Source: Moorella thermoacetica
GTDB taxonomy: Bacteria; Bacillota; DSM-521; Neomoorellales; Neomoorellaceae
DNA length: 64,000 nucleotides
Direction of reading: 5' to 3'
Assembly: GCF_001267405.1 (NCBI RefSeq)
Contig: NZ_CP012369.1
Location: 1,328,001 to 1,392,000 of the forward strand
The stretch's first letter is position 1, and every line of letters starts with the position of its first letter. The translations under genes and the position numbers were made by a program. The notes under the pieces are model-generated. The model was not told the DNA's origin. It was given only the letters and a program-made list of their open reading frames with translations, and did no database searches. Positions 1-64,000 of the stretch are shown piece after piece.

Positions 1-1112
1 CTGGCAATCTGCCGGGCGAGTTTGATAATGGTGTCCCGGGGTACACCGGTGATGGCTTCCGCCCATTCCGGCGTTTTGGGAGTTTTATCTTCGCCCTGAC
101 CCAGGACATAGCTCTTGTAGGAGTTGCCGGGCGGGATACCAGGAGGCATATGCTCCTCGTCGAAACCCAGGCAGTACTTATCCAGGAAGGCCTGGTCATG
201 GAGATTTTCATTAATCATTACATAGGCCAGGGCGTCAATGAGGGCGTTATCCGTAGTCGGTCGAATGGGAATCCATTCGTCGGCCAGGGTCACGGCCGTG
301 TCGGTATAACGGGGATCGACAACAATTACCCGCGCCCCCTTCTCCTTGGCCAGGCGCAGGTAATAATGGCCGTTGGCCCCGCCCAGGCGAGTCTCGCCAG
401 GGTTATCGGCAAAGAGAACGATAAGTTTGGAGTTTAAAAGGTCATCGGGGCTGTTACCTTCTACCGTACCAAAGGTATATGGAGCGGCATAACTGAAACA
501 GGCCGAGCTATAGGTGTTGTAATACCCCAGGTATCCACCGAACATATTGAGGAAACATGGCAGGGCGCCACCAAAGGCCGGCGTAATCCAGGACTGGCTG
601 ACCTGGCCATAAACGCCGGTAGCATAATTGATATAGATCGCTTCGTTACCATAGTTGCTTTTGATTCGCTGTAGCTCTCTGGCAATAGTATCCAGAGCCT
701 CATCCCAGGAGATCCTTTCAAATTTGCCTTCTCCCCGTTTACCTACCCGCTTCATGGGGTATTTTAACCGGTCGGGGTGATAGAGGCGTTTCCTCTGGGA
801 ACGTCCCCTCAGGCAAGCGCGGACCTGGGGGAAATCGGGGCTGTCGTTTCCCTCCTGATCAGGGGAAAACCAGGTTACCACCCCGTCTTTAACATGGGCA
901 TACAGGGGACAGCGACCACCACAGTTATGCACGCAACTGGTGGGGATAATAGTTTCCCCGGTCGCACCGGTAGCACCGCTGGCGACGGCCCCGGCCTTTT
1001 TCTCCCACATCAATGTCGTCAGGGCTGCGACCCCACCGGCAGCAGCCGCGCTAAGGGTTAAAAACTTACGCCTGGAGATGGGCTTGAGCCACAGTTTGGT
1101 GTCCTCAGCCAT
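1..1112 (-). CDS. DMSO reductase-family molybdopterin oxidoreductase, catalytic subunit (3' end outside window)
   Basis: About 370 residues are visible and the frame is open to the window edge, so the C-terminal half is missing. The start ATG at 1112 follows a purine-rich RBS. The N-terminus has a twin-arginine signal (SRRKFL near residue 14) and an Ala-rich stretch, so export is expected. Next comes the 4Fe-4S motif of DmsA-type enzymes (CVHNCGGRC, then CLRGRSQR), followed by the start of the bis-MGD-binding domain (RISWDEALD, VVDPRYTDTA, EWIPIRPTTD). It is a paralogue of the full-length gene at 3210-5783 and is last in the visible operon. The substrate cannot be read; dimethylsulfoxide, selenate, polysulfide or arsenate are all possible for the family. 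Confidence 0.9.
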   Translation of the reverse strand, partial: MAEDTKLWLKPISRRKFLTLSAAAAGGVAALTTLMWEKKAGAVASGATGATGETIIPTSCVHNCGGRCPLYAHVKDGVVTWFSPDQEGNDSPDFPQVRACLRGRSQRKRLYHPDRLKYPMKRVGKRGEGKFERISWDEALDTIARELQRIKSNYGNEAIYINYATGVYGQVSQSWITPAFGGALPCFLNMFGGYLGYYNTYSSACFSYAAPYTFGTVEGNSPDDLLNSKLIVLFADNPGETRLGGANGHYYLRLAKEKGARVIVVDPRYTDTAVTLADEWIPIRPTTDNALIDALAYVMINENLHDQAFLDKYCLGFDEEHMPPGIPPGNSYKSYVLGQGEDKTPKTPEWAEAITGVPRDTIIKLARQIA

Positions 1113-1263
1113 ACTGCCTTTCCTCCTTTTTTAAACTGCGTTAACAATCACAGCGTAGGACCATATATTCTTTCAGCCACGCTTCTTTCCCTTTGGCCTG
1201 GGCACCAAAATTTCACCCCCCTTCTGTCCAACCGGAGAGGAGCCGCCTGTCCGGTCCTTAAAG

Positions 1264-2589
1264 TCAAATATCGGTTTCCGCATCAAATATTTCCGGGCGC
1301 GTCAGTTCGACCTTCAATTTCCGCAGGTAGCTACCATCCTGGCGTTTCTCCATTACGCTGGTCGAAATTCCCACCTCAATGTCGAGTCCCGCCAGCTCTT
1401 TAACCTTGCTGATATGAAATTCAAGGAAATGGTATTGCTTATTGAGGGTATACTGGTGGTAATTAATTTTCTTAAATACTTCCAGCACCCGGGGAATGTC
1501 GTCTCCAAATACCTTGGCCGATTTGTAGAAGTAATCCCGTGGTGAGAAATACAGGAAGGCATCTACTTTCTGCCCGTAGTTTTGCTGGTAAATCTGGCCG
1601 GTATTTTTATTTTCCAGGGAGCAATAGTGAATGCCCAGCTGCAACCCCTTCTCCAGGGCAAAGTCTATCAGCTCCAGGCAATCCAGCTCGCTCCCGGCTA
1701 CCGGCAGGCCCCCGCCGTACCAGTAATTGTAAAGCACCCGATAGGGTGGATTCTTGATTTTATACCCCCTTTCGTTATATATATCCACATTATTGAAAGG
1801 AAAGCAGAACTCCAGCAAATTTATGCCAAAAATGCCTAGGCGATCCAGTTCCAGTAATACTTCCTGCATAGGTTTCCTGGTACCGGGCAGGACGGGCATT
1901 TCCACCATCACCCGGGGAATATACTCCCTGGCTAAGGCAATATGCTCGTAGGTGCGCCGCCGCACCCCTTCCGGGTCATGCAGCCTGATGCTGAAGCGTA
2001 TCTCGTCCAGGCCAGTTCTTTGCAATTCCGCCAGCATCTCTTTGCCGGCCAGATCACCGGCCGTATAGAGGCGGGTATAAACGCCGGGAAATTTTTCTTT
2101 GGCGGCGCGGAAAAAAGCCAGGGTTTCTTCTGGATGAAGGAGAGGTTCGCCCCCCGTCAGAGCCACGTGTTTCATTTCCTGGCCGGTTCTTTGGAGATAC
2201 TCCAATTCTGCCAGGCAATCCCTCTGATTATGGGTGTAATACTCGTAGCCTTCCTGGTTCGGGTTAAAACAGAAAAAGCAGTGACGGTGGCACTGAAGGG
2301 AGATGAAAAAGGTCAGGCTCCCCACGCCCTTCTGGCAGGCCAGGCACGCCGGGGAAATACCGTTGATATACAGGCTCTTGGCGTCGTTGCGGACTACGAC
2401 GCCCTGCCGGCGCAAACCCTCTATTCGCTGCCGTGTCTCTTCCCGGTAATCCTCCCGGGCGACCGCTATGCCACTCCCCTGGATTTGCCGCATAAAATCC
2501 TCGTAGATCCTCGTGTACATCCCCGCGTACTTCGCCAGGTCGGGGTTTCTGATGCCCGCCAGCGTCTCCCTGCTGATCTCGATAAGCAC
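1264..2589 (-). CDS. Radical SAM protein inside the molybdoenzyme operon
   Basis: A 441-residue protein starting at GTG 2589 behind a GGGGG-type RBS. The radical SAM cluster motif CHRHCFFC (CxxxCxxC) lies near residue 104, preceded by an extra cysteine pair (CLACQKG). A glycine-rich SAM-binding motif follows (LTGGEPLLHP), then a TIM-barrel-like region and a C-terminal domain without an obvious SPASM cysteine cluster. It sits between the DmsB-like gene and the second catalytic subunit, spaced for cotranscription. Radical SAM proteins are not standard members of dms operons. A role in maturing the enzyme, its cofactor or a peptide is an inference from position only. Confidence 0.82.
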   Translation of the reverse strand: MLIEISRETLAGIRNPDLAKYAGMYTRIYEDFMRQIQGSGIAVAREDYREETRQRIEGLRRQGVVVRNDAKSLYINGISPACLACQKGVGSLTFFISLQCHRHCFFCFNPNQEGYEYYTHNQRDCLAELEYLQRTGQEMKHVALTGGEPLLHPEETLAFFRAAKEKFPGVYTRLYTAGDLAGKEMLAELQRTGLDEIRFSIRLHDPEGVRRRTYEHIALAREYIPRVMVEMPVLPGTRKPMQEVLLELDRLGIFGINLLEFCFPFNNVDIYNERGYKIKNPPYRVLYNYWYGGGLPVAGSELDCLELIDFALEKGLQLGIHYCSLENKNTGQIYQQNYGQKVDAFLYFSPRDYFYKSAKVFGDDIPRVLEVFKKINYHQYTLNKQYHFLEFHISKVKELAGLDIEVGISTSVMEKRQDGSYLRKLKVELTRPEIFDAETDI

Positions 2590-2648
2590 AGGCGTACCCC
2601 CTACTGATGGCTACCGGAACCCTGGGGTTGATAAAATTGCGGCCTAGC

Positions 2649-3197
2649 TTATTTCCTGGCCTCATCTGCCGGTTGAATGGTTATCGAGGGATGGGTTATG
2701 CTGGCGTCCGGCAGGCCCTTGACGTCCGCCGTGCCGCCGTATTTCCGGCGCAACTCCTCAATATCCCCGAAATCCAGGGCGCGCATCATGCAGGCGGCGA
2801 CGCAGGCTGGCTGCTCGCCTCTGTCGATTAAATCCGCGCAGAGGTTACATTTGCCCACCTTACCCTCGGAGGCGATATACTGCGGGGCACCGTAAGGGCA
2901 AGACCAGACGCAGTAGCGGCAACCGATGCATTTGTTCCGGTCCTGCATGACAATCCCGTCTTCCCTTTTATAGAGGGCGCCGGTAGGACAATTCCGGACA
3001 CAGGGTGCCTGGGCGCAGTGGTTACACCCCAGGGAGATGTGATAAAACCAGGGGTGTGGAAACTTGCCGCCCTCTACGGTATAGACCCGGCGAAAGAGCA
3101 CCCCCACCTCCAGGTTATTTTTATCTTTACAGGCTACCTGGCAGGTCTTACAGCCGATGCAGGCAGTCATGTCGTAGTAAAACCCCAGTTGAGCCAT
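2649..3197 (-). CDS. DmsB-like four-cluster ferredoxin subunit
   Basis: A 182-residue electron-transfer subunit with the NrfC/DmsB pattern of four cysteine groups: CIGCKTCQVAC near residue 13, CNHCAQAPCVRNCP, CIGCRYCVWSCP and CNLCADL...CVAAC. These should bind four 4Fe-4S clusters that pass electrons to or from the catalytic subunit encoded 12 nt upstream. There is no signal peptide of its own, as expected if it is co-exported with a Tat-carrying partner. No DmsC-type membrane anchor is seen in this window, so the quinone link is either downstream of the edge or absent. Confidence 0.92.
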   Translation of the reverse strand: MAQLGFYYDMTACIGCKTCQVACKDKNNLEVGVLFRRVYTVEGGKFPHPWFYHISLGCNHCAQAPCVRNCPTGALYKREDGIVMQDRNKCIGCRYCVWSCPYGAPQYIASEGKVGKCNLCADLIDRGEQPACVAACMMRALDFGDIEELRRKYGGTADVKGLPDASITHPSITIQPADEARK

Positions 3198-3209
3198 AAT
3201 CCCGCCTCC

Positions 3210-5783
3210 CTAAAAAACGATGCGCAGGGGCCACTTGTCATCAGGCGGCAAGGGCGCCCCAGTCCATTTTTCGACCTGAACATTACACGAGTTCCAGCCT
3301 GAGATACCCTGGCCCGTAGGGATGGCGCCGCAGAGGATATTATCGGCACCGGCTTTATCGATACCCGTCTTTTCGTCCATCTCCACCCAGGCGCCGTGGG
3401 GGCAGGCGACAACGCCTGGCATTATCCGCTCCGACAGATGTACCGGGCGCAGGGTCTTGCCGTGGCGGCTGGTGATCAGGATGGTGTCTCCCTCTTTAAT
3501 CCCCCGCCCCACGGCATCGACTGGATTCATCCAAGCGTGGTTGAGAAAGGCCTCTCGCAACCAGGGAATATTGTCAAAAACGGAGTGGGACCGCCGGAGA
3601 TAATGGGGCGTAATTAGCTGCAGGGGATAATCCCCTTTCACCTTTTTGGCCCAATCGGCAAAGGTGTCCTCATAACCCTCCCGGGGAGGGTTGTAAGTTG
3701 GTATGGGCCTGATTTGCGTCCAGCCCTTATCCTTCACCATCTTGGCCAGGGCCTGGGAATAAATCTCCAGTTTGCCGGTCGCCGTCTTTAAGGGGTGACC
3801 CTGGGGGTCCTCCCGGAAGTCCTTCAGGGCGATAAAGCCCAGCTTGTCCCCGGGTTTCCGAGGTACCTGGTAAATACCTTTCTCCTGGAATTCCTGCAAA
3901 GTTATCCGGCCCTGCTGGGGCGCGCCCTGGACGCCCCAGGCGGCGATGTCCGCTGCCGTAATGGTCAAAAGCTTCTCAAAGCCGGAACCGTCCTCCTTCA
4001 TTACCTTTGCCCCGGCCAGCTGGTTGAAGAGTTGCTGTTTGGGGGATATTGGGTAAGCCTGCCGGGGGTCAAGGCCCAGCCTCTTGGCCAACTCAATGGC
4101 GATCCACTGATCGTCCCGGGCTTCATAAAGGGGTTCGGTTATCCGGGTGTAATAGATCAAGATCTCCCGGTTGCCGGTAAGGAGTCCTCCTTCCCGTTCC
4201 CACTCAGTAGTCACCGGGAGAACGACGTCAGCATATCTGGAGTTTGTTGTTAAAAACTGGGAATGGGAAACGACAAACTCCACCTTGCGATGGGCCTCAA
4301 TACCTTTGGTCATCCCGTCCCGGGTCTGCAGGGTGGCGCCGCCGCCGTGGTAAATCATCTGGATATTGATCTCCCGGATATCGTTATAACCGGCGGTGTA
4401 TTTACCTTTGAGAATTGCATCCCAAATCTCGCTGTCATTGATGCTGTCGGCAACCGGGTTTTTAATGCTGGGCAAACCGTTGCTGCCGGGGACAACTAGG
4501 GGCGGCCCGCCGTTACTGGCGCTCTGATGGCAGCTGACGCCCGTCATTCGGCCCGGCTGGCCGATGTGGCCCGTCATACAACCCAGGGTCATGAACATCT
4601 GCGGCCAAGAATCACTATTATGGACCCTGGCTGGCGCCCAGCCGGTAAGAAGGGCGACCCTTTTAGTAGTGGCGATTTCCCGCGCCAGGCTGCGAATCTT
4701 CTCGGGGTCTACGCCGCAGATCTCCGCCGCCCACTCCGGCGTCTTGGGTACACCGTCATAGGTCCCCAGGACATAATCTTTAAAATTCTCTTTGGGGTCC
4801 GCCCCTGCCGGCATGTGGTCGGCATCGAAACCAATGGTACAGCGGTTAAGAAAATCCCAGTCGATTAACGGGTTGGTGACCGGGTCGTCTTCTTTAATCA
4901 GGGTATAGGCCATACCCAGGAGCATGGCGTGGTCGGTGGCCGGCCGGATGGGGATCCACTCCCCTCCCAGGACCCTGGCTGCTTCGGTGTAGATAGGGTC
5001 GATAAAAATGAATTTAGCTCCGGCCTTTTTGGCCTGCAGGTAATTATAGGTAGGGTTGCCCAGGCTGCTCCAAGCCGGGTTGGCTCCCCAGAGGACAATG
5101 AGCTGCGAATTCCGCAAATCAAAGCGGTCGTTGTGGCTGAATTTATAATAACCATCCGCCAGACCGATGATGTCACCGGCGTAACGCCAGGAACCCCACG
5201 AGGTAGTACCCCAGTGGGATACATAGCCGCCGTAGAGGGCCAGGATATTACTAATTTCATTGCCGCCGCCGACAAAAATAGCCCTGTTACCGTATTTCTC
5301 CTTGATCCGTTTTATCTCGCTGGCTACAATGTCCAGGGCCTCTTCCCAGGAAATACGCACCCATTCGTCCCGGCCCCGGAGTTCCTTATTGCCGCCGCCA
5401 GGTTTCCAGTGCTTACGCTTCATGGGATACTTCAACCGGTCGACGCCAAAGGCCTGCTTGCGCTGGGAACGACCCCGGGCGCAGCCCCGCTGCTGGGGGT
5501 AATCAGGGGTGTCGGGATGGGTATCGTCGGTCTTTTGCCGCACTACCACCCCGTCAACTACATAGGCTTTATTCAGGCAGCGGCCGCCGCAGTTATGCCA
5601 GCAGGCGGCGGTAAGCCACTGCCCCTCCTTACTCGCCAGTTTGGCCGCCTGTGCCTTGGAGACTCGGGTGAGCCCGTTGGTGCAACCCGACAGGGTAAGG
5701 GCTGCCGAGGCAACGGCCGTCGATTTCAGGAAAGCCCTGCGGGTCATTTTGTATTCCATGGCTTTTTCGATGAGATTACTCAT
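3210..5783 (-). CDS. DMSO reductase-family molybdopterin oxidoreductase, catalytic subunit
   Basis: 857 residues, the full length expected for the DmsA family. The start at 5783 follows GGAGGTGAGG. A Tat signal (TRRAFLKS near residue 14) runs into a hydrophobic stretch ending in SGC. The N-terminal 4Fe-4S motif is CWHNCGGRC...CARGRSQR. The molybdopterin domains follow (EWIPIRPATDHAML, LTGWAPARVHNS) and a C-terminal dinucleotide-binding domain near residue 720 to the end. It is preceded by a TorD-type chaperone gene and followed by the DmsB-like subunit, so the complex is probably a periplasm-facing respiratory reductase or oxidase. The substrate is not determinable from the sequence. Confidence 0.93.
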   Translation of the reverse strand: MSNLIEKAMEYKMTRRAFLKSTAVASAALTLSGCTNGLTRVSKAQAAKLASKEGQWLTAACWHNCGGRCLNKAYVVDGVVVRQKTDDTHPDTPDYPQQRGCARGRSQRKQAFGVDRLKYPMKRKHWKPGGGNKELRGRDEWVRISWEEALDIVASEIKRIKEKYGNRAIFVGGGNEISNILALYGGYVSHWGTTSWGSWRYAGDIIGLADGYYKFSHNDRFDLRNSQLIVLWGANPAWSSLGNPTYNYLQAKKAGAKFIFIDPIYTEAARVLGGEWIPIRPATDHAMLLGMAYTLIKEDDPVTNPLIDWDFLNRCTIGFDADHMPAGADPKENFKDYVLGTYDGVPKTPEWAAEICGVDPEKIRSLAREIATTKRVALLTGWAPARVHNSDSWPQMFMTLGCMTGHIGQPGRMTGVSCHQSASNGGPPLVVPGSNGLPSIKNPVADSINDSEIWDAILKGKYTAGYNDIREINIQMIYHGGGATLQTRDGMTKGIEAHRKVEFVVSHSQFLTTNSRYADVVLPVTTEWEREGGLLTGNREILIYYTRITEPLYEARDDQWIAIELAKRLGLDPRQAYPISPKQQLFNQLAGAKVMKEDGSGFEKLLTITAADIAAWGVQGAPQQGRITLQEFQEKGIYQVPRKPGDKLGFIALKDFREDPQGHPLKTATGKLEIYSQALAKMVKDKGWTQIRPIPTYNPPREGYEDTFADWAKKVKGDYPLQLITPHYLRRSHSVFDNIPWLREAFLNHAWMNPVDAVGRGIKEGDTILITSRHGKTLRPVHLSERIMPGVVACPHGAWVEMDEKTGIDKAGADNILCGAIPTGQGISGWNSCNVQVEKWTGAPLPPDDKWPLRIVF

Positions 5784-5834
5784 GTTTCCCTCACCTCCGG
5801 TAAAGTCCCTCGAAGCTTACCTTGTTACGCCCTC

Positions 5835-6545
5835 TCAGGCAATCGCCTGCAAAATTTCTGCAATGGCCTGCCGGTCCAGGTAGATAAATCCCTTCAGCAG
5901 GCTGGCCATTCCCTGGTAAAAATCAGTAGACGAGCTATGCATTACATCCCCGGCAAAACGGGGCACCCATTTCAGGAGGTGATCAGCCATAAATACCTCC
6001 TGGTCTTTAAGTATTGCTTCAGCTCCCGCAGTATCCCTGACGGCCACCTTCCCCGCCACCATTTCGCTCAACCTGAACATGAATTCCAGTTCCATCCCCA
6101 GGTGGTCATCGGCCTCCTGGTGATAGTTCCTGGGGATAAAGCCATACCTAAGATAGATGCGCCTGACGGCCAGGGTTTCTTCCTGGAAAAGTAGGCGCTC
6201 GTCGTTTAGATAGGCCGATTCCCACGGTGGTGCCGGGAGTTGGTAGGGACCGACAAACATACGGGTATAATCCCACCGTAGCCTCTCCAGTTCTTCACCC
6301 CGGGCGTCCGCCGCCAGGGAGGTATACCTCTCCAGGTATTTATTTACCTGGTCCACCCCGGCCCCGATTTCCTGGTTATCTTCGGCAAAAGGAAACGAAA
6401 GGATTACTTCATCCCGCTCCAGGAGGTCGATAAACTCCCGGGAAGGCTCCTGGATAAAGGTGTTGCGCAATAAGTTATAAGCAAACTTCCTCGCCTCGCA
6501 TAGAATCTGAATGCCTTCCCACTTCATTGCCTCGTCGTTGGTCAT
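5835..6545 (-). CDS. TorD/DmsD-family molybdoenzyme chaperone
   Basis: 236 residues, first gene of the minus-strand molybdoenzyme operon. The family signature is visible around residues 90-120 (RWDYTRMFVGP, LPAPPWESAYL) and in the EADDHLGMELEFM segment. TorD-family proteins hold the apo-catalytic subunit in the cytoplasm, bind its Tat signal and assist Mo-bis-MGD insertion before export. Its place directly ahead of a Tat-bearing catalytic subunit matches this role. The start ATG at 6545 is preceded by GGAGGGCGGCCC on the minus strand. Confidence 0.9.
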   Translation of the reverse strand: MTNDEAMKWEGIQILCEARKFAYNLLRNTFIQEPSREFIDLLERDEVILSFPFAEDNQEIGAGVDQVNKYLERYTSLAADARGEELERLRWDYTRMFVGPYQLPAPPWESAYLNDERLLFQEETLAVRRIYLRYGFIPRNYHQEADDHLGMELEFMFRLSEMVAGKVAVRDTAGAEAILKDQEVFMADHLLKWVPRFAGDVMHSSSTDFYQGMASLLKGFIYLDRQAIAEILQAIA

Positions 6546-6685
6546 GGGCCGCCCTCCTTTCGCGCTTTTTAACTGTACTAACGTTCACATGTTTAAAAAG
6601 AACTTTACTTAGTTCGTGCATGCAAGTATTTCAACGTGCCTGGCTTCCTCCCCTTTGTCGCCCACCTCAAATCTGGCCGTCCTCA

Positions 6686-6705
6686 TTTTGTACTGATATA
6701 CAAAA
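6686..6705. promoter_or_regulatory. Operator-like inverted repeat upstream of the torD-dms operon
   Basis: A perfect 7-6-7 dyad (TTTTGTA, six bases, TACAAAA) lies about 140 bp upstream of the torD start. It sits in the 303-bp divergent region 6546-6848, which otherwise holds only the cotJA promoter side. It could be the binding site of a regulator of either unit. No regulator gene is adjacent, and the assignment is from symmetry alone. Confidence 0.35.
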
Positions 6706-6809
6706 GTACCGGACCTGGCTAACTGGCCGGAACCGGCTGAAGTTATAAAAAAATCTTAGATACTTATGGTAATAACCTAGTTTTTGGTAAACCATCCTCC
6801 GGCAACCAT

Positions 6810-6817
6810 CATAATAT
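6810..6817 (+). promoter_or_regulatory. Possible sporulation sigma -10 element for cotJABC
   Basis: CATAATAT matches the CATANNNT -10 shape of sigma-E/sigma-K promoters and lies about 30 bp upstream of the cotJA start. cotJ operons are mother-cell expressed in known Bacillus and Clostridium species. The -35 side is not convincing, so this is tentative. Confidence 0.35.
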
Positions 6818-6848
6818 AAATTAGACATTTTTAGGGGGGAGGCCCATT

Positions 6849-7055
6849 ATGACTGCCGACCAGCAGGGCAACCGGGGAATCACCGTGCGGCCAAAGGATG
6901 ATAAGGTGGAAAAACAAGCCTTTGCCTATCAGCTGGCCCGGGCCTATGTGCCCTGGCAGCGTTTTACCAACCGCTGGGAGCCGATGGAAGGCCTGACCCG
7001 GGGGACAATTTTCCCCGAACTCTACCAGCCCTACCAGCCCCGGCGGACACCTTAA
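6849..7055 (+). CDS. cotJA: Spore coat-associated protein CotJA
   Basis: 68 residues with the compact CotJA signature: LARAYVPWQ near residue 29, then GLTRGTIFPEL and PYQP near the end. The start is set by a strong GGGGGGAGG RBS. It is first in a three-gene operon with cotJB (23 bp on) and cotJC. CotJ proteins are mother-cell-made components of the inner coat. CotJA itself has no enzymatic motif and probably acts as a small structural partner of CotJC. Confidence 0.92.
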   Translation: MTADQQGNRGITVRPKDDKVEKQAFAYQLARAYVPWQRFTNRWEPMEGLTRGTIFPELYQPYQPRRTP

Positions 7056-7078
7056 AACAACCAGGCGGAGGGAAAACC

Positions 7079-7336
7079 ATGGATCCTAAGCGCTTAAATC
7101 TACTTAAGAAGGTTATGGCCCTGGAGTTTACCTGCGTCGATTTTAACCTGTACCTGGATACCCATCCCGAGGATTACCGGGCCCTAGCTGAATATAACGC
7201 TGCCAGCGAGGCGCTGGCAGCAGCTAAAAAAGAATATGAAGCCCTCTATGGCCCCCTGACCAATTACGGCCATTCGCCCAGTCCCCAGGCCTGGCGCTGG
7301 ATCGAAGAACCCTGGCCCTGGGAAACAACCTTTTAG
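7079..7336 (+). CDS. cotJB: Spore coat protein CotJB
   Basis: 85 residues, almost entirely the CotJB domain: a helical N-terminal part (ALEFTCVDFNLYLDTHP, with the DYRAL segment) and a Trp-rich C-terminus (WRWIEEPWPWE). It lies between cotJA and cotJC with short spacers (23 and 15 bp), as in known spore-formers. No membrane or catalytic feature is visible. Confidence 0.93.
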   Translation: MDPKRLNLLKKVMALEFTCVDFNLYLDTHPEDYRALAEYNAASEALAAAKKEYEALYGPLTNYGHSPSPQAWRWIEEPWPWETTF

Positions 7337-7351
7337 GCGGAGGGATTATAG

Positions 7352-7924
7352 ATGTGGATTTATGAAAAGAAGCTGGAATACCCTGTACGCGTCGGCGGCC
7401 CCAACCCCCGCCTAGCTAAGGAAATAATCACCCAGTACGGCGGGCCGGATGGGGAATTGGCCGCTTCCCTGCGCTACCTCACCCAGCGCTACACCATGCC
7501 CATCCCTCAAGCCAAAGGAGTACTCACGGACATCGGCACGGAAGAGCTGGCCCACATGGAGATTGTCGCCACCCTGGTCTATAACCTGATTAAGGACGCT
7601 TCTATCGAGGAAATAAAAAGAGCTGGCCTGGACGACTACTATGCCGACCACGACCGCGCCCTCTACTTCGTCAACGCCGCCGGCGCCCCCTGGACGGCCA
7701 CCTACATCCAGTCTAAGGGCGACCCTGTCACCGACCTGCATGAAGATATGGCCGCCGAACAAAAGGCCCGCTCCACCTATGAATACCTGATCCAGCTCTC
7801 CGATGACCCCGATGTCAGCGATACCTTAAAATTCTTACGCGAAAGGGAAGTCGTCCATTTCCAGCGCTTCGGCGAGACGTTAAACCTTGTATACGATTAC
7901 CTGGAGCGTAAAAAGTATTATTAA
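7352..7924 (+). CDS. cotJC: Spore coat protein CotJC, manganese-catalase family
   Basis: 190 residues of the ferritin-like manganese catalase fold. Carboxylate/histidine ligands are visible in helices (GELAASLRYL near residue 29, GTEELAHMEIV near residue 63, HEDMAAEQKARSTYEYL, LREREVVHFQRF). CotJC proteins sit in the spore coat and some have catalase activity. The RBS GGCGGAGGG lies just upstream and the gene closes the cotJ operon. After the stop, 7956-7992 can form a long imperfect stem (AGGAGCGC/GCGCTCCT) without a clear U-tract. Confidence 0.94.
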   Translation: MWIYEKKLEYPVRVGGPNPRLAKEIITQYGGPDGELAASLRYLTQRYTMPIPQAKGVLTDIGTEELAHMEIVATLVYNLIKDASIEEIKRAGLDDYYADHDRALYFVNAAGAPWTATYIQSKGDPVTDLHEDMAAEQKARSTYEYLIQLSDDPDVSDTLKFLREREVVHFQRFGETLNLVYDYLERKKYY

Positions 7925-8120
7925 GCGGGGCACCTCGTTTATCCTGTCTTCAGGAAGGAGCGCGCCGGCATAGGCCGTAGCGTGGCGCTCCTACTGTCCA
8001 GTTTGCCTGGTCCCTGGAATCAGGAAGACCTGCGCTGGCAGACCTTCCTTTGTAATCCTTGTCCCGTATATATGGCCGCCAGGTCCTGGCCGGAGCCAGA
8101 GCCCTGTGGCGAAAAAAATG

Positions 8121-8142
8121 CCCGGCAGGGTTCCCTGCCGGG
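8121..8142 (-). terminator. Intrinsic terminator of the HEPN/MNT operon
   Basis: A perfect 10-bp stem (CCCGGCAGGG, TT, CCCTGCCGGG) is followed on the minus strand by a run of seven T. It lies 40 bp beyond the stop of the HEPN gene and is well formed for a minus-strand terminator. It may also slow plus-strand transcription leaving cotJC. Confidence 0.85.
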
Positions 8143-8182
8143 TGCTTTGCTGCAATTCATTTACTTTCTCCAGCTCGATAGA

Positions 8183-8590
8183 TCAACCAGGACTGCGAAT
8201 CTCTTTAACCACAAGAGTTTCAATCTGATGGACAAGAGATTTTACTTCATCAAACCAGGGAGCAACAATATCGGCTTCAAATTTAACCAGGTCGGCATAA
8301 TCAGCTTTCTGGCGGGCATCAAACAGCCTGTTATATAATGTTCCGGCCGAAGGGTTAACCAAACCAGCTTTAACGATCTTCTGGTGGAAAAGTGAACGGA
8401 TACCTGAATGTTTGGCTGACGAGTAACCCTTGGCAAGGAGAATGGCAGAAACGGCGTAGAAACAGGCATAATATAACCGGTTAACGGAAGTACGTATATG
8501 GCCTTCCGAAAAAAGCAATTCCGCCTCGGCTATAGCTTCTTTAGCGCGTTCCATCCTGTATAGGATTAACTGTTTAATTTCTTCTTTCAC
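8183..8590 (-). CDS. HEPN-domain protein, toxin-like partner of an MNT nucleotidyltransferase
   Basis: 135 residues forming a single HEPN helical domain. The hallmark NRLYYACFYAVSAILL lies near residue 38, then KHSGIRSLFHQKIVK near residue 68. HEPN/MNT pairs are a known toxin-antitoxin class in which HEPN is an RNase-type toxin and MNT neutralises it, in characterised cases by adenylylation. I do not see a clean Rx4-6H catalytic motif, so RNase activity is uncertain. It overlaps the MNT gene by 4 nt and is followed by a strong terminator. Confidence 0.88.
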   Translation of the reverse strand: MKEEIKQLILYRMERAKEAIAEAELLFSEGHIRTSVNRLYYACFYAVSAILLAKGYSSAKHSGIRSLFHQKIVKAGLVNPSAGTLYNRLFDARQKADYADLVKFEADIVAPWFDEVKSLVHQIETLVVKEIRSPG

Positions 8591-8982
8591 AGAACTATCC
8601 CCTCACGTTTTACGTTCTGGGTGAAAGGCATGGCCTGGTATAGAGGGGAATTCCACTCCTGTTCGCTAAAAACCGCTATAGATAAAGCTACTCCTGTCTC
8701 TAACTCCAGCGGATAAAGTTTCTCGCGGATCGCATCTTCCAGGTGCCAATTAGCAAGTCCTTTCGTAAGGATTAATACGTCATAGTCTGAATCGGGTTCA
8801 GCATCCCCACGAGCCCTGGAGCCATATAGTATTACTGTGGCCCCGGGAACAACTTCGCGAATAAGATCACGGCAGCGTTCTAATAAGCGTTGTTCCTCAT
8901 CGCCTGGGTTGTGGCGAATGACTCGGTAGCTTGTCGGGTTGCTCTTGTCCTCAACGGCCACGTTAGTAATCACCCCTGCCAC
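8587..8982 (-). CDS. MNT-type nucleotidyltransferase, antitoxin-like
   Basis: Up to 131 residues with the MNT motif GSRARGDAEPDSDYD near residue 55, including the metal-binding aspartates. The longest ORF begins at GTG 8982, but a TATAAT hexamer lies only a few bases upstream. The GTG at 8961, preceded by AGGGG, is therefore a better start. The 4-nt overlap with the downstream HEPN gene shows a coupled two-gene operon. The expected role is a Mn/Mg-dependent nucleotidyl transferase that neutralises the HEPN partner. Confidence 0.88.
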   Translation of the reverse strand: MAGVITNVAVEDKSNPTSYRVIRHNPGDEEQRLLERCRDLIREVVPGATVILYGSRARGDAEPDSDYDVLILTKGLANWHLEDAIREKLYPLELETGVALSIAVFSEQEWNSPLYQAMPFTQNVKREGIVL

Positions 8983-9144
8983 TATTATACACTATGACTA
9001 CAACTGCATACTAGTATTTTCAAACTTAAGATAGTGTCAGATAGTGTCAAGCCATTGTAGGATTTTTTTCGAAATAAAGCTGCATGTATTAAGGCTCGCA
9101 GTGCCCTGGTCAGTGGACTTTGTGGCCCGTTTAATATGGGCATA

Positions 9145-9862
9145 TTATGGAGCCTTGAGGATAAGCTGTTCGGTAGTACGCATCCGTTTAGCAGCCTTCA
9201 CAATATGGCTTTCCGTACCACCGCTGATCCTTGTTGCCTCCCCTTCGATGGGATTGGTGCCATCCTGGGTTGGCATCAGCAACCAGCAGTAGGCCTCTTT
9301 CACCCTCAGGTCGACAGTTTCGTCGCTTCGTTTTAAACTCTCGCTGGCCTGGCGGCGCTGGTAGGCATCCAGGTTCAGAGCTTCAGTGTCATCAACCACA
9401 GACTTCCAGGCCAGATACCGGCGCGTTTCCTGTTCCAGGCTTTGTAGATAATCCCTGTAAGGAGCAACAAAGGCCAGCATATTACGATAAATACGCGGGG
9501 AGCTGCCACGGTTGTTCAAAATCTCTTCAGCGGCTGCTATAGCTTTGCTGTCCATTTGCCCTGCTTTATGACTATAAGCTGGCCCCAGCACCACCAGGCG
9601 GGCACCCTGATCGTCGGGTACATCTAGAGACGAACTGACGCAGCTATGTACTCCCTGAAAATCAGCTCGTTCTTTAAATCCCTTTAAACGGCGCTCAATT
9701 TCCAGTTCCAGTTCATCGTGTGATATTTGCTAGGCACGATCCTCTACAGTTCGCCTTAAGTTTGGCGGTAAATCATACCAGTAACGCTGATTGCTGGTGT
9801 ATAAATGGGTAAGTTTGTCTTCCATCCGGCCCAGGGCGTCATTAAAGACATCGGTTCGCCGT
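9145..9862 (-). pseudogene. DUF499-type ATPase remnant (C-terminal part, with internal TAG)
   Basis: Minus-strand reading recovers a continuous family frame from about 9862: [14 protein letters not shown], then [18 protein letters not shown], an in-frame TAG at about 9733, then HDELELEIERRLKGF and on to the stop at 9145. The pattern resembles DUF499 ATPases that accompany DUF1156 methylases. The N-terminal P-loop half is absent because the frame joins directly to methylase sequence at about 9860. A truncation, an internal nonsense codon and no start make this a pseudogene. Confidence 0.72.
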
Positions 9863-10365
9863 TGGCCTCCAGCACTTTTTCATAGCGGGAGAAGATGGCC
9901 ATGCCCGGGCCAATGGCGGTAATCAAAACCGCCACCGGGTTGAGATCGCTGGCCTGGGCTTCCAAGCCCAGGCGCTGGGCTTCCAGGGGAATAGACCCAC
10001 CGCCGCAAAAGGGGTCCAACACCGGCGGCGGATTACCCCCGGTAGACTTTAAAATCTCTTGCCGCGCCGTATCAAGCACTTTTTCGTTGTTGGAGTTCTC
10101 CCATTTCACCAGGTCTTCGATAATGCGAAACAAGCGCCGGCGCTCTTTAGCTTGATCTTCCTCAGTAGGAAACTCCTCCGGACGGCTCGAGGGCTCGTCC
10201 ACCAGGGAAGCAAAAAGTACCGCCCGGCAGGTGGCTAAGGGTTTCCGCGACCACCATAAATGTAACGTTGAGGGATGGCCGTGACGGATAGACTTTTCCC
10301 GGGCGGACTCTTTATTAATGGCCTCCAGGGGCAGGGCCACTTCGATCAGCTTTCTTTTAATGTGA
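9860..10365 (-). pseudogene. DUF1156-type adenine-specific DNA methylase remnant (N-terminal part)
   Basis: The frame reads [16 protein letters not shown], then the DUF1156 hallmark [20 protein letters not shown] and the SAM-binding motif [19 protein letters not shown]. It breaks after KVLEANGEP, where the sequence changes to the DUF499 reading frame. A complete protein would be several times longer and carry the NPPY-type catalytic motif, which is missing. The 5' end merges with the helicase fragment without a start codon. It is non-functional by structure. Confidence 0.78.
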
Positions 10366-11203
10366 TAGTGGCGCCCCTTTTAAGCAACTCCTCTTCCTGC
10401 AGGCGTTTCTCTAAACGTTCACGCCTCCGCTTTAATGACTGATAGATCGCCTCCGGTGACGAGGCCAGGCGCCGCTGCAGAATGGTCAGGGCAAAGCCGA
10501 CGGTACCCTTGCGTCCCTCATTCTCCAGGGCATCGGAGCGGTTAAATTCTTCCCGGACGTAATCGGTAACTTCTTTATAGAGATAAGCCTCCATATCAGA
10601 AAGGGTATAATTTACTGTATAAGCTATCCGTTCCGGGAACAGGGGCCTGCCGTCAAACTTAAGTAACTCTTCTTTAACCATACGACGCATAAGGTCGGAT
10701 GTGTCCACCGCATGGACCCCATCCCGGAACCTGCCTTCAAACCGGTCCCCATCAAGGAGAGCCATAAATAGCTGGAAATCCTCTTCTTTACCATTATGGG
10801 GCGTAGCCGTAAGCAGGAGGAAGTGGCGTGTAATCCGCGATAATAACTGCCCTAACCGGTATCGTTTGGTATATTTAACTTCACCACCAAAAAAGCTGGC
10901 GGACATCTTATGGGCTTCATCAACAACTATCAGGTCCCAGTCGCTTTGCTGGAGTTTAAACTGCAGGTCTTCATCACGGGCCAGCTTATCCAGGCGAGCG
11001 ATGCAGAGGGGTAATTCCTTGAAAACATTCCCTGTCCGGGCAGCCTCAATCCGGTCGTTGGTCAGGATCTCAAAGGGCAAAGAGAACTTGCGCTCAAGCT
11101 CGTCCTGCCACTGTTCTACCAGGTTGCCAGGGCAGACGATCAGACAGCGGCATAAGTCGCCGCGGATGAGAAGTTCCTTTATAAATAAGCCGGTCATAAT
11201 GCG
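10346..11203 (-). pseudogene. SNF2/DEAD-type helicase remnant (central part)
   Basis: About 285 residues beginning [16 protein letters not shown], the segment that normally follows the Walker A loop. The loop itself is replaced by unrelated sequence with a TAG just upstream. Motif II (VVDEAHK) and motif III ([14 protein letters not shown]) are present. The helicase C-terminal domain is absent because the frame ends within the methylase junction at about 10346. The order helicase, methylase, ATPase matches the arrangement catalogued as Hma defence systems. The locus is a deletion-riddled relic. Confidence 0.78.
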
Positions 11204-11280
11204 GGGTAAGACCTAATTTAACCGATCAATTTAGACAAAAAAGACAGGGTATAAAAAGTAGGATTGGCCTTTCTTACAGA

Positions 11281-11520
11281 ATGTGGTATCATATGGGTGA
11301 GGTGTTGTGGGTGTCGCCAGAAGTCAAGGAGGTTAATTTAGTAGAAGAACACCTTGAATTTTTAGGAACGTTGGATGCCATAGGGTCGGGGGCCCGTTAC
11401 CCTAAAGACCTTGCTGCCGCACGAAAAACTTATTCCCGTAACGTTGCTCAAGATTATCTTGTTAAAACAAAGGAGATACTGGAATGGATAAAGAAAGACC
11501 AGATATTCAAGCAATTATAG
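11281..11520 (+). CDS. HEPN-domain protein, N-terminally truncated
   Basis: At most 79 residues. The readable part (EEHLEFLGTLDAIGSGARYP, then AQDYLVKTKEILEWIKK) matches the C-terminal half of HEPN-domain proteins that pair with MNT nucleotidyltransferases. The usual N-terminal helix with the alpha-1 acidic/aromatic pattern is missing, probably lost at the same boundary as the helicase N-terminus. It overlaps the next MNT gene by 37 nt. A possible promoter (TTGGCC, 17 bp, TATCAT) overlaps its apparent start, which also argues that the 5' end is not native. Confidence 0.55.
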   Translation: MWYHMGEVLWVSPEVKEVNLVEEHLEFLGTLDAIGSGARYPKDLAAARKTYSRNVAQDYLVKTKEILEWIKKDQIFKQL

Positions 11521-11825
11521 AGCAGTTTGCTGATGCCCTAAAAAATCAAGGTATCCAGATCGACAAGATCATTCTGTTTGGCTCCCAGGCCAGAGGCGAT
11601 GCTAGAGAAGATAGCGACATAGATTTATTGGTAGTATCATCCGATTTTGCTCAAATGCCCCTGTATCGCCGCTATGAAGTGCTGGGCAAAGCCCTGGCCA
11701 GGGTAATGCAGCCCATTGAACCCCTAGCCTGCACTCCCGAAGAAGTGCAGGTGGAAAAACTGAGCAAGGCCAGCTTCCTTTACGACGTCCTGGCCCGGCA
11801 AAAAACCGTAGAATACCGACTTTAA
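11484..11825 (+). CDS. MNT-type nucleotidyltransferase
   Basis: 113 residues with the nucleotidyltransferase motif FGSQARGDAREDSDIDLLV near residue 33, intact metal-binding aspartates and a C-terminal helix. It overlaps the truncated HEPN gene and would be its antitoxin partner. An orphan antitoxin beside a broken toxin is a stable state and would explain why this gene is intact. A weak stem (CGGCAGG...CCTGCCG, 11833-11860) follows the stop. Confidence 0.85.
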   Translation: MDKERPDIQAIIEQFADALKNQGIQIDKIILFGSQARGDAREDSDIDLLVVSSDFAQMPLYRRYEVLGKALARVMQPIEPLACTPEEVQVEKLSKASFLYDVLARQKTVEYRL

Positions 11826-12000
11826 ACAAATGCGGCAGGCGCGCTTTGGCGTTCCTGCCGTCATCTTATTGGCCCTCGCATCCCGGCAGTCGACGATAGC
11901 CAGAGAAACGGAGACCAGGGGTAGCCACGTCCTCCGGCCTTCCCGGTCCTGGCTATAGAAGTTGATAATCATTGGCCTCCCCGCTACAGCTAGTATGCAG

Positions 12001-12816
12001 TTAAACCTGGCCCATAGCTGAACCGAACCGGTGGGTACACTGGAGTTCATGGATATCGGTCAAGATCCGGTTTAAACGCGTTTCTTCGTTATATTCCAGG
12101 ATTAAGGCCGGCGGCGAGGGCAACAGGGCCAGGGCTTCCCGGATAAGCCGCCAATTAATGCTTCCCATCCCTATGGGCAAATGCTCGTCAGCGTGCCCCC
12201 GGTTATCATGGAGGTGCAAAGCCACCAGTTTTTCTCCTAGCTGCCAGATCACCCGGGGTATGTCCCAGCCGTTCAGGAAGGCATGGCCAATATCCAGGAG
12301 GGCAAAGATTCCGTCGATCTCCCGGAAAAGATTAACGTATTCCTCGGAATCGAATAGCTGGGTAGGGCCCAGGCCGATGTTTTCTACTGCCAGCCTTATC
12401 CCGGCCTGCCGGGCGCTTGCCGCCAGTAAAGGCAGGATGTTTTTTACCCGCTGGCGGGTCCCGGCCGGATCATAAAGGGGACAGGTATAGGCATGGGTAT
12501 GGATGACAACATGTTCGCACTCCAGTTCGGCAGCTACTCCAAAGAATCTTTTATAGATATCCAGGGTCAAATCCCGGATGGGCGGGTATTTTTCCGAGGC
12601 CAGGTTAAGGTCGTAAAAGGGGGCGTGGAGACTCCGGGGATTATTATACCCCCGCAGGAGGGTCCTGGTGAGGTTGAGGCCGTTTTCCGGGTCTCGCCAC
12701 TGGGGTCCTTCGGCAAAGATCTCCAGGCCGGCACCGGAGGCCAGTAAAGTTTTGATATCCAGCGGCCGCGTCAGGGGCAATGTACTTACAAAGACACGGC
12801 CATTCCAGGAAGTCAT
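12001..12816 (-). CDS. Xylose-isomerase-like TIM-barrel protein (sugar-phosphate isomerase / endonuclease IV fold)
   Basis: 271 residues with metal-site motifs of the AP-endonuclease-2 superfamily: SLHAPF near residue 61, HVVIHTH near residue 101, AVENIG near residue 143, LLDIGHA near residue 172 and ALHLHDNRGHADEH near residue 195. The fold binds divalent metals and serves isomerases, epimerases and endonuclease IV. It lacks the length and motifs of true Nfo, so an isomerase or epimerase is more likely. It is monocistronic, with divergent intergenic DNA (12817-13010) facing the LCP gene. Confidence 0.8.
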   Translation of the reverse strand: MTSWNGRVFVSTLPLTRPLDIKTLLASGAGLEIFAEGPQWRDPENGLNLTRTLLRGYNNPRSLHAPFYDLNLASEKYPPIRDLTLDIYKRFFGVAAELECEHVVIHTHAYTCPLYDPAGTRQRVKNILPLLAASARQAGIRLAVENIGLGPTQLFDSEEYVNLFREIDGIFALLDIGHAFLNGWDIPRVIWQLGEKLVALHLHDNRGHADEHLPIGMGSINWRLIREALALLPSPPALILEYNEETRLNRILTDIHELQCTHRFGSAMGQV

Positions 12817-13010
12817 GGGTAGATCCTCCCCCCGGGTACAGGTTAACTCTTACCTTCGATTTTACTACCGGTTTATAAATATACTGCTAAGGGCCGGTTA
12901 ATTTCCTGTTAAACCTGCCGGAATTATTTCTCTTCCATGGGATCAGGCAGGAATTTTTTCATAAACCGCGAAGAATCATCAAAAACCCCTTTATTTTAAA
13001 GGAGCAGCTT

Positions 13011-14255
13011 ATGTTAAGAGGTAAATTAAAGCTGATAATTGTTTTCCTGTTGGCCTGCCTGGCGGCAGGCGGCGGGTTCCTTGCCGCCAGGCTGTTCTTT
13101 TTTCCTCCTGTATCTGGCCAGGAAACGGGGTCCACGGATACCGGCGGGAGTCAGCCAGGGACCCTTAATATTTTACTTTTAGGCACCGACGCCCGCCCCG
13201 GCGAAAAGGTGGGTAATACAGACACCATCATCCTGGCCCACTTTGACGGGGAGAGGCTGGCCCTGTTGTCCATTCCCCGCGACACCAGGGTAAATATCCC
13301 CGGCCACGGGGTGGACAAGATCAATGCCGCTTATAGTATAGGCGGTCCCGATTTAACAACCAGCATCGTAGCAGACCTAACCGGTGTGCCCATATCCAAG
13401 TACGTCTTACTTCGCTGGGACGGTTTCATTAAAATAATCGATCTCCTGGGGGGGGTGACGGTGAATATCCCCAGGGATATGTACTACTATGACCCGGTTG
13501 ACGGGCCCCAGTATAAAATCAACTTGAAGAAGGGTCTCCAGCACCTGGATGGCCACCAGGCCCTGGCCTTTGTCCGCTTCCGGAAGGAAGCCCTGGGTGA
13601 CATTGACCGTACCGGCCAGCAGCAGGAGCTCATCAAAGCCCTGCTGGAAAAGGTCCGGCAGCCGGGTACGTTATTAAAAATGCCCCGGCTGCTGCCTGAG
13701 ATCTATAAGAACGTCGAAACTAATATGGGCCTGGACGAAATGCTAACCATGGCCAGGGCAGGCTTGCACCTGAAAAATATGACTGTTGTTAGCCAGACCC
13801 TACCAGGGTATTTTCAAACTATAAATGGCATTAGCTACTGGGGAGTGGATCCTGCTCAGGCCCGGCAGGTAGCCCAGGCCCTGTTTGAATACGGGCAAAC
13901 AACCAAGCAGGTTGTCCTGGACGCCCCGGCTTCCCAGACATCCAGCAACAGTAAGGGGACAACGTCTACCTTTAAGGCCGATACCAGGGGAACCTCTACC
14001 AGCAACCGTGTATCATCCCCACGCCCACCCGCTGTAAAGGATATCATCATAACAACCCCTACTCATGATAAAGGTTCAAACCGTACGCTGTCGTCTAATA
14101 ACCCGCCCTCCCAAAAAGCAGGTACAGGTATAACTACCAACAATGGCAAGGAACCGCCTGCCAGTGGAACAAAAAACAGTAATACTGCGAACCCTGGTAG
14201 TACTTCCGGTTCAACGCCAGGCAATGGGCCGGGTAGTACAGATAAATCGGGTTAA
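13011..14255 (+). CDS. LytR-CpsA-Psr (LCP) family cell-wall glycopolymer ligase
   Basis: 414 residues. An N-terminal signal anchor (residues 6-30) precedes the LCP domain from about residue 55 to 285: ILLLGTDARPGEKVGNTDTI, SIPRDTRVNIPG, then FVRFRKEALGDIDRTGQQQ with the catalytic arginine region. The last 110 residues are low-complexity Thr/Ser/Asn/Gly/Pro, typical of a wall-spanning tail. LCP enzymes attach teichoic-acid-like or capsular polymers to peptidoglycan outside the membrane. The RBS AAAGGAGCAG sets the start, and a terminator follows directly. Confidence 0.92.
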   Translation: MLRGKLKLIIVFLLACLAAGGGFLAARLFFFPPVSGQETGSTDTGGSQPGTLNILLLGTDARPGEKVGNTDTIILAHFDGERLALLSIPRDTRVNIPGHGVDKINAAYSIGGPDLTTSIVADLTGVPISKYVLLRWDGFIKIIDLLGGVTVNIPRDMYYYDPVDGPQYKINLKKGLQHLDGHQALAFVRFRKEALGDIDRTGQQQELIKALLEKVRQPGTLLKMPRLLPEIYKNVETNMGLDEMLTMARAGLHLKNMTVVSQTLPGYFQTINGISYWGVDPAQARQVAQALFEYGQTTKQVVLDAPASQTSSNSKGTTSTFKADTRGTSTSNRVSSPRPPAVKDIIITTPTHDKGSNRTLSSNNPPSQKAGTGITTNNGKEPPASGTKNSNTANPGSTSGSTPGNGPGSTDKSG

Positions 14256-14279
14256 CGGAAAATAACTCCTGGCAAGTAA

Positions 14280-14310
14280 AAGGCCTGCCTCTAGCTAAAA
14301 GGCAGGCCTT
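14280..14310 (+). terminator. Intrinsic terminator after the LCP gene
   Basis: An 11-bp stem (AAGGCCTGCCT / AGGCAGGCCTT) with a 9-nt loop and a short T-rich tail. It lies 24 bp after the LCP stop and between converging genes, so it may act on both strands. Confidence 0.8.
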
Positions 14311-14328
14311 TGGGCTCTTATTCCAGGT

Positions 14329-15030
14329 TCAATCTATCCCCAGGACCCGCCGGGCTTCGGCCAGGAGAGCCGGAAGGTCAGGCAGGGGACGGGGTTTCCC
14401 ACGCCCTGCCGCCAGGGCGATCCGGTTGAGGGCCCGCCAGCGTTGCTGCATGCGGGCATGCAGGGAGGCAACATAATTCTCCAGGTCGTTATCTATCCAG
14501 TCCCGGAGGTAACTACTGGCGTACTCGCCGGAAGCGGCATCCTGAAGTTTGTAATAGGCGGCGTTGGTGCCCCGGGCACGGCCGCTGGTGGTATAGGGCA
14601 ACCACCAGGGCCGGTAGGGTTCATCGCTGTTGTCGCTCTGGAGGAAACGAATCTGCCGGTTATCGCTGAGTACAGCCAGGGCCGGTTTTAACCAGAAGCG
14701 GGCACCGGCACTGACGTACAGGGAGCGACATTCTCCCAGGAGAAGCAATTGCCACTGGGTAGACCTGGCTTGCCTCAGAAAGGCCTGGCCCTTTGGCGAA
14801 GGCAGGCCCTCGAGCTGGAGGATGGCTGCCTCGCCGGGGGTGAGTTCGCCTTCCAGGGCCCGCCGCGCCGAACTAAAATCCATAGGTTCTACCAGATCCA
14901 TAGTTGCCCCTTCCGGGGTTATCCCCTCGGGGGTTGCCCCACCGTCAGTCCTGACGACCGGAGAAGTCCTGGCAGCCCGTAGGCCCAGGGCAGGCAAGGC
15001 AGGTGCGGCTTCGAGGAGGGCTTCTTCCAT
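14329..15030 (-). CDS. Hypothetical protein downstream of a small HTH gene
   Basis: About 233 residues from ATG 15030 (GGAGG 11 nt upstream), with an alternative TTG at 15057. I do not recognise the family. The N-terminal third is Ala/Pro/Gly-rich, the middle has an aromatic segment (PYRPWWLPYTTSGRARGT) and the C-terminal third is helical and basic. The frame remains open upstream to a TGA that is also the stop of the HTH gene, so the two ORFs are in the same frame separated by one stop codon. They may be two genes, or one gene split by a nonsense change. Confidence 0.6.
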   Translation of the reverse strand: MEEALLEAAPALPALGLRAARTSPVVRTDGGATPEGITPEGATMDLVEPMDFSSARRALEGELTPGEAAILQLEGLPSPKGQAFLRQARSTQWQLLLLGECRSLYVSAGARFWLKPALAVLSDNRQIRFLQSDNSDEPYRPWWLPYTTSGRARGTNAAYYKLQDAASGEYASSYLRDWIDNDLENYVASLHARMQQRWRALNRIALAAGRGKPRPLPDLPALLAEARRVLGID

Positions 15031-15096
15031 AGGGTTTCCGGCCTCCGGCCCCTGCAAGACCAGGACAGCCTGGTGGACTTCCGGTTCCAGTTCCGG

Positions 15097-15294
15097 TCAG
15101 AGGACATCCTTCCGTTCCTTCCAGGTTGGGCCAAGCTTGGCGGTCACCCTTTCCAGCTGTGATTTAACAGTACCCTGCTGGATGCCGAGGACGGTAGCGA
15201 TCTCCCAGCGTTTCAGACCGGCCCGGGCCAGGAGGGCTATCTGCAGTTCCAGGCGTGAGAGCGTCAGGCGAGCATCGATTCTTTCTTTGACCAC
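15097..15294 (-). CDS. Small sigma-70 region 4 / LuxR-like helix-turn-helix protein
   Basis: About 65 residues from GTG 15294, chosen because GGAGGAG lies 8 nt upstream; the longer frame to 15390 has poorer signals. The HTH reads ARAGLKRWEIATVLGIQQGTV with a following KSQLERV recognition-helix extension, as in sigma-factor region 4 and LuxR-type domains. There is no receiver or ligand domain, so it may act with the downstream ORF that continues in frame after the TGA. The target is unknown. Confidence 0.6.
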   Translation of the reverse strand: MVKERIDARLTLSRLELQIALLARAGLKRWEIATVLGIQQGTVKSQLERVTAKLGPTWKERKDVL

Positions 15295-15487
15295 TTTGCC
15301 CACTCCTCCGGAAAGGTTGGCTGGCGGCGTCTGATAGTACAGCGACGTCGTTGTATGCATTCGCTGCCGATCCTGGAAGATCCTTGTCAAAAATTTGCTG
15401 CAAATAACGGTCGAAGAAAAAAACCATCTACCCGGCAGGAAACATACTGGTAAAAGGAGAATAGTTATTTATAAAAACCCAATAGTT

Positions 15488-15576
15488 ACCCCGGGGGTGC
15501 CCTTAGGGGCTGAGAAGTGCCGCAGCACTAACCCTTGGAACCTGATCTGGGTCATACCAGCGTAGGGAAGTGGGGA
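15488..15576 (+). ncRNA. TPP riboswitch (THI element)
   Basis: All conserved blocks are present: GGGGGTGCC, GGCTGAGA, ACCCTTGGAACCTGATCTGG, and the GGTCATACCAGCGTAGGGAA block with CCCC/GGGG closing the P1 stem. It precedes thiC and is followed by an intrinsic terminator, consistent with thiamine-pyrophosphate-dependent transcription termination. Confidence 0.97.
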
Positions 15577-15591
15577 CCGAAGTTGCCGGAG

Positions 15592-15619
15592 ATCACCTGC
15601 TTGCCGCAGGTGATTTTTT
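15592..15619 (+). terminator. Riboswitch-controlled terminator upstream of thiC
   Basis: A 9-bp perfect stem (ATCACCTGC, TTGCC, GCAGGTGAT) ends in a T6 run. It lies 16 nt after the TPP aptamer and 28 nt before the thiC start, so ligand binding should favour termination here. Confidence 0.92.
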
Positions 15620-15647
15620 ATACCAGGATTTAAGGAGGATGAGGTCA

Positions 15648-16946
15648 ATGACGCAACTGGAAGCAGCCCAGGTGGGCCAGGTGACGCGGGCGATGGAACA
15701 GGTGGCGGCCCGGGAGAAGGTGCGTGTAGAGGACCTAATGGCAGAGGTAGCCGCCGGCCGGGTGGTGATACCGGTCAATAAGAATCACCATAAACTCCAG
15801 CCATGCGGTATTGGCAGGGGGTTAAGGACCAAGGTTAACGCCAACCTGGGTACCTCCACGGACTACCCGGATATCGCCGCCGAGTTGGAGAAGCTCCAGG
15901 TGGCCCTGGACGCCGGGGCTGATGCCGTCATGGATCTAAGCACCGGCGGTGACATTAACGAATGCCGGCGCCAGGTCATTGCCCGCTCGCCGGCGACCGT
16001 CGGGACTGTGCCCATTTACCAGGCTACGGTGGAGGCCCAGGAGAAATACGGCGCTCTGGTAAAAATGACCGTTGACGACCTCTTCCGGGTTATCGAAATG
16101 CAGGCTGAAGACGGTGTTGATTTTATTACCGTTCACTGCGGTGTCACCATGGAGGTAGTTGAGCGCCTGCGCCGCGAGGGCCGCCTGGCGGATATCGTCA
16201 GTCGGGGCGGATCTTTCCTGACAGGCTGGATGCTCCATAATGAACAGGAGAATCCCCTCTACGCCCATTACGACCGCCTGCTGGAGATCGCCCGGCGCTA
16301 TGATGTCACCTTAAGCCTGGGCGACGGCCTGCGGCCGGGTTGCCTGGCTGACGCCACCGACCGGGCCCAGATCCAGGAGTTGATTATCCTGGGAGAGCTG
16401 GTGGATCGCGCCCGGGAAGCCGGTGTCCAGGCCATGGTGGAAGGACCCGGACACGTACCCTTAAACCAGATCCAGGCTAATATCCTCCTGGAGAAACGCC
16501 TTTGCCACGAAGCGCCCTTCTACGTCCTGGGACCCCTGGTCACTGACGTCGCGCCGGGATACGATCACCTTACTGCCGCCATCGGCGGCGCCCTGGCGGC
16601 TGCTGCCGGGGCCGATTTTATCTGCTACGTTACCCCGGCCGAACATCTGGGCCTGCCCACCCTGGCCGATGTGCGGGAAGGAGTGATCGCCGCCCGCATT
16701 GCCGGCCATGCCGCCGACCTGGCCAAAGGCCTTCCCGGGGCCTGGGAATGGGACCGGGAGATGGCCCGCGCCCGCAAGGCCCTGGACTGGCAGCGCCAAA
16801 TAGAGCTGGCCCTGGACCCGGAAAAGGCCAGGCAGTACCGCCGGGCCCGCAACGACGAGGGGGCCGTTGCCTGCTCTATGTGCGGTGACTTCTGCGCCAT
16901 GCGCCTCGTCGGAGAGTACCTGGGGAAACCGTCAGAAACGTGTTAA
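15648..16946 (+). CDS. thiC: Phosphomethylpyrimidine synthase ThiC
   Basis: 432 residues from ATG 15648, set by AAGGAGG 10 nt upstream. The open frame extends back into the riboswitch but that part is not coding. ThiC converts aminoimidazole ribotide to HMP-phosphate in thiamine synthesis, as a non-canonical radical SAM enzyme. Visible family motifs are KVNANLGTS near residue 65, MDLSTGGDI near residue 96, VEGPGHVP near residue 265, and the C-terminal [10 protein letters not shown] cluster motif (CxxCxxxxC). It is preceded by a TPP riboswitch and terminator and is monocistronic. Confidence 0.98.
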
Positions 16947-16975
16947 GGACGTTCATATCCCTTGGGATAATTCAG

Positions 16976-17004
16976 GGCGCTCGCCTGTATTACAGGTGGG
17001 CGCC
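16976..17004 (+). terminator. Terminator between thiC and the DUF3343 gene
   Basis: GGCGCTCGCCTGTA and TACAGGTGGGCGCC form a long stem with a minimal loop, followed by TTTTCTTT on the plus strand. The units converge, so it may act for both thiC and the minus-strand cysteine desulfurase operon. Confidence 0.8.
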
Positions 17005-17010
17005 TTTTCT

Positions 17011-17274
17011 TTAAAGTATATCGCTAATGTTCTTCAGGCAGGGCCCTTCCTTTACCGCCCGCACCTTCCTTTCCGGCACAATGCCGGTTGCCTGGAGCAG
17101 GTAGAGGGCCCGGCCGGCTTCAGCGGGGTCCAGTTCCAGGGCCAGGCCACAGAGGGAACTCAGCTCCCGGGGCACGGGGATCAGCCGGCCCCTGAGGCCG
17201 GCCCCCTGGACAACCTTTTCCGCCCTGAGGGCGTAGAAGGTGGAAGGAAAGGTCAAAAGAACCAGTTCATTCAC
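17011..17274 (-). CDS. DUF3343 protein (putative Se/S carrier)
   Basis: 87 residues filling a DUF3343 domain: LTFPSTFYALRAEKVVQGAG near residue 7, then RLIPVPRELSSLCGLALEL with the conserved cysteine near residue 42. DUF3343 proteins are small thiol/selenol carrier candidates found with YedF/YedE and class V aminotransferases. Here it overlaps the upstream cysteine desulfurase by 8 nt, so sulfur or selenium transfer from that enzyme is a reasonable inference. A second DUF3343 gene lies at 50510-51061. Confidence 0.85.
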   Translation of the reverse strand: MNELVLLTFPSTFYALRAEKVVQGAGLRGRLIPVPRELSSLCGLALELDPAEAGRALYLLQATGIVPERKVRAVKEGPCLKNISDIL

Positions 17275-18421
17275 CCTGCATGACCTCCATCAGTTCTTTG
17301 ATTGCTGCCAGGGCGGCATCGATTTCGGCAGCGGTATTAAAAAAGCCAGGGCTCAGGCGCAGGGTGCCCGTCTTAAGGGTGCCGATGGTTTGGTGGGCCA
17401 GGGGGGCGCAATGGAGCCCCGGGCGGCTGACAATATCATAGTGGTCCGCCAGCCAGGCGCTGGCCTCCCCGGGAGAGAGGCCGCGGATATTTAATGAAAC
17501 CACCGGTACCCGCTCCCCCGAATCCGTGGGGCCATAAAGGGTTACCCCCGGCAGGCGGCGCAACCCCTCCAGGAGCCGGGCTGTCAATTCCCTGGTATGG
17601 CGGCGGATATTGTCCAAGCCCGTCTCCCGGATAAACCTTACCCCCGCCCCCAGGGCGGCTATGGCCGGGGCATTGACGGTGCCGCTCTCATACTTATCAG
17701 GCAGCACCTCTGGCTGGGTGAGGAGTTCGGACCTGCTGCCTGTCCCGCCATAAATCAGGGGCCGGACGGTATCGGGGTAACGGATATAAAGCCCGCCGGT
17801 CCCAGGTGGGCCCAGCAGGCCCTTGTGGCCGGTGAAGGCCAGCAGGGTAATCCCGGCCGCCTCCACATCCACGGGGATTTCCCCCGCCGTCTGGGCCGTA
17901 TCCACCAGGTACTGGAGATGATGCCGCCGGGCGATCTCCCCCACTTCGTTGACAGGTAGGATGGTGCCGGTTACGTTGGAAGCGTGGGTCAGGCAAATCA
18001 ACCTGGTCCGGGGGCCGATGGCCCTTTCCACATCTAAAGGATTGAGGCGGCCCCGGGCGTCGCAGTTGACGATGGTATATTCGACCCCCTTATCCTGCAG
18101 GGTATGCAGGGGCCGCGCCACGGCATTATGCTCCAGGCTGCTGATAACCACGTGGTCTCCCGGCTCCAGCAACCCCTGAAGGGCCAGGTTGAGGGCTTCG
18201 GTGGCGTTGGCTGTGAAGATGACCTGCTCCGGTTCGCGGATGTTAAAGAAATCCGCCAGGAGTTCCCTGGTCTCCAGGACCGCCCGGCCGGCGTCCAGGG
18301 AGGCCCCGCCGGCGCCGCGGTTGACGCTGCCGCTGAGATGGCGCAAATAAGCGTCGTGGGCCTGGTAAACAGTCTCCGGCTTGGGCCAGGAGGTGGCGGC
18401 ATTATTGAGATAAATCATCAA
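17267..18421 (-). CDS. Cysteine desulfurase / selenocysteine lyase-like class V aminotransferase
   Basis: 384 residues of the SufS/Csd group. The PLP lysine lies in AFTGHKGLLGPPG near residue 200, preceded by LVDTAQTAG. The persulfide cysteine is in SRPGLHCAPLAHQ near residue 344. It should abstract sulfur (or selenium) from cysteine (selenocysteine) and hand it to an acceptor; the overlapping DUF3343 gene is the obvious candidate. The N-terminus (IYLNNAATSWPKP) is intact. It is not next to a suf or isc operon, so a special sulfur or selenium role is likely. Confidence 0.9.
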   Translation of the reverse strand: MMIYLNNAATSWPKPETVYQAHDAYLRHLSGSVNRGAGGASLDAGRAVLETRELLADFFNIREPEQVIFTANATEALNLALQGLLEPGDHVVISSLEHNAVARPLHTLQDKGVEYTIVNCDARGRLNPLDVERAIGPRTRLICLTHASNVTGTILPVNEVGEIARRHHLQYLVDTAQTAGEIPVDVEAAGITLLAFTGHKGLLGPPGTGGLYIRYPDTVRPLIYGGTGSRSELLTQPEVLPDKYESGTVNAPAIAALGAGVRFIRETGLDNIRRHTRELTARLLEGLRRLPGVTLYGPTDSGERVPVVSLNIRGLSPGEASAWLADHYDIVSRPGLHCAPLAHQTIGTLKTGTLRLSPGFFNTAAEIDAALAAIKELMEVMQGE

Positions 18422-18634
18422 TTATTCCTCTGCTTTCTCCTTCCACAGCCCGGGCTGGGCCGGGGTTGTTATCCTTTTATATTATTCTATGTTGTTCCTG
18501 CTTGCCCTGTATCCATAGTATGCCTTTTTGTTATAGTTTTGCCGGTTAAGAGTAGCTTTTTTAACCCCGGTCTAAAAACTGTGCCCGCCGGCATAAAGTT
18601 TAGAGACAGAGAAACACTTGCCGGAGGGAGGATC

Positions 18635-19108
18635 ATGTTAACTGAAAGCATGGAGGACTACCTGGAAATGATCTATCGGATAATCCAGGAGAAAGGGTAT
18701 GTGCGGGCCGTCGACCTGGCCGGAGCCCTGAATATCCAGCCCTCGTCTGTCACCCGGATGATCCAGAAGCTTCACGAAGGCGGCTTTGTCATTTATGAAA
18801 AATACCGGCATATCGCCCTGACCGATAAGGGAAGGCGTACGGGTTATTTCCTCGTTTGGCGCGACGAGATGTTAAAAGACTTCCTCACCCTCTTCAACGC
18901 CCGGGTAGGGGTTGAGGAACAGGTTGAAGGCATCGAGCACTATATTACCCCGCCAACCATGTGCCTTTTCCGCAATCTGGTCCAGTATTTCCGTGCCCAT
19001 CCTGAATACCTGGATGAACTCCTGGCCATGAACCGCCTCAACAAGTATCCTGAAGGGGAAAGGCTGGAGGACCTGAGGGCCTGGTTATTCCGCCACAGCA
19101 GCGACTAA
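18635..19108 (+). CDS. DtxR/MntR-family metal-dependent regulator
   Basis: 157 residues from ATG 18635 behind GGAGGGAGG. The N-terminal winged helix (TESMEDYLEMIYRI, then LNIQPSSVTRMIQKLHEGG) and the ALTDKGRR turn are typical of MntR. The C-terminal part (GVEEQVEGIEHYI) contains the dimerisation/metal-binding helix. There is no SH3-like C-terminal domain, which fits MntR rather than full-length DtxR. It likely senses Mn(II) or Fe(II). Its neighbour across the terminus is the split feoAB operon, making ferrous iron a candidate effector. Confidence 0.88.
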   Translation: MLTESMEDYLEMIYRIIQEKGYVRAVDLAGALNIQPSSVTRMIQKLHEGGFVIYEKYRHIALTDKGRRTGYFLVWRDEMLKDFLTLFNARVGVEEQVEGIEHYITPPTMCLFRNLVQYFRAHPEYLDELLAMNRLNKYPEGERLEDLRAWLFRHSSD

Positions 19109-19143
19109 CGCCGGCCCCGGGGCGGGCTGCAGCCACGTCTTCT

Positions 19144-20535
19144 TTAGAAAAGGCCAGCCAGGTTTGCCAGCGTCTTTACCAGGAAGCAGGCTAAAAGTCC
19201 CATGGCGGTAGGGATTAACGCCGCCAGGAGGGGCCATTTAAGGCCCTTAGTTTCCTTATATATAGTCAGCAGGGTGGTAGTGCAGGGCCAGTGCAGGAGG
19301 GAAAAGAGCATCATATTCAGGGCGGTGACGGTGGTCCAGCCGTGGCTGGTGAGCACGCTGCCCAGGGCCGCCAGGCTATCCAGGTCGGTGAGCATGCCCG
19401 TCGCCAGGTAACCCATCAGTAAAATGGGAATGACGATCTCGTTGGCCGGCAGGCCCAGGATGAAGGCCAGGAGGATATAGCCGTCCAGGCCTACGACCCG
19501 CCCCAGGGGCTGCAACCACCCCGCCAGGTGGGCGATAATACTGACTCCCCCCACGTGGATGTTGGCCAGGGCCCAGGTGAGGGCCCCGGCTGGGGCGGCA
19601 ACGACGACGGCCCGGGCCAGGACGAAGAGGGTGCGGTCAAAGACGGAACGGACAATGACCCGCAGGACCTGGGGCGGCCGGTAGGGGGGCAGTTCCAGGG
19701 TAAAGGCAGAGGGAACTCCCTTTAGGATCGTCCGGGAGAGGAGCCAGGAAGTGAGAAACATGAGGAGGATACCCAGTAAAACAATCCCGGCGACACTGAG
19801 GGCGGCCACGGCTGCCCTGCCGGACGGAGCGACAAGGCCGCCTAGAAAAATGGTGGCCAGGGCTATCAGGGTCGGAAAGCGGCCGTTACAGGGAGCGAAG
19901 TTATTGGTCAGGATGGCGATTAAACGCTCCCGGGGCGATTCGATAATACGACAGCCGACAACGCCGGCGGCGTTGCAGCCGAAGCCCATGCACATGGTCA
20001 GGGCCTGTTTCCCGTGGGCGCCGGCCCTGTGAAAGAGGTGATCCAGATTAAAAGCCACCCGGGGCAGGTACCCCAGGTCTTCCAGCAGGGTAAACAGGGG
20101 GAAGAAAATGGCCATGGGAGGCAGCATCACAGAAACCACCCAGGCCAGGGTACGGTACATCCCCAGGACGAGGATGCCGTGCAACCAGTCCGGTGCCCCC
20201 AGTCGGCCAAATAAGCCCGACAGGATATCCTGGAAACCGAAGAGGAGTCGGCCCAGGAGCGCTGAGGGGTAGTTGGCACCGCTAACAGTAAGCCAGAAAA
20301 CGGCAGCCAGCAGGATCAGCATTAAGGGATAACCCCACAGCCGGGAAGTCAAAACGGTATCCAACCGCCGGTCCCAGTCACGGCGCGGGGAAGGGTTCTT
20401 TTTAATGACCCGGGCAGCGATGCCCTCCGCCCGGGCATAAAGGGCAGTAACAATCCTGTCCCGCAGGTTTTCCTCCAGCCCCTCCGTCAAGCTCCTGGCC
20501 TGGCTTAAGAGCCGCCGGGTTTCCATATTAGCCAT
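19144..20535 (-). CDS. feoB: FeoB membrane permease half (split FeoB)
   Basis: 463 residues corresponding to the membrane part of FeoB. It has a short soluble N-terminal segment, then multiple TM helices with two Gate motifs. The FeoB hallmarks CMGFGCNAAGVVGCRI near residue 180 and NNFAPCNGRFPT near residue 205 carry the conserved cysteines. The GTPase half is a separate upstream gene whose stop overlaps this start (ATGA-type junction at 20535). Iron uptake would need both chains. The division is clean, with no frameshift scar visible, so it looks like a functional split. Confidence 0.9.
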   Translation of the reverse strand: MANMETRRLLSQARSLTEGLEENLRDRIVTALYARAEGIAARVIKKNPSPRRDWDRRLDTVLTSRLWGYPLMLILLAAVFWLTVSGANYPSALLGRLLFGFQDILSGLFGRLGAPDWLHGILVLGMYRTLAWVVSVMLPPMAIFFPLFTLLEDLGYLPRVAFNLDHLFHRAGAHGKQALTMCMGFGCNAAGVVGCRIIESPRERLIAILTNNFAPCNGRFPTLIALATIFLGGLVAPSGRAAVAALSVAGIVLLGILLMFLTSWLLSRTILKGVPSAFTLELPPYRPPQVLRVIVRSVFDRTLFVLARAVVVAAPAGALTWALANIHVGGVSIIAHLAGWLQPLGRVVGLDGYILLAFILGLPANEIVIPILLMGYLATGMLTDLDSLAALGSVLTSHGWTTVTALNMMLFSLLHWPCTTTLLTIYKETKGLKWPLLAALIPTAMGLLACFLVKTLANLAGLF

Positions 20536-21338
20536 CAGGCCGGCACCCCTTTAAGCTGCAGCTTAACTTCTAGTTGGGAGACAGGGATTCCCAGGTGTTG
20601 CTTGAGCGCCATCAAGATCCCCTCATCGCCCTCCAGCAGGCGCAGGGCTACCCAGCGGGCATTAACCCGCCCCTTAAGCAGCGGCCGCAACTCCCTTGCC
20701 AGCCGGACGGCAGCCCTTTCGATGTCTTCATCGTAAACGACCGGGCGGGGATCAGTAGGGATGGTCCCGGCGGCCACCCCGGAAATCGCTTCCTTCAATT
20801 CTAAGAGGCCTTCACCGCTGCGGGCCGCCGCCGGCACCACCGGCACCCCAAGTTCCCGGGCGAGGGCCGGGACGTCGATCTCTATATTTTTGCGCCGCGC
20901 TTCGTCCATGAGGTTCAGGCAAACTACCACCCTGGTTGTAACTTCCATCACCTGGAGGACCAGGTTGAGGTTTCGTTCCAGGCAGGTGGCGTCGACGACC
21001 ACGGTGGTGACGCTGGGGTTACCGAAGCAGATAAAATCCCGGGCCACCTGTTCCTCGAGGGAAGTAGCCAGTAAAGAATAGGTCCCCGGGAGGTCCACCA
21101 GGGTAAAGGTCTCTTCCCGGTGACTGTAAGTGCCCCGGGCTAGGAGAACTGTTTTTCCGGGCCAGTTGCCGGTATGCTGTCTTAAACCTGTAAGGGCGTT
21201 AAAAACCGTACTCTTGCCGGCATTGGGGTTACCAGCCAGGGCGATGAGATAACCGGTCACCCCTGGCGGGAAGAAATCTTCCCGCAGGTCATTGTCATTG
21301 CGGCCCGCGGCCCGCTTTGTCAGTCCCACTCTGACCAC
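20535..21338 (-). CDS. feoB: FeoB GTPase half (split FeoB)
   Basis: 267 residues of the G domain plus the GDI-like helical region. P-loop GNPNAGKS near residue 37, switch region [23 protein letters not shown] (G3), NLMDEARR (G4). It lacks the membrane domain, which is encoded immediately downstream. A basic N-terminal extension precedes the G domain. In intact FeoB the two parts are fused. Here they are translationally coupled and follow feoA, so the three genes form a ferrous iron transporter. Confidence 0.92.
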   Translation of the reverse strand: MVRVGLTKRAAGRNDNDLREDFFPPGVTGYLIALAGNPNAGKSTVFNALTGLRQHTGNWPGKTVLLARGTYSHREETFTLVDLPGTYSLLATSLEEQVARDFICFGNPSVTTVVVDATCLERNLNLVLQVMEVTTRVVVCLNLMDEARRKNIEIDVPALARELGVPVVPAAARSGEGLLELKEAISGVAAGTIPTDPRPVVYDEDIERAAVRLARELRPLLKGRVNARWVALRLLEGDEGILMALKQHLGIPVSQLEVKLQLKGVPA

Positions 21339-21345
21339 CCCTATC

Positions 21346-21588
21346 TTAAACCGGCTTTACCAGGACCTGGCGCCCCTCTTCTCGGCGTAAAGCGATGGTC
21401 GTCCCCCGGACCCAGAAAGCCGTGGGATCGCCGCCGGGGCTGCGGCGCAGGACTTCCACCCTAGTCCCGGGTACCAGGCCCAGGTCAAGGAGGCGGCGCC
21501 GGGCAAGGCCCCTGGCCTGCAGCAATACGACCTCACCAAAAGCACCCGGTTCCAGGTTGCTGAGACTGGTAATTGACCTACCAGCCAT
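21346..21588 (-). CDS. feoA: FeoA-family SH3-like protein
   Basis: 80 residues from ATG 21588, the start that fits the family; the frame extends to 21696 without similarity. The FeoA core is visible: LEPGAFGEVVLLQARG, RRRLLDLGLVPGTRVEVLR, then the C-terminal basic strand. FeoA binds FeoB and stimulates transport. It lies 7 bp ahead of the FeoB G domain gene. Upstream (21644-21691) are two copies of TTGCCGGCA about 38 bp apart, one within a 12-bp palindrome, which may be regulatory. Confidence 0.87.
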   Translation of the reverse strand: MAGRSITSLSNLEPGAFGEVVLLQARGLARRRLLDLGLVPGTRVEVLRRSPGGDPTAFWVRGTTIALRREEGRQVLVKPV

Positions 21589-21751
21589 GACCACACCCCC
21601 TGTTAACCTTTTACTTAAATGCCTGCTTAAAGTCGGGATTCTTGTTGCCGGCAACTTAGATCTTTGCCTTTTTCTTAAACCCTTGCCGGCAGGCAACTTT
21701 CTGGTATTAGGCTATGTCGGCCGGGGGCCGGGTGTTCCTGTCCTAAAAGAA

Positions 21752-21772
21752 AACCGCCCCTTAAGGGCGGTT
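21752..21772 (-). terminator. Terminator of the ATPase/NifX operon
   Basis: A stem AACCGCCC/GGGCGGTT with loop CTTAA is followed on the minus strand by TTTTCTTTT. It lies 45 bp after the stop of the last ATPase gene and separates that operon from feoA. Confidence 0.8.
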
Positions 21773-21816
21773 ATAATGGACCATGGCGATAGGACTCCGG
21801 GTTAAGATAGGGATTT

Positions 21817-22680
21817 TTAAAGCCTTTCCAGGTGTATCTGCAGGCTGTCCCACAGAGCCCTGACGGCTCTGGCCGCCGCACCCCTTGAACAGGCCGTCAG
21901 GGGCACTGCATTTACCAGGGCCCTGGCCACGTCTGCGTCAAAGGGGATTTTCCCGGCGATGGTGATGGCGGCATCGTGGCAGTAGGCCTCTATTTCCCTG
22001 GTCTTCTCCGGTGCCAGGTCGTATTTATTAATACAAACGGCTACCGGGACTTTAAAATGGCTGGCGAGACTTAATACCCGTTCCAGGTCGTGCCGGCCGG
22101 CGACCGTGGGCTCGGTTACTACCAGGGCCAGGGTCACTCCCGCCAGGGAGGAGATGACCGGGCAGCCAATGCCCGGCGGGCCGTCGGTAATAATCAGCGA
22201 GGCATTGTTTTCTTGCGCCAGGCGCCGGGCCTCCTGGCGCACTAACGTCACCAGTTTACCGGAATTATCTTCGGCTATACCCAACTGGGCATGGACCAGG
22301 GGGCCGTAAGGGGTATCGGAAATGTACCAATACCCCGCCAGGTTCGGTTCCATGGTAATGGCCCCGGATGGGCAGGCCAGTTTACAGGCACCGCAGCCTT
22401 CGCAAAAGACCGGGTTTACCCGTAACTCCTTAATGGCCTCATAGCGGCAAACCTCCAGGCATCGCCCGCACCCGGTGCAAATCCCGGCGTCAATTACGGC
22501 TTTATTTGAACCGTAAAACTCATTGACGCTTTCCACTTCCGGCCGCAGGAGCAGGTGCAGGTCGGCGGCGTCGACGTCGCAGTCGGCCAGGACTTTATCT
22601 GCGGCCAGGGCGGCTAGGGCGGCAACAATGGATGTTTTGCCCGTCCCGCCCTTGCCGCTAATTACCAGCAATTCCTGCAT
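21817..22680 (-). CDS. MinD-superfamily ATPase with inserted ferredoxin domain (copy 2)
   Basis: 287 residues. The deviant Walker A is SGKGGTGKTS near residue 9. From about residue 60 to 120 there is an inserted 2x4Fe-4S ferredoxin (CTGCGRCLEVC, then CEGCGACKLACP), after which the ATPase resumes (ITDGPPGIGCPV). This Mrp/NifH-like family occurs next to NifX/NifB-type proteins in anaerobes. It overlaps the preceding paralogue by 23 nt. A role in assembling or repairing a metal-sulfur cofactor is inferred from the company, not proven. Confidence 0.87.
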   Translation of the reverse strand: MQELLVISGKGGTGKTSIVAALAALAADKVLADCDVDAADLHLLLRPEVESVNEFYGSNKAVIDAGICTGCGRCLEVCRYEAIKELRVNPVFCEGCGACKLACPSGAITMEPNLAGYWYISDTPYGPLVHAQLGIAEDNSGKLVTLVRQEARRLAQENNASLIITDGPPGIGCPVISSLAGVTLALVVTEPTVAGRHDLERVLSLASHFKVPVAVCINKYDLAPEKTREIEAYCHDAAITIAGKIPFDADVARALVNAVPLTACSRGAAARAVRALWDSLQIHLERL

Positions 22681-23524
22681 GTTGGGCCACCAACCTCTCT
22701 ATTTCCCGCCAGAGGCCGGCAAAGGCCGGTGCCCACTCCGGGTATTCTTGTACCAGGCATTTGCCCTGGGCGTAGGTAGCGGCGTACCTCTTATTAAAGG
22801 GGATTTTCAGCAGCACCGGGATACCCTCATGGCGGCAGTAACGCTCCACCCGCAGGTCCCCCAGGGTGGACCGGTTGATAACCACGGCAAAGGGAATACC
22901 CAGTTCCCGGACCATGCCGACGGCGAGGCGGAGGTCGTTGAGACCGAAGGGGGTGGGCTCCGTCACCAGCAGGCAAAAGTTGCAATCCTTCACAGCGGCT
23001 ACCACCGGGCAGGAAGTGCCCGGTGGCGCGTCCAGGAGGGTCAATCCTTCGCCGCGGGCCTGCTTTTTCACCGCCCTGATAACCGGCGGCGCCAGGGGCA
23101 CACCTACATCAATCTTGCCCTGGACGAAATCAATCCGACCCGCCCGGCCCCTGGCTACCACTCCGATGCGGTGGGGCTTTTCCGCCAGGGCTCCCTGCGG
23201 GCAGGCGGAGATACAAGCGCCGCAGCCGTGGCACATCTCCGGAAAGGTGATTACCCGGCCCCCGGCAACGGCCAGGGCATGAAAGGCACAGGCCTCGCTG
23301 CACCTGCCACAGCCATCGCACCTGGCATTATCTACTTCCGGGACCGGCAGGGTCACAGGCTCTTCATCTTGAAAGACCGGCTGCAGGAAGAGATGGGCAT
23401 TAGGCTCCTCGACATCGCAGTCCAGGACCTGGACTGGTATTTTCTCTGCCAGGGCCAGGGCCAGGTTGACGGCGATGGTGGTTTTACCGGTGCCTCCTTT
23501 ACCACTGGCCACTGCTACAAGCAT
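22658..23524 (-). CDS. MinD-superfamily ATPase with inserted ferredoxin domain (copy 1)
   Basis: 288 residues and a paralogue of the next gene. Walker A SGKGGTGKTTIAVN near residue 8, inserted ferredoxin with CDGCGRCSEAC and CHGCGACISACP (about residues 65-125), then LLDAPPGTSCPV. Tandem copies of this protein are a known arrangement in anaerobes and may form a heterodimer. It is 16 bp downstream of a small ferredoxin gene and in the same operon as two NifX-like proteins. Partner and substrate are unknown. Confidence 0.87.
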   Translation of the reverse strand: MLVAVASGKGGTGKTTIAVNLALALAEKIPVQVLDCDVEEPNAHLFLQPVFQDEEPVTLPVPEVDNARCDGCGRCSEACAFHALAVAGGRVITFPEMCHGCGACISACPQGALAEKPHRIGVVARGRAGRIDFVQGKIDVGVPLAPPVIRAVKKQARGEGLTLLDAPPGTSCPVVAAVKDCNFCLLVTEPTPFGLNDLRLAVGMVRELGIPFAVVINRSTLGDLRVERYCRHEGIPVLLKIPFNKRYAATYAQGKCLVQEYPEWAPAFAGLWREIERLVAQHAGIAGN

Positions 23525-23540
23525 AAAGCTTCACCACACC

Positions 23541-23711
23541 TCAATCCAGGCTAATAGCTTCATTGGGGCATTCGTCGACGCAGGCACCGCACTCCAGGCA
23601 CTCGTCGGGATCGACAATCGCCACCTCGTTCAGGGTAATGGCTTCTGCCGGACATACTTCCGCGCACCTGCCGCAGCCGGTGCATTTATCCTCGTCGACC
23701 CTGGCAGCCAT
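23541..23711 (-). CDS. Small 2x4Fe-4S ferredoxin
   Basis: 56 residues from ATG 23711. Two classic cysteine motifs are visible: CTGCGRCAEVCP near residue 10 and CECGACVDECP near residue 37, spaced as in clostridial ferredoxins. It carries low-potential electrons. It lies between the NifX-like genes and the ferredoxin-bearing ATPases with 16-21 bp spacers, so it probably supplies electrons to that system. Confidence 0.9.
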   Translation of the reverse strand: MAARVDEDKCTGCGRCAEVCPAEAITLNEVAIVDPDECLECGACVDECPNEAISLD

Positions 23712-23732
23712 ATTATCTCTCCTCCTCGCTTT

Positions 23733-24095
23733 TTAATGTTCGCAGCCCTCATGCCCTTCGTGATCATGGCTGCAGGTACTACCTGTGCTTTTGAGGGTAC
23801 CGCCCAAGTAGGCGCTGACAGCTTCCTCGACAGGCCCCCTCGCACCGGTTATCACTTCAATACCCCTCACGCCAAACAGTTCTACCGCCCTGGCGCCGAT
23901 ACCGCCGACAATCACGCAATTAACCCCCAGGTCGGCCAGAAAACCCGGCAGGAATCCCGGCTGGTGCCCGGGATTGGTAATAACCTCCCTGCCTATTACC
24001 TTTCCACCTTCAATGTCAAAAAGGGAGTATTGGGAGCAATGGCCAAAGTGCTCGGCTACCATTTGCCCCTCGGTTGCTACGGCGATTTTCACCAT
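23733..24095 (-). CDS. NifX/NifB-type dinitrogenase Fe-Mo cofactor-binding domain protein, His-rich tail
   Basis: 120 residues. The fold signature is VAEHFGHCSQYSLFDIEGG near residue 12 and VNCVIVGGIGARAVELF near residue 58. The C-terminal tail is rich in His/Cys (CSHDHEGHEGCEH), suggesting metal binding. Family members carry metal-sulfur cofactors such as NifB-co or the orange-protein Mo-Cu cluster. No nif genes are near, so a non-nitrogenase cofactor is likely. It overlaps the upstream paralogue by 7 nt. Confidence 0.88.
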   Translation of the reverse strand: MVKIAVATEGQMVAEHFGHCSQYSLFDIEGGKVIGREVITNPGHQPGFLPGFLADLGVNCVIVGGIGARAVELFGVRGIEVITGARGPVEEAVSAYLGGTLKSTGSTCSHDHEGHEGCEH

Positions 24096-24472
24096 CTGTT
24101 ACCTCCTCGACCCATACCGAAATGAGATCCCACTGTTGCCTGGGATAAAGGGGAAACGCCCCCGGCCTGCCACTGCTGCAACGCTGCCTGAACCGTAGGA
24201 GCTGCAGTAGAGTAAACCTTTATCCCGGCTTCTTGCAAGACCCGCAGGGCGTTGGGCCCGACATTGCCGGTAAGGACCACTTCTACGCCGGCGTTGACCA
24301 GTGCCTGGGCAGCAGCGACGCCCGCCCCGCCGCCGGCATTCTGGTTAGCGTTGGCTATGGCTTCAAAGGTACCCTTTTCTACATCGGCAATGACAAAATA
24401 CTGGCAGCGCCCGAAACGGGGATCGGCCTCTGCCTTAGGGTCATTACCCCGGGCCGTAATAGCTACCTTCAT
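24089..24472 (-). CDS. NifX/NifB-type Fe-Mo cofactor-binding domain protein
   Basis: 127 residues. MKVAITARGND opens the domain, with DPRFGRCQYFVIADVE near residue 18 and VEVVLTGNVGPNALRVLQEAG near residue 63. The glycine-rich C-terminus (FGMGRGGNRW) is typical of this subgroup. It is first in the operon with the His-tailed paralogue, ferredoxin and two ATPases. Its promoter (24517-24546) carries the shared TTGACATATG element. Confidence 0.88.
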   Translation of the reverse strand: MKVAITARGNDPKAEADPRFGRCQYFVIADVEKGTFEAIANANQNAGGGAGVAAAQALVNAGVEVVLTGNVGPNALRVLQEAGIKVYSTAAPTVQAALQQWQAGGVSPLSQATVGSHFGMGRGGNRW

Positions 24473-24516
24473 CCTGACAACCTCCCTCCTCGCTTAATGG
24501 GCATCTGTTCAATTGC

Positions 24517-24546
24517 ATTATAATAGCTATTATGGCCATATGTCAA
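24517..24546 (-). promoter_or_regulatory. Promoter with shared TTGACATATG element, ahead of the NifX-like operon
   Basis: Minus strand: -35 TTGACA, 18-bp spacer beginning TATGGCCATA, -10 TATAAT. The spacer contains a 14-bp perfect palindrome (ATAATAGCTATTAT). The extended -35 matches six other promoters in this window. Confidence 0.8.
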
Positions 24547-24624
24547 GAAAACATTATAAGCCAGCTATTTTTAAAAAAGGGGCCAGGGCAATATTGGTCC
24601 CGGCCCTGGCTTTTAACCCGTTCT

Positions 24625-25017
24625 CTACAGATCTTCTTCCTGACCAGGTGCATCTTGATCACGGTTATCCTGCTGCCTGGCTTTCAGTTGTTCCTTAACG
24701 GCCTGTAACTGGCTTTCCAGCATGGCGGCCTGCTGCTTCAAGAATTCCACATCAGGCGCCGTGCCTTGCGGAGGAACCGCACCGGGAAAGGGTGCACCCC
24801 ACCAGCCTGCCGGCAACCAGCCATAAGCTGGCGGGAAAAGGCCCCAGGCCAATCTACGACCCAAACCCGGCCCGCGGCCGCGACCTAGACCCACTCCCCG
24901 TCCAAAGCCGGGGGCTGGATTCATAAAGCCCGGTACAGGGAAACCGTTACAATACCCGGCACCGCGACCGGTCCGGGGTCCCAGTCCCCAGGGACCCGTC
25001 CTGTCACCACGTGGCAT
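24625..25017 (-). CDS. DUF5320-type Gly/Pro/Arg-rich protein
   Basis: 130 residues. The N-terminus (MPRGDRTGPWGLGPRTGRG, then YCNGFPVPG) is the DUF5320 signature. The middle is Gly/Arg/Pro-rich and aromatic, and the last 45 residues form a likely coiled coil (EFLKQQAAMLESQLQAVKEQL). Such genes accompany NifX-like and Mrp-type ATPases in anaerobes; their function is unknown. It is monocistronic behind its own copy of the shared promoter element. Confidence 0.8.
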   Translation of the reverse strand: MPRGDRTGPWGLGPRTGRGAGYCNGFPVPGFMNPAPGFGRGVGLGRGRGPGLGRRLAWGLFPPAYGWLPAGWWGAPFPGAVPPQGTAPDVEFLKQQAAMLESQLQAVKEQLKARQQDNRDQDAPGQEEDL

Positions 25018-25053
25018 CTTCCTTGCCCTCCTTTCGGTCTTATGTTCATTATT

Positions 25054-25082
25054 AGTATATGACTATTTTGGTCATAAGTCAA
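25054..25082 (-). promoter_or_regulatory. Promoter with shared element and overlapping dyad, ahead of the DUF5320 gene
   Basis: Minus strand: -35 TTGACT, 17-bp spacer beginning TATGACC, -10 TATACT. The dyad TATGAC-N7-GTCATA spans 25058-25076, overlapping spacer and -10, as expected for a repressor or redox-sensor operator. Confidence 0.8.
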
Positions 25083-25128
25083 TAATAAATGCAAAAAAAT
25101 ATGCTAAGGAACAGCCCTTACCGGCAAA

Positions 25129-26406
25129 TTAGTTGGTTGACAGAAGATAATCGACCTTGCCCAAGTAGTAATCTATTTCGCCCAGCCCTCCCTGGTACAC
25201 CTTTCTAACCAGCTCCATGGTATCCTCCAACTTTTTGCCCACAATACCCGTACCGGCCTCCAGGTTTATCCCCTGACATGCCATGTAGCCTGCCCGGACT
25301 GCTTCAACGGCTGCAGTGCTTATTTTTAAAGCACAGCTTTCCTTGGCTCCGTCGCATATAACGCAGCAAAGATTACCCAATACGATTTGCATAGCGTTAA
25401 TGATTTGCTGGCAGCTACCTTCCAAAAGCCAGCAAATGGCTGCCGCCACACCGGCACCCCCGGTCACTGCCCCGCATAATGGTGATAGCTTCCCGGTATA
25501 GGCCTTCAGATACATGTTGGTAAAGTGAGCTATTGCCAGGGCCCGGGTCACACTCTCCGGACCGGCTCGCAATTCCTGGCCTGCTAATAGCAACGATACT
25601 GCTGCCAAGATACCCTGGTTCCCACTGCCGGCGCAGGTCAAGACGGGGTATGTAGCTCCCGCCATCCGCTCTGCCACCGCGATACCTGTGAGGTTACGGA
25701 TAAGTACTTCTAAACTTTCCCCTCCACTTTCTGTTCGCCTGAAAAACGAAGCCATGGCGGAAAGGGGATTCCTACCGCCTTGATGGATTTCCCGGGCAAA
25801 GGTTAGAATATCTTCAGCCCCTTGGTATAAAAAATATAGCTCCTCCGGTGATAGGGATAAAACTTGTTTTAGCAGGGACTGGTAGTCCTGCGCCAACAAC
25901 GCTTCCAGTTTTAAATTTAAATTCTCTCCTGCGCCTCCTGCCATCCTCCCATCCAACCATAAGGCCGAGAAGTTTTTATGGCTGCCGTTTAACTCGACTA
26001 TGGCCTCATGCTGGTTGGACCGGGCCACAGCCCGGGCATATAAACCCTCCTTGGCGGCAACAACCCCGACCTTGACAACTCCCTCCCGGACCAATATCTT
26101 TGCCTGTTCCACCTGCACGGGAGTTAAAGCGGCCAGCAGGCGCTGGCCTGCCTCTACCGGCGCCAGCAATCCCATGGCCGCCGCCATTGCCAGGCCCTTC
26201 TCTCCGGTTCCCGGCAAACCAACCCGGCGAGCATTCTTCCAAACCGCCGAACTCACGGAAATGTCCACCAGCCGCGGTAAAGTACCCAGCATATCCCTGG
26301 TTTTAGCAGCGGCCAGGGCCACCATTACCGGTTCCGTACACCCGATTGCTACATCGGCTTCTTGATGTAATAAATTTATCAAAGTTTGCTGATCAAGCAA
26401 GTTCAT
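25129..26406 (-). CDS. L-cysteine desulfidase-like / UPF0597 serine-dehydratase-alpha family protein
   Basis: 425 residues. Family motifs are AIGCTEPVMVALAAA near residue 20, LTCAGSGNQGI near residue 255 and the cysteine set GNLCCVICDGAKESCALK near residue 345, expected to hold a 4Fe-4S cluster. Relatives (CyuA, archaeal cysteine desulfidase) convert cysteine to pyruvate, ammonia and sulfide. It is monocistronic with a roughly 190-nt leader containing a hairpin, and the shared promoter element. Its relatives' role and its Fe-S neighbours fit a sulfide-supplying enzyme. Confidence 0.85.
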   Translation of the reverse strand: MNLLDQQTLINLLHQEADVAIGCTEPVMVALAAAKTRDMLGTLPRLVDISVSSAVWKNARRVGLPGTGEKGLAMAAAMGLLAPVEAGQRLLAALTPVQVEQAKILVREGVVKVGVVAAKEGLYARAVARSNQHEAIVELNGSHKNFSALWLDGRMAGGAGENLNLKLEALLAQDYQSLLKQVLSLSPEELYFLYQGAEDILTFAREIHQGGRNPLSAMASFFRRTESGGESLEVLIRNLTGIAVAERMAGATYPVLTCAGSGNQGILAAVSLLLAGQELRAGPESVTRALAIAHFTNMYLKAYTGKLSPLCGAVTGGAGVAAAICWLLEGSCQQIINAMQIVLGNLCCVICDGAKESCALKISTAAVEAVRAGYMACQGINLEAGTGIVGKKLEDTMELVRKVYQGGLGEIDYYLGKVDYLLSTN

Positions 26407-26533
26407 TCACTCCCTGTAACGCGACCCGAACTCCCGCCTCTCCCGACTGCATTCCGAAAAACACCTCGCATCGTAGTTAAACTAATTTCCCTGCCGGGCC
26501 GCCAAAATTATGAGTATTAAAAAACTCGCATCA

Positions 26534-26563
26534 ATTTAGCAGGTCATTACACCTGTACTAAAT
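26534..26563 (-). promoter_or_regulatory. Inverted repeat in the leader of the cysteine-desulfidase-like gene
   Basis: ATTTAG-CAGGT...ACCTG-TA-CTAAAT forms a long stem with a 2-nt bulge, about 130 nt upstream of the start codon and 35 bp downstream of the promoter. There is no T-run, so it is more likely an operator or RNA structure than a terminator. Confidence 0.45.
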
Positions 26564-26596
26564 TTTCGGGGTTAATTATTCACCTCCACTAACTAT

Positions 26597-26625
26597 AGTA
26601 TAAAGCCATAAAGAGCATACGTCAA
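26597..26625 (-). promoter_or_regulatory. Promoter with shared TTGACGTATG element, cysteine-desulfidase-like gene
   Basis: Minus strand: -35 TTGACG, 17-bp spacer TATGCTCTTTATGGCTT, -10 TATACT. It is nearly identical to the promoter at 41764-41792. Confidence 0.8.
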
Positions 26626-26673
26626 TATTTTCGAAACCAAAAAACAGTGCTAATTTCGCGGTAATAAAAATAG

Positions 26674-26694
26674 CCCCGGAGAGTTTCTCCGGGG
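26674..26694 (-). terminator. Terminator of the nifU-fur operon
   Basis: The stem CCCCGGAG/CTCCGGGG is followed on the minus strand by CTATTTTTATT. It lies 63 bp after the Fur-family stop. Confidence 0.85.
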
Positions 26695-26757
26695 TCACGG
26701 GGGCTTTCTACCGCCAAAGAGGTATTTTAAAGGATTGAATCCAGGGAGGCGGCTAAT

Positions 26758-27180
26758 CTATTCACGACAGGCGGGACAATAGCCAAAGAAGATTATTGAA
26801 GCACTGATAACCTCAAAACCGGCCTTTTCTATCTCCCTTTCCGCCAGGGGTTCCTGTCTCCTGCGAAATTCGTAGGTACGACCGCACTTGAGACAGATAA
26901 AATGATTATGGGGGGTTTGGTTCATCTCATAACGGGCCGTCCCGTTCAGGGTCGGGGCCTTTACAATAATACCCATCTGGACAAAGAGATCGAGGGAGCG
27001 ATAGACAGTAGCCATCCCTACCGTCGGGCAATACCGCCGGGCTACATGATAAATAGATTCGGCCGTAGGGTGTTCCCGGGATAATTCCAGAAAGGCCTTA
27101 AGCACCGCCTGGCGCTGGGGGGTTAAACGCCGCTCGCTCTTTTTAAACTTTTCCGGATCCAGGGCTACCCCGGCGACCAT
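26758..27180 (-). CDS. Fur-family (Fur/PerR-like) metalloregulator
   Basis: 140 residues from ATG 27180, chosen for GGGAGGG 7 nt upstream; it overlaps the NifU-like gene by 38 nt. The winged helix (RLTPQRQAVLKAFLE, YCPTVGMATVYRSLDLFV) and the metal-binding hinge (ARYEMNQTPHNHFICLKCG) are intact. Two CxxC pairs (CLKCG and CPAC) indicate the structural zinc site. It could be Fur, PerR or Zur. Cotranscription with an Fe-S scaffold suggests iron or peroxide sensing. Confidence 0.88.
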   Translation of the reverse strand: MVAGVALDPEKFKKSERRLTPQRQAVLKAFLELSREHPTAESIYHVARRYCPTVGMATVYRSLDLFVQMGIIVKAPTLNGTARYEMNQTPHNHFICLKCGRTYEFRRRQEPLAEREIEKAGFEVISASIIFFGYCPACRE

Positions 27181-27562
27181 TTTGCTGCCCTCCCGCCTGC
27201 ATTTTTGCCTGGTAGTTACGGATTGCATCATGGAGGGCGCTGGCGCCCAGGTTGGAGCAGTGCAGTTTAACTTCCGGCAAACCGCCGATGGCTGCCGCTA
27301 CATCAGCGTCGGTAATGCGCAAGCCCTCCTCTAAAGTTTTTCCGCGGGCCATCTCCGTAAGGATGCTGCTGGTGGCTATGGCTGCCGGGCAACCATGCAC
27401 CTGAAACTTAACATCGACCAGGCGGTTATCCCGGACCTTGATATAGATGCACAGGTAATCGCCACACCCGGGATCGCCTATAGCACCTATGCCATCGGCA
27501 TCTTCTATACGCCCCACATTACGTGGATTAAGAAAATGATCTATAACGAGGTCGCCATACAT
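27143..27562 (-). CDS. NifU/IscU-like iron-sulfur scaffold protein
   Basis: 139 residues. MYGDLVIDHFLNPRNVG is the IscU/NifU N-terminal signature. The three ligand cysteines are in GDPGCGDYL near residue 33, VHGCPAAIA near residue 58 and KLHCSNLG near residue 101. IscU-type proteins assemble 2Fe-2S and 4Fe-4S clusters. There is no adjacent cysteine desulfurase; the enzyme at 17267-18421 or the desulfidase-like protein might supply sulfur. Its promoter carries the shared element. Confidence 0.9.
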   Translation of the reverse strand: MYGDLVIDHFLNPRNVGRIEDADGIGAIGDPGCGDYLCIYIKVRDNRLVDVKFQVHGCPAAIATSSILTEMARGKTLEEGLRITDADVAAAIGGLPEVKLHCSNLGASALHDAIRNYQAKMQAGGQQNGRRGSPGSGKV

Positions 27563-27610
27563 TGACTTTTACCCCCAGGAAGATGGTTTAGGATTACTAA
27601 ATCTATTGCC

Positions 27611-27639
27611 ATTATAGACCTGTTTTGGCCATACGTCAA
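27611..27639 (-). promoter_or_regulatory. Promoter with shared TTGACGTATG element, nifU-fur operon
   Basis: Minus strand: -35 TTGACG, 17-bp spacer beginning TATGGCC, -10 TATAAT. TATGGCC and GGTCTATA form an imperfect dyad like that at 25058-25076. Confidence 0.8.
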
Positions 27640-27712
27640 TAACAACATGGACTTAATTCTTCGCGTTGACTTGACCTATGGCAATAATGCCAGTCGACCC
27701 GCAGAAATCTAA

Positions 27713-27734
27713 AGGGGCGGGTAATCCCGCCCCT
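27713..27734 (-). terminator. Terminator of the activase gene
   Basis: The 9-bp stem AGGGGCGGG/CCCGCCCCT with loop TAAT is followed on the minus strand by TTAGATTT. It lies 24 bp after the activase stop. Confidence 0.75.
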
Positions 27735-27757
27735 TCCAATGGCCATTTCACTGACCC

Positions 27758-28540
27758 CTAATTATGCGCGACCGCTCCGCCGTTCCCTTCCCAGGCGATA
27801 ATGGCAGCTCCCAGGGCGCCGGTAATCTGGGGTTCTGCCGGCACCATCACCTCTACTCCCAGTTCGGCCGCCAGGGCGCGGCGCAGGCCCTCGTTCTTCG
27901 CCCCGCCGCCAGTAAAAACCACCGTAGCCGGAGCAGTGTTTTTCAGCATGCTTTTTACCCGGCGGGCCACGGCCCGGTGCAGGCCGGCGACAATCTCTTC
28001 CCTGGCCACCCCGCCGGCCAGAAGGCTAATGACCTCGGATTCGGCAAAGACGGTGCACATGCTGCTGATGTTGACCGGGTTAACATTCTCCGGCAAACTC
28101 CCCAGTTCGTCCACATCCATTCCCATGGCCGTGGCCATTACTTCCAGAAAGCGCCCGGTACCGGCGGCGCACTTGTCATTCATCACGAAATCAACTACTT
28201 TGCCTTGCTCATTGACCGTTATCACTTTGGTGTCCTGGCCGCCGATATCGATAATGGTCCCTGCCTTGCCGGTCAGGTAATTAATACCCCGCGCCTGGCA
28301 GGTAATCTCAGTTACAGCCTGGTCGATAAAGTTTAGGGCCACTCGCCCGTAGCCGGTGCCGACGATATTGGCCACCTCCCGGCGGCTTAAGCCCGCCTTA
28401 TCCAGGATCTCGGCCAGGACTTCTGCGCCGGCCTCCCTGGGGCTCCAGCCGGTGGGCTGGATGGCATACACCTTTATCCGTCCGTCGAAAAGAACCGCTT
28501 TCGCCGAAGTAGAACCGACATCAATGCCAACTACTAACAA
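27758..28540 (-). CDS. BadF/HgdC-type ATPase, activator of a 2-hydroxyacyl-CoA dehydratase-like reductase
   Basis: 260 residues of the ASKHA fold: GIDVGSTSAKAVLFDG near residue 5, DIGGQDTKVI near residue 97, GGGAKNEGLR near residue 212. The bridging-cluster cysteines are in MNDKCAAGTG near residue 125 and ISSMCTVFAESE near residue 160. The dimer holds one 4Fe-4S cluster and drives ATP-dependent electron transfer. The partner is the adjacent gene at 28637-29947; the second reductase homologue at 55 kb has no activator of its own in this window. Confidence 0.92.
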   Translation of the reverse strand: MLVVGIDVGSTSAKAVLFDGRIKVYAIQPTGWSPREAGAEVLAEILDKAGLSRREVANIVGTGYGRVALNFIDQAVTEITCQARGINYLTGKAGTIIDIGGQDTKVITVNEQGKVVDFVMNDKCAAGTGRFLEVMATAMGMDVDELGSLPENVNPVNISSMCTVFAESEVISLLAGGVAREEIVAGLHRAVARRVKSMLKNTAPATVVFTGGGAKNEGLRRALAAELGVEVMVPAEPQITGALGAAIIAWEGNGGAVAHN

Positions 28541-28636
28541 TACCCTGCACCCCGTTCAACCATCCTATACCTTTGTTCCCGGCGTTATCCTTCACGCCGG
28601 CGATAGCCCGGCAGCGCCGCCAGGGCGTTGTCGCGG

Positions 28637-29947
28637 CTAGGAAGCGATCATTTCCAGGAAGGCCTCGATCCGCGTCTTGAGCTGGGCTACGTCTTCCTCG
28701 CTGTAGTCACTTTCCAGGCGCAGCACCGGCACCCCTGCCTCCTGGAGGGCCCTTTCCACCAGCCTGCCCTCGACGCCAAAGGGCTGGCAGAACTGGAGGG
28801 AGAAATAGATCACCCCATCGGCTCTGGCATCCCTTACCAGGCGCAGGATATCCTCCACCCGTTCCTTGTTGGGTGTAAAGCAGGCGCAGTTAATGGCCGT
28901 CAGCCGCCGGGCCAAATCTTTCACCTGCTCCTCTACCGTCCGGCCGTCTTCCGCCACCCGGCCGGCAAAATACCTGGTGCCGGTGCAGGTCTCCTCGCCG
29001 ACGATTACCGCCCCGCTTGTCTCTACCAGGTGGTGTAATTTCCAGTAAGGCAGGGCCATGGGCGTCCCGGTAACCAGGATGCGCGGTGCCCCTTTCCTGG
29101 CGACGCCTTCGCCCCTGGCAATGCGATCCTCCAGCTCGTCGCAAAGGCTGTTTACCTGTGCCGTAAAGCGTTCCGGGTCATCAAAGAAAGCAAGCTGGGA
29201 GATGAGCAGGGCGTCCTTACCGCTGATGGGAACGGGGTCGGCCCAGCGGGCCCGGTAGAGGCGCGCCAGGGCGTCCCGGCGGGCGTTGGCCATTTTAATC
29301 CCCGATGCCAGCCGGTCCGCGGTGATTTCCCGGCCGGAGCGGTGCTCGATCTCTTCCTTGAGGCGGTGAATCTCCCCCTCCCAGAGGGTCAGATCGGCCG
29401 TTCCTTTTTTCTGGGGCAGCTCCATAACGTAAGTCGGCACGTATTCGTTGAGGATTTCCCAGGTCTTCTTCTTGCCGTCGCAAGTAGTCTCGCCGATGAG
29501 AAAGTCGACGGCCTGGAAATAGGGGCAGATGCGATCCAGTTTAAAGCCCATAGCCGATTTAATCAGCGGGCACAGGTTGCGGGGCAGTACCTGCTCGCCG
29601 GTGGGAACGGTAAACTGGGCCCCGCCGCATAGGCCGATGCTGATGCCGTCCACGGCGAAAATAAGTTCTTCCGGGGCAAAGACGCAGAAGGTGCCGGCAA
29701 CCATCCTTCCGGCCTTTTTCCCCGCCAAGATTTCCTGGATCCGGCCGCCGTGGGCCTCGGCCAGGGCATTGTCGAAATAAGCCATCCCAGCCGGCCGGTT
29801 TTCCTGCCGCAAGAAAACTTCACCAAAGGCCACCGGCAGGGTCCCCAGAAAAACGTCGTGTTTCTCCAGGTCCATATTAAGCTCGCGCCACATTTCCCGG
29901 TAAGTGTCGCTCAAGGGGATCAACTCCTTTAAATGTTTTTGATGCAC
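28637..29947 (-). CDS. Double-cubane-cluster reductase, 2-hydroxyacyl-CoA dehydratase family
   Basis: 436 residues of the HgdB/D-like single-subunit type. Cluster-ligand candidates: AGTFCVFAPEELI near residue 87, LPRNLCPLIKSAMGF near residue 123, ETTCDGKKKTWE near residue 155, INCACFTPNKERV near residue 345 and SLQFCQPFGVEG near residue 378. Stand-alone relatives with an ATPase activator carry an 8Fe-9S double-cubane cluster and reduce small molecules; the physiological substrate is unknown. The adjacent activase makes this a complete two-protein system. Confidence 0.88.
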   Translation of the reverse strand: MHQKHLKELIPLSDTYREMWRELNMDLEKHDVFLGTLPVAFGEVFLRQENRPAGMAYFDNALAEAHGGRIQEILAGKKAGRMVAGTFCVFAPEELIFAVDGISIGLCGGAQFTVPTGEQVLPRNLCPLIKSAMGFKLDRICPYFQAVDFLIGETTCDGKKKTWEILNEYVPTYVMELPQKKGTADLTLWEGEIHRLKEEIEHRSGREITADRLASGIKMANARRDALARLYRARWADPVPISGKDALLISQLAFFDDPERFTAQVNSLCDELEDRIARGEGVARKGAPRILVTGTPMALPYWKLHHLVETSGAVIVGEETCTGTRYFAGRVAEDGRTVEEQVKDLARRLTAINCACFTPNKERVEDILRLVRDARADGVIYFSLQFCQPFGVEGRLVERALQEAGVPVLRLESDYSEEDVAQLKTRIEAFLEMIAS

Positions 29948-30113
29948 TGCAGCTTATTTCCTCTCTAACTTCTCTAACTGAATAATAATTAACAGTCGTT
30001 AGGGTAACCCCCCACGTAAACCACACAAAAGCAATTCGCGACGCGCCAAAAATACCCTTTATTTTTTATATTCCTTTTTGTAATGTTATGCGGTTTGCGG
30101 TACCCAAAAAGTA

Positions 30114-30251
30114 GGTTTGCAAAAAAGAGCCAGAACGTTGCTTGGTGATGTCTACGAAATCCCGTTAAAAGATCAATCAGTGGATCTTGTAATAAGTAGA
30201 CCTCTAGTTATGCCCGTTTTTTGTTTTATTTGTTCCGCAATGACAGGATAA
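30114..30251 (+). pseudogene. Methyltransferase middle-region relic, plus strand
   Basis: The plus-strand frame reads GDVYEIPLKDQSVDLVISR, the characteristic post-motif I/II segment of class I methyltransferases, with a stop at 30249. No start, SAM-binding glycine motif or C-terminus is present. It lies opposite the N-terminal fragment encoded on the minus strand at 30173-30328, so the gene has apparently been broken by an inversion. Confidence 0.5.
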
Positions 30252-30328
30252 ACCGGAGCAAATACCTCCCGGGCGACCCTATCAAATTCTTCGACATTAA
30301 TTTCCACTTTAATGCCCTCGCTTTCCAT
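30173..30328 (-). pseudogene. Methyltransferase N-terminal relic, minus strand
   Basis: 51 codons reading EEFDRVAREVFAPVYPVIAEQ then KTGITRG, a pattern common at the start of anaerobe class I methyltransferases just before the SAM motif. It then runs into a stop. The missing continuation appears on the opposite strand in the overlapping fragment. Confidence 0.45.
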
Positions 30329-30357
30329 ATAGCAACGTCATGTTCCGGCCGGAAAAC

Positions 30358-30381
30358 TGCGGGACGGGTAAACCCGCTCCG
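30358..30381 (-). terminator. Probable terminator of the DUF364/ABC operon
   Basis: GCGG..CGGG-TAAA-CCCG..CCGC forms an imperfect stem followed on the minus strand by AGTTTTCC, immediately after the last gene of the operon. Confidence 0.55.
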
Positions 30382-30389
30382 CCCCTTCT

Positions 30390-31517
30390 CTATTTCCCCC
30401 TGGCCCCGGCCAGGAGGGTATCAGCTTCCTGATCGGATAAGTTATAGTGGTAGAACCTGGCATAAAAATCCTTGACCGTTGCCACCAGGTCATAATTAAA
30501 AACATCCGGGTAAAGGAGATTGGCCAGCCACTTCACCCCGATGATGCGGTTGACAGAGGGCGGCCGGTCGAACCAGTTGAAGGGCCCGTGGGGAACCTGG
30601 TAGACGCGGTGGCTTTTCACAGCTCTAAGGTTCTGCCATTTTGGGTCTTTAAGGATAGTTTCGTAGGCGCCTCCCTGGGCTACGTTCCAGAAGAGAATCA
30701 CATCGGGATCCCAGGATAGCACCTGTTCCAAAGAGACGGAGCTCATCCCCATGCCCCCTGGGCCGCGCTGGGGTGGAATGGCCGCCACGTTGATGCCGCC
30801 GATAAAATCCAGCACCTGGGTATGCTGGGAAGAAGCGGGATCCGTTTGCAGCCCGGTAGGACCTTCGGCGTAGTAAACTCGGACCTTCCTGTCCGCCGGC
30901 ATCGCCTTAACTTTAGCGGCAGCTTCATTGATAGTGTCCCGGCAATAAGCCGCCAGTTCCTTGGCTCTTTGCTTCTCTCCCAGCAGGTCGCCTAAAAACT
31001 CATAAGCCTGGTCCAGCTTTGTCAGTTCACCGTCAACCATCACCACCGGTATTTTAAGCTGCTCCTGGATCTGGTCAGCCTGGGAACGGGCCGTGTTATC
31101 CATGTAGCCCATAGAAAGGATAACCTCAGGATGAATTCTCAGGATCTCTTCGATGTTGGCCGTATTCTTGGCATACCAGCCGCCCAGATTGGGTAGCTTC
31201 TGGTACTCGGGCAGGATAAACTTCTTCTCTACCTCATTTAGCTCATAGTTCCATCCCGCCAGTTTCTCCGGCGCCAGGGTGTAAACCAGAATGGTTCCCA
31301 CCGGGCTGGTGGCAAATACCTTCTTGATCTCGACCGGGACGGTAATATGGCGACCGGCCATATCGACTATAGTCCTGTTAGCTGCTGCTTGACCGGCAGA
31401 AGCCTGGCCGGTTGCCTTCTGGCCACTCCCTTGCGAGCCGCAACCCACCAGGGCGGCAGTCAAGATCAAGATGGCCAGGAGCAGGCTGACCAATTTACAG
31501 GTAAAATGCTTAAACAT
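30390..31517 (-). CDS. ABC transporter substrate-binding lipoprotein (FepB/BtuF type), second of the operon
   Basis: 375 residues. A lipoprotein signal (ILTAALVGCGSQ) is followed by the class III binding-protein fold. VDMAGRHITVPVEIKKVFATSP near residue 50 is the usual start, and FNWFDRPPSVNRIIGVKWLANLLYPD lies near the C-terminus. This fold binds metal chelates, haem, cobalamin or, in MolA-like proteins, molybdate and tungstate. It is last in the seven-gene operon and has no permease of its own, so it probably shares the FecCD permease/ATPase. Ligand unknown. Confidence 0.9.
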   Translation of the reverse strand: MFKHFTCKLVSLLLAILILTAALVGCGSQGSGQKATGQASAGQAAANRTIVDMAGRHITVPVEIKKVFATSPVGTILVYTLAPEKLAGWNYELNEVEKKFILPEYQKLPNLGGWYAKNTANIEEILRIHPEVILSMGYMDNTARSQADQIQEQLKIPVVMVDGELTKLDQAYEFLGDLLGEKQRAKELAAYCRDTINEAAAKVKAMPADRKVRVYYAEGPTGLQTDPASSQHTQVLDFIGGINVAAIPPQRGPGGMGMSSVSLEQVLSWDPDVILFWNVAQGGAYETILKDPKWQNLRAVKSHRVYQVPHGPFNWFDRPPSVNRIIGVKWLANLLYPDVFNYDLVATVKDFYARFYHYNLSDQEADTLLAGARGK

Positions 31518-31543
31518 GATTTTCCCCTCCCGTGTTATGTTTA

Positions 31544-32413
31544 TTAAATTGTGCCGCCATGATCCGAAAGCCGTAAAACCATCATCTCAGCCGCGCGACC
31601 ATAGAAATGGTACCCGGAGCCGGCTTCCGCCAGAACATCCAGTAACTCGTCCGGTTTGGTAACCAGGGTGCCTCCCAAGAGGTTGACACCCCGGCGGAAG
31701 AAAGCATCGGGGAGCATGCTCGCCGTTGGTCCAACTACCACCACCTGTGCCCCGGGCTTAACAACGCTCAACAAACCTTCTAAGGTATCGTTGATCAGGG
31801 TAGTCCCGGTGATAATCAGGAGGTCGGCCCAAGGTATCACTTCCGGGGCATCCTCTGGCGGTCGATAAAACGGTAATTCATCCTTTTTAAGGGTGGCAGG
31901 ATCTAGTTCAAGAATAGTAAACCGGCAGTCCTGCCTTTTTAGGACCTTAAGGAAAGGAGCCAGAGCGCCAACAACCACTACCTGACCCTCACCTGGTATT
32001 ATTACCTGGTCCAGGGCATTGGCGCCTGTTTTAAGAGTATAGTTCATGGGCGGTCGCACCTGCCAACAGGTGGCCGACAGGGCATTGAGTACGGCTATCC
32101 CCAGGGCCCTCCGCAAAGCCTGATCGGCGAACATCCCTTCAAGGAACGCCGTCGCCTTCCGGCCCCTCAACTCTCCCGAGGCGGGCATAGCCCTGGCAGA
32201 ACTGGGGCAGCATACAGCCCCGGGAATTGCTTTTATAGGTGTAAAACACAAGCCGCCCTGGCCGTTACTCAGCTTTACACCCGTATAGAATACCCCGATA
32301 ACCACCCGCTCCACTGTTAAATCATCCAGGGAATCGCCAAGGATGTTGCGGATAGAATGTATGGTTTCCCGCAGGATCGTACCCGGTTGATAGCTAACTC
32401 CCGCCATTACCAT
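31544..32413 (-). CDS. DUF4213/DUF364 protein (putative heavy-metal chelation domain), operon copy 2
   Basis: About 289 residues from ATG 32413, preceded by GGAGGGG; the open frame extends to 32473. The N-terminal DUF4213 part (RVVIGVFYTGVKLSNGQGG) is followed by a Rossmann-like DUF364 part: VVVVGALAPFL near residue 150, LLIITGTTLINDTLE near residue 205, VVVGPTASMLPDAFF near residue 235, and the closing AAEMMVLRL. The fold has been proposed to bind metals or chelates; no enzymatic role is established. One of four paralogues here. Confidence 0.88.
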   Translation of the reverse strand: MVMAGVSYQPGTILRETIHSIRNILGDSLDDLTVERVVIGVFYTGVKLSNGQGGLCFTPIKAIPGAVCCPSSARAMPASGELRGRKATAFLEGMFADQALRRALGIAVLNALSATCWQVRPPMNYTLKTGANALDQVIIPGEGQVVVVGALAPFLKVLKRQDCRFTILELDPATLKKDELPFYRPPEDAPEVIPWADLLIITGTTLINDTLEGLLSVVKPGAQVVVVGPTASMLPDAFFRRGVNLLGGTLVTKPDELLDVLAEAGSGYHFYGRAAEMMVLRLSDHGGTI

Positions 32414-32494
32414 TTCTATTTCCCCTCCGGTTTTCAAAATACCATCCCTTTCAGCCAAAAACCCCAGGTGCAAATTTGCAAGGGCATTTTCATG

Positions 32495-33577
32495 TTAGCA
32501 GCAGGCGCTGCAACTCCCCGGCATCATAGCCTTTGTTGATGCCAATCCTTTTTTAACAGCAAGGTGCAATTTCGCCATACCATAGGCGCTGGGAACATCA
32601 AGTAACTGCCACAGGCTAAAGCCGGTAGTAGCCAACAGGTTATTGAATTCCTCCATATGGCACAGGGGATGGCCAAAGCTATGGATGGATCTATCGAGTT
32701 CCCGCAAACCATCTCCCTCTGATCCACAACCCGGGGCGCAGAACCAGTGATTGCACGCCAGCAGGCCGCCGGGCTTCAGGGCGGTAAAGGCTTTACCAAT
32801 AAATGCCGCTAATTCTTTGCGGTACTTGTAAAGCAAATGAGAAATAAGGACTATATCATAGCCTCCTCCCCATTCTTCCGAACACGCATCGCCCCCCTGG
32901 ACTATCACCCGGTCTTCCAGGCCGTACTGCCGGATAAATTCCCTGGTGCAGGCAATAATGTGGGGTTTATCGAAAACAACGGCTCTGAGGTTAGGATTGA
33001 CCTGGCACAGGGCTATGGCATAAAAACCGTGCCCGCCTCCCAGGTCAAGGAGCGTCCTGGCCCCTCTAAACCCTTCCCAGGCGACTATGCTGCGGGTGAC
33101 TGCCTGCAACTCTCCCCGGAGGGAACGCTGGGCCAGGGCTTTAATAAAATCGGGGGTTGGAACGGCATCAAAGTCCTGTTCCGGGGGTTTTATGACGGTA
33201 AGGGTGTCTTTAAAGTTATTCCACCAGGAATCAGGCCGGGCGGTGCTCAAGAATAGATCTCCCTGGTAGCAAGGGCTCCGCCGCACCAAGAAATCTCTCG
33301 CCAATTCGGTTAACCTGTATTTTTCGCCTTTGCAGGTTAAAAAGCCGAGGTCCACCAAGGCCTGGAGAAAACTACGGGTAAACATGCCGTTTAACTTGAG
33401 GGCAGTGGTGATCTCCTCCCGGCAGCCGGGACCATTTTCCGCCAACCAATCAAACAGCCCCAGTTCCAGGGCGGCCCTCAGTACCTGGTAAGCCTGATAA
33501 CCGGCTGTAATGCTGTCAATCCTTTCAACCCCCTGGGGGCAAGCCAGGTCCATTAAACTTTGCGGGTGATTGGACAT
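32495..33577 (-). CDS. SAM-dependent methyltransferase (O-methyltransferase-like) with Cys-rich C-terminus
   Basis: 360 residues. An N-terminal winged-helix dimerisation domain (residues 20-105) precedes a class I methyltransferase domain with motif I LLDLGGGHGFYAIAL near residue 177 and CNHWFCAPGCG near residue 278. This arrangement is typical of small-molecule O/N/C-methyltransferases. The last residues are GSCSACC, a possible metal-binding tail. It lies between the binding-protein and DUF364 genes of the metal-uptake-like operon, so modification of a chelator is an appealing inference. Confidence 0.88.
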   Translation of the reverse strand: MSNHPQSLMDLACPQGVERIDSITAGYQAYQVLRAALELGLFDWLAENGPGCREEITTALKLNGMFTRSFLQALVDLGFLTCKGEKYRLTELARDFLVRRSPCYQGDLFLSTARPDSWWNNFKDTLTVIKPPEQDFDAVPTPDFIKALAQRSLRGELQAVTRSIVAWEGFRGARTLLDLGGGHGFYAIALCQVNPNLRAVVFDKPHIIACTREFIRQYGLEDRVIVQGGDACSEEWGGGYDIVLISHLLYKYRKELAAFIGKAFTALKPGGLLACNHWFCAPGCGSEGDGLRELDRSIHSFGHPLCHMEEFNNLLATTGFSLWQLLDVPSAYGMAKLHLAVKKGLASTKAMMPGSCSACC

Positions 33578-33596
33578 GATAAACCCTCCATTTAAA

Positions 33597-34673
33597 TTAT
33601 TGCAAAGGACCGGGATTGAAAAATTCCTTAACGTCTTGTTCCGTCAGGTTGTAGTGGTAAAAAGTTTGGTAGAACTTAATCGTTTCCTGAGTCAAATCTA
33701 CATCACGAAAGTTTTCGGGGTAAAGGATTTGGGCCAGCCACAGGATACCGAGAATGCCCTCTGGCGAAGGCCGGTCCCACCAAAAGGTACCAATGGGACA
33801 TTGATAAAGCTGGCCCTCCTTTACAGCCTGCAAATCCTTGAATTGAGGGTTGTTTTTTACTTCAGATATAGGAATAAAGCGGCCTTCATTGCTACTGATG
33901 ATGATTACATCCGGGTTCCATGTTAAAAGCTGTTCAATATTAATATCTCTACCTTTACCAATCTCACTGGCTACATTGAGGCCACCAGCAGCGGTAATTA
34001 AAGTTTGACCCCACCAGGCACTGCCGTTGGTATGAAGCGGTGCTCCCAGCATGTAATAAACTCTTTTTCTTTTTGCTTCAGGTATCTTAGACACCCGCTC
34101 TTTGATGGTCTTCAACCAGTTGTCCCAGTACGATACCAGCGCATTGGCCTCGTTAGATTTATTCAAGACCTCCCCCATCATCCGGAACTCTTTTTTTAAA
34201 GCTTCAATATCCGCTACGCCCGTACTAACGGTAATCACCGGGATACCGGCTTCTTCAATTTTTTGATTGCCTTTCGTTGAAGTTACACTGGCCACAACCA
34301 GATCGGGTTTTAATTTTAAGATGGCCTCAATATTGACATTGTCAAAAATACCTGGATCCGGCAAATCTTTAAAGCGGGGCATCATTTTCACGAGTTGAGG
34401 AAATCTTTTCATGGATGGCTGGGCAACGATTTTATCCCCGGCGCCCAGAACTACCAGCTCGTGACTGGCACCGCCATAACAGGTCACAATCACCCTGTCT
34501 ATGGAAGCCGGTAGCTTTACGTTTTTACCGGCCATATCCATAACCGTTTTTTCCGTTGCAGCCGGCGGTTTGTTTTGCTGGTTACCGCAACCGGCAAGTA
34601 TAAAAGACGTCATTAAAAGCAGCATACTGATCAACGAAAAAGTTACCAACTTTTTGTTGATAGCTCTATACAC
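33597..34673 (-). CDS. ABC transporter substrate-binding lipoprotein (FepB/BtuF type), first of the operon
   Basis: About 358 residues from GTG 34673, chosen because AGGAGG lies about 10 nt upstream; longer starts exist at 34694 and 34706. The lipobox is FILAGCGNQ near residue 30. VMDMAGKNVKLPASIDRVIVTC opens the binding domain, and PIGTFWWDRPSPEGILGILWLAQILYPE lies near the end. It is a diverged paralogue of the protein at 30390-31517. Two binding proteins for one permease suggest two ligands or two forms of one ligand. Confidence 0.9.
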   Translation of the reverse strand: MYRAINKKLVTFSLISMLLLMTSFILAGCGNQQNKPPAATEKTVMDMAGKNVKLPASIDRVIVTCYGGASHELVVLGAGDKIVAQPSMKRFPQLVKMMPRFKDLPDPGIFDNVNIEAILKLKPDLVVASVTSTKGNQKIEEAGIPVITVSTGVADIEALKKEFRMMGEVLNKSNEANALVSYWDNWLKTIKERVSKIPEAKRKRVYYMLGAPLHTNGSAWWGQTLITAAGGLNVASEIGKGRDINIEQLLTWNPDVIIISSNEGRFIPISEVKNNPQFKDLQAVKEGQLYQCPIGTFWWDRPSPEGILGILWLAQILYPENFRDVDLTQETIKFYQTFYHYNLTEQDVKEFFNPGPLQ

Positions 34674-34788
34674 TTTGTTCCTTCCTCCTTTCATTTTTAA
34701 AACCATAAGGCATTATCTGCCCGAAATGTAAATATTGTTAACATTAAGATGATTGTACCAGTTTATAGAGGCCAATAAACGCTATTAC

Positions 34789-35571
34789 TCACCTGCTCAC
34801 CGGAATGCAGACCTGCGCTTTCTGCTCCCCCGGTAAGCTGGTGCTGATTATCTTCACGTCTACACCGTAAAGGTTTTTGAGGCTTTCTTCGGTCACCGTC
34901 TCCTCCGGCCGGCCCAGGCTATAGACCTGGCCCTTCTTCAGAAGCATTACTTTACTGGCATAGAGGAGGGCGTGGTCGGGAAAGTGGGAAGCCATGATGA
35001 TGGCCAGCCCCATCTGCGCCAGCCGCTTGATGTGGCTTAAGACCAGGAGCTGGTTGCCGAAGTCCAGAGCCGAGGTGGGTTCGTCCATAATAAGGAGCCG
35101 GGGCTCCTGTGCCAGGGCGCGAGCGATGAGGACCAGTTGCCGTTCACCACCGCTGATCTCCGTATAGATCCGGTCCTCCAGGTGAGAGATATTGAGGGTG
35201 GCGATGGCCCGGCGGGCGATGGCCACATCCTCTCGGCCCGGCGCGGCCATGGTGCCCAGGTGGGCCGTGCGGCCCATGAGGACCACGTCCAGGACTTTGA
35301 AGGGAAAGGGCGGGTTATGGGCCTGGGGAATGTAGCCCATGACCCTGGCTATCCGGGCCTGCGGCCAGCCGCAGATATTTTTACCTCCGAGGAGGATATC
35401 CCCCGCCTGGGGTTTTATCAGGCCCAGTATAGTTTTGAAAAGCGTCGTCTTCCCCGAACCGTTAGGCCCCAGCAGGCACATTATTTCCCCGGACTCTACC
35501 TCCATAGATACCCCGCTGACGACCGCCCGGCCCCAGTAGCCACAGGTCACGCCTTTAAGCTCCAGCTTCAT
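34789..35571 (-). CDS. ABC transporter ATPase (FecE/BtuD type)
   Basis: 260 residues from ATG 35571, which overlaps the permease stop as ATGA. Walker A LLGPNGSGKTTLF near residue 35, signature EISGGERQLVLIARAL near residue 135, Walker B LLIMDEPTSALD near residue 158, and the H-loop MASHFPDHALL. It would energise the FecCD permease encoded just upstream. The length and the conserved QAHNPPFPFKVLDVVLMGR segment place it in the metal-chelate/cobalamin group. Confidence 0.95.
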   Translation of the reverse strand: MKLELKGVTCGYWGRAVVSGVSMEVESGEIMCLLGPNGSGKTTLFKTILGLIKPQAGDILLGGKNICGWPQARIARVMGYIPQAHNPPFPFKVLDVVLMGRTAHLGTMAAPGREDVAIARRAIATLNISHLEDRIYTEISGGERQLVLIARALAQEPRLLIMDEPTSALDFGNQLLVLSHIKRLAQMGLAIIMASHFPDHALLYASKVMLLKKGQVYSLGRPEETVTEESLKNLYGVDVKIISTSLPGEQKAQVCIPVSR

Positions 35572-36620
35572 AACCATCCCCTCCGGGTATGCTGTAATAA
35601 ATACAGAAAAAAGGGAGCGCCAATCAAAGCAGTAAGGATACCTAGGGGGATTTCCACCGTTGCCAGCACCCGCGCCAGGTCGTCAACCAACAGCAGGTAG
35701 GCGCTGCCCATCAGGATGGTGGCTGGCAATAAAACCTTATAATTGGGCCCTACCACCATGCGGGCCAGATGGGGAACCAGCAACCCCACCCACCCAATCA
35801 TGCCGCTGATGGAGACGCAGGCTGCGGTCATCAGGGTGGAGCACAGGATCACAATCAACCTTAACCTGGCGGTTTCCAGGCCCAGTGCCCGGGCTTCCTC
35901 TTCCCCCAGAGAGAGGACGTTAAGGCGCCAGCGCAGGAGGTAAAGGGGTATTATTCCCAGCAACACAGGCACCAGGGCCGCATAAACGTCCCGTGGAGAA
36001 ATGGACGCCAGGCTGCCCATGAGCCAAAAAGTAATGGCTGGTAATTTATCGTAGGGGTCGGCCAGGTACTTGATTAAGGAAGTACCGGCAGAAAACAGGG
36101 TACCGGTGAGGATGCCGGCCAGAACCAGGACCAGGGCAGGGTCGTGGCGGATCCGGTTGCTTAAGGCGTAAGCCAGAAATACGGCCAGGAGGCCGAATAG
36201 AAAGGAACTGACCTGGATACCGACTACACCCAGGGAGAAATAGATAGCCAGGGCAGCGCCGAAACCGGCCCCGGCCGAGGCCCCCAGGATGTCCGGCGAA
36301 ACCAGGGGATTCTTAAACATTCCCTGGTAGGCAGCGCCGGCGGTGGCCAGGGCGGCCCCAACCAGCATGGCAGCGATAATGCGCGGCAGACGCACCTGGA
36401 AGACTACTGTTTCCATGGTGGCCGGCCAGGTGGGTTCAATGGGAAATACCTTTGCCGCCAGGATGGTTAGGAGTTGCCCGGGGGATATGGTATAACGGCC
36501 CAAAGGAAAAGAGAGCAGGAATACCAGCAGCGGCAGGGCCGGCAAAGCGATTTCTCTCCAGCGGTACCCCCTGGCCAGGGGTATATCAGGCGAAGTTTTC
36601 CTGGCCAGCGCCAATCGCAC
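35568..36620 (-). CDS. FecCD-family ABC transporter permease
   Basis: 350 residues from GTG 36620 (GGAGGAGG upstream). About ten TM helices in the BtuC/FecCD pattern, with the family segments MLVGAALATAGAAYQGMFKNP near residue 95, PDILGASAGAGFGA and SGMIGWVGLLVPHLAR near residue 270. It overlaps the DUF364 gene ahead of it by 35 nt. This permease class imports siderophores, cobalamin, haem and in MolB-like cases molybdate/tungstate. The homodimer would pair with the ATPase encoded next. Confidence 0.94.
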   Translation of the reverse strand: MRLALARKTSPDIPLARGYRWREIALPALPLLVFLLSFPLGRYTISPGQLLTILAAKVFPIEPTWPATMETVVFQVRLPRIIAAMLVGAALATAGAAYQGMFKNPLVSPDILGASAGAGFGAALAIYFSLGVVGIQVSSFLFGLLAVFLAYALSNRIRHDPALVLVLAGILTGTLFSAGTSLIKYLADPYDKLPAITFWLMGSLASISPRDVYAALVPVLLGIIPLYLLRWRLNVLSLGEEEARALGLETARLRLIVILCSTLMTAACVSISGMIGWVGLLVPHLARMVVGPNYKVLLPATILMGSAYLLLVDDLARVLATVEIPLGILTALIGAPFFLYLLQHTRRGWL

Positions 36621-37431
36621 TAAACCTCCTCCCCATCATTACTTGAACGGCCTGTTCCCGGCTCTGCCTGCTCAATGCTACAGCAAGCCCTTCATCCCGG
36701 CTCACCTGAACCATACGGCCGCCGCGCTTGAATATCTCCAGGCAGCCGCCTTCTTGAACTACCCGCCGTATCAACTTCGGTTCCACAACCACGGTCCCCG
36801 CCAGGGTATCAATGCCGTAGTGGAACAACACAGGAGTCATAGGGGTGCTGGGACCCACCAGGATCACTCGCGCCCGGCGGCTGAGCTCCATGAGCCGGGG
36901 AAAGGTTTTATTGATCAGGGTGGTAGCGGTTATAAATACATAATCCTGCTCCGGGAGAATATACTCACAGGCAGGGTCGGGTAAATCGCCTTCGCGGGGG
37001 CGGCGTTCTAAAATTGTGAGTTTACAGTTGCGCGCCAGGGGGTCCAGGTCGGGAAAATGGCCAATAACAGTTACCTTTTTGCCCCGCACCTGTTCCTGAA
37101 AGCAGGTAAACGCGTTCATCTGGGGCTGGCTGCTTAAAGGCCGGCCGCAGAGACTCTCTACTTGTTCCGGCGTGTTCAAAACAGAATTTATGGCCGCCAG
37201 GCCCAGGGCTGCTTCAAAATTATTCCAGGACTTAATGTACTCCGCCAGATCCCGCACGGGCATGCCCTTTATTTCCCCGGCCAGCTTGATGCGCGGATGG
37301 CCCTCCAGGGGCGTCATCACCAGGCCGGTAGCCCGGGAACGGACCAGGATCCAGTTAAGGCCGACGATGCAATCTTCTACCTCCAGATCCGGCGGCACCG
37401 CCGCGATTAATTCATCATAGACTTCCCACAT
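36586..37431 (-). CDS. DUF4213/DUF364 protein (putative heavy-metal chelation domain), operon copy 1
   Basis: 281 residues. N-terminal DUF4213 region (VEDCIVGLNWILVRSRATGL), then the DUF364 Rossmann part: KVTVIGHFPDLDPLA near residue 135, YVFITATTLINKTFPRLMEL near residue 178, VILVGPSTPMTPVLFHYG near residue 200 and GGRMVQVSRDEG near the C-terminus. First gene of the seven-gene operon, directly behind the riboswitch-like leader and its terminator, so it is the most tightly regulated member. Function unproven; metal or chelate handling fits the context. Confidence 0.88.
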   Translation of the reverse strand: MWEVYDELIAAVPPDLEVEDCIVGLNWILVRSRATGLVMTPLEGHPRIKLAGEIKGMPVRDLAEYIKSWNNFEAALGLAAINSVLNTPEQVESLCGRPLSSQPQMNAFTCFQEQVRGKKVTVIGHFPDLDPLARNCKLTILERRPREGDLPDPACEYILPEQDYVFITATTLINKTFPRLMELSRRARVILVGPSTPMTPVLFHYGIDTLAGTVVVEPKLIRRVVQEGGCLEIFKRGGRMVQVSRDEGLAVALSRQSREQAVQVMMGRRFSAIGAGQENFA

Positions 37432-37483
37432 AGCTTTGCCTCCTTATCCTCGCTCTGCCATTTAGCACCACCTAAAACTAAAA

Positions 37484-37505
37484 CCCCACCTGTAGGAAGG
37501 TGGGG
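37484..37505 (-). terminator. Leader terminator between riboswitch-like element and DUF364 operon
   Basis: The 8-bp stem CCCCACCT/AGGTGGGG with a 6-nt loop is followed on the minus strand by TTTTAGTTTT. It lies about 50 nt upstream of the first gene and 48 nt after the aptamer-like element, so it is the probable expression platform. Confidence 0.85.
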
Positions 37506-37552
37506 CTAATAAAAGCCATAAACAGCCACTAATCAGCCACCTCCTTATACTC

Positions 37553-37655
37553 AAACCTGGGAAGGCATACCAGTTTCCCGGTATACCCCGTGGGCCTCTC
37601 AGCCCAGGCCGGCCACCATAGATCGCTCCTTAGGTTAAACCGGCTCGGAGATGTC
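37553..37655 (-). ncRNA. Structured leader RNA, Moco/Tuco-riboswitch-like (copy 1)
   Basis: On the minus strand the element runs CTCCGAGCC, CCTAAGGAGC, TATGG, GGCCTGGG...CCCACGGGGT, then ATACCGGGAAACTGGTAT and GCCTTCCCAGG. The ACCGG-GAAA-CTGGT hairpin has a GAAA tetraloop, and CCTAAG...TATGG is a perfect match to the 11-nt GAAA-tetraloop receptor. The same blocks recur at 49010-49111 ahead of another DUF364 gene, with a terminator each time. The Moco/Tuco class is my best guess from memory of its tetraloop/receptor architecture; a different class is possible. Confidence 0.65.
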
Positions 37656-37736
37656 AATATTTTATTTTATGCCCTTAAGTCTAATTAACCATATTCAACA
37701 TACGTTCTAAAACTCCTGCCTGTCGGCATAAAATTC

Positions 37737-37880
37737 TTATTCCTGCGCGCCACCGTTCAATGTTATCTGGTCACCCACTTTTACCCGGCCTCTTTTTACT
37801 ACCTGGCAATAAATACCTTCGGTTTTATTTCGACATATGATAAATAACTGCTCGGTATTATTAGGGTTTTCCTTTGGCTA
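37737..37880 (-). pseudogene. MOSC-domain protein C-terminal relic
   Basis: The minus-strand frame reads TEGIYCQVVKRGRVKVGDQI and ends NGGAQE-stop at 37737, the usual C-terminal pattern of small MOSC proteins involved in molybdenum-cofactor chemistry. It is preceded by an in-frame TAG near 37880 and has no start. Its position beside a putative Moco-responsive leader is suggestive but may be chance. Confidence 0.45.
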
Positions 37881-38311
37881 GATCGACTTTACCTGGCTGG
37901 TAAAGAAGCCCAAGTCAAAACTGTGGAAAATATACGGCCGGAAGGCTAAATGTTTAAGGCAAAAACAGTCTTACTGCCGCTAATACAACTCATCTTCCGC
38001 TCTTTTACTCACAATTATATTATTTTTTATTTTGATACTATGTCAATTACTATTTTTAAAGCATATAGCCTCTAAAACAGCTTTTGGGTCGTAATATTCC
38101 TTCATAAGTTTGTTTTATTTGGCGTAGATTTTCGGAACAACGATTTTCGCGGTTTTTAAACGCCTTGCTATTTTTGCAAAGGTAATCTTAAAAATAGCTC
38201 TAAAGCGTCTGTTTATCGCCGGCAATGATTGTCGCCCTCAAAACATCGAAAATTTACGCGGTCAACCTAACGGCGGCTATTTCCCTGGCGAGGGGGTATT
38301 AACAACAAAAA
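37881..38311. other. Intergenic stretch without recognisable gene
   Basis: AT-rich DNA between the MOSC relic and the terminator of the next gene. I see no ORF with a credible RBS, no repeat and no recognisable RNA in it. Confidence 0.5.
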
Positions 38312-38334
38312 TCCCCGCTAATAAAAGGCGGGGA
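38312..38334 (-). terminator. Terminator after the pyridoxamine-oxidase-like gene
   Basis: The stem TCCCCGC/GCGGGGA with loop TAATAAAAG is followed on the minus strand by TTTTTGTTGTT. Confidence 0.82.
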
Positions 38335-38369
38335 CCAAATACCTAAAAATCGCAGTTCTTTAGCCACCA

Positions 38370-38771
38370 TTACAATTCTTTACCCAAATTATCGCCAGGT
38401 TGACAAACATAAATATTGGTGATTTCTATAAGCACAGCAGATTTCGGCTGCAATACCGGCATTTCTCGCTTTACCCACGCCACCGCCTCGTCAAAAATCT
38501 GACCCGAAGTATGGATGGCGGCTTTCCCTTTTATTTGATAAGCCTGCTTGTCTTCCATACTCCAAACACATATAGCGACATAAGGATTATTTATTAGATT
38601 GTCCTTTGATTTCTCCATAAAGTTATCCACGATTAAAAGATGTTCGTCATCGTATACTTTTACAAAAGTCATGGGTACAACATTAGGTAACCCATCCTTA
38701 GACGCAGTAGCCATAGGAAAAACTCCCTGTTTGGCGATTACATTTTTAACTTCCGAATTTAATTTTGCCAT
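38370..38771 (-). CDS. Pyridoxamine 5'-phosphate oxidase-like flavin-binding protein
   Basis: 133 residues from ATG 38771 (AGGGG 9 nt upstream; a TTG at 38780 is less likely). The split-barrel FMN-binding fold is indicated by FPMATASKDGLPNVVPMTFVK near residue 18, LIVDNFMEKSKDNLINNPYVAI near residue 47 and the IKGKAAI segment. Clostridial relatives bind FMN or F420-like cofactors and act as small redox or detoxification proteins. It is monocistronic with the shared promoter element and its own terminator. Confidence 0.85.
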   Translation of the reverse strand: MAKLNSEVKNVIAKQGVFPMATASKDGLPNVVPMTFVKVYDDEHLLIVDNFMEKSKDNLINNPYVAICVWSMEDKQAYQIKGKAAIHTSGQIFDEAVAWVKREMPVLQPKSAVLIEITNIYVCQPGDNLGKEL

Positions 38772-38817
38772 AATTATCAACCCCTTTACCTAACGAAAAT
38801 AATTGGATTTCAAGGAA

Positions 38818-38846
38818 ATTATACTTTTTAAAAGAACATATGTCAA
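38818..38846 (-). promoter_or_regulatory. Promoter with shared TTGACATATG element, pyridoxamine-oxidase-like gene
   Basis: Minus strand: -35 TTGACA, 17-bp spacer TATGTTCTTTTAAAAAG, -10 TATAAT. Confidence 0.8.
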
Positions 38847-39118
38847 GTAAATGCATAAATGCACTTTCTTCTCCTTACCAGCTTTTGATCTGGATTTTGT
38901 TCTATCCACTTTCGTCAATCGCTAAACGTAAAAATTACCCAACCCACCTTGATTTTTCCTGTTTACGGGCGACCATTTTGGAGCTTGTAATAAACTTCTT
39001 CCTATACACATTGCCGGCAAACTGGCCAACAATTTCTGTCCTGCTACCCATCCGGGCAGCTATTCTTTCCATTTGCTCCTATTTCAGAGGTCTGGCAAAA
39101 GCCTCCGCAGGTGTTATT
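38847..39118. other. Intergenic region, one weak small ORF
   Basis: No recognisable gene. On the minus strand 38935-39072 encodes 45 residues starting MERIAARMG behind AGGAG, of unknown family. It may be a relic or chance. Confidence 0.3.
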
Positions 39119-39403
39119 TTAGCGCAATTTATCCCTGCCGCCCAAAATGCGCCTGGTCATGTCTGCAATCCAGTCCCAGTGCAGATAAAGATGAACTAAA
39201 ACCAGGCCCACCATTACTATCGCCAGCAAGCGGTGTATTTCCACCCATCCTTGGCGGCTAAAAATAAAACCTGGAGCAAAAGCTTGTCTACCATATCTCC
39301 CTGCCGGAAGAATCAACCATGGTATGAAACCAGAAAGGGCCAAGCCCAGGGCACTCAAAAAAAGAGCCAAATCGAGAAAATAATTAACCTTCCATTTGTT
39401 CAA
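39119..39403 (-). CDS. DUF4405-type small membrane protein
   Basis: 94 residues. Two hydrophobic helices (FLDLALFLSALGLALSGFI and IHRLLAIVMVGLVLVHLYLHW), with His residues in the second near residues 58, 72 and 76 suggesting haem binding as in b-type cytochrome membrane domains. The short C-terminal loop is basic. No redox partner gene is adjacent, so its role is unclear. It ends 132 bp upstream of the next minus-strand start region. Confidence 0.7.
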   Translation of the reverse strand: MNKWKVNYFLDLALFLSALGLALSGFIPWLILPAGRYGRQAFAPGFIFSRQGWVEIHRLLAIVMVGLVLVHLYLHWDWIADMTRRILGGRDKLR

Positions 39404-39534
39404 CCCTAATCTTCCCCTTTCTGAATCCTACACTCGATGCCCTAGAGGACCCACTACAGACATGGTTGTAAACCCCAACAACTTATCACAACTACCTGAA
39501 CTATGAAAGCAACAACGCTGCCCAGATAGCACCG

Positions 39535-40272
39535 TTATTTCAACCCCTTTTTCGCCATGGTGAGCAACCTTGCGCCGCGCCCATGCAATTGCTTGAACAC
39601 CACGCCTTCAGAAACAAACTTCAGCACCACTTCCGGCTCCACCACCCGCGTCCCGGAAACCAGGTCCACCCCGTAGTCAAACCATAGAGGTGTAAGGGGC
39701 GTCGTCGGGCCAAGTACCATTACCAGGCTGTCTTTCCGGCACAGCTTAAGGAGGCTTTCCATACTACCGTTAATAAGGGCCGTGCCGGTTATGGCCACCA
39801 CGTCGGCCCCGGGAATGACATTCGCTGCTTCATCAGCCGGGAGATCGCCGCTTTGGGGCCTTCTTTCAAGCACCCAGAGTTCTCTTGCTACCCGCCGCAG
39901 TCCTGGAACGAAAGGAAAGTGCCCCACCACGGCAACCCGTTTTCCTGCCCCCCTTTCTATCAGTAATTCCCCGGCGTTAATATCTTGACATTGCTCCATA
40001 TCCACCTCTAACAAAGAATTGATCGCAGCAAGCCCTATAGAGGCTTCCAGAAGGCTTGTCGAGGTAGCATAGCGGCAAAGCTCGCGGGCGCTTTTACCTG
40101 TTAAAAAGCCCGCTTCGCCTACAGGAAAACGGTTTTCATGTTCGTGAGTAAAGGTTGTCGAGGCCAGGCCGCAGTAACGGCTCCACACCCCGGTCCAGAA
40201 AGGACCGATTCGTACTTCCTTCACAACCTCATCGCCGGATAGGCTGGCAATAATAGCTTCAATCAGGCTCAT
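39535..40272 (-). CDS. DUF4213/DUF364 protein (third paralogue)
   Basis: 245 residues. VKEVRIGPFWTGVWSRYCGLA and HENRFPVGEAGFL in the DUF4213 part. DUF364 motifs: RVAVVGHFPFVPGLRRVA near residue 112, ADVVAITGTALINGSMESLL near residue 155, LVMVLGPTTPLTPLWFDYG near residue 180 and GRGARLLTMAKKG at the end. No ABC transporter is adjacent and no riboswitch-like leader is visible upstream. Instead it follows a radical SAM fragment and an MBL-fold gene. Confidence 0.87.
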   Translation of the reverse strand: MSLIEAIIASLSGDEVVKEVRIGPFWTGVWSRYCGLASTTFTHEHENRFPVGEAGFLTGKSARELCRYATSTSLLEASIGLAAINSLLEVDMEQCQDINAGELLIERGAGKRVAVVGHFPFVPGLRRVARELWVLERRPQSGDLPADEAANVIPGADVVAITGTALINGSMESLLKLCRKDSLVMVLGPTTPLTPLWFDYGVDLVSGTRVVEPEVVLKFVSEGVVFKQLHGRGARLLTMAKKGLK

Positions 40273-40338
40273 ACATTTGCCCCCGTTCGTATAGCGCTAC
40301 ATGCCAAAGAGCTTGTAACAGTTGGCGGCCAATGTTTG

Positions 40339-40653
40339 TCAGCAATCGTTTGAGACTGGAGCCGGACCGTAACGCGGCATGGTAACCTGGTTGCCCCCGG
40401 CTACGGAAAGGCCCAGAATATCACTCTGCATTTCTACCAGCCGCTCTAAAACAGCGGTTCCCAGGAGGATGCCGTTGGTAGTGAAACCCACCCTGCGGCC
40501 CTGTTCTTTGGCCGCTTGCATCATGTCAAATAGCCGCGGGTGTAGCAGCGGTTCACCCCAGCCCTGGAAGTAGATCAAACCTACCTGGCGCAAATAAGGG
40601 GCGATATAACGCACAAAAAATTCCCACGGGAAGTCGGCGCCATTCTTGCTCAT
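40339..40653 (-). pseudogene. Radical SAM protein fragment
   Basis: 104 residues reading YFQGWGEPLLHPRLFDMM near residue 28, then GRRVGFTTNGILL and SDILGLSVAG. This is the beta-2 to beta-5 part of a radical SAM barrel with the GxGEP-type SAM motif. The N-terminal CxxxCxxC cluster motif is absent and the frame ends early, so it is truncated on both sides. Its first codon overlaps the MBL stop. A live short protein is unlikely. Confidence 0.7.
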
Positions 40654-41495
40654 TAACAGACAAACCTGAAGGCACGTCCTGTTTCATTGTAAATAAACTT
40701 ATCTCCCAGGGCCTGGTAGAGGGCGGCACTGGCCTGAAAGCCGGTGCAGTGGCAGGCTACCAGGTACCGGAGACCAAAACGCGGTAGGGCCTTGATTGTA
40801 TCCTCCAGCCGTTCCGGGCTGGCGTCCTTCAAGTGGGTGCCGCCGATGACGGCGAAGATGCGATCGGCACCGGTAAGGTCCAGGACGCGCTCCAGGGTGC
40901 TGATTAGCCCAGAGTGAGCGCAGCCCAGGAGCACCAGGGGCCCTTCCCTGGTGGTGATAATTAATGACTGGTCGTCCCATAGGTTGTCCTGGAGATACTC
41001 ACCACCGGCAAGGAGGCGAAATTCCCGGCTCAAGGCTTCAAAAGCCTGCCGTGGCCGGATTTCGCCGGTCAAGACAATTCCTTCAGCCAGCTCGACGGGT
41101 TGCCGGGAGAGGTGGAAAACCGCACCGCTTGCTTCTAATTCTGCCCGCGACCAGGGGATGCCGATATACCTGGCTTCCTCCCCTTCCCGGAGGCGGTATT
41201 TGGCCGTGAAGACATCGGGGTGGGCGTATACGGGAAGGGGCCCGGTAATCTCGCAGATCTTTTTCAGGCCACCGGTATGGTCGTCATGACCGTGGCTTAA
41301 AGCAATGGTTGTAATTTCCCGGGGATCGAGGCCCAGGCTCAACATATTCTGGACAACGGCGGCCCCGGCCCCGGTGTCGAAAAGGAAGGTTTTTTCCCCC
41401 TTTCGTACCAGGAAAGCCAGGCCATGCTCGGCTATTAAACCCCTGGCGGTGACCGAATTATCTACCAGGTTGATGATTTCAACGGTTTCAGCCAT
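40653..41495 (-). CDS. MBL-fold metallo-hydrolase (RNase Z/flavoprotein-unrelated subgroup)
   Basis: 280 residues. The metal motif ALSHGHDDHTGGL near residue 63 (HxHxDH), with later histidines in CAHSGLIS near residue 190, FAVIGGTHLKD near residue 215 and VACHCTGFQ. This subgroup is common in methanogens and anaerobes beside methyltransferase and Fe-S genes, usually annotated as beta-lactamase-like. The substrate is unknown. A relic of a similar gene lies at 47668-47715. It is 19 bp downstream of the zinc-ribbon gene and likely cotranscribed. Confidence 0.88.
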   Translation of the reverse strand: MAETVEIINLVDNSVTARGLIAEHGLAFLVRKGEKTFLFDTGAGAAVVQNMLSLGLDPREITTIALSHGHDDHTGGLKKICEITGPLPVYAHPDVFTAKYRLREGEEARYIGIPWSRAELEASGAVFHLSRQPVELAEGIVLTGEIRPRQAFEALSREFRLLAGGEYLQDNLWDDQSLIITTREGPLVLLGCAHSGLISTLERVLDLTGADRIFAVIGGTHLKDASPERLEDTIKALPRFGLRYLVACHCTGFQASAALYQALGDKFIYNETGRAFRFVC

Positions 41496-41514
41496 TCTTA
41501 TTTACCCTCCCCTT

Positions 41515-41739
41515 TTAACCGCGGCAGCAACCGCCGGGCGTGCAGCCTTCCGGCCGGGAATCCCTCCCGCAACACAGGGTTTTCCCGCCTGCCTCTGGGC
41601 GGCTTTTTACTATATGCGGCGCCGAGAATATCCTTACTAATCTCGTGCTGCCGCACTTAGGACAAATATCCGCATCTTCTCGCTTGTTAAATGTACAAAT
41701 AGCCCCGCACTCGCTGCATTTGAATTCAAATTCCGGCAT
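41515..41739 (-). CDS. FmdB-type zinc ribbon protein
   Basis: 74 residues. MPEFEFKCSECGAICTF and DADICPKCGSTRLVRIFS give the two CxxC knuckles of FmdB/CxxC_CxxC_SSSS regulators. The tail adds more cysteines (TLCCGRD, GGCCRG). FmdB was named for a possible role in formylmethanofuran-dehydrogenase expression. It is first in an operon with the MBL protein and carries the shared promoter element. Confidence 0.85.
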   Translation of the reverse strand: MPEFEFKCSECGAICTFNKREDADICPKCGSTRLVRIFSAPHIVKSRPEAGGKTLCCGRDSRPEGCTPGGCCRG

Positions 41740-41763
41740 TAATAGTCACCTCCGCCTGCCTCT

Positions 41764-41792
41764 AGTATAAATCTATAAAGAACATACGTCAA
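41764..41792 (-). promoter_or_regulatory. Promoter with shared TTGACGTATG element, zinc-ribbon/MBL operon
   Basis: Minus strand: -35 TTGACG, 17-bp spacer TATGTTCTTTATAGATT, -10 TATACT. Almost the same sequence as the promoter at 26597-26625. Confidence 0.82.
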
Positions 41793-41809
41793 TATCGCCT
41801 TGCAAAAAA

Positions 41810-41833
41810 GGCCCCTCCTTTACAAGAGGGGCC
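41810..41833 (-). terminator. Terminator after the NADH-oxidase-like gene
   Basis: The stem GGCCCCTC/GAGGGGCC with an 8-nt loop is followed on the minus strand by TTTTTTG. Confidence 0.88.
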
Positions 41834-41882
41834 CCTGGCGTAAAAATTACCCTCGCTGTAAGAAAGCCTGATAGGCTGGTAA

Positions 41883-43226
41883 TTAGCTTCTTAGCTTAAG
41901 CACGGCGTCCTCGGCCGCATTTGTTACTTGATAAGCAACAGGCGAAGCGGTAAGGGCCGGATGGGTCCCTACCTGCATGGTTTCCAGCTCGTCGGCCCGC
42001 ATCTTATGCTGCACGGCAGCCGCCAGCAGGTTGGTCAGCTCGCCCACCGAAGTACCGCCATAAACCTGCCCGCCTAAAATTACACCCGTATCTTTAGTAA
42101 AGATCAACTTTACGCCCAGTTCTCTGGTCCCCGGCATACTCCCTGGATGCCTGTCAGGCGCCTTGGCGGTACCAGTTACGACCTCAATACCCGCTTCCCG
42201 GGCCGCCCTTTCCGTCAGGCCTACCGACCCCAGGGCCAGGTCGCCGACAATTGTCGAAAACACTCCTACTGCCGCCACCCGGGACTGCCTGAGGCCGAAC
42301 AGGTTGGCCCCCGCCACCCGGGCTTCATGGGTGGCTACGGAAGCCAGTTTGATGAGGGACGGTCCGTGCCCGAAAAACGAGCTTTTTTTGGCGCAATCAC
42401 CAATGGCGAAGATACTGGGGTCACTGGTACGCATATAATCATCAACCCAGATACCGAAACGATGGTCAACTTTCAGTCCCGCCATTTGGGCCAGTTCAAT
42501 ATTGGGCGCCACGCCGATGCCGAAGATCACTATGTCGGCAGGCAGGGTTTCGCCATTGGAAAGTCTCACCTGTTCTACTTTACCGTTACCCAGAAATTCT
42601 TCTACTTTTGTCCCGGTGATAATGTTTATCCCTTGAGAGCGGAGTTTATCCTCTACCATGGTGCAGACCTCATCATCAAATGCCAGGGCCAGGCAATGGG
42701 GCAAAAGCTCGACAATGGTAATATTCAATTCTCGCCCCTTCCTGCACTCATCGGCAAACTCAACGCCAATAAAGCCGCCGCCGACGATAACCAAATTTTT
42801 TGCTTTGTCCAGGGCCTTTTTTAGTTGTTCAAGATAGGCCACATCTTTTTTGACGACGAAAACGCCTTCCAGGTCAGCCCCTTTTACCGGTGGAACAACA
42901 GGAGACGATCCGGTAGCCAGGACGAGTTTCTCATAGGTGATGCTACCAGATTTCACCGTAGAAACAGCCTTGCTTTGGCGGTCAATTCCTATAACTTCAT
43001 CGATCACCAGTTCTATGCCGTTATTAACCAGCGTGGCGTCCGGGATGAGGTTCTTGTCGGGGCTCCCCACAGTACCGAAAATGTAAGGGATACCGCAGGG
43101 TACCAAAACCTTTTCTTCTTTACGTACCACGGTTACCTTTTTGTCCTTAAAATACCTTTTGGCAGTAATAGCTGCCGTAAGGCCCGCCGCACTCCCGCCG
43201 ATAACTAGTACATCCGTACCCTTCAA
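41883..43226 (-). CDS. CoA-disulfide-reductase/NADH-oxidase-like flavoprotein
   Basis: 447 residues. FAD-binding GGSAAGLTAA near residue 10, redox-active cysteine in VLVPCGIPY (Cys44), NAD-binding VIVGGGFIGVEFADE near residue 148, FAD contact FAIGDCAKK near residue 273 and a dimerisation domain to the end. The single active cysteine is the CoADR/Nox hallmark. Substrates in relatives include CoA-disulfide, polysulfide and O2. The promoter has the shared element, tying it to the Fe-S/sulfur group. No rhodanese domain is fused. Confidence 0.9.
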   Translation of the reverse strand: MKGTDVLVIGGSAAGLTAAITAKRYFKDKKVTVVRKEEKVLVPCGIPYIFGTVGSPDKNLIPDATLVNNGIELVIDEVIGIDRQSKAVSTVKSGSITYEKLVLATGSSPVVPPVKGADLEGVFVVKKDVAYLEQLKKALDKAKNLVIVGGGFIGVEFADECRKGRELNITIVELLPHCLALAFDDEVCTMVEDKLRSQGINIITGTKVEEFLGNGKVEQVRLSNGETLPADIVIFGIGVAPNIELAQMAGLKVDHRFGIWVDDYMRTSDPSIFAIGDCAKKSSFFGHGPSLIKLASVATHEARVAGANLFGLRQSRVAAVGVFSTIVGDLALGSVGLTERAAREAGIEVVTGTAKAPDRHPGSMPGTRELGVKLIFTKDTGVILGGQVYGGTSVGELTNLLAAAVQHKMRADELETMQVGTHPALTASPVAYQVTNAAEDAVLKLRS

Positions 43227-43280
43227 ACCAGCCGCCCCTTTCCATGTTTTTTGTTAATACTAGAACTTAGTTTTGTAAAT

Positions 43281-43309
43281 AGTATAGTATTTATTAGGTC
43301 ATATGTCAA
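43281..43309 (-). promoter_or_regulatory. Promoter with shared TTGACATATG element, NADH-oxidase-like gene
   Basis: Minus strand: -35 TTGACA, 17-bp spacer beginning TATGACC, -10 TATACT, 55 bp upstream of the start codon. Confidence 0.82.
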
Positions 43310-43360
43310 TAATAGTTAGAGAAAAAATTTCCGTTAGTATAATCGGTTTTAAATTTATAG

Positions 43361-43984
43361 CTACCCTCTAACCTTTGTCAAGGACCACCTATTCTCCCAC
43401 ATGGGCCACAATGCCTCCGCCGCCTCCACCAGCACCGCATCGAACTGGATGGCTTTGTTGGCTACAACTTCTTCCCAGCAGTGGTGCCAGGTAAGGGCCG
43501 GGCGGTAAGGCCTTTCTGAGGTCATGGCATCAATGGCATCACATAAGGCAATAATCCGCGAGCCTAAAGGGATGGCCTCGCCTTTTAAACCAGCCGGATA
43601 ACCCTTACCGTCCCAGCGTTCGTGATGGTACAGGACCAATCGAGCTATCGAGCTCAATCGCCGCGATTTGGTCAAGATTTTATAGCCTATCTCGGGATGG
43701 CGCTTGATCACTGCCCATTCGTGAGGTAAAAGGTAGCCCGGTTTGCGCAAAATCTGGTCCGGAACGCCAATTTTACCGATATCATGCAAATGGGCGGCCA
43801 TATGTATACGCTCCAGTTCCCCACCCTTTAAACCAATTTTCCTGCCTAAATCCAGGGCCATATCGGCCAAGCGCTGCGAATGGTCTTCACAATAAGGATC
43901 CCTGGCTTCCAGGGCAGCTGTTAAACATTCAATAATGTCATGGTAGACCCCATACAGTTTACGCCCGTATATCCAGGAAGGCAT
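43361..43984 (-). CDS. HD-GYP domain protein (cyclic-di-GMP phosphodiesterase type)
   Basis: 207 residues from ATG 43984, preceded by GGGAGGGG. HD-GYP motifs are complete: YCEDHSQRLADMA near residue 34, HLHDIGKIGVPD near residue 67, RHPEIGYKIL, LYHHERWDGKGYPAGLKG near residue 115 and DAIDAMTSERPYRPALT. It should hydrolyse c-di-GMP or related dinucleotides. The frame is open upstream into the decayed feoB gene, so an in-frame fusion is possible on paper, but the good RBS favours separate translation. Confidence 0.82.
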   Translation of the reverse strand: MPSWIYGRKLYGVYHDIIECLTAALEARDPYCEDHSQRLADMALDLGRKIGLKGGELERIHMAAHLHDIGKIGVPDQILRKPGYLLPHEWAVIKRHPEIGYKILTKSRRLSSIARLVLYHHERWDGKGYPAGLKGEAIPLGSRIIALCDAIDAMTSERPYRPALTWHHCWEEVVANKAIQFDAVLVEAAEALWPMWENRWSLTKVRG

Positions 43985-46071
43985 CCCGGTTCCCCTCCCT
44001 GGTTGCCTTAATTTAGCCAAGTCAAGTCCGAGGAGCCTGCCTACCTGGAAGACCAGCACCGCCATCACCCAGCCCAGTACCAGGCTGTAGCCGATGGCAA
44101 AGGCAGTCCAGCCCCAGGAATTGGTTTCCCGGCGGATGGCTCCAATGGCCGCCACGCAGGGGATGTAAATCAGGGTCATAACCATAAATGCGTACGCTGA
44201 AAGGGGCGTCCAAGATTGAGCGATGGCCGCTGTCAAGCCGTCTTCCTCTACACCGTAGAGGACGCCCAGGGTGCCGACGACCACTTATTTAGCCAGGATG
44301 CCAAATACCAGGGCTACCGCCGCTTCCCAGGTGCCAAAACCGGCCGGTTTAAAGACCGGCGCCAGTATAGTTCCCAGTCTCCCGATCAGGCTCTCCTGGC
44401 TGGCGTATGCCACGCGCCCAGGGGTAAGTTGGAAAGCACCCAGATTAGCACCACGACACCAACAATAACGGCGCCGGCCTTGCGAATGAAGGAACTCCCT
44501 CGTTCCCACATGTGGATCAAAGTGCCTTTTAGAGTCGGTACCCGGTAAGGCGGCAGTTCCATGACAAAGGGAGCTGTTTCTCCTTTAAAAAGAAAGGTCT
44601 TAAAGATTTTTCCCATGATAATGGCCAGCACAATACCTAAAAGGTACAGGGAAAAGATTACCCATCCCTGTTTAGCCGTAAAGAAGGCACCGGTGAAAAG
44701 GACGTAAACCGGCAAGCGGGCCGTGCAGGACATCAAGGGGTTAATAAGAATAGTAATCAAGCGGTCCTGCCGGCTTTCCAGGGTTCTGGTAGCCATGATG
44801 CCCGGTACGTTGCAGCCAAAGCTAATCAAAAGCGGGACAAAGGATTTGCCGTGCAGGCCCAGGGCGTGCATCAGACGGTCCATGATATAAGCAGCACGGG
44901 CCATATAACCGCTGTCCTCCAGGAAAGAAATGGCCAGGAAGAGCAAGAAGATGGGGGGTATAAAGACAAGCACCGAACCCAGACCGCCGATTATCCCATC
45001 CGCTATGAAGGAAGTCAGGAGTTGCGGGGCACCCAGGGCTTCCAGCCAGGCGGTAGCAAGGCCGGTTAACCCCTCAAAGGCGCTTTCCACCCAGCCAATC
45101 ATGGGGTCACCCAGCTTAAAGGTAAATTGGAAGACAGCCCACATAGCCAGGAGAAAAATCGGCAACCCCAGGTATCGATTAGTTACTATGCTGTCAATCT
45201 TATCAGATAAAGTAAGCCTTTCTTCCAGGATCTGGCGCCTGGTAACAGCCTCTTTTACCAGGCCGTTGATAAAACCATAGCGCCGATCGGCAATAATGGC
45301 TTCTACTTCTTCTCCTAAAATTTCATTAAGTTGCTTTTTGCTTTTGGCTACCTGTTCAAGGACCTGTTTGGCCCCTTCTTTTTGCAACTCTGCCTGAAGG
45401 CGTTCATCGTCTTCCAGAAGTTTTATTGCTAGCCACCTGGCAGGGTATTTGGCGACAAGATTCGCGTCCTGCTTTATAATTTGCTCTAATTTATCCAGTT
45501 CTTTTTCAATTTCCGTTCCATAGTTCATTTTTAACGGCTGGCATGTTTTCTCCTGGATCTTCTTCGTAACCGTAGCCACAAGTTCCTTTATACCCTCGCC
45601 ACGCGTGGCTACGGTCGGCACCACCGGAACCCCTAACGCTTGCGCCAGGCGCGGGATATTGATTTCGATCTTGCGTGCCCTGGCCTCATCAAGCATATTT
45701 AAGGCGACGACGACATTGGCCCCCATCTCCAGCAATTGGGTAGTCAAGTACAAGTTGCGTTCCAGGTTGGAAGCGTCGACGACATTGATAACGGCCTCAG
45801 GTTTATCAAAAAGGATAAAATTGCGGGCGATAAGCTCGTCCTCACTGTAAGCACCAAGGCTATAAGTCCCAGGCAAATCAACAATATTGAAAGTTTGTCC
45901 TTGGTAGCCGAGCTTGCCCTCTTTTTTCTCTACCGTCACGCCTGGCCAATTGCCGACATGCTGGCGCGCCCCAGTCAAATCATTAAAAATGCTGGTCTTA
46001 CCTGAATTAGGATTGCCCACCAGGGCAATAACCTTTTCCCTTTCAGGTTTAGCCAGTGCTGCTATACCCAT
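43985..46071 (-). pseudogene. feoB: FeoB ferrous iron transporter, disrupted by a frameshift and a nonsense codon
   Basis: The N-terminal G domain is intact ([16 protein letters not shown] near residue 18, [18 protein letters not shown]) and the membrane domain runs with the Gate cysteines ([23 protein letters not shown]). At about 44412 the frame shifts: NLPLG is followed by out-of-frame AWHTPARRA-stop, while the correct continuation ([14 protein letters not shown]) is read in another frame. That frame hits TAA at about 44286 where FeoB has the Glu of LAKEVVVGTLGV. The last FeoB segment then runs in frame into the HD-GYP gene. If the sequence is right, this transporter is dead or recently inactivated. 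Confidence 0.82.
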
Positions 46072-46168
46072 GGGTTCTCCTCCTTAAAATGTCAGTTTAT
46101 GTCAGTTCTTAAGAAATCTTTAGTATGCCTACCATTAACTTAACAAATCCTGTTCCAGTAAACGTTCT

Positions 46169-46417
46169 CTATAATTCTTCTACCATAATCTTATGGGCCA
46201 TACCTCTCCCGATTGCCAAGCGGCCGCTCCCTGAACCATCCCCTAGCGAAATGATTATAGGTCCAAAGTTATCATTGCGGATAATCTTTATGGTTGACCC
46301 GCGTACCAGGCCCAGTTCTGTTAGCCGGCGACGCAAACTTATGCCGCCAGCGATTTCTTTAATAACTGCCTCCTGGCCTGTATTTAAAAATTCTAGGGGT
46401 AATAATCCGTTGCTCAT
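46169..46417 (-). CDS. feoA: FeoA-family protein (copy nearest feoB)
   Basis: 82 residues. SH3-like FeoA fold: PLEFLNTGQEAVIKEIAGG, RRRLTELGLVRGSTIKIIRND near residue 30, then GRLAIGRGMAHKIMV. Followed 97 bp later by the feoB frame. Two FeoA genes ahead of one FeoB is common in clostridia. The 18-bp gap to the preceding feoA and the shared Fur box indicate one operon. Confidence 0.9.
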   Translation of the reverse strand: MSNGLLPLEFLNTGQEAVIKEIAGGISLRRRLTELGLVRGSTIKIIRNDNFGPIIISLGDGSGSGRLAIGRGMAHKIMVEEL

Positions 46418-46436
46418 ACCCGAACACCTCTTAACA

Positions 46437-46691
46437 TTATTTAAGAAGATCTACAAAAATAGCGGCTGCTTCTTTTTTGCGTAAGCTCAAATGGTAACCC
46501 TTTACTTTTACTTCTATAGGGTCGCCCAGAAGAGCTGCTCCTGCGACAGCCACTTCAGTACCAGGAACTACTCCCATGTCCAAGAGCCGGCGGCGGAGTT
46601 CGCCGGTAGCGGTAATTTTAATCACCCTGCCGCGAGAGCCCTTCCCCAGTTCGCTTAAGGCCCGTGTGCTAATGGTTTCTAAAGCCTCCAT
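46437..46691 (-). CDS. feoA: FeoA-family protein (first gene of the second feo locus)
   Basis: 84 residues from ATG 46691, set by AAAGGAGG; the frame opens earlier at TTG 46721. Core LSELGKGSRGRVIKITATGE, then RRRLLDMGVVPGTEVAVAG near residue 33 and KVKGYHLSLRKKEAAAIFV. It heads the feoA-feoA-feoB operon, 58 bp downstream of a Fur box. It is still intact although the feoB of the operon is broken. Confidence 0.9.
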   Translation of the reverse strand: MEALETISTRALSELGKGSRGRVIKITATGELRRRLLDMGVVPGTEVAVAGAALLGDPIEVKVKGYHLSLRKKEAAAIFVDLLK

Positions 46692-46748
46692 GACAACAGC
46701 CTCCTTTCCTTCTTTAAGCAAATTAAGGTTGCTTAATTTTCATTAAAA

Positions 46749-46767
46749 GATAATGACATTCATTCTC
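46749..46767 (-). promoter_or_regulatory. Fur box upstream of the second feo operon
   Basis: GATAATGACATTCATTCTC matches 16 of 19 positions of the classical Fur box. It lies 58 bp upstream of the feoA start and just downstream of a promoter-like TTGACA (minus strand, 46806-46811) with a GTATTT -10. Iron repression by a Fur protein is the obvious reading. Confidence 0.85.
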
Positions 46768-46811
46768 ATTTGGTTAATAAAAAAATACCACACAGGTAAA
46801 TAAATTGTCAA

Positions 46812-47037
46812 GCCCTTCTTAAATAATCAAATAGAGTTGGCAGGAGTTAAATTGCACTTAACTCACATTCTCCCTATTTTCCCCGCTTTCACTCCACATC
46901 AACTCCGCTTTTGTGCTTATTTTCACAATTAAGTATAGCTTAATTCGCTTTTGCTGGTATTCTGCCTCGCAGTCGCCCGGTAATCCCGGGTTTTTGGGCG
47001 TGGCCCACCTCCTATCTGGCGCAAATAATGTGCAATA
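46812..47037. other. Intergenic DNA between feo locus and VapBC relic
   Basis: No gene recognised. A short stem CCCGG-TAAT-CCGGG with T5 (near 46978-46996, plus strand) looks like an orphan terminator, perhaps left by a lost gene. Confidence 0.35.
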
Positions 47038-47065
47038 TTGACTAGCTATAACTTTAGGATATAAT
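47038..47065 (+). promoter_or_regulatory. Promoter of the vapBC-like pair
   Basis: TTGACT, 16-bp spacer, TATAAT, 52 bp upstream of the antitoxin start. Confidence 0.7.
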
Positions 47066-47116
47066 TGAGGTAAGACGTGACTTACTTGTAAGGTAGGTGT
47101 AGTAAAATTGCAGGAT

Positions 47117-47370
47117 ATGATAAAAGTATCCAGCAAAGGCCAGTTTGTGTTGCCTGCCAAATCAAGGAAAAAAGCTTCTATAAAAAAGGTGATATTTTAA
47201 TTGTTAACCTGGTGGGAGATAAAGTTGTAATTGAACCTCTTAATAAATCCAAAAAAGAAGATTGGCAGCAGATACTTGAAGAAACAGCAGGAATCTGGCC
47301 GCATGTAGACTCAAAGTATGTCGAGGAACTCCGTTCAGCCGCCCAAAAAAGATTGGAGGAAACCCTGTGA
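47117..47370 (+). pseudogene. AbrB/MazE-type antitoxin, frameshifted
   Basis: It begins MIKVSSKGQFVLPAKSRKKAS, the swapped-hairpin AbrB signature. In the run after ATA only six A are present; with seven, the frame would continue KKGDILIVNLVGDKVVIEPL and on to a TGA at 47368 that overlaps the PIN gene start (GTGA). As sequenced, translation stops after about 27 codons. The segment between VLPAK and KKGD also looks shorter than in relatives. It is a single-base inactivation of an otherwise recognisable antitoxin. Confidence 0.75.
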
Positions 47371-47660
47371 GGGTAATATTTGATACGAATATTTGCATTG
47401 ATCACCTGCGCGGTTTCAGGCCTGCTACCGATTATCTTTTGAGATGCCAGGACATGGAACGATGGATCAGCGCCATAACCGTTATGGAATTATATGCGGC
47501 GCCGCATATTACGGCTAAACAACAAGAAAAAATGGCCCGGCTGTTCGATGGCTTAAATGGGATAGCGGCAACAGCATTACATCTGGACGCTGTTCTCGCC
47601 ACGAGGAATAAAAAGCATTTTGATTTTATCCCTGGAATAGTTGTTGACTGTCCTTATTAA
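47367..47660 (+). CDS. PIN-domain (VapC-type) toxin with internal deletion
   Basis: 97 residues against about 130 in the family. The start (MRVIFDTNICIDHLRG) and first acidic residues are intact, as is the mid-part ISAITVMELYAAP. After LFDGLNGI it jumps to AATALHLDAVLATRNKKHF. The helix carrying the third acidic residue and the PDAII-type motif is lost. The toxin is probably inactive, consistent with its broken antitoxin. The start overlaps the antitoxin stop by 4 nt, the normal operon junction. Confidence 0.72.
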   Translation: MRVIFDTNICIDHLRGFRPATDYLLRCQDMERWISAITVMELYAAPHITAKQQEKMARLFDGLNGIAATALHLDAVLATRNKKHFDFIPGIVVDCPY

Positions 47661-47667
47661 AACTGCA

Positions 47668-47715
47668 GCCCAAGAGCAGCAGCGGCCCTTCCCTGGTGGT
47701 GATGATTAAAGACTA
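47668..47715 (-). pseudogene. Relic fragment resembling the MBL-fold gene
   Basis: About 48 bp (CCCTTCCCTGGTGGTGAT core) closely match 40917-40976 in the MBL gene, on the same strand. It is a small remnant of a homologous gene or a duplicated piece. Confidence 0.5.
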
Positions 47716-47723
47716 ATCGCCGG

Positions 47724-47747
47724 AGAAGATCCTTCCAGAGATCTTCT
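47724..47747 (+). terminator. Stem-loop downstream of the PIN gene
   Basis: AGAAGATC/GATCTTCT stem with an 8-nt loop and GTTTTC tail, about 64 bp after the PIN stop. Confidence 0.6.
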
Positions 47748-47756
47748 GTTTTCGAG

Positions 47757-47996
47757 CTACACCTGGGACGACGAGGGGGAGGCGGGGGTAAGCACTTCTA
47801 GCCCTGGTACCCGTTTGAAATGTTCTACATTTAATGTAAACAGGGGCAGGTTGCGCGCCAGGCAGATGCCGGCAATAAGGGTCTCAGGCACCCCAATTAC
47901 CTTCCCGCCAGACCGCAATCTATTTTCGATCATAGCCGCCGCCAGGGCCATAAGTTTAGCCCGTGTTTCATTGCTGATTTCAATGGTAGTGCGCAT
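47757..47996 (-). pseudogene. VapB-VapC deletion chimera
   Basis: 79 residues. It opens MRTTIEISNETRAKLMALAA, a CopG/VapB-type antitoxin N-terminus. It then continues IENRLRSGGKVIGVPETLIAG and LARNLPLFTLNVEHFKRVPGLEVL, the C-terminal half of a PIN toxin. An intact module would have the rest of the antitoxin and the toxin N-terminus between these parts. One in-frame deletion explains it. The upstream sequence has a TTGACA box and an AAACTAGTTT palindrome, probably the old promoter/operator. Confidence 0.7.
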
Positions 47997-48159
47997 GTTT
48001 AATCACCTCATATAAGTAAACTAGTTTGCAAATACTTACATGTCAATAATGCGGGAAAACATTAATGGCGGCCGGCGGGATAGTGCAGTAAACTGTGCTG
48101 CCCGGCGCCAGGGAACAACCTTTATCTTCCTCACTGTATTTCCTCCCATATTCCAATTA

Positions 48160-48888
48160 TCAATGCCCAAAAGAACAATACTGCTCGTAGCCGACCAGGC
48201 GGGCAATGCCGCTGATGGTTACCCCGTAAAAGACAACCGGTTTCCGGCCCACAATTCCAGGCAGGGTGTCATTTACCGCTGTAGTCCCGGTAGCCAAGAT
48301 CAGGTCGCTCCATTCAATAATTTCTGCTGTATGCCGGGCGTCTTCTATAATAATACCGTTTTTACGTTGACCGACATTATCCGGGTCCAGGTCGGTTACC
48401 CGGATCGGGAAATGACCGGCCAGGCTGGCCACCATGGCCGGCTGCAGGCCGATAAAGGCAATCCGGGGATTGCCGAAACGCTCCCGGACGTATTCTACCA
48501 GGCGGGCGGCACACCGGCCCGGTTCTTGATCGCGGCAGTGGATGGTCTTATCTACCAGCTTTAGGTGCCGCATAACGGCATTCAAGGCGGCTATAAATAT
48601 AGCCCGCTCGTAGTTGTTACGTAACGGCAGGGCCAGGACTTCCTTAAGGGTGCCCTGGTAATTCCCCGGCATATCGGTATATGCCTGCCCCACCGCGCCA
48701 GCAAAGGCGGCCTGGAGCATCACTTCTTTACCTTTCAAGAGAGGGAAGTCCTGACGTTCCGGCCGGCCAATGGCTTCTTCGGGGGTCAGGGGCCGGGCGC
48801 TGACCACCTGGATTTCTTCCTCACCGCTCAGGTGCCTGTCTTTTACCAGCCTGTAAAATTTTTCTCTGATGCCTTCTAAGAACTGCAT
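48160..48888 (-). CDS. DUF4213/DUF364 protein (fourth paralogue), riboswitch-like leader
   Basis: 242 residues. DUF4213 part with VMLQAAFAGAVGQAYTDMPG, then DUF364: RIAFIGLQPAMVASLAGHFP near residue 140, DLILATGTTAVNDTLPGIVG near residue 195 and VVFYGVTISGIARLVGYEQYC at the C-terminus. Monocistronic. It is preceded by a terminator (48933-48948) and by the same structured leader that precedes the seven-gene operon, so both respond to the same signal. Slightly diverged from the three other copies. Confidence 0.85.
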   Translation of the reverse strand: MQFLEGIREKFYRLVKDRHLSGEEEIQVVSARPLTPEEAIGRPERQDFPLLKGKEVMLQAAFAGAVGQAYTDMPGNYQGTLKEVLALPLRNNYERAIFIAALNAVMRHLKLVDKTIHCRDQEPGRCAARLVEYVRERFGNPRIAFIGLQPAMVASLAGHFPIRVTDLDPDNVGQRKNGIIIEDARHTAEIIEWSDLILATGTTAVNDTLPGIVGRKPVVFYGVTISGIARLVGYEQYCSFGH

Positions 48889-48932
48889 CTAAAGCTATCC
48901 CCTTTCCTGGCTAATCAGCAACAAATTAAAAA

Positions 48933-48948
48933 CGCCGTCTCCACGGCG
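48933..48948 (-). terminator. Leader terminator upstream of the fourth DUF364 gene
   Basis: The stem CGCCGT/ACGGCG with loop CTCC is followed on the minus strand by TTTTTAATTT. It lies 45 nt upstream of the start codon, after the riboswitch-like element. Confidence 0.82.
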
Positions 48949-49009
48949 GAGCGGGGTTTAACTAAAAAAGCCAGAGCTCTCTCTTATAGCTAACCCCCTC
49001 CTTTTCAAT

Positions 49010-49111
49010 ACCTGGAAGGCATACCCGTTTCCCGGTACACCCCGTGGACCAGCGGTCCAGGCCAACCTGCCATGGGTTGCTCCTTTAGGCCAGGATGGCT
49101 CAGAGGATGTA
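49010..49111 (-). ncRNA. Structured leader RNA, Moco/Tuco-riboswitch-like (copy 2)
   Basis: Minus strand blocks: CCTCTGAGCC, CCTAAAGGAGC, CATGG, TTGGCCTGGACC...GGTCCACGGGGT, GTACCGGGAAACGGGTAT and GCCTTCCAGG. The GAAA-capped hairpin and overall block order match copy 1 at 37553-37655. The receptor (CCTAAA...CATGG) is less perfect than in copy 1. Compensatory differences in the arms (GGCCTGG/CCCACGG against TGGCCTGG/TCCACGG) support a conserved structure. Confidence 0.65.
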
Positions 49112-49337
49112 AATATTTAAGCATATGTTCTTTATATTATTCGCTGTAAGAAAGCAAATTCCTGCCAGCAGTACTAATTTTATAATATCGCCTAAAACAG
49201 TTCTCCTGGTGCTGCTGTAGAAGGTCGCCTTTAAACCTGCTCCGGACACTATAGAAATTCCTGTAACAAGCATGGGTGTATGGAAACTAACCTTCCGCTT
49301 CAATATAACATTCCCTGGCAAACAGAGTAAAAAATAA
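49112..49337. other. Intergenic DNA upstream of riboswitch-like copy 2
   Basis: No gene recognised. An inverted-orientation copy of the ACATATGTTCTTTATA element lies near 49121-49136. Confidence 0.35.
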
Positions 49338-49361
49338 CCCCTGGCATCTATTCTACCAGGG
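49338..49361 (-). terminator. Terminator of the yedE-yedF operon
   Basis: The stem CCCTGG/CCAGGG with a 12-nt loop is followed on the minus strand by TTATTTTTTA. It lies 24 bp after the last stop. Confidence 0.75.
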
Positions 49362-49384
49362 ATTTCATATTGAAGGAAGCCAAT

Positions 49385-49603
49385 TTAGCTTTTATTGGGG
49401 GTCAACAATAGCCGGTAGCCGCCGGCCACCTTTTCCACCTGGACCTGATAACCCCAGTTTTCTGCCAGCCGGGATACGTTTTCTCTGGAGGTTTCATTAT
49501 CAGTCAATACTGCCAGGGTTTGGCCAGGATTTTGTTCCATGGCCTTTTTTGTCTTTACTACAGGTATGGGACAGGAAAGCCCGCGCACATCAACTTCCAC
49601 CAT
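49385..49603 (-). CDS. yedF: TusA/SirA-family protein (YedF-like)
   Basis: 72 residues from ATG 49603 (AAGGAGG upstream). VDVRGLSCPIPVVKTKKAME near residue 4 carries the conserved cysteine of TusA-like sulfur carriers, here in the CPxP motif. Unlike long YedF it lacks the C-terminal DsrE-like domain. In selenium-using anaerobes YedF partners the YedE transporter. It is last in the operon yedE-DUF3343-kinase-yedF, so selenium or sulfur delivery is likely. Confidence 0.88.
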   Translation of the reverse strand: MVEVDVRGLSCPIPVVKTKKAMEQNPGQTLAVLTDNETSRENVSRLAENWGYQVQVEKVAGGYRLLLTPNKS

Positions 49604-49631
49604 AAAAACATCTCCTCCTTTTATCCTGAAG

Positions 49632-50510
49632 TTACCTGGTGCAAATACCGCTCCAGCTGCAGAGATTTTCCCTGAAAACACCGGGCAACTGGTCAATGAT
49701 TTCGGCAACACTGGTGGCAGGCGTCGGGTTTGCCCTCTGGCCTGCTGCCCGGTTGGCTTTTGCGCTGATGCTTGCCGCCTGTTCCAGTTCCAGTTCAGCA
49801 TAAGTAAAAGCAGTGACCATACCGGTGATGGTATCGCCCGTGCCGCCTATGCACTCCATTTGGGGAACATCCGGCTCTTTAATCTCATCAACGATAACTC
49901 CATCTTTTACTATATAATCGACAGCTCCTTTAACCAGGAGGCATTTGGCCGCACCCCCGTTAGCATAAGCGCGTTTAATTAGTTCGGGTACGCGGGCGAA
50001 GGCATCCTCGAACAGATGGCGGCTGATATAAGCCGGGTGGACGGCTTCAGGGTCGGCCAGGAAAGCAATTTCACTGGGGTCCGGGGTGAAAATATCAAAG
50101 TGGGGCGCAACACCTGCCGCCTTTGCCGCGTACATGGAGCCGGCATCGGCAATTAGCACCGGCCGGGGGCGGCATTTTTCTATTGCAGTATAGAGCTTTT
50201 GCATTAACGTAACGATGGGTAGACAATAATGGAGAGCTAAAACCCTGGGCGCCAGCTCCTCTATATGTTCTATCAGATACTGGTAAATCAACCTGCTTCC
50301 TTTTCCTGTGCCAATATCGCCTGCCAGCAATACCCGGGGCGGTTCCAACCCGAGGTGACAGGTAGTGGCCAGAGCCGCACTTACCATGGCCATTGTCCCC
50401 TGGGTACAGGGCAAATAATGACCGTCGACCCGAAGATTTTTCCCTTCCTTTTCCACCCGGCCAAAGATCAGGGGCATGTCTGTTACTGGGACGGTCCCGG
50501 CAATAAGCAT
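49632..50510 (-). CDS. Ribokinase / NAD(P)HX-dehydratase-fold protein in the Se/S operon
   Basis: 292 residues from ATG 50510, where the start overlaps the previous stop by one base (TGATG); the frame runs open to 50579. MLIAGTVPVTDMPLIFG opens the fold. The phosphotransfer/anion-hole motif is ECIGGTGDTITGMVTA near residue 220, and LLVKGAVDYIVKDG is typical of YjeF-C-like proteins. The substrate is unknown. A kinase-like protein linked to YedE/YedF and DUF3343 is a recurrent but undescribed element of this cluster. Confidence 0.7.
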   Translation of the reverse strand: MLIAGTVPVTDMPLIFGRVEKEGKNLRVDGHYLPCTQGTMAMVSAALATTCHLGLEPPRVLLAGDIGTGKGSRLIYQYLIEHIEELAPRVLALHYCLPIVTLMQKLYTAIEKCRPRPVLIADAGSMYAAKAAGVAPHFDIFTPDPSEIAFLADPEAVHPAYISRHLFEDAFARVPELIKRAYANGGAAKCLLVKGAVDYIVKDGVIVDEIKEPDVPQMECIGGTGDTITGMVTAFTYAELELEQAASISAKANRAAGQRANPTPATSVAEIIDQLPGVFRENLCSWSGICTR

Positions 50511-51061
50511 CAATTGAGCGCTACCCCTTTCCAAATTTCTAAAGCCTTTTCTAAGGCGCGGTCGAGCATCAGGGCGCACAGGGTACGGCCTTCGTCCTTG
50601 GGCCGGGGAGCTGCGGCCAGGTGGGTGCCCACCAGCCTGGTATAAAGATAGGGGATATCGGGACAGCCTCCACCGGAAATATTAACTATCCCACCTGTCT
50701 TTATATCAAAAACAAGTTTCATATTACCTGACTTTATCATAATGTGCTCTGCAAACCGGGTTACTTTTTCTACCTGTAGGGGTTCCATCTCGCCCTTGAA
50801 GGGATAAATACCCATGAAGGACACCTTGCCGGTAAGGGCCCTGGCTACTGCCGTTTGCTCGACCAGGTCGATTTCCAGGGCCAGGTCGCAGCCTTTGCGC
50901 ATATCGGGCGGGGGCGCTACCAGTTTGCAGTCGAAGTCGGCTTTTTTCAACACCTTTTCGGCTTTCATAGCTTCTTCCACCGTAGTGAAAATTACCAAAC
51001 CCCTGGCGTCAGCAGTTCCGGCCCGGGCCTCTAAGCTTTTTTTCAGCCAGCTTAAAACCAT
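50510..51061 (-). CDS. DUF3343 protein with C-terminal extension (putative Se/S carrier)
   Basis: 183 residues. The DUF3343 domain occupies residues 15-85: GLVIFTTVEEAMKAEKVLK, then KLVAPPPDMRKGCDLALEI with the conserved cysteine near residue 58. A C-terminal domain of about 95 residues follows with NISGGGCPDIPYLY near residue 132. Longer than the 87-residue paralogue at 17011. Coupled by overlap with the kinase-like gene. Role inferred: carrier between YedE import and YedF or selenophosphate metabolism. Confidence 0.82.
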   Translation of the reverse strand: MVLSWLKKSLEARAGTADARGLVIFTTVEEAMKAEKVLKKADFDCKLVAPPPDMRKGCDLALEIDLVEQTAVARALTGKVSFMGIYPFKGEMEPLQVEKVTRFAEHIMIKSGNMKLVFDIKTGGIVNISGGGCPDIPYLYTRLVGTHLAAAPRPKDEGRTLCALMLDRALEKALEIWKGVALN

Positions 51062-51084
51062 TTGGCATTCCCCTGCTTATTACG

Positions 51085-52146
51085 TTAATCTAGACTCTCC
51101 CGCATAAAGAACCCGACGCCAGCGGCGAAAACCAGACCTATTATTACGGCTGTGGGCCCGTAGGGGCCGGGGCCCTGGGGGCTGGAGGCGAGTTGGAAAT
51201 TGTGGGCAAAGGCAGCCCCTGCCAGCATGCCCATTATAGCCACTCCTGCGTCGGTGTCACCTTCACCGGCGAGAACTGTTTGCCGCAAGGGACAGCCGCC
51301 CAGCAAGGTAGCGGTAAGTCCGGCCAGAGTCATTCCTAAAAAATTCCATAATTGATTTGTATGGGCCACGGGCTGGCCCGCAAAACCGATGTTAATTTTA
51401 CCAAGGATGGCGTTAACTACTAGAGCCCCCGCAAAAAAGGCCACGATGCCACTGAAGAGGTAGGTATCCTTTACCAGGAAAAGATCGCGCCAGCCGCCGA
51501 CAAAACACATCCTGGTTCTCTGGGCTAAAAAACCGATAATTAAACCTGCCGCCAGGGAAACTCCCAACAGGGCATGGGCAGCGCCGGGGCCTTCCTTGCT
51601 GAAGAAAATAAATGAAGGCCTGGCAATAGCAAGGAGGAGCAACCCCAGCATGAAGAGCGGCATCAACCAGCCGGCCGCTGTATAGGTAGATTGCCAGCGG
51701 CCCAAGTTGAAACCTCGCTTGAGAAAATAAATACCCATCAAAGCACCTGCCACTACCCCCGCCAAGCCGGCGACAGCGTTCAAGTCACCGCCGGCAAGGC
51801 GCAATACAGCCCTTACCGGGCATCCTAAAAACACCAGGGCACCTATCATGAAAAAGGCGCCCAAAAAGAACCGTACCAGGGGTGCCGAGCCACCGCGGGC
51901 CCGGAATTCACCGAAAACAAGAGCGGACAGGAAGGCCCCTAAAGCGATCCCCATAATTTCCGGCCGCAAATACTGGACTATCGCTGCCCGGTGCAGACCT
52001 AGGGCGCCGGCAATGTCCCGGTAGAAACAGGCGATACAAATGCCCATATTGGCGGGATTGCCAAGGTAGGTCATAAAGGCTGCCAGGGCTCCGCCAACAA
52101 ACCCTGTCATAATCATGAAGTTCTTTGGTGAAAAAACCCTATTCAT
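51085..52146 (-). CDS. yedE: YedE-type selenium/sulfur transport membrane protein
   Basis: 353 residues with about ten TM helices in two YeeE/YedE repeats. Conserved cysteine motifs: GICIACFYRDIAGALG near residue 31, VFLGCPVRAVLRLAGGD near residue 105, RMCFVGGWRDL near residue 213 and LLGGCPLRQTVLAGEGD near residue 285. The family includes thiosulfate/sulfite-type transporters. Members linked to yedF and selD are proposed selenium importers. First gene of the operon. No selD or selABC lies in the window. Confidence 0.9.
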   Translation of the reverse strand: MNRVFSPKNFMIMTGFVGGALAAFMTYLGNPANMGICIACFYRDIAGALGLHRAAIVQYLRPEIMGIALGAFLSALVFGEFRARGGSAPLVRFFLGAFFMIGALVFLGCPVRAVLRLAGGDLNAVAGLAGVVAGALMGIYFLKRGFNLGRWQSTYTAAGWLMPLFMLGLLLLAIARPSFIFFSKEGPGAAHALLGVSLAAGLIIGFLAQRTRMCFVGGWRDLFLVKDTYLFSGIVAFFAGALVVNAILGKINIGFAGQPVAHTNQLWNFLGMTLAGLTATLLGGCPLRQTVLAGEGDTDAGVAIMGMLAGAAFAHNFQLASSPQGPGPYGPTAVIIGLVFAAGVGFFMRESLD

Positions 52147-52358
52147 TTATTTAAAACACCTCCGCTTATAAAATTAATAGGGATAAATATAAAATGATTA
52201 AAGGATTTGTTCCACCCCCCTTGCGTCCTTTTTTTGATCGGGATATTGGTCACCTGTTTATAACAACCATTTCTATCCGCCGGAAGGACATTCCTTCATA
52301 TTTTGTATGACTTTTTGTTATACCTATAAAACAAAACAGGGCTTTAAAAATAAAAAAT

Positions 52359-52401
52359 GGTTCAGAGACCTTTTAAACAAACTCTAAAAGTTCTCTGAAC
52401 C
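52359..52401 (-). terminator. Terminator after the methyltransferase gene
   Basis: The 10-bp stem GGTTCAGAGA/TCTCTGAACC extends through AAAAG pairings and is followed on the minus strand by TTTTTTATTTTT. Confidence 0.85.
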
Positions 52402-52432
52402 GTACAGCAAAATCCTGCTGGTAGTTTGGCAA

Positions 52433-53086
52433 TTACTCATACATCGCCTTGAACCCAGATGCCAGGTAATAATCAAGAGCCTCATCAATCTCGATTCCCG
52501 TTAACCCGGCAGCTACCAGCATACCCATCATTTCGCTGCCCGGCGGGATCTGGTCCCCGGCTATAACGCCCCCCAGGGATCTATGCAAATTATTTATGGT
52601 TTCCCTTGCTTTCGTATGGCAGATAACCACCCGCCCGCCTGGTTTCAACACCCGGGCCATCTCTTTTAAGGCCTTAAGTTTATGGGGAAAATGGGGGAAA
52701 GCCGAGTTGCAGATGACCTCGTCGAAAGTAGCATCCGGATAGGGTACGGAAACAACGTCGGCGCAAATGAACTCCACATTAGCGGGGAACCCTTTACTTT
52801 GCGCCCGTTCCAGCATGGCCTCGGCTATATCCAGGGCCACTATCCGGCCAGCAGGGCCTACGGCAGCCAGTAAATAGGGAATTAATATCCCTGTGCCGCA
52901 ACCCACATCTAACACCGTGCTGCCGGGAGCAATGTTCAATCCTCTAATAATTGTTTCCAGCTTGGCTTTTTCTTCCGGCGCACACAGGCTGTCCCAAATA
53001 TCAGCCTTGCTGTTAAAATACTCGCGGTGGGTAAGCATATAACTCCCTCCTGCGCTCGCATATTGTTTTAACCCGTAATCACTCAT
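52433..53086 (-). CDS. Class I SAM-dependent methyltransferase
   Basis: 217 residues. Motif I VLDVGCGTGILIPYL near residue 58, acidic motif VALDIAEAMLERA near residue 82, CADVVSVPYPDATFDEVIC near residue 108 and post-motif LKPGGRVVICHTK near residue 146. UbiE/COQ5-like in layout. It overlaps the transporter-permease fragment by 8 nt and is the only intact gene of that unit. The substrate is unknown. A similar methyltransferase is found in the DUF364 operon, though with a different architecture. Confidence 0.87.
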   Translation of the reverse strand: MSDYGLKQYASAGGSYMLTHREYFNSKADIWDSLCAPEEKAKLETIIRGLNIAPGSTVLDVGCGTGILIPYLLAAVGPAGRIVALDIAEAMLERAQSKGFPANVEFICADVVSVPYPDATFDEVICNSAFPHFPHKLKALKEMARVLKPGGRVVICHTKARETINNLHRSLGGVIAGDQIPPGSEMMGMLVAAGLTGIEIDEALDYYLASGFKAMYE

Positions 53087-53798
53087 TTTCTTGCCACTGT
53101 TTTACCTTGCGTTTCGGGGAGAAAATTGTTGCCAGGACAAAGATAACGGCCGAAGTAAGGACTATCGCCGCCCCGCTGGGAACATCCAGGATATAAGAAA
53201 CACCAAGCCCCGCCCAGCAGGAAAGGACACCAAAAAGCGCCGCCAGGAAAAACATGTATTTCAAGCTATAGGTAAGCTGGTAAGCAGCGGCTGCCGGATT
53301 TAAAATCAGATTAAAAATTAACAGGCCGCCAATGCTGCGCAGGGAAGCGGTTACCGTTGCTCCGGTAAGAAAAAGGATACTGTAAAAGATGGCGTCGGCA
53401 GGTATGCCTACCGCCCGGGCCATTTCCCGGTGAAAAATAACCGCCTGGATCTCTTTAAAAAACATGACGACCAGCCCGGTAACTATGATCGTCACGACGG
53501 CCAGGAGCCAGAGATCCGCTGTCGTGACCGTCAGGATACTGCCCCACAGGAGTTCTAAGGCCTGGGTTTTGGGACCGGGCAATAGGCCCATAAAAAGGAA
53601 AGCCAGGCCCATAGTTATGGAAAATATGATGCCGATGGGCGTATCGAGGTTAAATTCGCCCCGGTCGGCCAGGGGCCCGATGGCAGCCGCACCGGCCAGG
53701 CTGAAGATTATGGCTCCCAGCAATGGTTCAAACCCCAGCCAGGTAGCAAAGAGGGCGCCGGCAAAGGCGGCATGGGAAAGGGAAACCCCAGGTCCCAT
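53079..53798 (-). pseudogene. ZnuB/MntB-type ABC permease, N-terminally truncated
   Basis: 239 residues beginning GPGVSLSHAAFAGALF, which in relatives follows about 40-50 residues of N-terminal helix. The remaining TM helices are intact, including LDTPIGIIFSITMGLAF and ILFLTGATVTASLRSIGG. It starts exactly where the metal-binding-protein frame breaks off, so a deletion has fused the two genes out of frame and removed any ATPase gene between them. Translation from the ATG at 53798 is possible, but transport is unlikely. Confidence 0.72.
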
Positions 53799-54594
53799 TT
53801 ATCTGTCCCAGGGAGGCCGCCGGGAAAGTTGGAAATAGTAACCCTGGGTATTCCCAGTTCCTTAGCCATGCCGGCGCCGGCATCCGGCCCGCTCTGGAGA
53901 TTATCAATTATTAATTGCACACCTGCCTGCCGGCCCTTATCTACCAGTTCCTTCACTCGCTGCGGTGTAAGTTCTTCCGGACGGCCATAAGTACCTATAA
54001 CCTGGAAACCGGCCCAGCGAACAAAGCCCTCTTGCTGGTCGGAGCAAAGAACTTTCAAGTTCCCCGCGCCCGCTGCCTGCAGGCGGGCCTGCGTTTCTTG
54101 TCCCACCCTGGCTGCCTGGTCAACAGCTTCCTGGGCCTTAGCCTTATAGTAATCTTTATTAGCCGGGTCTTTCTCTGCGAGTATACTGGCTACTGCCTGT
54201 AACGCCTGCTGCCATACCGGAGGTGCCATCCAGTTACCCTTTACTGCCACCGGAACTACTTCTAACTGGGGATTATTGGCGGAAGCCACCAATTCTTTGG
54301 TAAAAAGTTTACCCTGCCAGTCATGCATCAGGAAAACCCGGGCCTGGCTAAGTACGGCTACATCGGAAGGCTTGATGTCGAAGTGTCCGGGGCAGGAGGC
54401 CGGCGGGATAATATTCTTTACTTCCACCCTGTCCTACCTACTTCCTGCACAGCAGTCATCAAAAGAGAGGTGCCGGTTACTACCTTGAGCTTATTACCCG
54501 TCTGCCGGGAATTACAACCAGTAACAACAAATAGCAAAAGGAACAGCAAAACGATCTTGGCCAGGAAACGACCCATGGTTCTTGAGGAAAACAT
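53799..54594 (-). pseudogene. ZnuA/TroA-type metal-binding lipoprotein, frameshifted and C-terminally truncated
   Basis: From ATG 54594 (GGGAGGT upstream) the frame reads a lipoprotein signal ending VVTGCNSRQ, then VVTGTSLLMTAVQEVGR, and goes out of frame to a TAA. One missing G at about 54430 explains it. The second frame carries VEVKNIIPPASCPGHFDIKP and continues through VLCSDQQEGF and VTISNFPGGLPGTDKW. It then breaks into the permease sequence at about 53798. Two independent lesions make this non-functional. Confidence 0.78.
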
Positions 54595-54658
54595 AATATC
54601 GACCTCCCAAAATTTCGGAATGCCGTTCTGGCCCGGAGCCTATTCCTGGCAAATAAAA

Positions 54659-54701
54659 AACCATGGAAGCAGCTCCGCGCCGGCGAAGAACCTCCATGGT
54701 T
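54659..54701 (-). terminator. Terminator downstream of the double-cubane/methyltransferase operon
   Basis: AACCATGGA/TCCATGGTT stem with a GC-rich internal hairpin, followed on the minus strand by TTTTTATTT. It resembles the terminator at 57996-58032. Confidence 0.72.
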
Positions 54702-54822
54702 CTCTTTTTCCCCTGGCTACCTGCCAGGTAATTTAGTCGCTAGTTATATTCGTCACTGGTTCAAAAATTCCTCCTGTCAACAAAGCAATTTTTTAATTTC
54801 CGGTTCCCCAAGCCATTTTACA

Positions 54823-54947
54823 TTGTTAACCTGGTGGGCGATAAAGTTGTATTGGCATCGATCACCTGCGCGGTTTCAGGCCCGCTACCGAGTATCTTTT
54901 TAGATGCCAGGATATGGAACGATGGATCAGCGCCATAACCGTTATGG
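54823..54947 (+). pseudogene. Second, shorter relic of the same vapBC-like module
   Basis: 54823-54851 nearly repeats antitoxin sequence at 47201-47230 (ATTGTTAACCTGGTGGG core). 54852-54947 nearly repeats the PIN 5' part at 47391-47483 (CACCTGCGCGGTTTCAGG core). The roughly 160 bp between them in the first copy is deleted, with ATTG microhomology at the junction. No ORF of use remains. Confidence 0.75.
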
Positions 54948-55032
54948 TTGCCCCCCTCGTCATGGCACAACCGTCAGCACCTCGACCGTGTTTATCTCCC
55001 GGCAAGTCGCCCTTCAAGTAACCAGCAGCCCG

Positions 55033-56178
55033 CTATTTAATCATTTCCAGGAAAGCGTCAATCCGGACCTTGAGCTGCTGCAAGTCACTTGTTGAATAGT
55101 CAGTCTCAATTGGTAGAAAAGGCAGTCCCTCTTTTTCCTGGACCAATTTCTTAATGCTATAAGACTCAATATTATACGTATGGCAGGCCTGCCAGGTGAG
55201 ATCGATTACCCCATCGACCCTGTATTCTTTAATAAGACGTTCCAGCAATTCTAGACGGCCCCGATTGGGGGTTAAACAGGGACAGGGTACTTGCAAATAC
55301 TTGGCAGCAATTGCCTGCAAGGGATCGCCTTCCTCATCCACAAGGGGCTCCAGGGCTTTAATGCCGCTGCAGGATTCCAGGCAAACAACCACCCCGCCCC
55401 CGGCCTCCACGAGTTTAATCACCTTCTCGGAACCCAGGCCTACCGGACAACCGGTTAAGAGTATTCGAGGTGAGCCCGGTGGTGCCGCAGACACGCCCCT
55501 GGCCATCTGTTCCTTTACCGCCAGAGTGACCTGGCGAATCACGGCCGTACCGGCGGCTATATCGGGAGTAAAGCCCTTTGCCCAAAGCACCTTCAAAAGA
55601 TCCAAACCCGATAACGGTGCTGGGTCGTGCCGGTTTAAGCGATGAAATTCCAGCAAAGCCCGGCATTCTTCATTAACCAGGCGAATGGCTTCCTGCAATT
55701 TTGCCGTTGTGATTTCAACAGCAAATTCCCTTTCCAGCCGTTCTTTGGCTTTAAGTATTTCATTATACCAGTAGGCAAAGGCGTCTTCGCCCAGCGAGGT
55801 GGGCGGTAAATTGAGAATATGCATGGGTTTATATTCCCTGAGCAATTCGTACATCTTGATCTTGCCATCACAGGTGGTTTCGGCAATAAGCAGGTCGGCA
55901 AAATAAAAATAAGGACAACTCCCGGTAATGGCAAAGCCAAAACTGGATTTAATTAACGGACAGAGGTTCCGGGGAAGGATTTTTTCAGCCTCGGGAATCG
56001 GTTCTTGCCTGGTACCACATAAGGAAACTGGGATGGCACCGGCGGCAATGATGAGTTCCTTGGGGGTAAAGGCACAATAAGTGCCAACTACCTTTTTCCC
56101 CTGGTCTTTCAACTTTTTGATTTCCAGGACATTTCTTTCCCGCAAATCATCAAAATACGCCAGTGGTTGATTGGCCAT
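55033..56178 (-). CDS. Double-cubane-cluster-type reductase, 2-hydroxyacyl-CoA dehydratase family
   Basis: 381 residues, homologous to the protein at 28637-29947. Cysteine segments: VGTYCAFTPKELI near residue 36, LPRNLCPLIKSSFGF near residue 70, AETTCDGKIKMYELL near residue 101, PCPCLTPNRGRLELL near residue 298 and LTWQACHTYNIES near residue 325. The start ATG 56178 (AAGGAGC) overlaps the methyltransferase gene by 29 nt. Activation probably needs the HgdC-type ATPase at 27758 in trans. The coupling to a corrinoid methyltransferase suggests it reduces or reactivates a corrinoid, an inference. Confidence 0.86.
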   Translation of the reverse strand: MANQPLAYFDDLRERNVLEIKKLKDQGKKVVGTYCAFTPKELIIAAGAIPVSLCGTRQEPIPEAEKILPRNLCPLIKSSFGFAITGSCPYFYFADLLIAETTCDGKIKMYELLREYKPMHILNLPPTSLGEDAFAYWYNEILKAKERLEREFAVEITTAKLQEAIRLVNEECRALLEFHRLNRHDPAPLSGLDLLKVLWAKGFTPDIAAGTAVIRQVTLAVKEQMARGVSAAPPGSPRILLTGCPVGLGSEKVIKLVEAGGGVVVCLESCSGIKALEPLVDEEGDPLQAIAAKYLQVPCPCLTPNRGRLELLERLIKEYRVDGVIDLTWQACHTYNIESYSIKKLVQEKEGLPFLPIETDYSTSDLQQLKVRIDAFLEMIK

Positions 56179-57820
56179 CTTGATGCTCCTTCACCTTATC
56201 TATTAAATTAGCCACCTCAGTAACCGCCGCCGCAGCATCGGGAGCATAGGCATCAGCGCCAATCCGCCGGGCAAACTCGGGGGTAATGGGGGCTCCTCCC
56301 ACTATAACTTTAACTTGCTCCCCTTGACCCCCTTGTTTTAACGCCCGCACGGTCTTTTCCATGGACTTCATGGTTGTGGTGGTCAAAGCCGACAGACCCA
56401 CTACCTGGGGCCGGCATGCCCGTACAGCTTCAACAAACTGCTCCGGGGCTACATCTTTACCCAGGTCGATAACCTCATAATCATTAGCTGTTAACATCAA
56501 ACCAACCAGATTTTTACCAATATCGTGCAGGTCTCCCTGAACAGTTCCCAGCACAATCTCGCCCCGGGTGCCATGCCGCTTTTGCACCAGTACCGGCCTG
56601 ATAACCTCCAGGCCGGCGTACATGGCCTGGCTAATCAACAAGAGCTCAGGGATAAATACTTTCTGTTGCTGGTATAATTCCCCGGCCCGGTTTATTCCCT
56701 GGATCAGGCCTCCCTCGAGAATGGTAATTGCATCCACCTCCAGTTGCAACCCTTTCTTGGTCAGCGTTGTTACTCCTTCACTATCGCCTTCAAGCAAAGC
56801 TCGTCGTAAAGAAAGCAACAACCGGGCCTGGGAGGGAGATAAACGGGGAAAGTTCCTGGCTGTTTCCACAAAAGCACTAATATTCGCTGCCGGGACTTCA
56901 AAGGGCAAAGTGCATCCCGTACTCACAATAAAGTTGTTGAACGGCAGCATAGCCGTTAGCAGGTTAGCAGTAGCTTTTACTACCTGCTGGGGTGACCCTT
57001 CCAGCATCACCCCGACGGGATCGATATTACCGATTAGAACTACATCCTCCGGCATTTGGGTTGCCAGGACAGGTAAACTAACCCTGCTGTCCAGGCTCAA
57101 ACCCTGGGCGCCTGTGGCCAGCATTTCTTTAATCATGTAACTGGTATCGCCACAGATATGGAGTATATCCATGGCCGGGAAAGCCGCAAAAATCTCCTGG
57201 ATATACCGGCCGGAAAACTGCCAGAACTGTGCTGGTGACAGCAAAGAGCCCAGGGGTTCAGAAATCCAGAGGATATCCGCCCCCGCTGCCAGCAGGGCTT
57301 CCCCGTATCGTTTCAAAGCCCGGGTACAAAAGGCCAGGAGAGCATGCAGAAACTCGGGGTCAGTAATTGTTTTCATGGCCACGCCAGCCGGATCGCAGAG
57401 GGCACCAGCTAAAGTAAAAGGGCCTGTCAAGGAACCTATCACCGGTTTGTCGGTCCGCTGCTTTATCAAGCGAATGGCTTCAAGATTTATCGGGAGACGG
57501 CCGTCACGGCCGGGTTCCGGTAAGTTTAAGTTGGCCAGCGCCTCTGGTCCAGTTATTGGATGCTCTACCAGCACCGGGGCGCCATTATCTGGATAACGCG
57601 CCTTTAAGCCCATAGCCTCAGCCTCTACCACCAGGTCAGTAACCGGACGGATAAAATCGATCTGGAAACGTTCCGCCAGGTAGCAGGCCGTTTCTGCCTG
57701 GAGAGAAGCGGAAAAGTATACTTCTTTCAATGTAACGCCTTTCATGGCTGCACCAGGAAAACTGCCAATGAAAAATACCAGATGCCGCCCGGATTGATTC
57801 ACCAGGTCAATGAGCCGCAT
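56150..57820 (-). CDS. URO-D-family methyltransferase fused to a B12-binding corrinoid domain
   Basis: 556 residues from ATG 57820 (GGGGG 8 nt upstream; a TTG at 57847 is possible). Residues 1-330 form a MtaA/MtbA-like uroporphyrinogen-decarboxylase-type methyltransferase (GSLTGPFTLAGALCDP, LHICGDTSYMIKEML, GNIDPVGVMLEG). Residues 340-545 form a corrinoid protein: a helical cap, then GTVQGDLHDIGKNLVGLML with the DxHxxG cobalt-ligand motif, and VVGLSALTTTT. In known systems these two parts are separate proteins. The methyl donor is unknown. Confidence 0.88.
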   Translation of the reverse strand: MRLIDLVNQSGRHLVFFIGSFPGAAMKGVTLKEVYFSASLQAETACYLAERFQIDFIRPVTDLVVEAEAMGLKARYPDNGAPVLVEHPITGPEALANLNLPEPGRDGRLPINLEAIRLIKQRTDKPVIGSLTGPFTLAGALCDPAGVAMKTITDPEFLHALLAFCTRALKRYGEALLAAGADILWISEPLGSLLSPAQFWQFSGRYIQEIFAAFPAMDILHICGDTSYMIKEMLATGAQGLSLDSRVSLPVLATQMPEDVVLIGNIDPVGVMLEGSPQQVVKATANLLTAMLPFNNFIVSTGCTLPFEVPAANISAFVETARNFPRLSPSQARLLLSLRRALLEGDSEGVTTLTKKGLQLEVDAITILEGGLIQGINRAGELYQQQKVFIPELLLISQAMYAGLEVIRPVLVQKRHGTRGEIVLGTVQGDLHDIGKNLVGLMLTANDYEVIDLGKDVAPEQFVEAVRACRPQVVGLSALTTTTMKSMEKTVRALKQGGQGEQVKVIVGGAPITPEFARRIGADAYAPDAAAAVTEVANLIDKVKEHQDGQSTTGVF

Positions 57821-57995
57821 GTCTTTACCCCCACACCGTTTATTCAATCGAGCCGATCAGGCTTTTATCACCTGATAACCACCATTAATATCCCCAGGGG
57901 AATTGCTATGACTGTACAATTGAGTATATTCGACGTCTATCCCCGGTTTCCTGTTATATTTACTATAACTATTTGTTATGTATTATGCACAAAAA

Positions 57996-58032
57996 AACCA
58001 TGGGAGGAATCCCCTTATCCACTCCCATGGTT
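57996..58032 (-). terminator. Terminator of the nrdDG operon
   Basis: The 11-bp stem AACCATGGGAG/CTCCCATGGTT is followed on the minus strand by TTTTTTT. It lies 39 bp after the nrdG stop. Confidence 0.88.
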
Positions 58033-58070
58033 CCAGGTAGCTACATACTGGCTGGCTCTTATTTTATTCC

Positions 58071-58775
58071 TCAACTCTTAACTTCTACCTCAGCCAAAAA
58101 AGGCTGTAATCTGGCCGCAATGTGGTCTAAAGTTGTCTCCGGGTAAGGAAGGAGTTCCCGCAAGCCGGGGTTCAGGAGGGTTCCGGCGGGCCGGAATTGT
58201 TGCAAAACATAATGCCGGGCTCCAGCCAGCATTTGCCCTATAGCCAGGAGATCTTCCTCCTCTAACAGGCCGGGAACTACCGTGGTACGAAATTCGTAAG
58301 CCACCCTGCTGTTTTTAATGAGGGCAATGCTTTCCTTGATAGCCTCCAGATCCGCCCCGGTGCCGGTTAAGAGGTCATACTTCTCCGGCGGCGCTTTCAC
58401 GTCCATGGCCACGTAGTCCAGGAGGTCACCGGCCAGCAGCCTGGCTATAACATCAGGCTGCGAACCGTTGGTATCCAGTTTGACTTTAAAACCGCGGGAT
58501 TTCAGGGTGCGGACAAATTCCTCCAGGCCCGGCGCCAGGGTTGGCTCACCCCCGGTTATACAAACGGCCTGCACCCAGGAGCGGCGCCGAATCAACAGGT
58601 TTAAAACCTCCGCCGGGCTGATTTCCGGCAAAACCGAAGGGCGCAGCACCAGGTCGGCGTTGTGGCACCAGGGGCAGCGGAAATTACACCCGCCCAAAAA
58701 GACGGTAGTGCAAACCTCGCCGGGGAAGTCCACCAGGCTCGTTAACTGGATACCTCTAATGACGATAGGGATCAC
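58071..58775 (-). CDS. nrdG: Anaerobic ribonucleotide reductase activating protein NrdG
   Basis: 234 residues. Radical SAM motif GGCNFRCPWCHN near residue 30 (CxxxCxxC) and SAM-binding CITGGEPTLAPGL near residue 72. It generates the glycyl radical on NrdD. It lies 18 bp downstream of nrdD. It belongs to the longer NrdG subgroup rather than the short E. coli type. Confidence 0.93.
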   Translation of the reverse strand: MIPIVIRGIQLTSLVDFPGEVCTTVFLGGCNFRCPWCHNADLVLRPSVLPEISPAEVLNLLIRRRSWVQAVCITGGEPTLAPGLEEFVRTLKSRGFKVKLDTNGSQPDVIARLLAGDLLDYVAMDVKAPPEKYDLLTGTGADLEAIKESIALIKNSRVAYEFRTTVVPGLLEEEDLLAIGQMLAGARHYVLQQFRPAGTLLNPGLRELLPYPETTLDHIAARLQPFLAEVEVKS

Positions 58776-58793
58776 TTCCTTAAAACAGGCAAC

Positions 58794-60911
58794 CTAAACT
58801 GCCGCCTGGCGTGTTTGTTCGTCGCCGCAGGAGACAGGACGGAAGCCCCGCCGTTCCCGGAACTCCTCCTGCTTGCCTTTATTCCAGTTCTTCACCGGCC
58901 GGTAATAGCCGACGATCCGGCTCCAGACCTCTGTTTCCCGGCCGCAGGCCGGGCATGTCCAGTGCTCGCCGGAAAGATACCCGTGCTCGGGGCAGATGCT
59001 GAAGGTAGGCGTAATAGTGAAATAGGGCAGGCGGAAATTATGCATCACTGTCTGCAGAAAACGTCGGCAGGTTACCGTATCCGTCACCCTTTCCCCCAGG
59101 TAGGCGTGAAAGACCGTACCCCCGGTATATTTTAGTTGCAACTCGTCCTGGTGCTCCAAGGCGGTAAACACATCGTCAGTGTAGCCGACCGGCAAATGGG
59201 TGGAATTGGTGTAATACGGTTCGTTTGTCCCGGAGGTGATAATATCAGGATAAAGACGCCTGTCCAGTCGGGCCAGGCGGTAAGAGGTACCTTCCGCCGG
59301 GGTGGCCTCCAGATTGAAGAGCTGGCCGGTTTCCGCCTGGTAGGTGGCCAGGACAGAACGCATAAAGTCCAGGATTTCTAAAGCCAGGCCCCTCCCATCG
59401 CGGGTCTCGATACCTTTCTTCATGAAGTTCAAGAGGGCCTCGTGCATGCCCACGATACCAATGGTATTAAAATGGTTCTCCCAGTACCTACCGAAACGCT
59501 CCTTAACCTGCCGCAGGTAGAATCGGGAGTAAGGATAAAGCCCCTGCTCCGTCAGCTTCTCCAGGATGTTGCGCTTGAGGAGCAGGCTCTCTTTGGCCAG
59601 GTCCATTTTCGCTTTTAAACTGGTGAAGAACTCTTCTTTCGATGAACTCACGTAACCCAGCCTGGGCAAATTAATGGTTACTACGCCGATAGAGCCCGTA
59701 AGGGGATTGGCGCCGAAAAGACCGCCGCCGCGTTTCTTCAGTTCCCGGTTATCCAGGCGCAGGCGGCAGCACATGCTGCGTACGTCTTCGGGCTTTAAAT
59801 CGGAGTTGATAAAGTTGGCAAAGTAGGGGATGCCGTATTTGGCCGTCATGGCCATGATCCTGTCTGCCACCGGGCTTTCCCAGGGAAAATCAGGCGTGAT
59901 GTTGTACGTGGGTATAGGGAAGGTAAAAATGCGGCCCCGGGCGTCCCCCTCCATCATCACCTCGCAAAAGGCTATATTCAGCCAGTCCATCTCTTGCTGG
60001 AAGTCGCCGTAGCATTCCTTACGCCGCTCGCCGCCGATGATCACCGGCTCGCCGGCTAAAACCTGCGGTACGACCACATCCATGGTCAGGTTGACAAAGG
60101 GCGTCTGGAAACCCACCCTGGTGGGCACATTGAGATTAAAGATAAACTCCTGCAGGGCCTGCTTGACTTCCCGGTAGTCCAGGCCGTCGTAACGGATAAA
60201 GGGAGCGAGGTAAGTATCGAAACTGGAAAAGGCCTGGGCACCAGCTGCTTCTCCCTGCAAGGTATAAAAGAAATTGGCTATCTGCCCCAGGGCCGTCCGG
60301 AAATGCCTGGGCGGCGCGCTTTCCACCTTCTGCCCCACGCCGGCAAAGCCGCTTTCCAGTAAATCGGCCAGGTCCCAGCCACAGCAATAGGGCGCCAGCA
60401 ACCCTAGATCGTGGATATGAATATCGCCCCTTTCATGGGCCTCGCGGATAGCCGGCGGGTAGACCTTTTCCAGCCAGTACCTGGAACTGACGGCGGCAAT
60501 GATATGGTTGTTGAGGCCCTGGAGGGAATAATTCATGTTGCTGTTCTCATTAATCCGCCAGTCCTGACCGTCAAGGTAGCCCTGGACCATTTCCTGCACG
60601 TTGACCAGGAGGTGGCGAAAATCCCGCCATTCCGCATGTTGTTGCCGGTAAAGGATATAAGCCTTGGCCGTCCGGGCATGGCCGTTCTCAATCAATACTT
60701 TTTCCACCAGGTCCTGTACGTCTTCGACGGTAGGCAGCCTGTCGACAAATTTTTCCGCCAGAAGGGCCGTCACCTGGTTGGCCAGTTGGCTGGCCTGGCG
60801 CCGGTCCTGGCCCCCGACAGCCTGGGCCGCTTTGTAAATAGCATTGATAATCCTTTCCTCGTCAAAGTCCACTACCCGGCCGTCGCGCTTGATGATTTTC
60901 TTCGGTATCAT
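58794..60911 (-). CDS. nrdD: Anaerobic (class III) ribonucleoside-triphosphate reductase NrdD
   Basis: 705 residues from ATG 60911; the frame extends into the leader to 60956. An ATP-cone allosteric domain is at residues 3-95 (IIKRDGRVVDFDEERI). The 10-stranded barrel carries the substrate-site cysteine region near RSMCCRLRLDN. The zinc site is CPEHGYLSG...CPACG and the glycyl-radical loop SRIVGYYRPV puts the radical glycine near residue 668. It makes deoxynucleotides anaerobically. The cobalamin riboswitch ahead implies use when B12 is low, complementing a B12-dependent NrdJ elsewhere. Confidence 0.96.
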   Translation of the reverse strand: MIPKKIIKRDGRVVDFDEERIINAIYKAAQAVGGQDRRQASQLANQVTALLAEKFVDRLPTVEDVQDLVEKVLIENGHARTAKAYILYRQQHAEWRDFRHLLVNVQEMVQGYLDGQDWRINENSNMNYSLQGLNNHIIAAVSSRYWLEKVYPPAIREAHERGDIHIHDLGLLAPYCCGWDLADLLESGFAGVGQKVESAPPRHFRTALGQIANFFYTLQGEAAGAQAFSSFDTYLAPFIRYDGLDYREVKQALQEFIFNLNVPTRVGFQTPFVNLTMDVVVPQVLAGEPVIIGGERRKECYGDFQQEMDWLNIAFCEVMMEGDARGRIFTFPIPTYNITPDFPWESPVADRIMAMTAKYGIPYFANFINSDLKPEDVRSMCCRLRLDNRELKKRGGGLFGANPLTGSIGVVTINLPRLGYVSSSKEEFFTSLKAKMDLAKESLLLKRNILEKLTEQGLYPYSRFYLRQVKERFGRYWENHFNTIGIVGMHEALLNFMKKGIETRDGRGLALEILDFMRSVLATYQAETGQLFNLEATPAEGTSYRLARLDRRLYPDIITSGTNEPYYTNSTHLPVGYTDDVFTALEHQDELQLKYTGGTVFHAYLGERVTDTVTCRRFLQTVMHNFRLPYFTITPTFSICPEHGYLSGEHWTCPACGRETEVWSRIVGYYRPVKNWNKGKQEEFRERRGFRPVSCGDEQTRQAAV

Positions 60912-60950
60912 GATTAAACTTAATCTCCCTTCACCTATGAAAATGAAAAA

Positions 60951-60976
60951 CCCCAACCACGCCTGCGTAGCTGGGG
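60951..60976 (-). terminator. Riboswitch-controlled terminator upstream of nrdD
   Basis: CCCCAACCACG/CGTAGCTGGGG imperfect stem followed on the minus strand by TTTTTCATTTT. It lies 40 nt upstream of the nrdD start and downstream of the cobalamin aptamer. Confidence 0.8.
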
Positions 60977-61012
60977 TAAATCCTCCCTTACCTCACCTTC
61001 ACCATGGCCGTG

Positions 61013-61264
61013 GTTTTACGGTGCAATCCCACGGGCAGGTCTCCTGGCTCGGGTTCAACGCTCCCTGCTGCCTTCCCAGTCCGGCACTCAAGCTCCTATC
61101 TACCCTACTCAGGCTACTTCTTATTAAAACTATTAAGATATTAACCCGTAGGGGGAAAAATCTTGCTGAGTGCTGGACCAGTGGCTCCTTTAGCAGGTGC
61201 TCCCCCTCACAGTGGCGGCACCGCACCGGATTCCCACCGGCTTCCCTGGCACCCGTTGGAATGT
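61013..61264 (-). ncRNA. Cobalamin riboswitch
   Basis: On the minus strand: GCCAGGGAAGCCGGTG, GAATCCGGTGCGGTGCCG, CCACTGTGA, and the B12 box GAGCCAGGAGACCTGCC near 61036-61052. The order and spacing fit the cobalamin class, with a long P-arm insertion. It precedes nrdDG and a terminator. Confidence 0.93.
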
Positions 61265-61365
61265 TTTTCTGGTAATACACTGTTCGACAAAGATGCAGCA
61301 AATTCCTGCCCGACCGCGTGTTCACTTCATACCCGCCTACGCTTCCCCTGTGTTCAGGGGCGGTT

Positions 61366-61749
61366 CTACTTCTTTTCTTGCTTTTTATAAGGACATTTAC
61401 TGCAAAGGGAGGGGTCTTCGAAGGAAATCAGGCAGTAAGTCCCTTCTTCCTTCCAGCAAGGCTTGGCACAGCCTATACGCTCAGTTTTATGGGAACAGGA
61501 CGGGCAGTCTTCTAATAACCAGCAAGGATAAAATGCCAGGTAGTGTTTCAAAGAGTTTAAATTAAAGCCCTTATCTATAAGCCTTTTAATAAAACGCAAG
61601 CGCTTCAAGTCATTATTGGAGTATAGACGCCGCCCGTTCTTCCGGGCGGGTTGTATGAGCTTATGCCTCTCCCAAACCCGCAGGGTGCCCGGCTGGATGC
61701 CAAGTAGCTCAGCCACAACGCTTATTGGGTACAGCATTTGTTCGGTCAT
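61366..61749 (-). CDS. MerR-family regulator with Cys-rich C-terminal domain
   Basis: 127 residues. MerR winged helix YPISVVAELLGIQPGTLRVWERHKL near residue 6, YSNNDLKRLRFIKRL near residue 43, then LKHYLAFYPCW and a cysteine-rich tail (CPSCSH, GCAKPCW, YCLIS, CSKCPYK) likely to bind a metal or Fe-S cluster. It lies divergently from the HdrD/HdrA-like operon, whose relic MerR gene on the other side is its paralogue. A redox- or metal-responsive control of that operon is an inference. Confidence 0.85.
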   Translation of the reverse strand: MTEQMLYPISVVAELLGIQPGTLRVWERHKLIQPARKNGRRLYSNNDLKRLRFIKRLIDKGFNLNSLKHYLAFYPCWLLEDCPSCSHKTERIGCAKPCWKEEGTYCLISFEDPSLCSKCPYKKQEKK

Positions 61750-61904
61750 AGATAGTCGCCTCGCCTGGCAATCGGGTTATAAATTTAATTGCAGCTCTAT
61801 TTTACGTTAACCTGTTATTTTAAATCAAGGTTTTCCTGTTTCGTTTCCTAAAAGCATCTTTTATGTTCAATACAAGGTTTTTTATAATTTTTTTTGTAAG
61901 TTTA

Positions 61905-61933
61905 TTGACATCGTTATTAACAGGAAATATGAT
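61905..61933 (+). promoter_or_regulatory. Promoter for the MerR relic and HdrD/HdrA-like operon
   Basis: TTGACA, 17-bp spacer, TATGAT, 38 bp upstream of the relic ORF. A related AACAGG/TTAAC sequence occurs in the divergent MerR promoter. Confidence 0.75.
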
Positions 61934-61970
61934 ATAAGTAAAAATAAGATTAACCGGGACGAAAAAATTA

Positions 61971-62207
61971 ATGTTTCCCATCGGTATGGTTATCCAGGTG
62001 TTAGATATCTCTGCGAACCACCTGCGGCGCTGGGAACAAAAAAACAGCAAGCGTTGTAATCTTTCCACCCTTCCAGCCTATCTCGCCTTTTACCCCTGGT
62101 GGCAGGATGTTCGAGGCCGTTCAGGAAGCTCCGTAGAAACAGCGACTACAGCCACGCGCCCCTGCTGGCAGAGAAGAAACATGTACTGCCAAGGCAATGA
62201 TGGATAA
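61971..62207 (+). pseudogene. MerR-family regulator relic (internal deletion)
   Basis: 78 residues. MVIQVLDISANHLRRWEQK keeps the first helix-turn-helix. About 40 residues of the wing/linker are missing before LPAYLAFYPWW, the same segment as YLAFYPCW in the intact paralogue. The Cys-rich tail has lost its CPxC motif (GRSGSSVETA) but keeps RPCWQRRNMYC. It is therefore a decayed paralogue of the regulator at 61366. It may still be translated as a leader, but DNA binding is unlikely. Confidence 0.6.
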
Positions 62208-62227
62208 ACTTCAGGAGGAATCTTTAA

Positions 62228-63466
62228 ATGCCTTTTTCACCCGCCATTGAAGAGAGTCTTTTTCCACCCCTTTATCAAAATTTACATGAAAAAATAACCG
62301 GTGCCCTGGGAGAAGCTACCCTACGATCTTGCCTTACCTGCGGCGTCTGCAGCGGCGGCTGTCCCACCGGCGATATAGGCGCACCTGTTGATCCCCGTAA
62401 AATCGTCCGCCTGCTCCTATGGGGGATGGAGGACAAAGTCCTGGCATCGGACATGATCTGGCTCTGCACCATGTGTGGCCGCTGTACGGTTTACTGCCCG
62501 GTAGGTGTGAATATGGGCGACCTGGTCCGGGCCCTGCGCAGCCACCTGGCGGAGGAAGGCCGGGTCCCCGAAAATTTACAAAAAGTTGTTGATCTAGCAG
62601 TTACTTCTGGTAATAATATGGGGATCAGCCGGGAGGATTATCTCGATACCCTGGACTGGATGCAAGAAGAACTCCAGGCTGAGTTCGGCCCCCGGGCGGA
62701 AATACCGGTAGATAAAAAAGGCGCCAGGGTAATGTACGTTATCAACCCGCGGGAAGCAAAGTTTTTCCCTCTATCCATCCTGGCGGCCGCCAAGGTGTTT
62801 TATGCCGCCAGCGAGAGCTGGACCCTCTCCAGCCGCTCCTGGGACGCGACCAACTACGCCCTTTTCTCCGGGGACGACAAAGCCGGCGCTATCCTGGTGC
62901 AGCGCCTGGCGGATGAGGTGGAGCGCCTGGGCTGCCAGGAGTTGATCATGACCGAGTGCGGCCATGCCTTCCGCGCCATCCGCTGGGGGCCCGAACGCTG
63001 GCTGGGGCATAAACTCCCCTTCCCCGTACGCAGTATTGTCCAGCTAATGGCCGAATACCTGGATGCAGGCCGTATCCGCCTGGACCCCTCCCGCAACAGC
63101 GAGCCGGTAACCTATCATGACCCCTGCAATCTAGGCCGCAAGGAAGGTATCTTTGAAGAACCGCGGCGGGTACTGCAGGCAGCGGTCACCGATTTTCGCG
63201 AAATGACGCCGAGCCGTGAGAATAACTACTGCTGCGGCGGCGGTGGCGGCATGCTCTCTTTGAGCGAGTTCGGCCAGGAACGTCTGGCCAAAGGCAAGGT
63301 TAAAATAGAGCAAATTCAGCGCACCGGGGCCGGGATAGTGGCTACTCCCTGCCACAACTGTGTTGATCAATTAAATGACCTTTGCCGTCATTATCATCTC
63401 AATGTTAAAGTTAAGAACCTGGTCGAATTGGTAGCCGATGCCCTGGTAATCGCTGGTAAGGAGTGA
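62228..63466 (+). CDS. HdrD/GlpC-like Fe-S protein (heterodisulfide-reductase subunit family)
   Basis: 412 residues. Two ferredoxin motifs at the N-terminus (CLTCGVCSGGCPTG near residue 35, CTMCGRCTVYCPVG near residue 79). One CCG domain in the C-terminal part: HDPCNLGRKEG near residue 298, NNYCCGGGGGMLS near residue 335 and ATPCHNCVDQL near residue 375. Only one CCG copy is clear; true HdrD has two. CCG domains bind a non-cubane 4Fe-4S cluster for disulfide-type electron transfer. Start behind AGGAGGAAT, followed 10 bp later by an HdrA-like gene. Confidence 0.88.
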   Translation: MPFSPAIEESLFPPLYQNLHEKITGALGEATLRSCLTCGVCSGGCPTGDIGAPVDPRKIVRLLLWGMEDKVLASDMIWLCTMCGRCTVYCPVGVNMGDLVRALRSHLAEEGRVPENLQKVVDLAVTSGNNMGISREDYLDTLDWMQEELQAEFGPRAEIPVDKKGARVMYVINPREAKFFPLSILAAAKVFYAASESWTLSSRSWDATNYALFSGDDKAGAILVQRLADEVERLGCQELIMTECGHAFRAIRWGPERWLGHKLPFPVRSIVQLMAEYLDAGRIRLDPSRNSEPVTYHDPCNLGRKEGIFEEPRRVLQAAVTDFREMTPSRENNYCCGGGGGMLSLSEFGQERLAKGKVKIEQIQRTGAGIVATPCHNCVDQLNDLCRHYHLNVKVKNLVELVADALVIAGKE

Positions 63467-63476
63467 GACTTTAATA

Positions 63477-64000
63477 ATGAAAAAGGATGCGCTACCCGTA
63501 GCCGTCCTGGGAGCCGGCATCGCCGGGGTCCAGGCGGCCCTGGACCTGTCCCGTCTCGGCTACCAGGTCATTCTATTAGAACGCTCTTCCCGGCCAGGCG
63601 GTAAACTTACCGCCCTGCCAAAGACTTTTCCTACCAACGACTGCAGCGCCTGCGTCTTGTCCCCTCCGGACAGCTTCTTCTGTATCCGTTCCCCCCACTT
63701 TATCAAGCAAGGGAGCGATAATATTACCCTCCTCACCGGTGTTGAAGTAAAAAAATTGACCCGTAACCCCGGCAACTTTAGCTTGCATTTTTACCGGGAA
63801 GGCCGGGAGGAGGAATTAAACGCGGCGGCTCTTATCCTCTGCCCCGGTTACGAGGAGTATCTTCCCGCCAACCTGGATGCCCGCTACGGTTACGGGCGTT
63901 ATCCAGGGGTTTTGACCGGCCTGGAGTTAGAACAGCGCCTGGGGGCTGAGGGGTACCTGTGCCGCCCCGGGGATAATGGTCCGCTGCAACAGGTGGCCTT
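63477..64000 (+). CDS. HdrA-like FAD protein (3' end outside window)
   Basis: 174 residues are visible. FAD-binding VAVLGAGIAGVQAALDLSRLG near residue 8 and LERSSRPGGKL are clear. NDCSACVLSPPDS near residue 57 is the HdrA N-terminal cysteine motif. The remainder runs off the window. HdrA subunits bifurcate electrons between ferredoxin and a low-potential partner; with the preceding HdrD-like gene they form a soluble reductase-type complex, probably followed by more hdr or mvhD genes. Confidence 0.88.
   Translation, partial: MKKDALPVAVLGAGIAGVQAALDLSRLGYQVILLERSSRPGGKLTALPKTFPTNDCSACVLSPPDSFFCIRSPHFIKQGSDNITLLTGVEVKKLTRNPGNFSLHFYREGREEELNAAALILCPGYEEYLPANLDARYGYGRYPGVLTGLELEQRLGAEGYLCRPGDNGPLQQVA

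Follow-up and report, generated by a model that had tools for sequence, protein, structure and literature searches.

RNAs of the Moco/Tuco riboswitch class (RF01055) were described by Regulski et al. 2008 (PMC2408646), with terminator platforms reported for some members and with modABC or moa genes as targets; Moco RNAs of Moorella were already in that original set. In that description, P3-containing RNAs accompany MPT/Moco genes alone, the P3-lacking ones go with use of the tungsten cofactor, and deletion of P3 by the original authors abolished control and did not switch specificity (PMC2408646). The P3 rule for telling Moco from Tuco RNAs is therefore a correlation and not a proven determinant. 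The closest described transporter is HI1470-HI1472, the MolBC-A molybdate importer of Haemophilus influenzae, whose binding protein takes tungstate too; H. influenzae molB is itself subject to repression (PMC4031551). Structures have been solved for DUF364, an enzyme-like family of wide distribution whose Pfam label is just 'putative heavy-metal chelation'. From the surroundings of its genes, the 2010 paper on the DUF364 protein Dhaf4260 (PDB 3l5o) ties the family to rare-metal transport, with no riboswitch mentioned in the text covered (PMC2954201).

Here, a stretch of 64,000 nt from Moorella thermoacetica (contig NZ_CP012369.1, positions 1,328,001 to 1,392,000; hereafter the window, in whose coordinates positions are given) was analyzed. 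The results indicate that a Moco-type attenuation riboswitch very probably controls a DUF364-MolBCA-type molybdenum-acquisition operon, with DUF364 as an accessory. What is new is the recurrent link between DUF364, a molybdate importer and the Moco riboswitch, the riboswitch class itself being known. No statement joining DUF364 to the Moco riboswitch was found in the part of the open literature that was covered, and prior notice of it is possible.

Identification of the aptamer in the operon leader

An earlier note, made from the sequence alone, had proposed a structured leader of the Moco/Tuco class and named an Rfam search as the check. The cmscan search of the whole window matched the complete RF01055 model (1-135) to positions 37662-37525 of the minus strand with 65.2 bits (gathering cut-off 36, E 2e-13), and the scan of the leader stretch gave a local E of 3.1e-15. 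Apart from an sRNA model that stayed far under its own cut-off, the leader gave no further RNA family at E <= 1; a different riboswitch class was ruled out, as RF01055 has no competing family there. The limits of the interval given previously, 37655-37484, were slightly off: the aptamer model spans 37662-37525, and the earlier interval has its lower end at the terminator stem's 3' end.

The individual elements of the class were located on the minus strand. Both halves of the previously claimed 11-nt tetraloop receptor were found in P2 (37634-37616) by sequence and pattern match, CCUAAG at 37634-37629 and UAUGG at 37620-37616, and the GAAA tetraloop, likewise predicted, lies at 37577-37574 on the 11-12 bp stem P4, as judged from sequence and fold; the leader thus holds the GNRA/receptor pair of RF01055. 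The covariance-model alignment placed the P3 stem, UGGGC-loop-GCCCA, at 37606-37591, and P3 is kept in all six MolBCA-type loci compared within the genus. The isolated aptamer folds with P1, in which 37653-37647 is paired to 37544-37538, and its fold is more stable than that of shuffled versions (z -2.16). The receptor motif was dropped as stand-alone evidence, since CCTAAG-N3..14-TATGG is expected 0.60 times per shuffled window and was present in 41 of 100 shuffles, which is chance level; the case for a riboswitch consequently rests on the full structural model. With P1-P5, the GAAA loop, the receptor and P3 all in place, the leader element is, by its match to the family model, a new instance of the known class RF01055.

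Predicted expression platform and promoter

The intrinsic terminator stem (37507-37482, minus strand; 10 bp, -17.4 kcal/mol) is followed by TTAGTTTTAG; the strong terminator described in the earlier note is this stem with the TTAGTTTT behind it. Folding of partial transcripts predicted an antiterminator hairpin, AAGGAGGUGGCUGAUUAG...AUUAGCCCCACCUUCCU, at 37546-37494 of the same strand (-20.0 to -20.6 kcal/mol). The 3' strand of P1 (37544-37538) is common to both structures in these folds: its partner in the bound form is 37653-37647, and in the transcript cut at 37494, ahead of a complete terminator, its partner is the terminator's 5' half (-20.0 kcal/mol). Terminator and antiterminator are thus coupled to the P1 strand, as in RF01055 members with such a platform. 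P1 and the antiterminator are mutually exclusive in the predicted folds, and therefore a transcriptional OFF switch is predicted.

With the cofactor in short supply, P1's 3' strand (AAGGAGGUGG...) would pair with the leading half of the terminator (CCACCUUCC...), the antiterminator would form, and RNA polymerase would read through into the DUF364-MolBCA-type operon, which would then be expressed. At an ample supply, the molybdenum (or tungsten) cofactor would bind the aptamer and lock P1, by which the terminator would be freed and the operon turned off. Cofactor binding and the OFF direction of regulation in vivo are inferred.

All six MolBCA-type loci examined in the genus (L051, L067, L073, L077, L079 and L080) showed this terminator/antiterminator layout, as did one locus each in two further genera of the same family (L085 and L089). 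In the consensus over eight loci, two-sided changes affected 4 of the 9 pairs of the terminator and 3 of the 12 pairs of the antiterminator; this covariation supports the platform without amounting to proof, the alignments being small and the consensus energy of the antiterminator weak. A related RNA in another genome (G018, L101) had no terminator found behind it, and a binding-protein ORF begins inside the matched stretch. The leader aptamer scores lowest of the four Moco RNAs of the genome, below all the other copies, as might be the case if it were a degenerate relic, with a constitutive terminator and a leader that no longer switches. This is highly improbable, since every element of the leader is intact, from the receptor and tetraloop through P3 and P1 to the antiterminator and terminator, and other species retain these elements with compensatory changes; a functional switch is the preferred reading.

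A promoter-proximal block, GGCAGGAGTTTT-N-ATGTTGAAT, was located at 37720-37693 of the minus strand and is conserved upstream of orthologous riboswitches. Its core, CAGGARTTTT-N9-GTNGAAT, has 11 copies in the genome when up to one mismatch is allowed, compared with 0 for the reversed pattern. In form the block is like the sigma-H promoters known from Bacillus (AGGAWTT, 11 nt, GNNGAAT), and this dispersed 11-copy motif is probably a sigma-H-type promoter. A sigma-70 promoter at 38046-38019 is possible, but it was not adopted as the main start because the block conserved among orthologs is the one at 37720-37693, beside the aptamer.

Genes of the operon and probable substrate of the importer

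The leader is followed by a seven-gene operon on the minus strand, whose genes overlap or lie no more than 82 nt apart. Its first gene (37431-36586) encodes a 281-aa DUF364/DUF4213 protein (Pfam 8.4e-42 and 1.2e-20; 142.7 bits against DUF364, PF04016, cut-off 23; PDB 3l5o 5.2e-52). It is followed by a MolB-type FecCD permease of 350 aa (36620-35568; Pfam FecCD 4.4e-88), for which the best PDB match was HI1471 (6.9e-81) and the next FhuB (5.8e-50), and by a MolC-type ATPase of 262 aa (35577-34789), for which HI1470 was the sole PDB match at E <= 1e-40 (5.2e-44). The fourth gene (34706-33597) encodes a MolA-like lipoprotein of the Peripla_BP_2 family (369 aa; Pfam 5.7e-34), closer to the uncharacterised PDB 4ovk (2.3e-43) than to MolA (HI1472, 2.7e-32). 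Further downstream are genes for an O-methyltransferase-like protein assigned by Pfam (360 aa, 33577-32495), a second DUF364/DUF4213 protein (309 aa, 32473-31544; Pfam 6e-45) and a second MolA-like binding protein (375 aa, 31517-30390; Pfam 2.4e-19; PDB 4pag 3.5e-53, HI1472 7.4e-20). In the PDB search, HI1472 was among the three best matches of both binding proteins, at rank two in one case and rank three in the other. A 2-hydroxyglutaryl-CoA dehydratase-like gene (29947-28637) was excluded from the operon, as it lies 442 nt past the last clear gene.

The downstream DUF364/ABC operon expected from the first reading of the sequence is therefore present, and that interpretation is largely supported. 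Among solved transporters, the permease and ATPase are nearest to the H. influenzae MolBC proteins, and the binding proteins belong to the same fold family as MolA. The operon differs from the H. influenzae system by the riboswitch at its head and by its additional genes, which encode DUF364, a second binding protein and a methyltransferase; unlike the described RF01055 targets, modABC or moa genes, the gene set under control is DUF364 with a MolBCA-type importer, in whose 5' leader the aptamer lies.

These comparisons suggest that the operon most likely encodes a MolBC-type importer for molybdate/tungstate or a chelate thereof. Systems for Fe-siderophores, haem and B12 predominate in the FecCD and Peripla_BP_2 families, and the transporter might accordingly carry iron, a siderophore or a corrinoid, and stand under a Moco switch only because it feeds an Fe- or cobalamin-dependent molybdoenzyme. 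We regard this as improbable. The permease and ATPase are far nearer to HI1471/HI1470 than to FhuB, HmuU or BtuC, the Moco riboswitch class otherwise controls molybdenum genes, and a gene for FmdE, named for a molybdenum enzyme operon, lies directly before DUF364 in both the M. thermoacetica genome compared and Peptococcaceae strain CEB3. With molybdate/tungstate import as the preferred assignment, the riboswitch gives regulatory ground to read the FecCD-type importers of this clade as molybdate, not iron, systems.

Probable ligand of the riboswitch and other Moco RNAs of the genome

The presence of the P3 stem and the family assignment make Moco the likelier ligand of the leader aptamer. Of the Moco RNAs of the genome, one precedes a modABC-like operon (L001/L048; by sequence), another (L050) precedes a run resembling moeA, moeA, moaA and moaC (assigned by eye), and the remaining two precede the MolBCA-type operon and a divergent DUF364 gene. 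It is conceivable, though unlikely, that the riboswitch senses chiefly the tungsten cofactor, or both cofactors equally, and that the operon is a tungsten-supply system. Moorella is known for a tungsten formate dehydrogenase, which would fit such a role. In the same direction, H. influenzae MolA binds both oxyanions (PMC4031551), and putative Tuco RNAs without P3 occur in M. thermoacetica (PMC2408646). Against this, P3 is present in the RNA of the window and in its orthologues, P3 RNAs having been found only with MPT/Moco genes (PMC2408646), and the other riboswitch targets of the genome are modABC-like and moe/moa-like genes; sensing of Moco is favored.

The second Moco/Tuco aptamer of the window, which also has P3, was found at 49117-48981 of the minus strand (74.3 bits, E 4.2e-16). 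Behind it, on the same strand, are the divergent DUF364 gene (48888-48160; 242 aa; Pfam 3.9e-08, 33.5 bits against a cut-off of 23) and a relic of modC (48135-48046), which comprises the last 30 residues and is 90% identical to the ModC of a relative (tblastn 1.2e-13). In relatives and sister species, the divergent DUF364 gene heads modA, modB and modC-type genes, assigned from sequence; for Desulfofundulus, Pfam was used to check the family type of the ModA and ModB counterparts. The relic shows that modABC was deleted behind the second riboswitch. Only this modC relic is left after the divergent DUF364 gene, and therefore the second switch would now drive a DUF364 gene that has lost its transporter. 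The terminator of the second riboswitch is weaker (-10.6 kcal/mol, compared with -19.0 kcal/mol in several relatives) and holds a mismatch absent from the relatives.

Elsewhere in the window, a TPP riboswitch (15483-15585, plus strand) and a cobalamin riboswitch (61271-61017, minus strand) were detected, both over their cut-offs. At L034 (6102-6186) of M. thermoacetica DSM 21394, a c-di-GMP-I riboswitch precedes an Hsp20-like gene, directly upstream of a Moco riboswitch.

Association of DUF364 genes with Moco riboswitches

A survey of 61 related genomes (about 156 Mb) yielded 50 genes of the DUF364 family, along with 115 Moco RNAs that scored above the cut-off. Comparison of coordinates revealed that 17 of the 50 genes follow a Moco RNA on the same strand at a distance of no more than about 2 kb, compared with about 0.04 such pairs expected from genome size; most of the 17 cases come from one genus and so are not independent. 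Cases outside the main genus were found in one genome of the same family (G013) and in one of the same order (G018). Moco RNAs also lie upstream of DUF364, several genes off, in Desulfofundulus thermobenzoicus (L035) and Peptococcaceae CEB3 (L041).

A further DUF364 gene of the window (39535-40272), upstream of the operon, had no Moco RNA detected before it. Close by, a short ORF at 40339-40653 appears by eye to be a radical SAM protein fragment, possibly a pseudogene.

Predicted role of DUF364

The first DUF364 protein of the operon matches Dhaf4260 over 239 residues (E 5e-52). Most residues of the interdomain pocket are retained, namely G37, N83, G129, H130, E148, T174 and T182, whereas D180 is replaced by Asn and the GXG/Arg42 loop is not kept. 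Because its operon encodes a MolBC-type importer under a Moco switch, DUF364 is most likely an accessory of molybdenum acquisition. Two separate DUF364 lineages occur in molybdate-importer operons, one with MolBCA-type and one with ModABC genes, under the same cofactor-sensing RNA, and therefore the role of the family is narrowed to molybdenum/tungsten supply in these bacteria.

A more specific and rather doubtful proposal is that DUF364, the methyltransferase and the FmdE or radical-SAM partners seen in relatives serve to synthesize or modify a small-molecule Mo chelator, pterin-like or of another kind. Such a molybdophore, or a Mo-pterin salvage substrate, would be imported by the MolBCA-type importer, and the whole would be repressed by Moco through the riboswitch.

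Two further arrangements were observed in relatives. L073 and L080 (genomes G008 and G009) encode a 602-aa fusion of a radical SAM and a MolA-like protein near Moco RNAs and the MolBCA-type operon. At L035 of Desulfofundulus thermobenzoicus, two divergent Moco RNAs lie about 380 nt apart (2486-3110), and a third precedes a tupA-like gene at 11865.
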